Source of the DNA: an uncultured Clostridia bacterium
GTDB lineage: Bacteria; Bacillota; Clostridia; TANB77; CAG-508
DNA length: 38,119 nucleotides
Reading direction: 5' to 3'
Assembly: GCA_944391825.1 (NCBI GenBank)
Contig: CALXUZ010000006.1
Location: 1 to 38,119, forward strand
Of the stretch, positions 1 to 38,119 are shown in pieces. Positions within the stretch are counted from its first letter, which is position 1. Every line of letters starts with the position of its first letter. The translations under genes and the position numbers were made by a program. Under the pieces are notes generated by a model. The model ran no database searches. It was not told the origin of the DNA and was given only the letters and a program-made list of their open reading frames with translations.

Positions 1-147
1 CAACTACTTAACCCATGTAAAAAATTTATTTTTGACATGCGGACGGAAGGCGACAGCAAGGACAAACGACATAATACAATTGTGGGGATAATATAATTTA
101 TAAAATATTGTCAAAAATCTGCGTCCACATTGACATTTTAAATTTGT

Positions 148-174
148 TTAGGGACGACCAATGATCGCCCCTAA
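148..174 (-). terminator. 12-bp hairpin downstream of mreB
   Basis: Read on the minus strand, two 12-base arms flank a 3-base loop (ATT). All positions pair if two G-U pairs are allowed, and the core is GGGGCGATC / GGTCGTCCC. It lies 46 bases past the mreB stop. The tail is AT-rich but is not a real T-run, so it could be a weak terminator, an mRNA 3'-end stabiliser, or a dispersed GC-rich palindrome. The hairpin is seen directly; the role is inferred. Confidence 0.5.
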
Positions 175-180
175 GCATAA

Positions 181-215
181 ATTCTAACCTCTAATTTCTA
201 ACTTCTAACCTCTAG
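181..215. repeat. Five tandem 7-bp units
   Basis: On the plus strand the tract divides exactly into attctaa, cctctaa, tttctaa, cttctaa and cctctag, that is NNTCTAR repeated five times. It starts 5 bases from the mreB stop and runs towards the hairpin at 148-174. Similar heptad phasing with another core occurs at 9756-9783, and two related units lie at 13514-13527. Function unknown. Confidence 0.6.
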
Positions 216-219
216 CATA

Positions 220-1224
220 TTATTTTCTCTTTTTACTATCTAATATATCTAAATTATCCAAAGCTTTTCCTGTACCAAGTGCCACACATGATACCGCATC
301 TTGTGCTATCATTACATTTATTCCTGTTTTTTCCTGCAAAAGTTTATCTAGCCCATCTACTAGACAACCACCACCAGTCATATAAATTCCTCTATCACTA
401 ATATCTGCTGCTAATTCAGGGGGTGTTCGTTCAAGTACACTATGTACAGCATCAACCACCATCATTGCTGGTTCTGTTAAGGCTTCTAACATTTCGCTAG
501 AGTGTACTGTAATAGTTTTTGGAAGTCCAGTTACTAGATCTCTACCACGTATATCCATTTCCATATCTTGAATTTTAGGATACACACATCCAATATTTAT
601 TTTTAAATCTTCTGCGGTTCTTTCTCCTATCATCACATTATATTTCTTTTTAATATATCTAACAATTGCCTCATCAAATTTATCACCTGCAACTTTTAAT
701 GAAGTGCTAACAACAGATCCACCAAGTGAAATAACTGCAATGTCAGTAGTTCCACCGCCAATATCCACTACCATGTTTCCACAAGGTTTTGAAATATCTA
801 GTCCAGCACCAATAGCAGCTGCAATTGGTTCTTCTATTAAATATACCCTTCTTGCACCAGCTTGTGAAGCAGCATCTATTACTGCTTTTTTTTCCACCTC
901 TGTTACTTGTGAAGGTATGCAAATCATAATTCTTGGAGAGAATATAAATTTTCCTCCAACACGATTAATAAAGTATTTAAGCATTTTTTCTGTTACTGTA
1001 TAATTTGAAATAACACCATCTCTCAAAGGTCTTGTTGCCACTATGTTTCCCGGTGTTCTTCCAAGCATCCTTCTAGCCTCTTTTCCCACAGCTAGCACTT
1101 CGCCTGTATTGCTATCTACCGCAACAACAGATGGCTCCCTTAAAACAATTCCTTTTCCCTTAACATATGCAATAACAGTGGCTGTTCCTAAATCTATGCC
1201 AATATCTTGTCCATACTTAAACAT
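220..1224 (-). CDS. mreB: Rod shape-determining protein MreB/Mbl family
   Basis: Bacterial actin that forms membrane-associated filaments and guides the elongation cell-wall machinery. The actin ATPase fold shows clearly: phosphate-1 motif IGIDLGTATV near the N-terminus, the phosphate-2 loop DIGGGTTDIA in the middle, and the adenosine motif MTGGGCLVDG near the C-terminus. Length (334 aa) is usual for the family. I chose the ATG at 1224 over a TTG six codons upstream because AAAGGAACG, a good ribosome binding site, lies just before it inside that extension. mreC and mreD are not adjacent; the upstream neighbours are a membrane protein and lexA. It has its own promoter. MreB, Mbl and MreBH cannot be separated by eye. 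Confidence 0.95.
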   Translation of the reverse strand: MFKYGQDIGIDLGTATVIAYVKGKGIVLREPSVVAVDSNTGEVLAVGKEARRMLGRTPGNIVATRPLRDGVISNYTVTEKMLKYFINRVGGKFIFSPRIMICIPSQVTEVEKKAVIDAASQAGARRVYLIEEPIAAAIGAGLDISKPCGNMVVDIGGGTTDIAVISLGGSVVSTSLKVAGDKFDEAIVRYIKKKYNVMIGERTAEDLKINIGCVYPKIQDMEMDIRGRDLVTGLPKTITVHSSEMLEALTEPAMMVVDAVHSVLERTPPELAADISDRGIYMTGGGCLVDGLDKLLQEKTGINVMIAQDAVSCVALGTGKALDNLDILDSKKRK

Positions 1225-1255
1225 TAAAATCGTTCCTTTCAAAACATATTACATT

Positions 1256-1277
1256 TTTGTTACAAATTTGTTACAAT
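1256..1277. repeat. Tandem 11-bp palindromic repeat at the mreB start site
   Basis: Two adjacent copies of TTTGTTACAAA/T (1256-1266 and 1267-1277) match at 10 of 11 bases. Each copy is itself nearly palindromic (TTTGT-TACAAA). They sit over the expected transcription start and early leader of mreB, where a regulator could bind. The flanking ATTACATTT is also duplicated (about 1248 and 1281). Function is inferred only. Confidence 0.4.
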
Positions 1278-1304
1278 TATATTACATTTTAAATAAAATA
1301 GCAA
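1276..1304 (-). promoter_or_regulatory. mreB promoter
   Basis: Minus strand: -35 TTGCTA (1299-1304), a 17-base spacer, and -10 TATAAT (1276-1281). It lies about 50 bases before the chosen mreB start and just after the terminator at 1316-1348, so mreB is probably transcribed on its own. Confidence 0.7.
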
Positions 1305-1315
1305 TCTATTTTTGC

Positions 1316-1348
1316 AAAAAAATAGAGTATATTTTTATACTCTATTTT
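1316..1348 (-). terminator. Rho-independent terminator
   Basis: A perfect 13-bp stem (1319-1331 with 1336-1348) with a TTTT loop, followed on the minus strand by a run of T. It ends the transcript of the membrane protein gene 1375-1893 and insulates mreB. Confidence 0.85.
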
Positions 1349-1374
1349 AACCACTTTTTTACTTGTTTATACAA

Positions 1375-1893
1375 TTACAAAAAGAAATATCCAAGTATCG
1401 CAAAACTAATAAGTGCTGCTGGTCCATCTATTGGTATTGTATCCAGTTCGTCTTCTGTAGCATCTTCTACTTCGGATTTATCTACCATACTAACTTTTAC
1501 AGAAGAAACATTGTCATATTTAAATCCCAGTTCATAATTTTTTTCTTCTTCAGGAACTAGATATTCCACTTCAAGATATTTAGTGCCCGCGCAAACATCT
1601 CTTGGTGTATAAAAGTCAAATTTAAGATATTTATCATCTAAAGGTTCATCTGTAGTATTTTTTATGGTTCCTTTTACATTACCATTTACATTTGATGCTT
1701 CTGCTGAAGTTATTGTAACTTGCGGAGATGTAATGTTTATTTCATAACTTGTCATTGGTTTATATAGTGAGTTTGTTAGACCTGCTATTATAAAATTAGA
1801 AAATACAAAAAATAGTATGAATATTAATGCATAGCAGAAGAATACTTTCATTCTAGGGCGTCTATCAAAAAACCATATATCTAAGTAATCCAT
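1375..1893 (-). CDS. Membrane-anchored protein with FxLYD-like extracellular domain
   Basis: Not recognised as a named gene. The 172-aa product has a short basic cytoplasmic N-terminus, a transmembrane helix at about residues 17-38, a beta-rich external domain (about 50-135) and a second hydrophobic stretch at the extreme C-terminus. The domain has the pattern of FxLYD/immunoglobulin-like modules: a GxxKGTIKNTTDEPLDD strand-turn followed by a pro-glutamate stretch (LVPEEEKNYE). It starts 15 bases after the lexA stop, has an AAAGGGGAG ribosome binding site, and is probably co-transcribed with lexA. The fold assignment is an inference from pattern alone. Confidence 0.75.
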   Translation of the reverse strand: MDYLDIWFFDRRPRMKVFFCYALIFILFFVFSNFIIAGLTNSLYKPMTSYEINITSPQVTITSAEASNVNGNVKGTIKNTTDEPLDDKYLKFDFYTPRDVCAGTKYLEVEYLVPEEEKNYELGFKYDNVSSVKVSMVDKSEVEDATEDELDTIPIDGPAALISFAILGYFFL

Positions 1894-1908
1894 AAAAATC
1901 TCCCCTTT

Positions 1909-2574
1909 TTAAATTTTTCTAAATACTCCTGATACTTTTCCTAAAATTTTGCATGTCGGAACTATTATTGGGTCCATTGTGCTATTCTCTGGTTGCAACC
2001 TAATGTGATCTTCTTCTTTATAAAATGTTTTAACAGTTGCTTCATCATCAATTAACGCAACAACAATTTCACCATTTTCTGCTACATTTTGTCTTCTAAC
2101 TAAAATGTAATCACCATCTAAAATTCCAGCCTCTATCATGCTTTCTCCACGAACAGTAAGCATAAAACTATCGCTATTTCCAACAAAATCTAGTGGAATT
2201 GGGAAAGTATCTGTAATATTTTCTACAGCTAAAATTGGTGCACCTGCTGTAATTTTACCTACTACTGGAACTTCTACTAATTCTCTACCTGTATAATATG
2301 TTTTTGTTTCTATTGGTTTTTCTAAAAGTTTTCCTTCTTTATTTTTTAATAATCTTAATGTTCTTCCCTTTTGGTCTTCCTTTTTTAGATATCCTTTTTC
2401 AACAAGTTTTCCTAGGTAGCCATGTACTGTAGCTGTAGATTTTAGCCCTACTGCCTTACCAATCTCTCTAACAGATGGAGAATATCCTTTTTCATCTAAT
2501 TCTTTTTGAATAAATTTCAAAATTGCCTTTTCCCTTTTATTAATTGCCATTGGGTCTTTTATTCTTTTTGGCAT
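1909..2574 (-). CDS. lexA: LexA repressor (SOS response)
   Basis: Repressor of DNA-damage genes that cleaves itself when RecA filaments form. The 221-aa product has the winged HTH near residues 30-60 (KGYSPSVREIGKAVGLK), the Ala110-Gly111 cleavage site in VVGKITAGAPI, the catalytic Ser145 in VRGESMIEAG and the catalytic Lys182 in DDEATVKTF, so it should be active in autocleavage. I placed the start at the ATG at 2574 because GAAGGAG lies 9 bases before it; an upstream in-frame extension has no such site. I saw no GAAC-N4-GTTC operator upstream. It precedes a membrane protein gene in the same transcript. Confidence 0.95.
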   Translation of the reverse strand: MPKRIKDPMAINKREKAILKFIQKELDEKGYSPSVREIGKAVGLKSTATVHGYLGKLVEKGYLKKEDQKGRTLRLLKNKEGKLLEKPIETKTYYTGRELVEVPVVGKITAGAPILAVENITDTFPIPLDFVGNSDSFMLTVRGESMIEAGILDGDYILVRRQNVAENGEIVVALIDDEATVKTFYKEEDHIRLQPENSTMDPIIVPTCKILGKVSGVFRKI

Positions 2575-2618
2575 CACGCACCACTCCTTCTCTTTTCTAA
2601 TATTTCCAATCTTTTTAT

Positions 2619-2647
2619 ATAATAACATACAAACAAAAAAATGTCAA
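2619..2647 (-). promoter_or_regulatory. lexA promoter inside the obgE terminator
   Basis: Minus strand: TTGACA (2642-2647), 17 bases, TATTAT (2619-2624). The -35 box lies within the left arm of the obgE terminator hairpin, so one DNA segment both ends obgE and starts lexA. Transcription would begin near 2612, about 40 bases before the lexA start. Confidence 0.6.
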
Positions 2648-2667
2648 ACAAATATTTGACATTTTTT
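2636..2667 (-). terminator. obgE terminator
   Basis: A 13-bp AT-rich stem around TGTCAAA / TTTGACA with a 6-base loop, followed on the minus strand by a T-run. It begins 4 bases past the obgE stop. Confidence 0.8.
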
Positions 2668-2670
2668 ATT

Positions 2671-4002
<1,332 letters not shown>

Positions 4003-4007
4003 TTAAA

Positions 4008-5024
4008 TTATTCAAAATAATCTAATTTCATTGCCTTTCTAACTTTTCTCATAGTTTCTTCTGCTGTAGTTTTAGTTTTTTTAGTTCCTTCTATTAATAT
4101 TTTTTCTACCAATTCTGGACGTTCTTCATAATATTTTCTTTTTTCACGAATTGGATTTAAAAACTCATTAACATTTTTAGCAAGTTCCTTTTTGCATGCA
4201 ACACAGCCTCTTTTTCCTGCCTTGCACTCATCACATACACATTTTACTTCATCTAAGCTACTAAATAGTTTATGATAATAATAAACCATGCATACATCAG
4301 GATGCCCTTGGTCATCTTTTTTTATTCTTGCTGGATCTGTTACAGCACTCATAATTTTTTTGTTAACTTCTTCTTCAGTATCTGATAAGTAAATAGCATT
4401 TCCTAAAGATTTACCCATTTTTTCATTTCCATCTAAGCCTTTTATTCTTTTAGCTTCCGAAAGCACAGGTTCTGGCTCTGTTAATGTTTCTCCATAAATG
4501 CTGTTAAATTTACGTACAATTTCCCTACATTGTTCTATTAAAGGAAGTTGGTCTTCCCCTACTGGAACCACAGCTCCATCTACTACTGTAATATCTGCAG
4601 CTTGGCTTACAGGATAGCCTAAAAAACCATATGTAACACTTTCTCCAAAAAGTTCCTTTTTTTGTGCTATTTCTGTTTTTACTGTAGGGTTACGCTCTAA
4701 ACGTGCTATTGTTACCAAATTAGAATAAAACACTGTTAGTTCAGCAGTTTCTGGTATCATTGATTGTATATATATTGTCGTTTTTTTAGGGTCAATCCCA
4801 ATTGATAAGTAATCTAAAATAACCTCTTTTACATTTTTTCTAACTTTTTCTGGATTATTAAAATTATCTGTTAATGCTTGCACATCTGCAATTAATATAT
4901 ATGGGTCATATTTTCCACTATTTTGCATTTCAACTCTTGTTTTTAGTGAACCAAAATAATGACCAATATGTAGTCTTCCTGTTGGTCTATCACCTGTTAA
5001 CATGCGTTTTTTCTTTTCTTCCAT
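4008..5024 (-). CDS. trpS: Tryptophanyl-tRNA synthetase with iron-sulfur-type Cys motif
   Basis: Class I synthetase charging tRNA-Trp. The HIGH motif is at residues 19-22 (RLHIGHYFG) and the KMSKS loop is KMGKS at 202-206. The 338-aa length is normal. The anticodon-side domain carries Cys245, Cys267, Cys274 and Cys277, spaced C-x21-C-x6-C-x2-C, with extra Cys262 and Cys264. This closely resembles the [4Fe-4S] motif known from Thermotoga maritima TrpRS (C-x22-C-x6-C-x2-C), so a cluster is likely. No T-box leader is present upstream, which is unusual for a Firmicutes trpS. It has its own promoter and is followed by obgE. Confidence 0.96.
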   Translation of the reverse strand: MEEKKKRMLTGDRPTGRLHIGHYFGSLKTRVEMQNSGKYDPYILIADVQALTDNFNNPEKVRKNVKEVILDYLSIGIDPKKTTIYIQSMIPETAELTVFYSNLVTIARLERNPTVKTEIAQKKELFGESVTYGFLGYPVSQAADITVVDGAVVPVGEDQLPLIEQCREIVRKFNSIYGETLTEPEPVLSEAKRIKGLDGNEKMGKSLGNAIYLSDTEEEVNKKIMSAVTDPARIKKDDQGHPDVCMVYYYHKLFSSLDEVKCVCDECKAGKRGCVACKKELAKNVNEFLNPIREKRKYYEERPELVEKILIEGTKKTKTTAEETMRKVRKAMKLDYFE

Positions 5025-5060
5025 AAACTCACCTTTTCTTTTTTTATTTTAACAATATAT

Positions 5061-5089
5061 ATTATACTTTATTTTTTTAAATTTTACAA
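5061..5089 (-). promoter_or_regulatory. trpS-obgE promoter
   Basis: Minus strand: TTGTAA (5084-5089), a 17-base spacer, TATAAT (5061-5066). It lies about 40 bases before the trpS start. The short leader leaves no room for a T-box. Confidence 0.75.
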
Positions 5090-5104
5090 TTATATACACA
5101 TAAA

Positions 5105-5134
5105 AAAATATTACCCTAGAATATTATTCTAGGG
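5105..5134 (-). terminator. rplU-rpmA terminator
   Basis: A perfect 9-bp stem, CCCTAGAAT (5114-5122) with ATTCTAGGG (5126-5134), and a 3-base loop. On the minus strand it is followed by TAATATTTTTTT. It sits 10 bases past the rpmA stop. Confidence 0.85.
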
Positions 5135-5144
5135 CATTTAAATC

Positions 5145-5417
5145 TTATTTTGCTACACTTTCTTCTACTGGATATACACTAACCTTCTTTTTATCTCTAC
5201 CTAATCTTTCAAATTTTACTTTTCCAGTTACTTTAGCATAAAGAGTATCATCACTACCAATACCAACATTAGTACCTGGATGAATTTTAGTTCCTCTTTG
5301 TCTTACTAATATATTTCCAGCAGGAACAATTTGTCCATCTGCTCTTTTAAGTCCTAAACGTTTTGATTCACTATCTCTTCCGTTCTTAACACTACCTTGA
5401 CCTTTTTTATGAGCCAT
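5145..5417 (-). CDS. rpmA: 50S ribosomal protein L27, without Prp-cleaved extension
   Basis: L27 sits at the base of the central protuberance, with its N-terminus reaching the peptidyl-transferase centre. The 90-aa product reads [20 protein letters not shown] from its first residue. Most Firmicutes L27 proteins carry a leader ending in a ...FFA(S) motif that is cut off by the protease Prp; here that leader is missing and the mature-like sequence starts at once. The ribosome binding site is GGGAGTGAG. The rplU-rpmA gap is only 48 bases, so the prp (ysxB) gene usually found there is absent too. Confidence 0.98.
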
Positions 5418-5465
5418 TATATCTCACTCCCTTCGATTTTTAACAATACGAAACTATTTATTTAC

Positions 5466-5894
5466 TTAAGCTTGTTTTTTAGTTGTTTCAGCTTTTTTTG
5501 TTGTAGTTTTTGTAGCTGTTTTTGCTGATGTAGCTTTAGCTTCTTTTTCAGCAGCTTCTGATTTTACTTCAGCTTTTTCGCTAGCTGTTTTTATTTTTGT
5601 AATTTCCACTTTAGTATATGGTTGTCTATGTCCTTGTGTTCTTCTGTAGTTCTTTTTAGCTTTATATTTGTACACTAGAACTTTTTTACCCTTACCGTGA
5701 GAAACCACTTTTCCTTCTACTTTAACACCTTTTACATAAGGAGTACCAACTTCTACTTTTTTGTCATCAGATACTAATACAACATTATCAAATGTTACTT
5801 TTTTTCCTTCCTCTACATCTAATTTTTCAAAAAACACTACGTCTCCTTCTGCTACTTTGTATTGTCTTCCACAGCTTTCAATAATTGCGTACAT
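5466..5894 (-). CDS. rplU: 50S ribosomal protein L21 with Ala/Lys-rich tail
   Basis: L21 binds 23S rRNA. The first ~100 residues are canonical ([37 protein letters not shown]). The protein then continues for about 40 residues of low-complexity Lys/Ala/Thr/Glu sequence, against a usual total of about 103 aa. I chose ATG at 5894 because GGGAGGTG lies 8 bases before it; an upstream in-frame ATG (5912) lies within this site. It is first in an operon with rpmA and is preceded by a structured leader. Confidence 0.97.
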
Positions 5895-5991
5895 TACTAG
5901 TACACCTCCCATATTTTGTATACTCGCTAAGCATCAATACAAGGCAATTGCTAAAAGCAATATTTAGTTGCCCGACCCAGGCGGCTTACAG
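5895..5991 (-). promoter_or_regulatory. Structured 5' leader of rplU (L21-leader candidate)
   Basis: The transcript before rplU is about 97 bases long and much less AT-rich than other gaps here. A nested hairpin (GGCAA ... TTGCC outside, ATTGC-TTTTA-GCAAT inside) lies at about 5943-5973, after a GC-rich segment reading GCCGCCTGGGTCGGG. Position and operon match the autoregulatory L21 leader family known upstream of rplU-rpmA in low-GC Gram-positives. I cannot align it to the family model, so family membership is inferred from context. Confidence 0.55.
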
Positions 5992-5997
5992 GTAATA

Positions 5998-6027
5998 AGT
6001 ATACCATAGAGCAAGGCGCCATGTCAA
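5998..6027 (-). promoter_or_regulatory. rplU promoter
   Basis: Minus strand: TTGACA (6022-6027), an 18-base spacer, TATACT (5998-6003). The -10 box lies in GTATACT, which has a perfect complement (AGTATAC, 5918-5924 on plus) at the other end of the leader. Confidence 0.7.
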
Positions 6028-6070
6028 GTGTTTGAGATTTTTTTCTTAACAAAATCAAACGTTTTAAAGA

Positions 6071-6099
6071 AATCCCGGTAAACAAAGTTTACCGGGATT
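6071..6099 (-). terminator. Terminator of the small Cys-rich gene
   Basis: A perfect 13-bp stem, AATCCCGGTAAAC with GTTTACCGGGATT, and a 3-base loop, followed on the minus strand by TTCTTT. It lies 25 bases past the stop of the 60-aa gene. Confidence 0.8.
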
Positions 6100-6123
6100 A
6101 GGAACTTTTGATATGATATCCTT

Positions 6124-6306
6124 TTACTTAAGCACTTTTTCAGGAGCTTTATAACAAGCTAAGATGTTCGTCTTTGAACACCTAGACTTACACCGACCTT
6201 CTTTTTTACAGCCAGAGTATTTCTGACAAAGGGTGGCTAAGTATTGAGGATTGGTCTTTCTTTCCCTAGAGTGACCAGCGATCTTGTTGTTGTTACCATT
6301 TGTCAT
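6124..6306 (-). CDS. Small basic Cys-rich protein, unknown
   Basis: Not recognised. The 60-aa product is very basic and has five cysteines in its second half (C-x5-C-x5-C-x3-C-x7-C), which could bind a metal ion. No signal peptide or membrane helix is seen, so it is probably cytosolic, and a nucleic-acid or ribosome partner is conceivable given its charge. Strong evidence that it is real: an ideal AGGAGG site 7 bases before ATG, a consensus promoter, and a perfect terminator. It is a stand-alone transcription unit between ylbF and rplU. Confidence 0.8.
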   Translation of the reverse strand: MTNGNNNKIAGHSRERKTNPQYLATLCQKYSGCKKEGRCKSRCSKTNILACYKAPEKVLK

Positions 6307-6329
6307 ATCAATTCCTCCTAAATTTTTTG

Positions 6330-6343
6330 GTGGCTATTGCCAC
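6330..6343 (-). other. Leader hairpin before the small Cys-rich gene
   Basis: GTGGC-AATA-GCCAC forms a 5-bp stem near the start of the predicted transcript, upstream of the AGGAGG site. It may stabilise the 5' end; no known riboswitch is recognised. Confidence 0.4.
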
Positions 6344-6354
6344 TTATGTTTTTA

Positions 6355-6383
6355 ATTATACCACCTTTCTGGCACAATGTAAA
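6355..6383 (-). promoter_or_regulatory. Promoter of the small Cys-rich gene
   Basis: Minus strand: TTTACA (6378-6383), a 17-base spacer, TATAAT (6355-6360). This is close to consensus and suggests steady, high expression. Confidence 0.8.
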
Positions 6384-6394
6384 GGAATGTTTTG

Positions 6395-6727
6395 TTAAAG
6401 CACATCTTTTATTGCTTCTGCAATTATTTTGTTAACATCTGCTATCATTATATTAAATTTTATTTCTAAATCAAAATATTTTTTTATGTTTTCATCAGAA
6501 ATTAAAGTGGCATACATTTCTTCTAATTTTTTGCTTTTTTCTTCGTCCTTTGCTTCACCTGTATATGCCATTAATTGAACTTCATATCTTAATTTTTCAA
6601 AATCTTCTACTTTTTGTTTCTTTTCAGAGTCATTATGAATTTCATCTTTTAATTTTTTATATTCCTTATACTCCTCAGATTCTCTTATTTCTTGCGCTAA
6701 TCTATTTGCAGTATCATATACTTGCAT
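6395..6727 (-). CDS. ylbF: YlbF/YmcA family protein
   Basis: Helical 110-aa protein of the Com_YlbF family. In Bacillus subtilis YlbF and YmcA act with YaaT in a complex that controls RNase Y-dependent mRNA maturation, and affects competence, biofilm and sporulation. Features: nearly all-helical and highly charged, an N-terminal TANRLAQEIRESEEYKEYKK segment typical of the family, and no membrane segment. The ribosome binding site is AGGAGGAAC. It follows the glycogen-synthase-like gene; a 44-bp palindromic repeat separates them. YlbF, YmcA and YheA cannot be told apart with confidence. Confidence 0.85.
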   Translation of the reverse strand: MQVYDTANRLAQEIRESEEYKEYKKLKDEIHNDSEKKQKVEDFEKLRYEVQLMAYTGEAKDEEKSKKLEEMYATLISDENIKKYFDLEIKFNIMIADVNKIIAEAIKDVL

Positions 6728-6760
6728 TTTAGTTCCTCCTTGTTCTTACTCCTTGAAGAA

Positions 6761-6804
6761 GCGTCCCTTAGTCACCCTTTTTAGGGTGACTGGGACCCGT
6801 CCCC
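6761..6804. repeat. 44-bp REP-like palindromic element, copy 1
   Basis: The core is AGTCACCCT-TTTT-AGGGTGACT (6770-6791), a perfect 9-bp stem. It is enclosed by GTCCC/GGGAC and flanked by direct CGTCCC motifs. It matches the element at 19333-19376 at 37 of 44 positions, in the same orientation. It begins 3 bases after the stop of the GT4 gene. Confidence 0.8.
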
Positions 6805-6806
6805 AA

Positions 6807-8099
6807 TTAAGCATATGCATGTCTCTTTTTAAAGCTAAGTAGATTTGTAATTTCTGTTTCATTATTTTTAGCTTTAGCTGCTTTTCTCGAGTTTTCTTGT
6901 TCCATTTCTTGCTTTTGTTTTTCTGCAACTGTTTTACAAATTGCTTTTTCATAAATATAATGTGTATCTTGTGCAATTTTAGTCCAATTAAATTCTTCTT
7001 TTACTTTTTGTTTAGCTTTTTTTGCTACATTTGTTGCTAATTGTTGGTCATACAATAATTTAAGAACAGAATCTGCAATAGAATTTGGATTTCCAGCATA
7101 ACTTTTCATGCCATTTACGCCATGGTCTATAATCTCATTTAATCCTCCAACATCTGATACAACTGTAGGAACTCCTGCAAGCATTGCTTCTAGTGCTACA
7201 ATTCCAAATGGCTCATATGTACTTGGAAATACTGCTATATCAGCACATTTATATATTTTTTGTACCTGTTTTGAATTTAAATATCCTGTAAAATATACTT
7301 TATTTGCTATTCCCATATGCTCAGCTTGTGCCTTTAGTTCATCAAGCATGCCACCTTTTCCTGCTATTACCAATTTTGTATCATTGTAGCCGTTTAAAAT
7401 CTTAGGCATTGCAGAAATTAAATGTTGAATTCCTTTTTCATATACTAATCTACCTACATATAAAATTATCTTTTCATTATCCATTGCATATTGTCTTCTA
7501 AAATCATAGTCTCTTTCAATACCATTAAAATTAGTTAAGTTTATTCCATTTGGAACAACATTTATTTTTTCAAATGGAAGACCAAATAAGCCTTGAACAT
7601 GATTTTTCATAAAATTGCTATTTACAATAACTTCTGTTGATTCATATGTTAATAGCCACTCTGTATCATTTATATATCTTTGTGTTTCATCATGAATTCC
7701 AGAATTTCTGCCAGCTTCTGTGGCATGGATTGTAGCAACTAAAGGTATGTTAAAAGCTTGTTTTAATGTTTTGGCACTTGTAGCAACTAGCCAATCATGT
7801 GCATGTATAACATCAAATTTTCCTTTTTCATTTATTATTTGTGTAGCTTTTGAGGTTAAATTAAAGTTTAGTTGTAAAACCCACTCAATAAAATTTGTAG
7901 GGTGTATCATATAATTTTCAACCCTATAAACTTCTACTCCTTTATCGTTTTCATATTCTGGTAAATCATTTTCCTTGTATGTTACTACTGTAACTTCATG
8001 ACCATCCTTAATTAGCCTATGTGACAAGTCATGTACAACTCTTGCAATTCCTCCCACAATTCTTGGTGGGTATTCCCATGTTAACATTAATATTTTCAT
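6807..8099 (-). CDS. GT4 glycosyltransferase, glycogen-synthase-like
   Basis: GT-B fold glycosyltransferase of 430 aa. The N-terminal MKILMLTWEYPPRIVGGIAR loop is the acceptor/donor glycine motif of starch/glycogen-synthase-like GT4 enzymes. HAHDWL lies near residue 100, and the C-terminal donor motif is YEPFGIVALEAMLAGVPTV with the usual E-x7-E. I chose ATG at 8099 because AAAGGGG lies 10 bases before it. The debranching enzyme encoded upstream in the same cluster supports a role in storage alpha-glucan synthesis, but ruvC and holA lie between them. Other GT4 activities are possible. A basic, Gln/Lys-rich tail (about 40 aa) follows the catalytic domain. Confidence 0.88.
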   Translation of the reverse strand: MKILMLTWEYPPRIVGGIARVVHDLSHRLIKDGHEVTVVTYKENDLPEYENDKGVEVYRVENYMIHPTNFIEWVLQLNFNLTSKATQIINEKGKFDVIHAHDWLVATSAKTLKQAFNIPLVATIHATEAGRNSGIHDETQRYINDTEWLLTYESTEVIVNSNFMKNHVQGLFGLPFEKINVVPNGINLTNFNGIERDYDFRRQYAMDNEKIILYVGRLVYEKGIQHLISAMPKILNGYNDTKLVIAGKGGMLDELKAQAEHMGIANKVYFTGYLNSKQVQKIYKCADIAVFPSTYEPFGIVALEAMLAGVPTVVSDVGGLNEIIDHGVNGMKSYAGNPNSIADSVLKLLYDQQLATNVAKKAKQKVKEEFNWTKIAQDTHYIYEKAICKTVAEKQKQEMEQENSRKAAKAKNNETEITNLLSFKKRHAYA

Positions 8100-8240
8100 T
8101 GCAGATAAGCCCCTTTCTCCGCTTTTTCTTTTGGTTTTTTTGAATCTATTTTTTCTCCTATGAATTAATTTTATTTTATACAATTTTTAGACAAAAGTAA
8201 ACAGATTTTTACAAAAATATAAATTATTTTTATAAAGACT

Positions 8241-9225
8241 TTATGAACAGTATCTGCACAATATGGATTCTAAGCCTATATTTAAGTCTATAAGTCCTGT
8301 TTTATAGTTTGAATCTAGGTTTATAAGTTCTTCTAAGATTTTTCTTAATTCTTTCGTTGTAAAATATTTTGCTTGTTTTTTATATTTTGTGACTAAAAAT
8401 AGTTGGTTTGGTTTTAAGTCTAAAGCACTTGATACATTTTGATTTTCTTCTTCTGCAATTTTTATAATATATAGTTTTTTAAAGTGGTTATATAATGTTA
8501 CTAGTATTTTTTGTGCTGGTTCTTTGTTAGAAAGTAGCCCTTTGTATGTTTCTAATGCTTTTCCGAGTTTGCTTTTCTCCTAAGCTATCTGTTAAATCAA
8601 ATATAATGGCTTGGATTTGTTTTATGCAAAGCTTATCTACATCTTCTTTTGTAATATTTCCACCTTCACCCTTATATTCTATTAATTTTCTAATTTCATT
8701 TATTAAATCCTGCATACTTGTGCCACAGCACTCAACTAGATATTTTGCAGTGTTATCATCGATAGTAACTTTGTATGCCATTGCAATTTTCTTTAAGTTT
8801 TGTATTAAATCTGGCAATTTTAATTGTGTAAACTCTTTTACTTCCCCAATTTTTTCAATGGTTTTATATAAATCATTTTTTTCTGCTGCTTCTTCTATAA
8901 ATATAAGTTCTACTGTTTCTTTAATTATTTTAATATTTTCTTCTAAATATTTTGCCATTTTTTCTGTTAATGGCAATTTTTCAGTTTTGGCAGTTTTCTT
9001 TGTTTTCTTTTCCTTCTTAAAAAGTCCTGTATTTTTTGCTAAAATTAGTTTTTTAGGAAAGCCAAATGCAGGGGTTTCTATATCAGAAATTAATTCTTCT
9101 ACATTTGTATCATCTATTTGAATATAGTTAATCCCCTGAACTAATTCTCCAAAATCTTTTTTTAGTCTTTTTACTTTTGTTTCTAATAAATATGTTTCTT
9201 CGCCATAAAATAAATATACTGCCAT
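8241..9225 (-). CDS. holA: DNA polymerase III subunit delta, frame-disrupted
   Basis: Clamp-loader delta subunit that opens the sliding clamp. The ATG at 9225 follows AGGAGAAGG and begins MAVYLFYGEETYLLETKVKR, the usual HolA start. The first frame runs to a stop at 8527, but after QTRK (near 8565) the homologous sequence continues in the next frame as KALETYKGLL and on to a stop at 8241, giving about 327 aa, the normal HolA length. One extra base, most simply within ACTCGG at 8563-8568, explains it. Since holA is essential, a sequence error or an unusual bypass is likelier than a dead gene. Confidence 0.85.
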
Positions 9226-9274
9226 AGTCCTTCTCCTTTTGCCAGTTAGCTCTAATGTCCTCCAAACTTGCAAA

Positions 9275-9760
9275 TTAAAGTTTTTCTGCAAATTTTGCAG
9301 AGTGGGCATGGCAAATTGCTGCTGCCATGCTGTCTGTGGTATCATCTAGTTTTGGTAATTTTTCTACACCCAAAATAGCTTTTACCATTTTTTGCACCTG
9401 AATTTTATCTGCCCTTCCATAGCCAACAACCGCTTGCTTAATTTGCAGTGGTGTATATTCAAATGTAGGTACTCCTTTTCTGCACCCTACTACTAGTATA
9501 ACTCCTCTTGCTTGTGCTACATTAATTGCAGTTTTTGCATTGTTATTAAAAAATAATTCCTCAACTGAAATTGCATCTGGTTTATATGTATCTATAATCT
9601 GCTCTAAATCATTGTTTAATTTTAATAATCTTAATGGAAATGATTCTCCTGCTTTTGTTAAAACCGCGCCTGATGTTATTAATTTAAATTTATTTCCAAT
9701 ATAGTCTATTATGCTATATCCTGTTATCGCAAATCCTGGGTCAATTCCTAAAATTCTCAC
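9275..9760 (-). CDS. ruvC: Crossover junction endodeoxyribonuclease RuvC
   Basis: Resolves Holliday junctions during recombination repair, working with RuvAB. All four acidic active-site residues are visible in 161 aa: Asp7 (GIDPG), Glu67 (SVEEL), Asp140 and Asp143 (LDDTTDSMAAAICHAH). The start is GTG at 9760 with GAGGG upstream; both lie inside a tract of 7-bp units. It sits between the debranching enzyme gene and holA; ruvA and ruvB are not in the window. Confidence 0.96.
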   Translation of the reverse strand: MRILGIDPGFAITGYSIIDYIGNKFKLITSGAVLTKAGESFPLRLLKLNNDLEQIIDTYKPDAISVEELFFNNNAKTAINVAQARGVILVVGCRKGVPTFEYTPLQIKQAVVGYGRADKIQVQKMVKAILGVEKLPKLDDTTDSMAAAICHAHSAKFAEKL

Positions 9761-9783
9761 GTCTCATCCCTCACATCTCATTG
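9756..9783. repeat. Four tandem 7-bp units at the GDE-ruvC junction
   Basis: On the plus strand the units are ctcacgt, ctcatcc, ctcacat and ctcattg (CTCAYNN four times). They cover the last codons of the debranching enzyme, the gap, and the ruvC ribosome binding site and GTG start, so the repeat units themselves supply the translation signals. Confidence 0.6.
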
Positions 9784-11807
9784 CTCTTAATAATAATTCT
9801 AAATATTTCTGCTACAGACCACCCTTGTGCAAAGCAGCCTTTTGCTTCATATGGTTTTGCAGAATCATATATTTCACTAATGCTTCCAACTGTAGAACGC
9901 TCGTACATCTCTTTTGTAAATGTGTTTTTGATTTGCTCTACTAGCTTTTTGTATTGTTCTTGATACTGTTTTTTCTTAGTTTTACTTTTTTCTGCTTTCA
10001 TAACTGCAATTAAGCTATCTACATAAATCCCTAATAGCCATGGCCATGTAATGCCCTGGTGATATGACATATCACGTTTTATAACATCACCTTCGTAAAT
10101 TTCTCTATATCCTGGCTCACCTTTTGCTAATGTTTTAAGTCCATATGGTGTTAATAGTTTTTTTGTAGTGGTTTCTAGTACTTGTTTTGCAATTTCTGAG
10201 CCCGGATTAATTACTGGGTAATATAGCCCAACTGCAAATAATTGGTTAGGTCTAATTTTACTATCTCCCACTAAGTCATTTAGGCATTTTCTTTTTTTGT
10301 TATAAAATTTTTCTTCAAAACTTTTTTGGCATTTTTTTGCCAAGCTTGTGTATTTTATTTCCAAATCTTTTTCTTTATATAGTTTTGCAAAATCTGCCAT
10401 TATTCTAAGTGCATTATACCATAATGCATTTATTTCTACTGCTTTACCATTTCTTGGTGTTACAACTTTATCACCAATTTTTGCATCCATCCAAGTATTT
10501 TGTATATATGGTGTACCTGATGATAATAGCCCATCTTCTGGGTCCATATGTATATTGTTTCCATCTAAATCAATTCCTGTTATATATGCTTCCATAACTT
10601 TTTTAAGTACATCATATAAATGGCTTTTTAAAAGTTCATAATCATGTGTATATGCTAGGTATTTTCTAACCTGTTCAAATAAAAGTAGTGATGCATCAAC
10701 ACTGTTATATAATGGTCTATTATCATATCCAGAATAACCATTTGGAACTAGTCCATATTTTATATCTCTAATACATGTTAAAAGTACCTCTTTTGCTACT
10801 TTAAATCTTCTTGGTATTAATAGTAATCCCTCAAAAGAAATTAAGGCATCCCTTCCCCAGTCCAAAAACCATGGGTAACCTGCTATTAATGTATATAGCG
10901 CAAAAGATGGTCTATATACTACAAAGTTATCTGAACTGATTATATAATTTTTTATAAGTTCTTTATATCCATCAGTATATTGACCTTTAGGATCTAGTAA
11001 AAATGAGTCATATAATTCACTAGTAATACGGATTATTTCTTGGTTTATTAAATTTCTTCCATCTAGTTCTTCAATGTTTTCCTCTAGTGAGCAAATAAAT
11101 GTTACATATTTTTCTTCATTAGCTTTTAGTTTTACAACATAACTTCCTGGAACACTTAGGTTTTCCTCACAGTCCAAGCCTCTTTTTTCTTCCTCTATAT
11201 AGTACATATTGCGGAATTCATCATTTACATGTTCTTTGTAAATTCCCTCTGATACGTAAAAATATATTGGTCTTTGGGCTTGGTCATTTATTACTACTTT
11301 TACTTTTTTATCTTTTACCTCTTGTCTTAAATTAAAATTGGCATTAGGTGTTGTTGCATGGAAATCCCTGCAATGTATAATTGGAGTTATTGTTAATTTT
11401 GTTCTTTTTTCATTATTTCGAATATGGTATAAAATACAAACTGTATTTTTTCCATGGTCCATACAAATAAATTTTTTAATTGTAGCACCATCCACCTGAT
11501 ATGTAAAAATTGGTATATATTCTTTTTCAAATTTAACTAGTTTTTTATATCCTTCTGATATATAGTTTTTACACATATTTGAATAAAGTGGATATTCTAC
11601 TCCTTCGCTTTCAAAACTTTCATCAACTTTAGAAAGTATTAAATGCCTACTACCAGGAGGGCTAAATGGTGCAACAAGTAGTCCATGGTATTTTCTTGTA
11701 TTTATTCCTAAAATGGTGGAGCTACTATATCCGCCAATTCCATTTGTAATTATCCAGTCTTTTTTTATTCCATTTTCTAATTTTAGTTGTTCTTTTTCGT
11801 ATTTCAT
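9771..11807 (-). CDS. Glycogen debranching enzyme (GDE/amylo-alpha-1,6-glucosidase type)
   Basis: Releases branch-point glucose from glycogen-like polymers. The 678-aa protein has an N-terminal beta-rich domain (ITNGIGGYSSSTILGINTRKYHGLL, the bacterial/archaeal GDE_N signature, shown here in shorter parts: NGIGGYSSST, NTRKYHGLL) and a C-terminal (alpha/alpha)6 barrel with PWFLDWGRDALIS, YHQGITWPWLLG and AQGWSVAEIFRI. It is probably cytosolic, with no signal peptide. ATG at 11807 is preferred because GGGGGA lies 7 bases before it. It ends next to ruvC, with yvcK directly upstream, and fits the GT4 glycogen-synthase-like gene at 6807-8099. Confidence 0.9.
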   Translation of the reverse strand: MKYEKEQLKLENGIKKDWIITNGIGGYSSSTILGINTRKYHGLLVAPFSPPGSRHLILSKVDESFESEGVEYPLYSNMCKNYISEGYKKLVKFEKEYIPIFTYQVDGATIKKFICMDHGKNTVCILYHIRNNEKRTKLTITPIIHCRDFHATTPNANFNLRQEVKDKKVKVVINDQAQRPIYFYVSEGIYKEHVNDEFRNMYYIEEEKRGLDCEENLSVPGSYVVKLKANEEKYVTFICSLEENIEELDGRNLINQEIIRITSELYDSFLLDPKGQYTDGYKELIKNYIISSDNFVVYRPSFALYTLIAGYPWFLDWGRDALISFEGLLLIPRRFKVAKEVLLTCIRDIKYGLVPNGYSGYDNRPLYNSVDASLLLFEQVRKYLAYTHDYELLKSHLYDVLKKVMEAYITGIDLDGNNIHMDPEDGLLSSGTPYIQNTWMDAKIGDKVVTPRNGKAVEINALWYNALRIMADFAKLYKEKDLEIKYTSLAKKCQKSFEEKFYNKKRKCLNDLVGDSKIRPNQLFAVGLYYPVINPGSEIAKQVLETTTKKLLTPYGLKTLAKGEPGYREIYEGDVIKRDMSYHQGITWPWLLGIYVDSLIAVMKAEKSKTKKKQYQEQYKKLVEQIKNTFTKEMYERSTVGSISEIYDSAKPYEAKGCFAQGWSVAEIFRIIIKSNEM

Positions 11808-11834
11808 TTGTAATCCCCCAATATTCATTAGTAA

Positions 11835-13484
11835 TTATTTTGCTTTGCTATTTTTGTCGTGTTTCCCTTGCCCACTAGTTTTCTTTTTTTGTGTTTCGCT
11901 TAGCTTACTTTTTGCTTTATTTTTTGTCGTTTTTTTGTCTTCACTTGGCTTTTTGGTATTTCTTATAACCTCTTTTTCTGCTTCTTCAACAGGAATTCCA
12001 GATTTTACCTTCATTTTTATTTCAGACTCTTGTATAGATTCAATTCTTTCTCTATATTTTTTCTGGAATTTGCTTTCTCCTCTTTCCTTTTTCTTTTTAG
12101 TTTTCCTAAAATTATCATTTCTGCTACTTTCTTTTAGTGCTTTTTTAGCATTTTTTAGTCTATCATTTAATAGCACATATTTTGTGTCATTTTGCATATC
12201 TTTAAATTTTAGGTCATCACAAATAAGCTGAATTATTGAAGCTGCGATTGCTTCTGGGTTATGTCTAATAAAATCATCTTGAACATGTGAAATTTCCCTT
12301 TGCATTAGGTAAATGCCCTGTTCTTTAGCTTTTGCCGTATCAATTTCAACTAAATCCTGCCCCTGCATATTATATTTTCTAATATATTCTGGCACTAATT
12401 CTCCTGTATCATAAATGCAATATTCAATTACACCTTTTCCAGCATGTTCTATAATTGCCTTAATATGGTCTGATAAACTAAAATTATCTGTTTGACCCGG
12501 TTCTGTCATTAAGTTACTTACATAAATTTTAAATGCTTTACTTTCTCTTATTGCTTTTGCAACACCCTGAACTAATAGGTTTGGAATAACATTTGTATAA
12601 AGGCTACCTGGACCAATAACAATAGCATCTGCTTCTTCAATAGCTTTTAATACACCTGGTGCAACTTTGCAGTTGGTTGGGTTTATAAAAATCCTACTAA
12701 TTTTACTTGTTTTTGTTGTTACCGCTTCTGCAATTTTATCCCTGCTTTCGACTACAGTTCCATCTTCTAGTTCAGAACATATTTGTATTGGTTCCAATGT
12801 TACAGGAAGTACCTTTCCTGTAATTTTAAATATTTCACTTGCTTCAATAACAGATTTTGTAAGGTCTCCACCCATAAAATCTTTCATACCAAGTAAAGCA
12901 ATATCTCCCAATGATAAATCTCTTAAACTAGCCTCACGGAAGTTATAGTTCATAAATTTTTCCATTTCTTCTTCGTTATCAGATAATGCAACTATACTTT
13001 CTTTTATATCATCTAATGGCATGGTTTTTAATATTCTTCTTGATTCTGGAATAATTTCGCCATAATCTGAAACTGTAACTATTGCTGTTAAATTATCTGT
13101 GTATTCTTTTAAGCCTTTTAATACAGAGTTAAGACCTGTTCCTCCTCCAATTGCCACTATTTTTGGTCCTTGGTCATAAACCTTTTTATTATATATCAAA
13201 CTCTTAACATTAACATTTTCATCATCCAGCCTTGCATCAGTCTCCTGCACAAAAAGCTCTAATGTTCTTTTTTGAATATGTATTATTCCAATAATTACGA
13301 ATAAAAAGCCCACTACAAAGCAAGCAATATATCCTGCAAGTGGCAAAAAGTCTAGTCTTCCACCTTCTTCACCTGTCAATATTCTTGATAATCCAAAAAA
13401 AGCAATTATCATACCTAGTAATATTAAAAACATCCATCTTTTCATTTTTGTTCCAGCTCTAAACCATCTAAAAAAACCTTTCAT
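11835..13484 (-). CDS. yvcK: YvcK/CofD-like protein with membrane anchor and basic tail
   Basis: YvcK (gluconeogenesis factor) supports growth on non-glycolytic carbon and cell-wall synthesis, and binds UDP-sugars in Bacillus. In 549 aa: two transmembrane helices (about 16-33 and 46-70), the CofD-like domain (GGGTGLNSVLKGL at 113-125, VIGPGSLYTNVIPNLLV near 290) and a Lys/Glu-rich, probably disordered tail of about 110 residues. Bacillus YvcK is about 317 aa and has neither addition. The usual ADDGGSSGRLR motif is replaced by SDYGEIIPESR (139-149). Its upstream neighbour is murB; rapZ and whiA, usual partners, are not adjacent. Confidence 0.88.
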   Translation of the reverse strand: MKGFFRWFRAGTKMKRWMFLILLGMIIAFFGLSRILTGEEGGRLDFLPLAGYIACFVVGFLFVIIGIIHIQKRTLELFVQETDARLDDENVNVKSLIYNKKVYDQGPKIVAIGGGTGLNSVLKGLKEYTDNLTAIVTVSDYGEIIPESRRILKTMPLDDIKESIVALSDNEEEMEKFMNYNFREASLRDLSLGDIALLGMKDFMGGDLTKSVIEASEIFKITGKVLPVTLEPIQICSELEDGTVVESRDKIAEAVTTKTSKISRIFINPTNCKVAPGVLKAIEEADAIVIGPGSLYTNVIPNLLVQGVAKAIRESKAFKIYVSNLMTEPGQTDNFSLSDHIKAIIEHAGKGVIEYCIYDTGELVPEYIRKYNMQGQDLVEIDTAKAKEQGIYLMQREISHVQDDFIRHNPEAIAASIIQLICDDLKFKDMQNDTKYVLLNDRLKNAKKALKESSRNDNFRKTKKKKERGESKFQKKYRERIESIQESEIKMKVKSGIPVEEAEKEVIRNTKKPSEDKKTTKNKAKSKLSETQKKKTSGQGKHDKNSKAK

Positions 13485-13523
13485 TATTGTCCCAAATCCT
13501 TTCCAAATTTCAGCTTCTAATCT

Positions 13524-14438
13524 CTAATCAAGTATTTCTATTTCTAATTCAATTTGTTTTCCTGTCTTTTCTAAAACTGTTTTTTTAACATGTTCTATTA
13601 CAGCCATAACATCTTTAGCTGTAGCATTTCCCTTATTTATCACAAAGCCAGCATGCAAAGTAGAAACTTCTGCATCTCCAACTGCATAGCCTTTTAAATT
13701 ACAATCATCTATCAATTTTGCTGTTATAAAATCTGTGCCCCTTTTAAAAGTACTACCTGCAGAAGGAAAATTAATTGGTTGTTTTTCTCTTCTACTTTTT
13801 GCATATTCGTCAATTTTTTCCTTAATTTCCTTTTTATCCCCATAAGCAAGTTCCAATTCTGCATTTACAATAATCCATGTTTTATCAAAAAAAATACTAT
13901 GTCTATAAGAAAAATCACACTCTTTATTTGATAAACTTTGTAAATTTCCATTTCCATCTATGTATGTAACATTTTTTATGCAATCTTTCATTTCTCCACC
14001 ATAGGCACCAGCGTTCATCCTAATCGCTCCGCCCATAGTTCCTGGAATTCCACTTGCGAATTCAAATCCTGCAATTTCTTCATTTAATAGTGAATATGAA
14101 ACTTTTCCAAGTGGCTCCCCTGCGCCCACTTTAATTATAGCTCTCTCTTTTTCTTTTTTTATATCAATTCCTGGTATACTAATTTTAAGTACAATGCCCC
14201 TAATTCCTTCATCAGATACTAGCACGTTGCTTCCATTTCCTAGTATTGTAAGCTTAATAGCATTTTCTTTTGCTAATTTCAAAACTTCCAAAATTTCTTC
14301 AGTTTTTTTTGCAGTTATAAATATATCTGCGTTTCCGCCAATTTTAAAGTTTGTATGCCCTTTCATTGGTTCATCAATTTTAACTTGTTCTTTTGGTAGT
14401 TTTTTGATTAAAATTTCATATATCTGATTTTTTTCCAA
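13524..14438 (-). CDS. murB: UDP-N-acetylenolpyruvoylglucosamine reductase MurB
   Basis: FAD-dependent reductase forming UDP-MurNAc, the second step of peptidoglycan precursor synthesis in the cytosol. In 304 aa: the FAD-binding domain (LGNGSNVLVSD, FASGIPGTMGGAIRMNAGAY) and the C-terminal substrate domain with the catalytic serine in PSAGSTFKRG. The start is TTG, directly behind a strong GGAGG site; no ATG fits. It heads the cluster murB-yvcK-debranching enzyme-ruvC-holA. Two 7-bp units (cttctaa, tctctaa) straddle its stop codon. Confidence 0.96.
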   Translation of the reverse strand: MEKNQIYEILIKKLPKEQVKIDEPMKGHTNFKIGGNADIFITAKKTEEILEVLKLAKENAIKLTILGNGSNVLVSDEGIRGIVLKISIPGIDIKKEKERAIIKVGAGEPLGKVSYSLLNEEIAGFEFASGIPGTMGGAIRMNAGAYGGEMKDCIKNVTYIDGNGNLQSLSNKECDFSYRHSIFFDKTWIIVNAELELAYGDKKEIKEKIDEYAKSRREKQPINFPSAGSTFKRGTDFITAKLIDDCNLKGYAVGDAEVSTLHAGFVINKGNATAKDVMAVIEHVKKTVLEKTGKQIELEIEILD

Positions 14439-14468
14439 AGCTCTACCTCCTAAATTATTTACTTTTAA

Positions 14469-14497
14469 ATTCTATCATTTTTCAAAGTATATTACAA
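14469..14497 (-). promoter_or_regulatory. murB promoter
   Basis: Minus strand: TTGTAA, a 17-base spacer, TAGAAT. It lies about 30 bases before the TTG start and probably drives the cluster running left from murB. Confidence 0.65.
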
Positions 14498-14594
14498 TAG
14501 GTCTTTTGATATTTCTTTAATTGTTATATTTTATAATTTATGGAATATAAATTAATAAATAGTATCAATTGGCAAAATTATTTGTCTAAAACTA

Positions 14595-14622
14595 TTGAAA
14601 AAATTGTAGAATATTGTATAAT
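14595..14622 (+). promoter_or_regulatory. Promoter of the TM2 protein gene
   Basis: TTGAAA (14595-14600), a 16-base spacer, TATAAT (14617-14622), leading into AAGGAGG and the ATG at 14656. It is divergent from murB. Confidence 0.7.
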
Positions 14623-14655
14623 TGTGTTATAGAAAAATTTAAGGAGGATATTATT

Positions 14656-15048
14656 ATGTTCTGTAAACAATGTGGAAAACCAATTGATGATGGTCAAGAT
14701 CTTTGTGAAGATTGCAAAAAAGCACAAGGTGCAAATACACAAGAAACTGCACAAACAGTTAATGTAAATGCTAACCAAGGAAATGCAAATACTAACACAA
14801 ATACTAATGTAAATCCACAAGCTAAATCTAAATTAGCAGCTGGATTATTAGGTATATTCTTAGGTTCTTTAGGAGTTCATAACTTCTATCTAGGATATAT
14901 TGGAAAAGCAGTAGCTCAATTATTAATTACTGTTTTAAGTTGCTTTACATTATCTTTTGCTTCTGGAATTTGGGGATTAATTGAAGGAATTTTAATCTTA
15001 ACAGGAAGCATCAATGTTGATGGTAATGGAAACCCATTAAGAGATTAA
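14656..15048 (+). CDS. Zinc-ribbon TM2 domain protein
   Basis: 130-aa membrane protein. The N-terminus is a zinc ribbon (MFCKQCGKP ... LCEDCKKA, two CxxC knuckles), then a Asn/Thr/Gln-rich linker (about 30-60), then a TM2 domain (LLGIFLGSLGVHNFYLGY, two helices). TM2 proteins are common membrane proteins of unknown role. ATG at 14656 is chosen because AAGGAGG stands 8 bases before it. The next gene starts 3 bases after its stop, so the two form an operon. Confidence 0.9.
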   Translation: MFCKQCGKPIDDGQDLCEDCKKAQGANTQETAQTVNVNANQGNANTNTNTNVNPQAKSKLAAGLLGIFLGSLGVHNFYLGYIGKAVAQLLITVLSCFTLSFASGIWGLIEGILILTGSINVDGNGNPLRD

Positions 15049-15051
15049 AAT

Positions 15052-15408
15052 ATGAATAGGCTAAAAAATGGATTAATATTAATTGTTTTAATTTCATTTT
15101 TGGCTTTTGTAGCAATAATGCCAGTATCATGTGTTTTTTACACTATTACTGGCATTTATTGTCCTGCATGTGGCTTAACAAGAGCTTTTATCAATATTTT
15201 ACATTTTAATTTATTAGAAGCATGCTACCAAAATATATTAAGCATACCTGTTTTTATATTTTTAATTTTTTCTATATTTATGCTTATAAAGGATTTTGTG
15301 CAAAATCGTTTTTCATATATTCCTAGCTTACTATCCTTTTTTGAAAAATATGCTATCTTAATTTTAGCTTTATTAATTATTAGTTTTATATTTAATAACT
15401 TAAAATAA
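15052..15408 (+). CDS. DUF2752 family membrane protein
   Basis: 118-aa protein with the DUF2752 signature CPACGLTRA (about residues 37-45) between a first transmembrane helix (about 8-30) and two later ones (about 62-80 and 95-115). The family is often next to TM2 genes, as here, but its function is unknown. The start overlaps the end of the upstream gene region closely (3 bases apart), indicating translational coupling. It ends at a strong bidirectional terminator. Confidence 0.88.
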   Translation: MNRLKNGLILIVLISFLAFVAIMPVSCVFYTITGIYCPACGLTRAFINILHFNLLEACYQNILSIPVFIFLIFSIFMLIKDFVQNRFSYIPSLLSFFEKYAILILALLIISFIFNNLK

Positions 15409-15442
15409 GAAATCTAACATTTTTACTATAAAAAAAGTAAAA

Positions 15443-15480
15443 AAGAACTTCTAATACTAATATTAAAAGTTCTTATTTTT
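15443..15480. terminator. Bidirectional terminator
   Basis: AAGAACTT-C-TAATA / TATTA-A-AAGTTCTT form a 13-bp stem with one mismatch and a 4-base loop, with T-runs on both strands. It serves the DUF2752 gene (plus) and the convergent small membrane protein gene (minus). Confidence 0.85.
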
Positions 15481-15729
15481 TTATGCAAGTATTAAATATA
15501 TATAGTAGCTTACGCAAGCTGCTCCAGAAAGAATAATTGCACCTACTTCTAATGCTCTAGAATCTTTTGTTGCTGGATCCTTAATTTCCTTTTTATCCTT
15601 ATAATAAGCTGAAATTACTGCAATTATAATACCAGCTATAGCTATTATAAATGATGGGAATTTAAGACTTTCAACAAATGTCATTAAAGATCCTATAATA
15701 CTAACAATAAACGCAATAAGACCTAACAT
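15481..15729 (-). CDS. Small membrane protein, three helices
   Basis: Not recognised. The 82-aa product has three predicted transmembrane segments (about 1-18, 25-42 and 60-80) with a charged loop (YKDKKEIKDPATKDSR) between the second and third. A strong AAGGAGG site and a consensus promoter support it as real. It is monocistronic, between the convergent DUF2752 gene and tRNA-Ser. Confidence 0.75.
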   Translation of the reverse strand: MLGLIAFIVSIIGSLMTFVESLKFPSFIIAIAGIIIAVISAYYKDKKEIKDPATKDSRALEVGAIILSGAACVSYYIYLILA

Positions 15730-15762
15730 TTTTCTTCCTCCTTCATTTGTAAATTCATTTGC

Positions 15763-15791
15763 ATTATATCATTGCATAATTTCTTTTGCAA
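15763..15791 (-). promoter_or_regulatory. Promoter of the small membrane protein gene
   Basis: Minus strand: TTGCAA (15786-15791), a 17-base spacer, TATAAT (15763-15768), about 35 bases before the start. Confidence 0.7.
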
Positions 15792-15821
15792 TATTTTTTG
15801 ACAAATATTTCAAAAGTTTTT

Positions 15822-15913
15822 TGGCGGAGTGAGTGGGATTCGAACCCACGGCCCCCAAAATGAAGGTACTGCAGTTCCAGTGCAGCTCGTTATGACCACT
15901 TCGATATCACTCC
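15822..15913 (-). tRNA. tRNA-Ser (GGA)
   Basis: Folds as a class II tRNA on the minus strand. The acceptor stem is GGAGTGA/TCACTCC, and the anticodon stem CTGCA/TGCAG encloses the loop CTGGAAC (anticodon GGA, serine UCC/UCU). A long variable arm follows, then the T arm GTGGG-TTCGAAT-CCCAC, discriminator G and an encoded CCA. Total length is 92 bases with CCA. Confidence 0.95.
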
Positions 15914-15942
15914 ATGTTAAGAGGCTTTAAGCCCCTTTTAAA

Positions 15943-17175
15943 TTATTTTTTTCTTCTTAAAATCCAGCCACTTTCTGCATTAATTGGTAATTCCATTAAA
16001 ACAGTTTGTCCTGATTTTCCCGGATTTACAGTTTGTATATTTTCATTTGTTTCTGTATCCCATAGTCTTTCAATTTTAAAACTAACTGTTTCAATTTTTT
16101 TCGGAATTAAAATTTCCATTGTATCTCCAACTGTTAGTTTATTTCTTATTTCTATAATGTATCTACCGTCTTTGTTTTTCTCTAAAACTTTTCCGCCAAA
16201 TTCATAATGTGGGTTATATTGCTTTCCTTCATATTCCTGAAAATCTTTATTATTTCTATCATTAAAATAAAATGTAGTTAGTCCCCTTGTTTTAGTTTTT
16301 TCTAGTTCTTTTAAAAATTTTGTATAATCATAGTTTTCAGGTTCTTCCATATAAACATCTATTGCATTTCTATATGCATTTACAACAGATGCCAAATAAT
16401 ATTCTGTTTTTAGCCTTCCTTCAATTTTTAGGCTGTCCACTCCCATTTCAATAATTTCTGGAATTTCTTTAATCAAGCATAAATCCTTAGAAGAAAAGAT
16501 ATATGTGCCATTTTTATCATGCTCTACAGGCATTAAATTACCTGGGTTATTATGTTCTTCTACATAAACATTATATGCCCATCTGCAACTTTGCGCACAA
16601 TCACCTAAATTTGCACTTCTACTAGCCAAAAAGTCGCTTAAAAAGCATCTGCCAGAATAGCCAAAACAAATTGCACCATGCACAAATATTTCCACCTCTA
16701 ATTCTGGTACTTTATTTTTAATAATTTCTTTTATTTGCTCTTTGTTTAATTCCCTTCCTAATATTACTCTTTTTGCACCGTTTTTCTGCCAAAAGTTGGC
16801 AGAGTGGTAACTTACTGTATTTGCCTGGGTACTAACATGAATATCCACACTTGGCGCATATTCCTTTAAAATCTCAATAACTCCGCCATCTGAAGCAATT
16901 ATTGCATCAACATGTAAATCTTCTAGCATTTGTGCCTGTTTTTTAATCTCTTCATAGTAACTATCCCAAGCATAAATATTAATTGCTGCATATACTTTTT
17001 TGCCTATGCTATGTGCATATTTAATTGTTTTTGCTAAGTCATCATCATCAACCTCTGCTCTACTTCTTAAAGATAAACTGCCTGTACCACAATAAACCGC
17101 ATCTGCTCCATATAAAAATGCTGTTTTTGCTTTTTCAAATGAGCCTGCCGGTGCTAATAATTCTGGTTTTTTCAT
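15943..17175 (-). CDS. trhP: Peptidase U32 family, tRNA U34 hydroxylase TrhP-like
   Basis: Members of this family (YegQ in E. coli, YrrN/YrrO in Bacillus) hydroxylate uridine 34 of tRNAs using prephenate, despite the 'peptidase' name. The 410-aa protein starts ELLAPAGSFEKAKTA, has VHGAICFGYSGRC and GDCAQSCRW, whose cysteines bind an iron-sulfur cluster in relatives, then SLKIEGRLK and a small C-terminal beta domain. The gene for its partner methyltransferase TrmR lies 2.8 kb upstream. It follows a glycosyltransferase and an acyltransferase gene closely, and tRNA-Ser lies just downstream. Confidence 0.87.
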   Translation of the reverse strand: MKKPELLAPAGSFEKAKTAFLYGADAVYCGTGSLSLRSRAEVDDDDLAKTIKYAHSIGKKVYAAINIYAWDSYYEEIKKQAQMLEDLHVDAIIASDGGVIEILKEYAPSVDIHVSTQANTVSYHSANFWQKNGAKRVILGRELNKEQIKEIIKNKVPELEVEIFVHGAICFGYSGRCFLSDFLASRSANLGDCAQSCRWAYNVYVEEHNNPGNLMPVEHDKNGTYIFSSKDLCLIKEIPEIIEMGVDSLKIEGRLKTEYYLASVVNAYRNAIDVYMEEPENYDYTKFLKELEKTKTRGLTTFYFNDRNNKDFQEYEGKQYNPHYEFGGKVLEKNKDGRYIIEIRNKLTVGDTMEILIPKKIETVSFKIERLWDTETNENIQTVNPGKSGQTVLMELPINAESGWILRRKK

Positions 17176-17199
17176 ATCATTTCTATCCTTTCATATATT

Positions 17200-17973
17200 T
17201 TAAAATCCAATTTCTCCATATTTCATTTCTTCTTTTTGTGAATCATCATACTGGTATTGCTCTATTACCCTTTGTTTTAAATCTTCTACTCTTTCTCTCT
17301 CTGGAAGACTCACATTAGGGTAAACTGGCTCTAATACCCTAGCATGTATGCATTTCTTTTTCTTATATAGGCTAAAAATTCCTTCTGGTTCTTCAAACTC
17401 ATATGATATTGGAATAATAGGAACATTTGCCTCTACTGCCATTTGAAATGCACCTTTTTTGAATTCTCGTATTTTTTCATAATATGGCCACAATGCACCT
17501 TCTGGATAAATATGTATTGTTTTGCCTTCTTTTAAGGCATTTTCCAACTCGTTTTTCCATCTTACTTTTTGTGATTGTTTATTTGGAATAGGTATTGCAT
17601 ATAAAAGTCTAATCAAATGCCTAATAACTGGTATTTTAAAATTACTTGCCAAACTTACAAAATATGTTCTTGTTGGGTAATTTACAAGTGCGTTCATTGT
17701 GCAATCCATTGGATGAACATGGTTTGAAATTGTAATTTTCCCATCTTCCGCTTTTCTTATATTTTGCCCGTCTTCAATTTTAAATCCGAATAATACCTTA
17801 TTTAAAATCCATACAATCGGAGCAAAAATGTGAAATATTAAATTTGAAACCAAGTTAAATATACCGTTTTTACAAATAAACTTGTAATTATTGCTTATCT
17901 CAAACTTTAATGGTTCCCACATATGAAAAACTTGGTCGTCACCTTTTAATTTTTCATAATTTACTTCTTTCAT
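17200..17973 (-). CDS. PlsC-like acyltransferase
   Basis: 257-aa member of the glycerolipid acyltransferase superfamily. The catalytic H-x4-D is NHVHPMDCT, and the later motif is IYPEGALWPY (EGT replaced by EGA), followed by VPIIPISYEF. A hydrophobic segment at about 38-65 may bind the membrane. Its partner directly upstream (35 bases) is a GT4 enzyme resembling diacylglycerol glycosyltransferases, so the pair may make or acylate a glycolipid. It is distinct from the shorter PlsC at 22518-23105. Confidence 0.82.
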   Translation of the reverse strand: MKEVNYEKLKGDDQVFHMWEPLKFEISNNYKFICKNGIFNLVSNLIFHIFAPIVWILNKVLFGFKIEDGQNIRKAEDGKITISNHVHPMDCTMNALVNYPTRTYFVSLASNFKIPVIRHLIRLLYAIPIPNKQSQKVRWKNELENALKEGKTIHIYPEGALWPYYEKIREFKKGAFQMAVEANVPIIPISYEFEEPEGIFSLYKKKKCIHARVLEPVYPNVSLPERERVEDLKQRVIEQYQYDDSQKEEMKYGEIGF

Positions 17974-18008
17974 TTTTTCATTTTCCTTTTCATATTATAT
18001 TTTTTATC

Positions 18009-19139
18009 CTATGCTTTTCTTTCTACTATTTCCTCTTTAAACATTTCTTCCATTTTGTGAATACTATTTTCTATTTTAAAATTCTCTGCAAATTTTGCAT
18101 ATTCTTTTTCCATTTTTTGTTTTTCTTCTGCATTATCTAACCAATAATCAATTTTATTTTTAAGTTCTTCGCTATTTCCTGCTTCAAAAAGGCTCCTTTC
18201 ATCTAATGCAAATTGCTTTGTTGCAGATTGAGTACTTTTAGCAATTACAGGAACAAGTCCAGTTGCAATTGCCTCTATACAAGAAATGGCTTCTATTTCT
18301 GCATCTGAGGTATGCACATATAAATCTGTGTAACTTAGTAATTTTTTTAAATCTTCTTTTTCAAAAAAGTCCATAATAGGCTTATTTGCAAGTTCTTCAC
18401 CCATTTTTGTATATTGTTTTTTCATTGGTCCATTTCCTGCAAAAACTAATTGAATTTTATTTGAATATTTTGATTTTTTACTTGCTTCTATTAATAAATC
18501 CTGCCTCTTTTCTGCAGATAACCTTCCAACCATAGTAATTACAATTTTGTCTTTTAGTTCTTCTGGCTTTTCTGATTTATTATATCCCCAGTCTGGTTCA
18601 ATTCCATTTGATATAACATGCAATTTTGCGGTATATCCATGTTTTGATAATTCATCTGCAATTAACTTACTTGGGCAATGTATATGATTAAATCTATTAA
18701 AAAACTTATCTCTAAACAAATAATATATCTGGTCATTTACCTTTGTTTTTTTACCTAACCCAATAGTATATGTAATATTTTCTGGTTGCACATGAAAAGC
18801 CGTAGTTCTAGGTTTATTTAATTCTTCACATATTTTTAAGCCTTTTCTAGATAATAGAAATGGCATATAAAAATGCACTACTTCTGCCCACTCAATTGCC
18901 TTTCTTAGTTCTTCTTCATTAGGTTTTGCAAATTCCATACCCTGTGATTTAATAATTTTATTAGCAATTGGTGGCAATTTTAATTCTTTTACAACATATT
19001 TATCTTTATCTTGTTTGCCTGTGCTAATTACCCTTACTTCATTTCCAGCTTTTCTTAAATTCTCCACAAACCTTCTTGCAGAAATTGTAGTTCCGTTATT
19101 TGCTCCGTCATACTGGTCTATTACAACTAGTATATTCAT
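18009..19139 (-). CDS. GT4 glycosyltransferase, glycolipid type
   Basis: 376-aa GT-B enzyme. The N-terminus is MNILVVIDQYDGANNGTTIS, the middle has HVISNGIEPDW and MVGRLSAEKRQDLLIEA, and the donor-site segment is SDAEIEAISCIEAIATGLVPV. The layout resembles Bacillota 1,2-diacylglycerol 3-glucosyl/mannosyltransferases, which make membrane glycolipids and lipoteichoic anchors; the exact sugar cannot be read from the sequence. It is first in a probable operon with the acyltransferase and trhP. Confidence 0.82.
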   Translation of the reverse strand: MNILVVIDQYDGANNGTTISARRFVENLRKAGNEVRVISTGKQDKDKYVVKELKLPPIANKIIKSQGMEFAKPNEEELRKAIEWAEVVHFYMPFLLSRKGLKICEELNKPRTTAFHVQPENITYTIGLGKKTKVNDQIYYLFRDKFFNRFNHIHCPSKLIADELSKHGYTAKLHVISNGIEPDWGYNKSEKPEELKDKIVITMVGRLSAEKRQDLLIEASKKSKYSNKIQLVFAGNGPMKKQYTKMGEELANKPIMDFFEKEDLKKLLSYTDLYVHTSDAEIEAISCIEAIATGLVPVIAKSTQSATKQFALDERSLFEAGNSEELKNKIDYWLDNAEEKQKMEKEYAKFAENFKIENSIHKMEEMFKEEIVERKA

Positions 19140-19184
19140 GCTTATCTAATTCCTTTCATTTTTTAATCTTTTGCACCTTTAAAG

Positions 19185-19190
19185 ATTATA
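19185..19190 (-). promoter_or_regulatory. Extended -10 promoter for GT4-acyltransferase-trhP
   Basis: Minus strand: TGATATAAT, an extended -10 element; no good -35 is seen. It lies about 45 bases before the GT4 start. Confidence 0.45.
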
Positions 19191-19304
19191 TCATATTTTT
19201 ACAATTTTGGCTATTTTTTTATAAAATCTTTAATTTTTTGCTTTATACTCTATATATTTCCTTATATTTTTTTAGTTTTTCTTTTCTTTCTGGATAAAAT
19301 GCTG

Positions 19305-19310
19305 TATAAT
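19305..19310 (+). promoter_or_regulatory. -10 element before the CmpB-like gene
   Basis: TATAAT at 19305-19310, preceded by CTG; the -35 region is only T-rich. A transcript from here would start near 19317 and carry the palindromic repeat at 19333-19376 in its leader. The 19140-19304 part of this gap is AT-rich and holds only the opposing promoter. Confidence 0.45.
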
Positions 19311-19332
19311 ATGTGCATGTAATAATGAAGAT

Positions 19333-19376
19333 GCGTCCCCAAGTCACCCTAAATAGGGTGAGTCGGACCCGTCCCC
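19333..19376. repeat. 44-bp REP-like palindromic element, copy 2
   Basis: Same length and orientation as copy 1 at 6761 (37 of 44 positions identical). The core stem is TCACCCT-AAAT-AGGGTGA, and CGTCCCC occurs as a direct repeat at both ends. It ends 4 bases before the GGAG ribosome binding site of the CmpB-like gene. Confidence 0.8.
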
Positions 19377-19390
19377 AAAAGGAGATTGTT

Positions 19391-19927
19391 ATGCAAAAGC
19401 TTAAATTAAGTAGATTTGAATTATATGTGTTATACTTTTTTATTTTTGCTTTTATTGGATGGCTAATGGAAACTATTTATGCTATTTTTACACTAGGTCA
19501 TTTTGTGAAAAGAGGTTTTTTATATGGTCCAATTTGCCCTATTTATGGTTATGGTGCTTTAATGCTTATTCTATTTTTAGCAAAGTATCGTAAAAATAAT
19601 TTAAAACTTTTTGTATATGCAGCTATCATTTTCTCTGCATTTGAATATGTTGTTAGTTATGGTCTTGATGCATTATTTGCTATGCATTGGTGGGATTATT
19701 CTACTAGGTTTTTCAACTTAAATGGGCGTATTACTCTTTCTTTCTCTATAGCATGGGGAATTATTGCAATTTTATTTATTAATCACATATACCCATTTTT
19801 AAAAAAGAAAGTCAATTTAGTATTATCCAAAATTCCATATGGTTTGCAACTAACTATAGTTAGGGTATTTTCACTAATTTTTGTTGTTGATACAGTTTCA
19901 TCATTTATTAGATATTTAAGTATTTAA
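19391..19927 (+). CDS. CmpB-like putative ABC transporter type IV protein
   Basis: 178-aa integral membrane protein of the 'putative ABC-transporter type IV' family (CmpB). Signs are FAFIGWLMETIYAIFT, KRGFLYGPICPIYGYGAL and FEYVVSYGLDALFAMHWWDYS, with about five transmembrane helices. Function unproven in the family; no ATP-binding partner is nearby. I chose ATG at 19391 because GGAG precedes it by 7 bases; an upstream in-frame ATG (19313) would translate the palindromic repeat into protein, which is implausible. Confidence 0.85.
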   Translation: MQKLKLSRFELYVLYFFIFAFIGWLMETIYAIFTLGHFVKRGFLYGPICPIYGYGALMLILFLAKYRKNNLKLFVYAAIIFSAFEYVVSYGLDALFAMHWWDYSTRFFNLNGRITLSFSIAWGIIAILFINHIYPFLKKKVNLVLSKIPYGLQLTIVRVFSLIFVVDTVSSFIRYLSI

Positions 19928-19960
19928 AAATCCCACGATTAAATCTCGTGAGATTTTTTA
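19928..19960 (+). terminator. Terminator of the CmpB-like gene
   Basis: AAATC-C-CACGA / TCGTG-A-GATTT (one mismatch) followed by TTTT. It starts right after the stop and overlaps the 3' end of the convergent trmR gene (stop at 19939). Confidence 0.75.
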
Positions 19961-20544
19961 ATTACTTTTGATATTGCTAGTCCGTCACCTATTTCTAAAA
20001 CTTTCGATTCTAAATTTGGATTATTATTAATTTCTGCAATATACTCCCTTAAATTATTAACTGCAGTGCGTTGTTTATGTTTGTTGTAATCACTCATAAC
20101 ATAGCCTTTATATAAAATATTATCTGCTATTATTATGCTATCTTCGTGGCTTAACCTAATTGCTTCACTTAAGAAAAATGGATATTTTCCTTTTGCCGCA
20201 TCAATAAAAATAACGTCATATTCATTATCCAGAGTTGGCAAAATTTCAACTGCATCACCTTCATAAATGCAAATTTTATCTTCCACTTCTGCTTTTTTTA
20301 TATTCTCTCTTGCCTCTTTTACTCTATCAGGGTCTCTTTCTATTGTGTCAATTCTTCCTTCATGCCCTAAATACTCGGAAAAGCAGATGGCTGAATATCC
20401 AACTGCTGTTCCTATTTCTAATATTCTACTTAATCTTTCTTTTTTTAAAATTTCAGCTAAAACCTCTAAAGTATCATCCATAATAATTGGAATATGTTCA
20501 TCTAGTGCCTTTTGCTTAATTTTAATCAATTCTTCTTTATTCAT
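19939..20544 (-). CDS. trmR: O-methyltransferase, TrmR (YrrM)-like
   Basis: SAM-dependent, metal-binding O-methyltransferase of 201 aa. Motifs: RILEIGTAVGYSAICFSEYL (SAM loop), IDTIERDPDR (ribose-binding acid), IFIDAAKGKY and IIADNILYKG (metal/catalytic residues). In Bacillus, YrrM/TrmR methylates 5-hydroxyuridine-34 of tRNAs, the product of TrhP. A TrhP-like gene lies at 15943-17175, which favours this role over a catechol-type methyltransferase. The typA stop is 3 bases upstream of its start, so it is co-transcribed with typA. Confidence 0.85.
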   Translation of the reverse strand: MNKEELIKIKQKALDEHIPIIMDDTLEVLAEILKKERLSRILEIGTAVGYSAICFSEYLGHEGRIDTIERDPDRVKEARENIKKAEVEDKICIYEGDAVEILPTLDNEYDVIFIDAAKGKYPFFLSEAIRLSHEDSIIIADNILYKGYVMSDYNKHKQRTAVNNLREYIAEINNNPNLESKVLEIGDGLAISKVIKKSHEI

Positions 20545-20547
20545 ATA

Positions 20548-22371
20548 TTATTCGGCTGAATTTCTTCTAGCCATCCTTTCCCTAGTTTTATTATCTAATA
20601 TTTTCTTTCTTAAACGAATATTTTTTGGTGTTACTTCTACAAGTTCATCTTCTGCAATAAATTCAATTGCCTTTTCTAGAGACATTTGAATTGGTGGAAC
20701 TAAACGTAAAGCATCATCTGAACCAGAAGCTCTAGTATTGGTTAAATGTTTTTCTTTGCATACATTTATAGAAATATCTTCATTTCTTGAGTTTATCCCC
20801 ACTATCATACCTTCATATACTTCTACACCTGGGCCAATTAGTAATTCTCCTCTTTCTTGAGCATTGTATAGTCCATAAGTAATAGAAGTTCCTGGCTCAA
20901 AAGCTACTAAAACACCTCTTGTTCTTGATTGTATTTCACCTTTATATGGCTCATATGAATCAAAAATGCTGTTCATTGTTCCTTCGCCTTTTGTATCTGT
21001 TAAAAATTCTGTCCTATAACCAATTAAACCTCTTGCAGGAATTTTAAATTCTACCTTTGTATGACCTATTTCAGCAGGTTCCATATTAAGCATTTCTGCT
21101 TTTCTTCTACCTAGTTTTTCAATTACATTTCCTATGCAGTCATCAGGTACATTTACAACCAATCTTTCAATTGGTTCACATTTTACACCATCAATTTCTT
21201 TAAAAATAACCTTTGGGCGAGATACTAAAAGTTCAAAACCTTCTCTTCTCATTGTTTCAATAAGTACAGATAAATGTAATTCTCCACGTCCGCAAACTTC
21301 AAAGCTGTCCGGTGTATCAGTTTCTTTTACACGTAAGCTTACATTTCTTTCTAGTTCTTTAAATAATCTATCACGAATATGCCTTGAAGTAACAAATTGT
21401 CCTTCTCTACCAGCTAGTGGTCCATTATTTACACTAAATGTCATAGATACTGTAGGTTCATCAATATCTACAAACTCAATTTTTTCAGGATTATTAATAT
21501 CACAAATTGTCTCACCAATATTAATATCTGGGATACCAGAAGTGCAAACAATATCACCTGCTCCAACTTCTTCTACTTCAACTCTTTTTAATCCTTGATA
21601 AGTAAATAGTTTTGCAATTTTTCCTTGCACAACTTTGCCATCTCTTTTGCAAACACTAACTGCCATACCAGCTTTTATTGTGCCACGCTCTACTCTACCA
21701 ACTGCAATTCTTCCCAAATAATCATCATAGTCAATATTAGAAACTAGCATTTGCATTGTTCCCTCTTGCTCACAAGCAGGTGGGTTAATAGTTTTTATAA
21801 TAGTATCAAAAATACAAGTAACATTGTCGCTTTCGTCTTCTAAATTCATTTTTGCAATACCATTTTTAGCAGAAGCATAAATTACAGGAAAATCTAATTG
21901 TTCGTCATTTGCATTTAGCTCAATAAATAGCTCTAGAACTTGGTCTACAACTTTTAAAGGATTTGCACCTGGTCTATCTATTTTATTAATAACAACAATT
22001 GGTTTTAAATTTAAAGCCAATGATTTTTTCAAAACCTCTCTTGTTTGTGGCATTGGTCCTTCAAAAGCATCAACTAAAAGAAGTACACCATCTACCATTT
22101 TAAGTACACGTTCTACTTCTCCACCAAAATCCGCATGTCCTGGGGTGTCAACTATATTAATTTTAACACCATTATACATAACAGAAGTATTTTTAGAAAG
22201 AATTGTAATACCTCTTTCCTTTTCAATATCCCCTGAATCCATTACTCTTTCAGCCACTTGCTCATTTTCCCTAAAAATATGGCTTTGCCTTAAAAGTGCA
22301 TCTACCAATGTAGTTTTTCCATGGTCTACGTGTGCAATTATTGCTATGTTTCTAATATTTTTATTATTCAT
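20548..22371 (-). CDS. typA: Translational GTPase TypA/BipA
   Basis: Ribosome-binding GTPase of the EF-G family that aids 50S assembly and growth under stress. The 607-aa length is typical. G-domain motifs are AHVDHGKTTL, GITI switch (EKERGITILSKN), DTPGHADFGGE and NKIDRPGANP, followed by the beta-barrel, two EF-G-like domains and the TypA-specific C-terminus (KIPARGLIGYRTEFLTDT, TRGVLVAFEPG). It is transcribed into trmR. Confidence 0.97.
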   Translation of the reverse strand: MNNKNIRNIAIIAHVDHGKTTLVDALLRQSHIFRENEQVAERVMDSGDIEKERGITILSKNTSVMYNGVKINIVDTPGHADFGGEVERVLKMVDGVLLLVDAFEGPMPQTREVLKKSLALNLKPIVVINKIDRPGANPLKVVDQVLELFIELNANDEQLDFPVIYASAKNGIAKMNLEDESDNVTCIFDTIIKTINPPACEQEGTMQMLVSNIDYDDYLGRIAVGRVERGTIKAGMAVSVCKRDGKVVQGKIAKLFTYQGLKRVEVEEVGAGDIVCTSGIPDINIGETICDINNPEKIEFVDIDEPTVSMTFSVNNGPLAGREGQFVTSRHIRDRLFKELERNVSLRVKETDTPDSFEVCGRGELHLSVLIETMRREGFELLVSRPKVIFKEIDGVKCEPIERLVVNVPDDCIGNVIEKLGRRKAEMLNMEPAEIGHTKVEFKIPARGLIGYRTEFLTDTKGEGTMNSIFDSYEPYKGEIQSRTRGVLVAFEPGTSITYGLYNAQERGELLIGPGVEVYEGMIVGINSRNEDISINVCKEKHLTNTRASGSDDALRLVPPIQMSLEKAIEFIAEDELVEVTPKNIRLRKKILDNKTRERMARRNSAE

Positions 22372-22447
22372 CTTTATTACCCCTTATATATTTTTTTAAT
22401 TTATCACATCTTTGTATTATGTAACTTTAATTAATGATTTTTACTGC

Positions 22448-22486
22448 AAAAAATATAGTGAAAATTTAATTACTCACTATATTTTT
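22448..22486. terminator. plsC terminator
   Basis: A perfect 13-bp stem, AAAAATATAGTGA (22449-22461) with TCACTATATTTTT (22474-22486), and a 12-base loop, T-rich on both sides. It lies between the plsC stop and typA and mainly serves the minus-strand transcript of plsC. Confidence 0.8.
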
Positions 22487-22517
22487 ATTTTTCTAAATTA
22501 ACATATATTATTATACT

Positions 22518-23105
22518 CTAGTTCATTTCCTTTGTCAACATAATTATGTTATCCATAATCTCTTTGCTAACTTTATCTAAAACCTCTTTTTCTGGTTTAT
22601 TTGAATAATATTCACTAAAATCTAAAGGTTTGCCATAATTAAGAGTTACCTTATGAAATGGCTTCATCTCACCTTGAATTCCAACTGGAATCACTGGAAC
22701 TTTCCCCTTTAAAGCCATAAATGCAGCACCATTTTGTGCTTTTCCGTTTTTTTCCATACCATGTCTAGTTCCTTCTGGGAATATCATTAAAATATGACCT
22801 TCTTTTAGCACTTTTAAGGAAAATTTTAATGATTCAATGTCCATTTTTCCTCTTTTAACAGGAAACACCCAACATTTTTTAGCAAACCATTTTATAAAGC
22901 CATTTTTAAATAATTCCTGCTTTGCCATAATATACATTTTTCTTTTAGAACATGATACTATAATTGGTGGGTCCCAATTTGACTTGTGATTTGCACACAT
23001 TATATATGCTCCAGTTTCTGGCACATTTTCTTCTCCTACTTTTTTTACTCTAAAAACTACATATGAAAAAATACGTACTAAAAATACAACAATTGCTCTA
23101 ACCAT
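22518..23105 (-). CDS. plsC: 1-acyl-sn-glycerol-3-phosphate acyltransferase
   Basis: Acylates lysophosphatidic acid to phosphatidic acid in phospholipid synthesis. In 195 aa: an N-terminal membrane helix, catalytic NHKSNWDPP (H-x4-D), the FPEGTRHG motif and the VPVIPVGIQG strand, all in the family order. The length is normal for bacterial PlsC. It has its own promoter and terminator, so it is a single-gene unit. Confidence 0.93.
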   Translation of the reverse strand: MVRAIVVFLVRIFSYVVFRVKKVGEENVPETGAYIMCANHKSNWDPPIIVSCSKRKMYIMAKQELFKNGFIKWFAKKCWVFPVKRGKMDIESLKFSLKVLKEGHILMIFPEGTRHGMEKNGKAQNGAAFMALKGKVPVIPVGIQGEMKPFHKVTLNYGKPLDFSEYYSNKPEKEVLDKVSKEIMDNIIMLTKEMN

Positions 23106-23140
23106 AATTTGTTTCCTTCCGATATAATAAAGTCAAATAT

Positions 23141-23168
23141 ATTTTAACATAGCATATCTTAATGTCAA
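23141..23168 (-). promoter_or_regulatory. plsC promoter
   Basis: Minus strand: TTGACA (23163-23168), a 16-base spacer, TAAAAT (23141-23146), about 35 bases before the ATG. Confidence 0.7.
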
Positions 23169-23191
23169 GTTTTTATTTTCTATTTTTAATC

Positions 23192-23488
23192 TTATTTTTT
23201 ATTTCTAACTTGTTCTAGTGGTACAATTCTTATAGTATAGCCCATAGGATATAATAATTTAAATAATGTATCTATCCTTGGAGAATTAGTATGCTTTTCT
23301 ATTCTAGCTATTACTGGTTGCTTAATTCCAGTTAGTTTGCTTAATTGTTGTTGGGTAAGATTATTCTTCTTTCTTGCCTCTATAGTTGCCTTTATTATAT
23401 CTTCTTCCATCTTAATTTCTTCTTCTTCTTCTGGAGTAAATTTCAAACTTGCTTTTACTTCTTTCCAAGTCAATTCCTTCTCACTCAT
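23192..23488 (-). CDS. higA: HTH antitoxin, HigA-like
   Basis: 98-aa protein with an acidic N-terminal helix (TPEEEEEIKMEEDIIKATIE) and an XRE-type HTH at about 42-78 (LTQQQLSKLTGIKQPVIARI). HigA antitoxins neutralise HigB mRNA-cutting toxins and repress their own promoter. ATG at 23488 has AGGAGG 10 bases before it. It is the third gene of a locus whose toxin has lost its N-terminal half. Still intact, it may act only as a repressor of the operator at 23844-23865. Confidence 0.85.
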   Translation of the reverse strand: MSEKELTWKEVKASLKFTPEEEEEIKMEEDIIKATIEARKKNNLTQQQLSKLTGIKQPVIARIEKHTNSPRIDTLFKLLYPMGYTIRIVPLEQVRNKK

Positions 23489-23515
23489 TGTCTATTTGCC
23501 TCCTTTTATAATCTT

Positions 23516-23665
23516 TTAATAATTTCTTTGAATAATATTATTACTTTCCTTTAATCCAATCATAGCATTGATAATATCCATCTCCAATTTTATAAGTTCT
23601 TCCTCTTCTGAAGTAATATTTAATTCCTTTTCAAATTCATTCCATTCTGTAAATTTATTAGCCAT
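23516..23665 (-). CDS. Truncated HTH-less antitoxin-like peptide
   Basis: A 49-aa reading frame. Its EEEELIKLEMDIINAMIG stretch matches the EEEEEIKMEEDIIKATIE stretch of the intact HigA-like protein, and both begin with a ...W-x-E... segment. It ends where the HTH would begin (SNNIIQRNY-stop against KNNLTQQQL). So it looks like a duplicated antitoxin cut off before its DNA-binding domain. AAAGGAGAT lies before its ATG, and the start is 4 bases from the toxin-remnant stop, as in an operon. Whether it is translated or functional is not known. Confidence 0.65.
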   Translation of the reverse strand: MANKFTEWNEFEKELNITSEEEELIKLEMDIINAMIGLKESNNIIQRNY

Positions 23666-23669
23666 TTTT

Positions 23670-23810
23670 CTATCTCCTTTTCATATAATCTTCTAAACAT
23701 TTCTTTGCTTTTATGATTTCATATTTAGGTGTCTTTTGAGTTTTCTTAATAAAACATGTTAATAATACAAATTTATTATTATCTAGACAAGCAAAAAGTA
23801 TTTTATACAT
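23670..23810 (-). pseudogene. higB: HigB (phage Gp49-like) toxin, C-terminal remnant
   Basis: A 46-aa frame holding the hallmark C-terminus of Gp49/HigB toxins: an ILFACLDNNKFVLLTCF strand pair, then KKTQKTPKYEIIKAKK and LEDYMKRR. Full-length relatives are about 100-120 aa; the N-terminal half is missing although the promoter just upstream is intact. GAGGTG stands before the ATG at 23810, so a short peptide could still be made. An RNase activity is unlikely without the missing half. It lies first in the operon. Confidence 0.75.
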
Positions 23811-23843
23811 TAAATTGTTGCACCTCTTTCATGGCACATATTT

Positions 23844-23873
23844 ATTATAACATATTTGTTATAATCGTGTCAA
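23844..23873 (-). promoter_or_regulatory. Promoter with operator palindrome of the higBA-like locus
   Basis: Minus strand: TTGACA (23868-23873), an 18-base spacer, TATAAT (23844-23849). A perfect inverted repeat ATTATAACA-AATA-TGTTATAAT (23844-23865) covers the -10 box and most of the spacer, the normal place for an antitoxin operator. Confidence 0.8.
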
Positions 23874-24093
23874 TTAATTTTATTTTCTTTTCTGGGAAAT
23901 TTTTGAGAAAAAATTTCTTGTAGAATTTTAAAAATACTTAGATTTTAAATATAAACTTATAATACCCTTGTATTACCATATTGTCAACAAAAATCGTTCG
24001 ACAAATTATTACAAAATATGACACATTGCATTTACTTTACAAAATTACTTGTTAACTTTTCATTGCACATCTTAATGAAACCTAACCATAAAT
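23874..24093. other. AT-rich gap without recognised genes
   Basis: No convincing frame with a ribosome binding site on either strand, and no tRNA or palindrome beyond the neighbouring sites. It separates the toxin-antitoxin remnant from the polysaccharide locus and may hold decayed sequence. Confidence 0.5.
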
Positions 24094-24121
24094 AAAAGGA
24101 TACCTTTTATAGTATCCCTTT
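24094..24121 (-). terminator. Terminator of the polysaccharide locus
   Basis: AAAAGGATAC (24094-24103) pairs with GTATCCCTTT (24112-24121) with one G-U pair and an 8-base loop; the minus-strand tail is T-rich. It lies about 45 bases past the last gene of the locus. Confidence 0.8.
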
Positions 24122-24166
24122 ACTTTAAAGATTTTAAACTATAGTATCAGCTTCTACATTTTATTG

Positions 24167-25783
24167 CTAATGGTCAGATAATTTAACTACTAATACATCA
24201 TCTATTATTCTTATACTACTATCATCTGGATAAATTCTCATTTTTTTGAATTCTTGCGATTTTTTAATTAATTCTATTTCATCTGTTGTAGGAATCTGTA
24301 TAGTAATATTAAAATAATCTTTGAGAAAATTTTTCCAATGTCTTGGACTATTTAATATTGATTTATCAGCTATACCCGTAAAACCTTTTAATATTTCACT
24401 TGTATTATCTTTTGTTAAATATAATTTTGAATCTACACTAGTACCTATTATTGCAACAGGCATTTGCTGATTATAACCAGGAAAGTCTTCAATTTTTTGA
24501 CTTATCTTTGTTGCTAATGAATAGGATTTATCAAATCTATACTCTAATTTAAAATAAGCTATATTATTTAAAATTATAAAATTATAAATAATACATATTA
24601 ACGATATTATTTCCACCCATTGGAAAATTTTATTTATATTAATTGTTGTTTTTTCTAATAATATAATTGCCATTACATAAAATAGACACCAACTATACCT
24701 CATTATCAGATGATAATTTACTTCTGTACTTATAACATTTATAATATTAATTCCTATTGGAATACAAACAATTAATAAAATTAACAAAATATTATAAAAG
24801 CAATTTTTATAAAGTTTTTGTTTAATATATTCTTTTATATATAGTATAATTGAAATTAATATAACTGCTATATTAGCAAAAACAATCAAACTATTAGTTT
24901 TAAAAATCTGTGTTGCATTTGTTGGGAAATCAATAAAATCTTTAATACTAGTTTTTATTCCGATAATTATTGTTTGTAAATTTATGTTATTTAGACCATC
25001 AACCCCCTGATAGGAAGCTAATGTAATATTTTGTACATTTAACATAATTTTTAGTATTATATAATACAAAACAAATCCCAAAATCCCCATAGTAAGACTT
25101 TTAAAAAAGCAAATCATAATTGTTTTTATATTTTCTTTATGTAGTATTAAAAATATTAATTTAAAAATACATAGCATAATAGTTATCGTAATATATGACT
25201 GATATATTCCTAAACCCAAAGCTATTAGAATCGCACCTATTAAAAAACCATATTTGTATTTATACGCTAATAGTACGGCTAAGGTCATCAACAGTAAGCT
25301 CAGCATATATCCATCTGCCACATACATATATGAAAATGTAGATGCTATACTTGGAAATGTAACAAGTATTCCAGATATTAAGATAATATTTAACTTTTTC
25401 TTCACATTAAATAATTCTACTATTATCACTGATGTAATGGCTATAAATATAATTGCTAATATTCCAATAATCCATGGTAAAGTATAATATGAAGATATTC
25501 CGCATGCAATTTGTAAAAACCATCTTCCTAAATGTAATCCATTCTGATAACTAAAGGTATTATTAATCGCATCATGATTTGGATAATTATTAGTAATAAT
25601 ATATATATGTGTAATTAGACCTATGATAATAGCTGAAATAAATGCTACTTTCCATTCTGCTTTGATTTTATTATATAATTTATTTATTATCTCATAAGCA
25701 GATTGTATGTTAGGATTTTTCTTTTCACCAAAATCACCTTTTTTATTATCTGATAAAGCATTATCAACAACTTTTTTACTCAT
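24167..25783 (-). CDS. GtrII-like membrane glucosyltransferase
   Basis: 538-aa protein with a charged N-terminal tail, about eleven transmembrane helices (from residue ~48) and a short extracellular C-terminal part. Sequence landmarks fit the GtrII family of membrane glucosyltransferases: NNYPNHDAINNTFSYQNG, the LHLGRWFLQ segment, VADGYMLSLLLMTLAV and LGIYQSYITITI. Such enzymes decorate surface polysaccharides from a lipid-linked sugar on the outer face. GtrA/GtrB partners are not nearby. It is last in the locus, 49 bases after the LCP gene. Confidence 0.82.
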   Translation of the reverse strand: MSKKVVDNALSDNKKGDFGEKKNPNIQSAYEIINKLYNKIKAEWKVAFISAIIIGLITHIYIITNNYPNHDAINNTFSYQNGLHLGRWFLQIACGISSYYTLPWIIGILAIIFIAITSVIIVELFNVKKKLNIILISGILVTFPSIASTFSYMYVADGYMLSLLLMTLAVLLAYKYKYGFLIGAILIALGLGIYQSYITITIMLCIFKLIFLILHKENIKTIMICFFKSLTMGILGFVLYYIILKIMLNVQNITLASYQGVDGLNNINLQTIIIGIKTSIKDFIDFPTNATQIFKTNSLIVFANIAVILISIILYIKEYIKQKLYKNCFYNILLILLIVCIPIGINIINVISTEVNYHLIMRYSWCLFYVMAIILLEKTTININKIFQWVEIISLICIIYNFIILNNIAYFKLEYRFDKSYSLATKISQKIEDFPGYNQQMPVAIIGTSVDSKLYLTKDNTSEILKGFTGIADKSILNSPRHWKNFLKDYFNITIQIPTTDEIELIKKSQEFKKMRIYPDDSSIRIIDDVLVVKLSDH

Positions 25784-25832
25784 CTTGATATTTCTCCCGC
25801 TTTTACTTTCACTTAATATATTAGTTTATTTT

Positions 25833-27275
25833 TTACTTCTCTAATAATTCTTTAATTTTTTGTGTTGCACTTGTTACAGAACTTGAATTTGGTACCATTA
25901 CATATAATAGTTGACTACCCATAGAATATGTTGGAGAATTAGCACCAGTTCCTGTTAGCGAATTCGTCGTAATCTTCCATGAAGACATATTATTTAATTG
26001 TTCCCTTACTAAACTACTGATTTCATCCTGCTTAATATTAGTTTGGAAGCTTCCTTCTAATGAATCTAATATACTTGTATATTTAGTTAAAATAGTATTA
26101 CTATTTAGCACTTTTTTAATAATAGCCTCTATTACATGTTGTTGATTCTTAACCCTTTGATTATCTCCATTTGCAAATGAATGCCTTTCTCTACTAAATG
26201 CCAATGCTTGAGTACCATTAACATGGTTATAGCCCTTTTTGAAACTATAGCCTTGTGCAGTAAAATCATAATCAGAATATACATCAACTCCGCCCAAAGT
26301 ATCCACAAGCTTAATAACTGTTGTAAAGTTTACACGTACATAGTAATTAATATCAACATCCAACAAATCTTCCACTGTTGAAATAGTTTCGTTAATACCA
26401 TAAATACCAGAGTGTGTTAATTTATCTTTTGCACCATAGCTATGAAGTGTTACATAATAATCTCTTGGAATTGAGGTAAGCAGTACTTCATGAGTATTAG
26501 TATTAATTGTGGCTAAAATATTTGCATCACTTCTTGCCACATTTGTTATATTTCCAGAAGTATCTATACCACTAATATATACATTAAATATTCCACTATC
26601 TATGCTATATTTTGAGCCAGAGTTTCCTTCGCTCTGAGTTACTTCAAGTTCATGTTTTGCAGTATATAAAATTTTTGTATTATCTTTAAAGTCTTTAATT
26701 TCTTCATCTAAAATATCATATTGTACAGAACTTATAAAGATAATATCTATATTCTCATCGATTAAGCTGTTTCCTAAATCAGTTAAGCTATCTTCTGTTT
26801 TATAATTAACTGTTACTTTGCTATCTATTTCTTCTTTTACATCATCTACTACTTGGAATAAATAAACATCTTCATTTTCGATATCCTCTATAGCATCATA
26901 CTCACTATCTTTCCTTACTACCACATAATATTCTTCTGTTTCTGCAACAGTTCTAAATACATTGCTTAAAAAGTCACTTGTTGCTAATGTGTAATTTGTT
27001 ACATACAAATATACACCTGATAAAAGTAATATAATTAAAAAACATATTATATTCATTGTTGGCTTTTTATGAACTTTTACTAAACCAATTACCATTGCAA
27101 ATGTGAATATAATTACAGCTACTGTGAAAATTGTTACATACATACCAGGTAGCATGTCTAATTTTAGTACTGAAATATAAAATATTATTGTAATAACCAC
27201 AAATACAAATGCTATTAACTTTAGAAAAGCATCTAATTTTCCATTTCTTTTATTTTTCTTTTTATTATTTGACAT
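25833..27275 (-). CDS. LytR-CpsA-Psr (LCP) family protein with extra extracellular module
   Basis: LCP enzymes attach polysaccharides or teichoic acids to peptidoglycan. In 480 aa: three N-terminal transmembrane helices (about 15-95), an additional extracellular module (about 110-225), then the LCP domain with VYISGIDTSG, LLTSIPRDYYV, THSGIYGINETI, LGGVDVYSDYDF, GTQALAFSRERHSF and GDNQRVKNQQ, including the conserved arginines. The extra module (YYVVVRKDSEYDAIEDIEN ... LIDENIDIIFIS) looks like one lobe of a solute-binding protein. It has AGGAGG and its own likely promoter. Confidence 0.92.
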   Translation of the reverse strand: MSNNKKKNKRNGKLDAFLKLIAFVFVVITIIFYISVLKLDMLPGMYVTIFTVAVIIFTFAMVIGLVKVHKKPTMNIICFLIILLLSGVYLYVTNYTLATSDFLSNVFRTVAETEEYYVVVRKDSEYDAIEDIENEDVYLFQVVDDVKEEIDSKVTVNYKTEDSLTDLGNSLIDENIDIIFISSVQYDILDEEIKDFKDNTKILYTAKHELEVTQSEGNSGSKYSIDSGIFNVYISGIDTSGNITNVARSDANILATINTNTHEVLLTSIPRDYYVTLHSYGAKDKLTHSGIYGINETISTVEDLLDVDINYYVRVNFTTVIKLVDTLGGVDVYSDYDFTAQGYSFKKGYNHVNGTQALAFSRERHSFANGDNQRVKNQQHVIEAIIKKVLNSNTILTKYTSILDSLEGSFQTNIKQDEISSLVREQLNNMSSWKITTNSLTGTGANSPTYSMGSQLLYVMVPNSSSVTSATQKIKELLEK

Positions 27276-27309
27276 TTTTCCTCCTCCGTTTTTATGTTTT
27301 AATCAATCT

Positions 27310-27315
27310 ATTATA
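27310..27315 (-). promoter_or_regulatory. -10 element before the LCP gene
   Basis: TATAAT preceded by ATTG on the minus strand, about 35 bases before the LCP start; no clear -35. It suggests that the LCP and GtrII genes can be expressed apart from the upstream locus. Confidence 0.4.
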
Positions 27316-27360
27316 CAATATCACAATTTTAAATTTTATACAATTAATTATTTATTAAAA

Positions 27361-28644
27361 TTAATAAAATAATTCTTCAATTTTCAATTTTGATGCTAAT
27401 AAGCAATTTAATTCTGCAAAACCATTTTCAAAATAAGCTGGCCAAGCAACATATTTATTTCTTTCTCTGGTTGTATTTGGTCCAACATAAGTTTTTAATG
27501 CATTTTCGTCTAACGGAAATGTCTCATATATATTTTTATATAATTCGCTCATTTCGCCACCTAAAAAACTCCACCAACCTAATGTTATAGTTCCTGATAG
27601 TTGATATGGCAAGTATGCTGTGTCTTGCTGTGTTGTATAATTATACCTATATAAACCATTTCTCCCATCCATATAATTAGTTGTTCTATAATATAAATTT
27701 TCTTTATCTGGCTTTACCAACACATTTTCCAAGAATTGTTCTTTTAATCCTTTTATTAATCTATCATAATATTCAACTTTTTCTTCGTCTTCTTTATTTG
27801 CTCTTTTTATAATTTGTAGAAATACTGGAATTCTTACAAAATGTGAAGTGTCCCAAGTGGTATTCTCTTGTTTAGAAGGTTGCATATTTTCTTCTATTGA
27901 ATTATATTGCATATACGCATAATCTGCCTGTTCATCAAAAGATCCTACGTTCATTAACCACTTATCACCATCTATAAAGGTTACCCCATCTTGGTAAATT
28001 TTATTAATTAAATCTAAAGATTCTTCAACTACTTTTTCTCGTTCTTCACTTAAAATATAGTTATTTTTATCACTATATTCTTTTAAATTAAAAATTACCA
28101 TTAAATGATACTGATATAAATCCGCAGTAGGTTTTCCTAAATCAAAATCTCTTTCTATTGCTTTTAGTGAGCTATATTGCGGTTTATCTTCTGTATTATA
28201 TTTTTCTCTTTTTAATAAACAATAATAAAAAGCTTCATCATATAAATAATTTAATAATGGTTCTTTTATTCTATTTGTACAATTATATTTACTACATAAA
28301 TTAATATAATTACTTGCTAAGAAATTAAATTGCATATGATTTAAATTCCAATAATTATACGTATAATTATTATTTGAAAGATATATTGCATATCTTTCAA
28401 ATAAATCATGAAATTCTTCCATCTTATTTTCATCTTCTGTAGTAAATGCATAAAACATTGGTACTAATAAACTGTGTCCTGCATCATATGAGTTAATATC
28501 ATCCCATAAATCACCTGTAATGTATTTTGAAACTGTATTGCTCCACAAGTAATTTTCACTTTTTAGATATGACATGCAAGAAATAATGCCAGTAGTAGCT
28601 AATATAATAGTTATTATTAAAATTATAACAATCTTTTTTTTCAT
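27361..28644 (-). CDS. Exported membrane-anchored protein, unknown
   Basis: Not recognised. The 427-aa protein has one N-terminal hydrophobic anchor (about 4-24) and a large, helical, aromatic-rich extracellular part. Pieces such as YWNLNHMQFNFLA, DADLYQYH-like segments, TWDTSHFVRIPVFLQ and TLGWWSFLGGEMS occur at intervals, as in (alpha/alpha) barrel sugar-processing enzymes, so a glycan-active role is possible. No catalytic residues can be assigned. Its ATG shares one base with the stop of the MurJ-family gene (TAATG), showing translational coupling and a likely joint function. It is the last gene before the LCP promoter. Confidence 0.8.
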   Translation of the reverse strand: MKKKIVIILIITIILATTGIISCMSYLKSENYLWSNTVSKYITGDLWDDINSYDAGHSLLVPMFYAFTTEDENKMEEFHDLFERYAIYLSNNNYTYNYWNLNHMQFNFLASNYINLCSKYNCTNRIKEPLLNYLYDEAFYYCLLKREKYNTEDKPQYSSLKAIERDFDLGKPTADLYQYHLMVIFNLKEYSDKNNYILSEEREKVVEESLDLINKIYQDGVTFIDGDKWLMNVGSFDEQADYAYMQYNSIEENMQPSKQENTTWDTSHFVRIPVFLQIIKRANKEDEEKVEYYDRLIKGLKEQFLENVLVKPDKENLYYRTTNYMDGRNGLYRYNYTTQQDTAYLPYQLSGTITLGWWSFLGGEMSELYKNIYETFPLDENALKTYVGPNTTRERNKYVAWPAYFENGFAELNCLLASKLKIEELFY

Positions 28645-30164
28645 TATTTTTCTCTTTCTATCTGCAATTTAAAATCAAACCTTAATATAAATAATACTAA
28701 TAAATATAATAATCCTCCCGCAAATCCTCCAATAATGGCTTTAACAATTTGTGATACAAGTTCGTTTATAACAAATATACTTGTTGTAAATTGATTAATT
28801 ATAAACATTGTAGCAAACATTATAATACCTGCTAATACAATTTTTAGAATATTCATAGCAAACTTTTTATCTATTAACTTTTCATATTTTTTATTAAATC
28901 TTCTAATAAGTAAAAATGCCGATGTAAATGAAGATATTAGTGTAGCAATTATAATTCCTTTATACCCAAAAGGTTTTACAAAAGCCAAACTCAATATAAT
29001 ATTTAAGCTAATTGCCATAATAGCCGACCTTGTTGGACTTTTAGTATCTTGTAATGCATAAAACACTTTGAATAAGATTGTTTTTATACTTTCAAATACT
29101 ATTGCAAAAGCATATATTGATACAGCTATGCTAGTTATTTCTAGTGATTGTTGATTAAATGCTCCTCTAAAAAACAATAATCTTACAATTGGTTCTGCAT
29201 ATACTGAAATTAGCAATGTACATGGTATTGATATAAATATAATAACTTTTAATATTAAATTAGTTTTCTCTTTTACTGCACTAATGCCTTTTTCATTAAA
29301 TGTTTTGATAACATTTGGAAAAAACACTGTAACTACAGAAGTGGCAAAAACAGAAATTACTATGTTTACTATATAATGTGAATAGTTTATTGCCGAAATA
29401 TATCCTGCTCCTATTGTACTAGATATCGATTTATCTACCACTCCATTAATTTGCCACACTACATCATTTAGCAAAATAGGTATAGTTAATACAACTAATT
29501 CTTTTAAATAATCATCTTTTAAATTTAGATTAAATTTAACTGTAAACTTATTTTTTCTAGATAGAATAAACAATGCAATAAATGCAAGTATATATCCCAA
29601 TAATACACCTAATCCTAGAATTTGGTATTTTTCAGTCGAACTAAAAACAATACCCAATATCATTCCCACATTCATAAGGATTCCATATAAGGCTGTACCT
29701 AAAAATTTTCCTCTATATTCAAGGTATCCCTTGAAAATGTGTGCTAATATTATGAAGTACATGCAAAATATAGTAATTCTAGAAATATTAACTAAGTATG
29801 TTAAGCCTGTATCATCAAAACCTACAGCAAATATTTTTACAATTGGTTTTGTAAAAGCCATAAATAATAAAATTAATATAGTAGAAATAATAAAAAATAT
29901 AACTAATAAATTTCCATTAAATTTTGCAGCTTTTTCTTCTGATTCTTTTTCTGCTTTTGAAAATAAAGGTATATAATTAGTTAAAATAGCAGTAGCTACA
30001 GCAGATATGATAACCGTAGGTATATTTAGCGATAATATAAAAGAGTCACTAATATACCCTGTTCCATACTTTTGCGCTAGTAAAACTTCTCTAATTAACC
30101 CTAGCACTTTAGATAATAAAGTACCAGCCATTACAATAAATACTGATGTTTTAAATTTTTTCAT
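28644..30164 (-). CDS. murJ: MurJ/MviN-family lipid flippase
   Basis: 506-aa polytopic protein of the MVF/MurJ family (MOP exporter superfamily), which flips lipid-linked cell-wall precursors. The N-terminus has GTLLSKVLGLIREVLLAQKYGTG, and the later INGVVDKSISSTIGAGYISAINYS segment is typical; about 14 helices. Finding it in a polysaccharide locus that also has a Wzx-type flippase suggests it flips a different substrate from Wzx, or lipid II at the same site. It lies 10 bases downstream of wecB. Confidence 0.88.
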   Translation of the reverse strand: MKKFKTSVFIVMAGTLLSKVLGLIREVLLAQKYGTGYISDSFILSLNIPTVIISAVATAILTNYIPLFSKAEKESEEKAAKFNGNLLVIFFIISTILILLFMAFTKPIVKIFAVGFDDTGLTYLVNISRITIFCMYFIILAHIFKGYLEYRGKFLGTALYGILMNVGMILGIVFSSTEKYQILGLGVLLGYILAFIALFILSRKNKFTVKFNLNLKDDYLKELVVLTIPILLNDVVWQINGVVDKSISSTIGAGYISAINYSHYIVNIVISVFATSVVTVFFPNVIKTFNEKGISAVKEKTNLILKVIIFISIPCTLLISVYAEPIVRLLFFRGAFNQQSLEITSIAVSIYAFAIVFESIKTILFKVFYALQDTKSPTRSAIMAISLNIILSLAFVKPFGYKGIIIATLISSFTSAFLLIRRFNKKYEKLIDKKFAMNILKIVLAGIIMFATMFIINQFTTSIFVINELVSQIVKAIIGGFAGGLLYLLVLFILRFDFKLQIEREK

Positions 30165-30174
30165 TTTTTCCTTC

Positions 30175-31266
30175 TTATTTTATATTTTTTATGATGTCTG
30201 CAATTTCTTGTGATGCATGTCCATTACCATAATAATGAACTTTTTCTTTACTTTTGTCGATTTGACTATTGGTTATTTTTTTATATAAATCTTCTTGCTC
30301 TGGCTTTGCTAATATATTATAACCATCATTTAAAGTTTCTACCCACTCTGTTTGGTTTCTGATTGTAATACATGGTGTGTCTAAAATATAACACTCTTTT
30401 TGTAGTCCACCTGAATCTGTTACTACCTTACAAGCATTTTTGGTTAAATATAACATTGTTAAATAATCAACTGGTTCTACAAAATAAATATTTTTATATC
30501 TATTTTCACTACGTAATTTATCTACCATTTTTCTAATTCTTGGATGTACAGGAAAAATAACCATCTTATCCAATTTTTCAAATACTCGTAAAATTTCAGA
30601 TAAATTTTTATCGTCCATTGTATTTTCTGCTCTATGAATTGTCGTTAAATACCAATCTTTTATTTCTCTTTTCTCATAAATAGGTATTAATTCAATATTA
30701 GAACAATTTATTTTTTGCTCTGCCAATTTTGAATAATAAAGTACAGAATCACACATTACATCACCTGTTTGATACACATTTTGTGTAATTCCTTCCTTTT
30801 TTAAGTTTTCTACTGCTGTTTTGGTAGGACAAATTAAGATACTAGAAATATGGTCAGTTAAAATTCTATTTTGTTCTTCTGGCATAGCCATATTATATGA
30901 CCTTAATCCCGCTTCAATATGAATAACAGGAATTAATAATTTTGACGCAGCTAATGCTCCTGCTAGTGTAGAATTTGTATCTCCATAAATCATTACATAA
31001 TTTGGTTTTTCTTTTAATAATACTTCTTCTATCTTAATTAACATTTCTCCTGTTTGTTTTCCATGTGAACCAGAACCAATTCCCAAATTATATTTTGGTT
31101 TCGGGATTTTTAATTGCGCAAAGAATATATCTGACATATTTTTATCATAATGTTGTCCTGTATGAACTATTATTTCTTCGATTTTATTTTTATCTAATGC
31201 TCTAGATACCATCGCTGCTTTAATAAATTGTGGTCTTGCACCGATTATTGTTACTATTTTTTGCAT
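30175..31266 (-). CDS. wecB: UDP-N-acetylglucosamine 2-epimerase (non-hydrolysing)
   Basis: Interconverts UDP-GlcNAc and UDP-ManNAc in the cytosol. In 363 aa: GARPQFIKAAMVSRAL, VHTGQHYDKNMS, YGDTNSTLAGALAA, HIEAGLRSYN and DSGGLQKECY, all family landmarks. With the dehydrogenase at the right edge it gives the UDP-ManNAc to UDP-ManNAcA route, so the polymer probably contains N-acetylmannosaminuronic acid. AAAGGAG precedes the ATG. Confidence 0.96.
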   Translation of the reverse strand: MQKIVTIIGARPQFIKAAMVSRALDKNKIEEIIVHTGQHYDKNMSDIFFAQLKIPKPKYNLGIGSGSHGKQTGEMLIKIEEVLLKEKPNYVMIYGDTNSTLAGALAASKLLIPVIHIEAGLRSYNMAMPEEQNRILTDHISSILICPTKTAVENLKKEGITQNVYQTGDVMCDSVLYYSKLAEQKINCSNIELIPIYEKREIKDWYLTTIHRAENTMDDKNLSEILRVFEKLDKMVIFPVHPRIRKMVDKLRSENRYKNIYFVEPVDYLTMLYLTKNACKVVTDSGGLQKECYILDTPCITIRNQTEWVETLNDGYNILAKPEQEDLYKKITNSQIDKSKEKVHYYGNGHASQEIADIIKNIK

Positions 31267-31310
31267 AGTTAATTCACTCCTTTATATCTTAATTATATCT
31301 TAACGCTTTT

Positions 31311-32621
31311 TTATTTATTTTCGATTTCTTCTACTTTCATTTTTTTCAAAGTTTTATTTGTATACCAAACTCCCAAAATTGATGAGAATATATCTATTAA
31401 CGTTGTAGTTATTGCAGCTCCTGTAATTCCAAATTGATTAATAAATGATACATTTAATATAATATTTAAAATAGCTGATGACGCATTTATAATAACTTTA
31501 AATTTCAGCTTTCTCATTGCAGCTAAGATATTATTCATTGGTATTTTAAATGTTGATGAAAAGAAAAATCCTATTGTTAATATTATAAAAGGCAATATTG
31601 CCTCTGAATATTCTTCTGTATAAAATGTGTTTATTATAAATTTTGACCCAACTATTAGTACTAACGAAAATAATCCATATCCAATTATACCATACTTAAT
31701 TAATTTTAAAAATTTATCTTTTAGCCATTTTTGCTCTTTATTATGTACAACAAAATATGGTATTACATAAATCATAACACAATTAGGCAAAAACGCTAAT
31801 GCAACGGGTATAGTGGAAGCCACTTTGTATATTGCCACACTTTCAGGAGTTGCTATTAAAAGTCCTATCATAAATGTATCTATATATATTAGTAAACTAC
31901 CAATTGTATTACTTATTTGAGCTGTTAAAGCATACTTATTGAATGATTTCTTTTCATCTTTTGTCAATTGATTATTTTTTTCTGTTTTTATTCTTAATCT
32001 TCTAGTTAAAAAGATTCCTAATATAATAGTAAGTATTATATAGAAATATCTAGATAAAATTGCTCCTTTTATTCCCCATAAATAAGACATCGGGATTAAG
32101 AAAGCATAACTTGCAATTGTTTGAACAAAATTTAGAATTGCATATTTTTTATTTTCAAAGTTTGCTCTCAATAAGATGGTAAATAAACTCATAACAACTG
32201 ATAATATTGGAACTAAACATAATAGTGGCGTTAAGTATTTAGCTTCTTCTATTTCGTAAGGATAAAACAATGGTGAAGAGAGTATTAATCCTCCAGAGAT
32301 GAGAGAACCAATTATTCCCATTTTTATAGAATATTTTAAAATAGCTTGCTGTTTCTTTCTATTATCTTTTTGTTCTGTAATATTTTGCAATGCTGCATTT
32401 GTTGCTCCAAAGTCATTTAAAATAAATAACATGTTAAATGCGTTTATTGCATAAGAATATATTCCATAATCATTTTGTGTTAGTATTCTTACTAAGACAA
32501 TTCCACCTAAAAACACTATAACCTTTGCTAAGACATTTGAAATAAAAATAGAGAAAAAGCCTGTTCTCCTTAATTTGTTTATTTTTTCAATTATTGATTC
32601 TCTATATATTGCTAGTTTCAT
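31311..32621 (-). CDS. Wzx-type polysaccharide flippase
   Basis: 436-aa membrane protein with about 12 helices of the polysaccharide biosynthesis/MATE-like family. Landmarks are GFFSIFISNVLAKVIVFLGG, LVRILTQNDYGIYSY near the N-terminus and the FGATNAALQ segment. It exports lipid-linked repeat units so Wzy can polymerise them. It lies between a glycosyltransferase gene and wecB. Its ribosome binding site GAGGTG overlaps the end of the upstream gene region. Confidence 0.88.
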   Translation of the reverse strand: MKLAIYRESIIEKINKLRRTGFFSIFISNVLAKVIVFLGGIVLVRILTQNDYGIYSYAINAFNMLFILNDFGATNAALQNITEQKDNRKKQQAILKYSIKMGIIGSLISGGLILSSPLFYPYEIEEAKYLTPLLCLVPILSVVMSLFTILLRANFENKKYAILNFVQTIASYAFLIPMSYLWGIKGAILSRYFYIILTIILGIFLTRRLRIKTEKNNQLTKDEKKSFNKYALTAQISNTIGSLLIYIDTFMIGLLIATPESVAIYKVASTIPVALAFLPNCVMIYVIPYFVVHNKEQKWLKDKFLKLIKYGIIGYGLFSLVLIVGSKFIINTFYTEEYSEAILPFIILTIGFFFSSTFKIPMNNILAAMRKLKFKVIINASSAILNIILNVSFINQFGITGAAITTTLIDIFSSILGVWYTNKTLKKMKVEEIENK

Positions 32622-32631
32622 TAGTCACACC

Positions 32632-33846
32632 TCATATCATCAGTTTTTCAACTTCTTCTATTTCTATTTTCATTCTCTTATTCCAAGAATACAAATTATT
32701 TTTAGTATATTCTTTAGCACCATCTGAATAAAATTTTAAATCTTTTTCATTATTTATACTTTCTATTGTTTTTGCTATGTTCTCAGGAGTTACATCGTCT
32801 AATAATAATCCATTTTTTCCATCTATAACTTTATTTGTATCTCCAACATTATATGTAATAATTGGTTTTCCAAGAGATAGAGCTTCTAATAGAGGGTTAC
32901 CAACATTGCTCAAATCATAAAAAGATAAGAATATATCTGCTATCTCCATATATTTATATACATCTTCATTTTTCACAGATCCTTCAAGTCTTACACAAGA
33001 ATTTAAATCTAGTTTTTCTATTAATTTTTCTAAATTTTTTCTTTCTTCTCCTTCGCCAACAATTAGTAAAAAGTATTTTTCTTTTTGGTTTATTTTACTA
33101 AACGCATTAATTGACCTGTCCACTTTTTTCCAGTCAACTAATCTGCTCACTGTTAATAGTATTGTTCTTTCTAAAGGTACATTTATAGACTTTTTAAATT
33201 CTTCTTTATTAATTTTAGGTAGTTGTTTTGATAATATGTTTACTCCATTTTTTATAAATAATGTCTTACTATCATTTCCATATTCTTTAAGTATTTTGTC
33301 TCCCTGAGTACCATCATCAGTCATTATTACCAAATCTGCCTTTGTCGATAAAGCTTGAATATGAGGATATCTTCTTATTCTTGTATAAAAATTGTTTTTA
33401 AATTTTGACATTATAGTTCCTTGAAATCTTGTAACTAATGGCATTTTATATTTTTTAGATATTTTTTTGCAACTTTTAACTGCATTAACTTCATAAGCAT
33501 ATATTAGAGCCTCATTACATTTTTTTAGTATTTTCTTCATTGCCTTATAACTTTTATAATTATACATAAAACAATATAGGCAGTTTATAATTTTTCTAAC
33601 TCCACATGAATTCATTATTTTATATTTTAAAAGATTTACTTTCCATTTCATGTCTATATAAAATATATTTTCTTTTTTCAATTTTATATCACTAGCATTA
33701 TAATTGTTTTCTTGATCAGTTACTAAATACACATTATATCCATTACTAATATAAGCTTCAACTGTACTATAAAAAGCCCTTCCACCACTTCCATTGTTCA
33801 TAGACCATAATGGAATTACTGTACTAAATATAATATTTTTCTTCAT
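32632..33846 (-). CDS. GT4 glycosyltransferase
   Basis: 404-aa GT-B glycosyltransferase. Visible parts: NGSGGRAFYSTVEAYISNGY near the N-terminus, IKNGVNI, LTVSRLVDWKKVDRSINAF, and the donor motif SNVGNPLLEALSLGKPIITY with E-x-E spacing. It adds one sugar of the repeat unit on the cytosolic face; which sugar is not readable. AAGGAGGAAGG precedes its start. Confidence 0.88.
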   Translation of the reverse strand: MKKNIIFSTVIPLWSMNNGSGGRAFYSTVEAYISNGYNVYLVTDQENNYNASDIKLKKENIFYIDMKWKVNLLKYKIMNSCGVRKIINCLYCFMYNYKSYKAMKKILKKCNEALIYAYEVNAVKSCKKISKKYKMPLVTRFQGTIMSKFKNNFYTRIRRYPHIQALSTKADLVIMTDDGTQGDKILKEYGNDSKTLFIKNGVNILSKQLPKINKEEFKKSINVPLERTILLTVSRLVDWKKVDRSINAFSKINQKEKYFLLIVGEGEERKNLEKLIEKLDLNSCVRLEGSVKNEDVYKYMEIADIFLSFYDLSNVGNPLLEALSLGKPIITYNVGDTNKVIDGKNGLLLDDVTPENIAKTIESINNEKDLKFYSDGAKEYTKNNLYSWNKRMKIEIEEVEKLMI

Positions 33847-33875
33847 TCCTTCCTCCTTATGTACAATTATTATAC

Positions 33876-35114
33876 TTATCGACTTTTAGATTTTTCATTA
33901 ATAAATGTTATTATAATAGCAAATGTAATCCATATCCATTCCTTTGTAAACAAACCACTGGAACTAATATTGGAAATGCATAAAGACAATAAAAATAAAT
34001 AAAATACACTTGCTACTGTCTTTAAATTATTATCCATTTTATATAACCATATCAGATATATAATATATGAAATAATAAATCCAATTGCAAATAAAATTCC
34101 ATACGTTACGCTAATTTGTAAAATTGGATTGTGAAAACTATAAGTTTCGTGAATTGAGTAAATACTATAATTTTTTAGGAAAAACTCTGAATTTCCTGCA
34201 CCGATCCCTGTAATCCAATTTAAATCTTCACTTAAAAATTTTAATCCATTAAAAATCAAATTAACCCTAACATCATTTGAAGATTCTGCATCTTCTATTG
34301 GATTAAAACTTATATTACCCAAATATTTATTTAACACAAATACCGCTGTAATACATAAAATTATGGACAAAATTATTGTGATATATATATTTTTTTTATT
34401 TATAAAAATCTGTTTTCTATACTTGATTATATTTAATATAATATATATAGATATTCCAAAAGCCAACCCTAAAATACAAGCCCTTGATGAAATACTAAAA
34501 AATGTAAATATGAATATTACTAGGCAAATAATTTCAGCTATGATTTTTTTTCCCTTGCTATTAATTATTAGGTTAATTAATATAAAAATTGCTAAAGTTA
34601 GCGCTGTCGCTAAATCATTTGTGTTGTGATAAAAACCACCTATATTAATATTTTTAATATAATAAAGATATATATAATATAAACAATTAATTACTAGTGC
34701 AATTACAATTAAATAAAAAATAGAATTCTTACTTTTTTCAATATTTACATGTTTAATAAAAAACAAAATATCCAGAGTACCTATGCATAAAAAAAAATTT
34801 TCTATTAAATAGCTTTTAACATCTTCATTTCTATATATAGTCAATACAGAATAAATTCCCCATATAATTAAATATATAACACAATATTTTATAGATTTTG
34901 CATTTATTTTTAATTTTAAGCCTTTCTCTCTTATTATATCTGCAATAAGAAATACAATTGGAATCAACATATAAATTTTTGCAAGATTAAAATTTATTCC
35001 ATTGATATTAAATTTCAGAAAATTCGTTCCCATAAATGTAAGAAAAATTATTGGATATACTATAATGTATATTAGTTTTTCTTTATTTTTTATATATTTT
35101 TCTAAAAAACCCAT
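33876..35114 (-). CDS. Wzy/O-antigen polymerase-like membrane protein
   Basis: 412-aa protein with about 11-12 transmembrane helices and a larger extracytoplasmic loop (about 270-330: GNISFNPIEDAESSNDVRVN ... GIGAGNSEFFLKNYSIYS). The SISSRACILGLAFGISIYI helix and HNPILQISVTYG motif fit the O-antigen ligase/polymerase family. In a locus with Wzx it most likely polymerises repeat units. It lies between two GT4 genes. Confidence 0.83.
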   Translation of the reverse strand: MGFLEKYIKNKEKLIYIIVYPIIFLTFMGTNFLKFNINGINFNLAKIYMLIPIVFLIADIIREKGLKLKINAKSIKYCVIYLIIWGIYSVLTIYRNEDVKSYLIENFFLCIGTLDILFFIKHVNIEKSKNSIFYLIVIALVINCLYYIYLYYIKNINIGGFYHNTNDLATALTLAIFILINLIINSKGKKIIAEIICLVIFIFTFFSISSRACILGLAFGISIYIILNIIKYRKQIFINKKNIYITIILSIILCITAVFVLNKYLGNISFNPIEDAESSNDVRVNLIFNGLKFLSEDLNWITGIGAGNSEFFLKNYSIYSIHETYSFHNPILQISVTYGILFAIGFIISYIIYLIWLYKMDNNLKTVASVFYLFLLSLCISNISSSGLFTKEWIWITFAIIITFINEKSKSR

Positions 35115-35132
35115 CTTAATTACTTTCCTTTT

Positions 35133-36245
35133 TTATTTTCTGTACGATATATCTCTATATATTTTCTCCATATATTTTACATTTTCTTTCCAATTATAAT
35201 TTCGAATAGCACTTTCTCTTCCACATTTGCCCATATTTTTTCTTAATTCATTGTCACTAACTAATTTATTTAAGGCTATTGCGATATTATCAATATTTTT
35301 TCTTTCAACAATATATCCTGTAACATTATCGTCTACTACTTCCATAAATCCATCAGCATTAGTAGCAACAACAGGTAATTCACAAGCCATTGCTTCTACA
35401 ACAGCAACTCCAAAACTTTCATTAACTATGCTGGTAGCAATAAATATATCCATATTGTTCAAGACCTCTGGGACCCTATTATTTGGAATTTTTCCCATTA
35501 AAAATACATCTTTTTCAAGTTTTTCATCTTCTATTAATTTTAGAAGTAGCTCTTTTTCACTACCATCACCATAAATGTAGTATTTTATACTATCTGATAA
35601 TTGATTCTTTCCTTCTTTTATTAAATCATTCTTTAATTTTTTTACCGCCAAAATAGCATATTTTATTCCATACTTTTCTTCAAGAGCTTTTATAGTTCCT
35701 ATATTTATACTATTATCATCTCTTTTTAATTTAATGTTCTTAAATTTTTCTACATCAACTCCAAATGGCGTAATATATATTTTTTTATCAGAGATATTAA
35801 CCTGTCTTTTTAACTCCTCTGCCATTACATTACTTGTAGAAGCAAGATATTTTGCATAATTAACATTCTTTTCTAAAATTTTCTTTTTAATTTTCGACTG
35901 ATTAGGGAAGTCATAAACATCACTTCCCCATACTGAAAGTAGTATATCATCAAGTTTTGAAATTCTTGCTAATGTACCATATCCACTTGCATAATGAACA
36001 TTTATTATATCTGGTTTTATTTTTTTGTATAATTTTCGTAATTCTATTGAATTTAAGTAGTATCCAATTGGTGCTTTAAAAAACAATTCATGTAAAATAA
36101 TTTCTGTATTTATATTATCAATATTTGGTTTATGATTTTTACAATATATCAGATGCACTTCAAAATCTTTTGATAATGCATTTACCCATTTTACTGTATG
36201 TATACTGCTAGCAGCTGATATAAAAAATACTTTTTTCTTTGTCAT
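35133..36245 (-). CDS. GT4 glycosyltransferase
   Basis: 370-aa GT-B glycosyltransferase. N-terminal KVFFISAASSIHTVKWVNAL, SVWGSDVYDF near 110, ITPFGVDVEKF, and donor motif NESFGVAVVEAMACELPVV with the usual two glutamates. I chose ATG at 36245, which has AAAGGAAC before it; an in-frame GTG upstream (36284) would add a Lys-rich stretch with no ribosome binding site. Confidence 0.9.
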   Translation of the reverse strand: MTKKKVFFISAASSIHTVKWVNALSKDFEVHLIYCKNHKPNIDNINTEIILHELFFKAPIGYYLNSIELRKLYKKIKPDIINVHYASGYGTLARISKLDDILLSVWGSDVYDFPNQSKIKKKILEKNVNYAKYLASTSNVMAEELKRQVNISDKKIYITPFGVDVEKFKNIKLKRDDNSINIGTIKALEEKYGIKYAILAVKKLKNDLIKEGKNQLSDSIKYYIYGDGSEKELLLKLIEDEKLEKDVFLMGKIPNNRVPEVLNNMDIFIATSIVNESFGVAVVEAMACELPVVATNADGFMEVVDDNVTGYIVERKNIDNIAIALNKLVSDNELRKNMGKCGRESAIRNYNWKENVKYMEKIYRDISYRK

Positions 36246-36321
36246 ATTATGTTTTGTTCCTTTCTTTTTTTTGCCAGAAGACACGTGTGCAGATGAAAGA
36301 ATTTGTTTTAAACTTGATTTT

Positions 36322-37563
36322 TTAAATAAGTTTTTCTACTTGTTTTGCCAATTCTTGATAATCAAATTTAGCAAGTAATTTTTTAGAATTCTCGCTATAT
36401 TGTTCTTTCTTTTCATCATATGTTTCATAAATTCTCAAAAATGCATCATAGTATTCTTCTAAAGTATTATTTTTTAAAGTAATTCCACATCCATTTTTTT
36501 CTATCAAATCATATGGATTATAAAAAGTAGAAATAATTGGATTTCCACTATATAAATATGCAAACATTTTATTTTGGCTTGTTCCGTATTTAAAAATCCC
36601 TACATTTGTTCCGTGCAATAAACAAATATTACATTTAGACATAATATCTGGTATGTATTTATTATCTATAAAATCTCTAAAAATAACATTATTTATATTA
36701 TTTTGCTTGCAGTATTCTATAATTTCCTGTTTTTCATTTCCATTACCGTACAAGAATATTCTTACATTATCAAAGTTATTTTCTTGAATTTTTTTTGCTA
36801 ATTCCGCAATTTGCTTTACATTATATGCTTTTCTTATGCTTCCTGTATATAATAATTTAAATGTTGACTTATCGTTCAATTCATTATCATCATCTATTGA
36901 GTATTTATTTTTATTTTCGTCATACTCTTTTATATCGACACCATTATTAATATTATATATTTTTGAAAAATCTATTTTATCTTTATATTTTTTGGTTGAT
37001 ATATAATCTTTTCCTCCAGCCATTGTAAAAACTAATTTATCTGCCTTTATGTATATATATTTTTCAAGCAAGTATAGAATTTTTACTAAAATATTATTTT
37101 TACTGGCAACTCCAAATTCAACTATTGAATCAGGCCATAAATCTCTAACTTCAATTATACTCTTTACTTTTAATTTCTTGGCAAATTGTATTCCTAGTAA
37201 AGCTACCGTTGGCATCGGTGAAGATGCATATATTGCTTCTGGTCTTCCTATTTCTTTAAATAATTTTCGCTTAGCTCTTTTGGTATTGACAAAAAATTGA
37301 AGAATATTAAAAACTCTTTTAAAACCATTTCCTTTATATTGATTTGTTCTAATATGAACATAGTTTACACCATCAATATTAGAAATTTTGTACAATTCTT
37401 TATTCTGTATTAAATTTATATCAGAATTATGAATTGCACTAGATGCTATAATATAAATATTATATTTATTTTTGTCCATATATTTAGCTATGTTATGATG
37501 CCTTACTATACTTCCAAATTTTGGTGGTGTAGCATATTCATTTATTATCCAAATATTCTTCAA
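36322..37563 (-). CDS. GT4 glycosyltransferase, WbuB/FucNAc-transferase-like
   Basis: 413-aa GT-B glycosyltransferase. IWIINEYATPPKFGSIVRHH at the N-terminus, SIIEVRDLWPDSIVEFGVA (typical of WbuB-type N-acetyl-fucosaminyl/amino-sugar transferases), NNGVDIKEYD and LLYTGSIRKAYNV. The start is TTG at 37563 behind a perfect AAGGAGG site 7 bases away. It follows the dehydrogenase gene within 11 bases. Confidence 0.88.
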   Translation of the reverse strand: MKNIWIINEYATPPKFGSIVRHHNIAKYMDKNKYNIYIIASSAIHNSDINLIQNKELYKISNIDGVNYVHIRTNQYKGNGFKRVFNILQFFVNTKRAKRKLFKEIGRPEAIYASSPMPTVALLGIQFAKKLKVKSIIEVRDLWPDSIVEFGVASKNNILVKILYLLEKYIYIKADKLVFTMAGGKDYISTKKYKDKIDFSKIYNINNGVDIKEYDENKNKYSIDDDNELNDKSTFKLLYTGSIRKAYNVKQIAELAKKIQENNFDNVRIFLYGNGNEKQEIIEYCKQNNINNVIFRDFIDNKYIPDIMSKCNICLLHGTNVGIFKYGTSQNKMFAYLYSGNPIISTFYNPYDLIEKNGCGITLKNNTLEEYYDAFLRIYETYDEKKEQYSENSKKLLAKFDYQELAKQVEKLI

Positions 37564-37574
37564 AATATTCCTCC

Positions 37575-38119
37575 TTATAGCAACTCTATATTCTCTCTAT
37601 TTTTAATATTTTTCATAGCATTTCTTGTATCAAAAATAGCTTTTGCATTTTTTGAAATCATATCATAATCAAATTTGCTATGTGCAGCTGTAAACATTAC
37701 TAGGTCTGCTTCCTGTACTTTTTTAGCATCAATTTCTTTTAGACCTTTATGTATTTCTCCTTTATATTTATATTCAGGAATATATGGGTCATAGAACTCA
37801 ACTTGTGCTCCTTCTTTTTGTAATATTTCTATTACTTTTAATGCTGGACTTTCTCTATAATCATCAATATCATTTTTATATGCAACACCAAGTACTAATA
37901 TTTTTGCACCATTTAAAGCTTTTTTAAATCTTATGCTTAACATTTTACTTGCTCTTTCCACACAATATTCTGGCATTCTATCATTAATAATTCCAGATGC
38001 TTGAATTAATGAAGTATGGAAACCATATTCTCTTGCTTTCCAGTCTAAATAATATGGGTCAAGTGGTATGCAATGTCCACCAAGTCCTGGTCCTGGGTAA
38101 AATGCTTGGAATCCATATG
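37575..38119 (-). CDS. wecC: UDP-N-acetyl-mannosamine/glucosamine dehydrogenase, C-terminal part
   Basis: Nucleotide-sugar 6-dehydrogenase, cut by the right edge; the frame runs on past 38119. The visible ~180 residues include YPGPGLGGHCIPLDPYY, where the cysteine is the catalytic residue, and the C-terminal substrate domain with VLGVAYKNDIDDYRESPAL. With wecB it would form UDP-ManNAcA, but UDP-GlcNAcA or glucuronate formation by a relative is also possible. Confidence 0.9.
   Translation of the reverse strand, partial: YGFQAFYPGPGLGGHCIPLDPYYLDWKAREYGFHTSLIQASGIINDRMPEYCVERASKMLSIRFKKALNGAKILVLGVAYKNDIDDYRESPALKVIEILQKEGAQVEFYDPYIPEYKYKGEIHKGLKEIDAKKVQEADLVMFTAAHSKFDYDMISKNAKAIFDTRNAMKNIKNRENIELL

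Follow-up and report, generated by a model that had tools for sequence, protein, structure and literature searches.

The locus at positions 23,192 to 23,873 (minus strand) of the studied sequence, a stretch of 38,119 nucleotides from contig C6 of genome G000 that we refer to as the window, is best read as a disarmed HigBA toxin-antitoxin module kept as a self-regulated orphan antitoxin, a reading to which we assign a probability of roughly 0.65. As it stands, the locus fails as a working HigBA system and is functionally an orphan antitoxin operon, of a kind already described (PMC7354431; PMC7167474; PMC2654758). Less ordinary is its toxin stub, which is in frame, common to two species and apparently under selection. 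The genome is a draft assembly of 1.05 Mb in 53 contigs, 88% complete, and its nearest relative, the sister species G010, is an uncultured Clostridia MAG that was assembled independently (CALXVE010000003.1).

On the minus strand, a promoter with its operator is followed by open reading frames (ORFs) of 46, 49 and 98 amino acids (aa). Further upstream, a GtrII-type glucosyltransferase gene (24,167-25,783, minus strand) separates the LCP gene from higBA, and is missing from this place in G010; the sole Rfam match within the window is a tRNA. Neither of the two short ORFs was matched by NCBIfam. The first of them (HigB1 stub, 23,670-23,810, minus strand) had been assigned to the Gp49/HigB toxins in a sequence-only reading, and the profile comparison then proposed yielded significant similarity, with a match to Pfam Gp49 (PF05973) at 33.6 bits against a cut-off of 23.9 (E = 4e-8, profile positions 52-88 of 90). 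The same reading held that only the C-terminal 46 aa of the toxin are left; the C-terminal half is indeed present, but the start codon and the first 3-4 residues have also been kept, the deletion being internal and in frame. According to the alignment, both species retain ATG TAT AAA ATA and then rejoin the full-length toxin at residue 75-76, which amounts to a loss of about 71 codons (about 213 nt) that joins residue 3 or 4 to approximately residue 75, and leaves a stub corresponding to residues 1 to 3-4 fused to about 75-116 (b4-b5-a3). Its ribosome binding site, AGAGGTG (23,821-23,827, minus strand), is located 10 nt before the ATG and is unchanged in G010. Slippage may have produced the deletion, given that the junction sits within short direct repeats (ATAAAAT type).

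In G010, the stub displays a junction identical to that of the window and 93% aa identity, and HigA follows directly, the 49-aa piece being absent. The search for a full toxin in close relatives, also proposed earlier, revealed full-length toxins of 116-121 aa in the other members of the genus (G006, G015, G018, G019 and G024), with intact loci at the shared chromosomal site between the LCP-type gene and the acyltransferase plsC-typA region in G006 (C77), G015 (C7), G018 and G024. At the same LCP-plsC site, the toxin of G014 was broken independently (ATG TAA plus a frameshift), with HigA intact. An assembly or sequencing artefact that conceals a real locus with a full toxin could be envisaged in a draft of 53 contigs, but the same in-frame deletion of about 213 nt occurs in an independently assembled species differing by about 5% in protein; we regard such an error as extremely improbable, and this explanation was dropped. 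The description of the locus as eroded is thus inaccurate for the stub, which results from one clean in-frame deletion and has been conserved since, while the 49-aa antitoxin remnant has, however, degraded.

The functional consequences of the deletion were mapped by alignment to the Streptococcus pneumoniae HigB structure (6AF3/6AF4), which the full-length toxins of the genus match along their entire length (E = 6.3e-43); likewise, the HigA of the window matches S. pneumoniae HigA (6af3_B) with E = 5.9e-17. In the S. pneumoniae system, HigA mainly contacts HigB helices a1 (residues 15-25) and a2 (residues 29-48), with additional b1-b1 pairing, and the RNase activity of HigB depends on R68, R73 and F90, with a minor contribution of K92 (PMC7984235). 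The deletion removed a1, a2, b2, b3, R68 and R73, and left b4-b5-a3 with F90 and K92. Since a1, a2 and both arginines are gone, the stub is expected to have lost both RNA cleavage and HigA binding through the known interface, and a role as HigA co-repressor through that interface was dropped as a main idea on account of the loss of a1 and a2. A functional type II HigBA system requires an entire Gp49/HigB toxin that has its HigA-binding helices and its catalytic arginines; this locus lacks one, while the HTH antitoxin expected downstream of the toxin is in place: the 98-aa ORF (HigA2, 23,192-23,488, minus strand) encodes an intact antitoxin/repressor, as first described, with matches to HTH_3 (E = 2.5e-11) and to 6af3_B.

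Between the stub and HigA2 lie further remains of what was probably a tandem toxin-antitoxin array. The 49-aa ORF (HigA1 remnant, 23,516-23,665, minus strand) matches no Pfam family, and its earlier characterization as an antitoxin-like peptide devoid of HTH agrees with its match to the N-terminal half of HigA2 (41%, E = 9.6e-7). Mirroring the stub, it keeps the toxin-binding half and has lost the HTH, and its end is degraded, the otherwise constant ATIEARKK having become AMIGLKES in the window. In a comparison with relatives, this remnant resembles the syntenic type-b HigAs (63%) more than it does HigA2 (46%), and the nearest matches of HigA2 belong to the other HigA type (72%). A third frame, missed in the first reading, was identified between the 49-aa ORF and HigA2 (HigB2 tail, 23,481-23,528, minus strand), corresponding to the final 15 codons of a second toxin; it reads KKLLKDYKRRQIDNE followed by TGA and overlaps the start of HigA2 in ATGAGTGA, an overlap (NE*-ATGAGTGA) that is the same in the intact locus of G015 (C7). 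Compared with the toxin C-termini of relatives, the tail obtained a score of 40, a value reached by 1 of 2000 shuffles. These features are consistent with an ancestor carrying a tandem HigB1-HigA1-HigB2-HigA2 array at the conserved LCP gene/plsC-typA site, which probably collapsed through short-repeat deletions; one deletion, common to the window and G010, would have taken about 71 codons out of HigB1 in frame, with loss of the HigA-binding helices and catalytic arginines, and another would have fused the N-terminal half of HigA1 to the HigB2 tail, CAAAGA at 23,525-23,530 being a likely microhomology. No tandem HigBA array was seen in any living relative examined.

The promoter and operator had been described as intact, and this holds: the proximal promoter P2 (23,844-23,873, minus strand), TTGACA-18-TATAAT with a TG before the -10, is sigma-70-like with 12/12 consensus positions and overlaps the palindrome ATAACAAATATGTTAT (23,847-23,862), the presumed HigA operator. 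A distal promoter P1, TTGACA-17-TATTAT (23,959-23,987, minus strand), shows 11/12 consensus positions, with similar hexamers in the same place in intact relatives. As the promoter scan overall produced 10 sites versus 8.1 in shuffled sequences, with no excess, the case for P1 and P2 rests on their two top scores and on conservation. The same type of palindrome is found at most intact loci of the family, about 24-54 bp upstream of higB. In the genome of the window, the exact palindrome has one further copy, located inside a coding sequence (CDS); control of other genes by HigA through this operator was rejected on these grounds, and HigA probably regulates its own operon only. In the 200 bp that precede the stub, the window and G010 show about 5-9 differences, and both the 50 bp adjoining the start codon and the 50-bp segment around P1 are free of them.

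Just upstream of P1 lies a further conserved element (23,994-24,025, minus strand) of the type TTTGTC-A-TTTT-TGTAGAA-TTTGTC-ATCGA; a 50-bp stretch that takes in its 3' half and P1 is identical in the window and G010. The element, of about 32 bp, contains TTTGT repeats phased at about 11 bp and ends at a TTGACA promoter (23,959-24,025 for both, minus strand), 170-200 bp upstream of the toxin. Syntenic as well as non-syntenic higBA loci carry it (G006 C117 and C77, G015 C1 and C7, G010, G014, G018 and G024), and it was found nowhere else in these genomes; the pattern occurs once in the genome of the window, and each of its 8 occurrences in the genus precedes a higBA locus. A genome-wide regulatory motif was accordingly rejected, the element being confined to higBA. 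A separate arrangement was observed in G024 C32 and G018 C12 (L031 and L032), where 113-170 bp containing a further promoter-like and operator-like sequence separate the intact toxin from HigA; in these two genomes, expression of HigA may therefore not depend on that of the toxin.

The locus displays the traits expected of an orphan antitoxin, namely intact relatives at the same site, an intact antitoxin under constraint, and the lack of a functional partner toxin, whether in cis or elsewhere in the genome. By profile search, the stub was the only HigB in G000 and G010, although the G000 assembly, at 88% completeness, might not include a toxin encoded in trans; a split toxin with its other half elsewhere in the genome was also considered, and none was found by profile. 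Full HigBs do occur in relatives, some of them away from the LCP-plsC site. Between the window and G010, HigA is 95-96% identical, without any amino-acid change in the HTH, and its dN/dS is 0.106 over 98 codons. A disarmed module kept as a repressor, which had been offered as one possible outcome, fits these results best, given a toxin without its HigA-binding and catalytic parts and the conservation of HigA, promoter and operator. The remaining operon would then consist of a promoter with a HigA operator, a short toxin-frame leader and one complete HigA, and would be autoregulated, HigA binding and repressing its own promoter. The leader should still be translated; within its last codons it carries AGGAG (23,674-23,678, minus strand), the ribosome site of the antitoxin ORF that follows, which in G010 directly serves HigA, and the two genes may thereby be coupled. 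HigA would at most neutralize HigB toxins arriving from outside, as an anti-addiction function.

One observation counts against this disarmed-module reading, since amino-acid changes ought to be tolerated in a peptide that is nothing more than a leader. Assuming a single deletion event, every difference between the stubs of the window and G010 arose after it; these comprise 6 synonymous and 3 non-synonymous changes, with a dS of 0.228, a dN of 0.0285 and a dN/dS of 0.125, estimates drawn from nine substitutions in a single pair of species. When neutral evolution was simulated under the mutation spectrum of fourfold sites, 7.3 of 9 changes were expected to be non-synonymous, and three or fewer were obtained in 0.15% of the runs (P = 0.0015). 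Furthermore, the stub of the window keeps 21 of the 22 C-terminal-half positions that are conserved at 85% or more in 34 full toxins, the exception being R74K at the junction; the full toxins themselves deviate at 0-3 of these positions. The stub could hence be, as the first reading also considered, a functional mini-HigB peptide (b4-b5-a3 with F90 and K92) with a new, selected role independent of HigA and expressed from the old toxin-antitoxin promoter, for instance binding RNA or the ribosome without cutting, or stabilizing mRNA or HigA. Its dN/dS is similar to that of working neighbors (0.10-0.18 for most; HigA as above, acyltransferase 0.147, LCP 0.175, with typA at 0.035), and the adjoining HigA1 remnant did degrade, so the conservation is not merely a matter of low divergence; moreover, an independent 63-aa C-terminal half with its own ribosome binding site and ATG exists in G125. 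Nevertheless, the signal comes from nine substitutions in a single pair, the stub has neither the HigA interface nor R68/R73, the C-terminal halves of G066 and G108 have no good start signal and look dead, and some stem changes affect commonly conserved positions (E104I; R101Y). We consider such a peptide unlikely on balance.

The low dN/dS could also reflect the earlier full toxin, if the ATAAAAT-type repeats were a slippage hotspot at which the toxin body was deleted in each species separately and not long ago, the stub now decaying. The position of the junction within a short direct repeat and the resemblance of the C-terminal conservation to that of intact toxins would agree with parallel loss; the junction is, however, identical in both species, neither lineage shows an intact allele, the dS of the stub equals that of HigA (0.213) and LCP (0.224), and a single shared event is simpler, which makes two recent deletions quite improbable. 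With a datable in-frame toxin deletion in two species, selection on the leftovers of toxin-antitoxin systems becomes directly measurable, and if the stub is truly maintained, a toxin gene has outlived its toxicity.

Comparable remnants recur in the family. Among 390 family genomes searched by profile, 64 had a HigB match, and C-terminal toxin pieces were identified, besides the window and G010, in G066, G125, G108, G058, G193 and G281, with HigA intact beside them in all except G281. The C-terminal half of G125 lies behind a promoter and operator; comparison of G066 with G199 shows a deletion that begins immediately after the operator, extends into the C-terminal half of the toxin and took the ribosome binding site; the C-terminal half of G108 has no ordinary start codon. 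There is one clear case of an N-terminal half only, G282 C7, near a contig end. A bias towards N-terminal loss is to be expected if HigA must remain transcribed and translated, its ribosome site lying in the 3' end of the toxin gene, and the repeated pattern of promoter, toxin C-terminal half and HigA suggests a rule by which disarming deletions spare the promoter and the antitoxin ribosome site. The LCP-plsC site itself looks like a variable islet; in G014 C9 (L030, 4137-6075), a gene for an AAA_21 (AbiEii-like) ATPase and a partner without Pfam match lie between HigA and the acyltransferase, a pair resembling a two-gene defence cassette.

With the S. pneumoniae HigBA system (6AF3/6AF4; PMC7984235), the locus shares the toxin-first gene order, an HTH repressor and a palindromic operator, and differs from it in a toxin without a1, a2, R68 and R73, and in an extra partial HigA and second toxin tail. 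Orphan antitoxins are reported to be common remnants of degraded systems, as exemplified by a parE pseudogene and a truncated YacB (PMC7354431); as in these orphan antitoxins or anti-addiction modules, the antitoxin is intact and the partner toxin a remnant, but here the remnant is in frame, behind an intact promoter and conserved across two species. Decaying chromosomal systems such as ccdO157, in which decay reportedly proceeds via deletion or nonsense mutation with drift (PMC2654758; PMC7167474), likewise lost toxin function at a conserved chromosomal site, whereas the stub of the window, unlike them, displays little drift.
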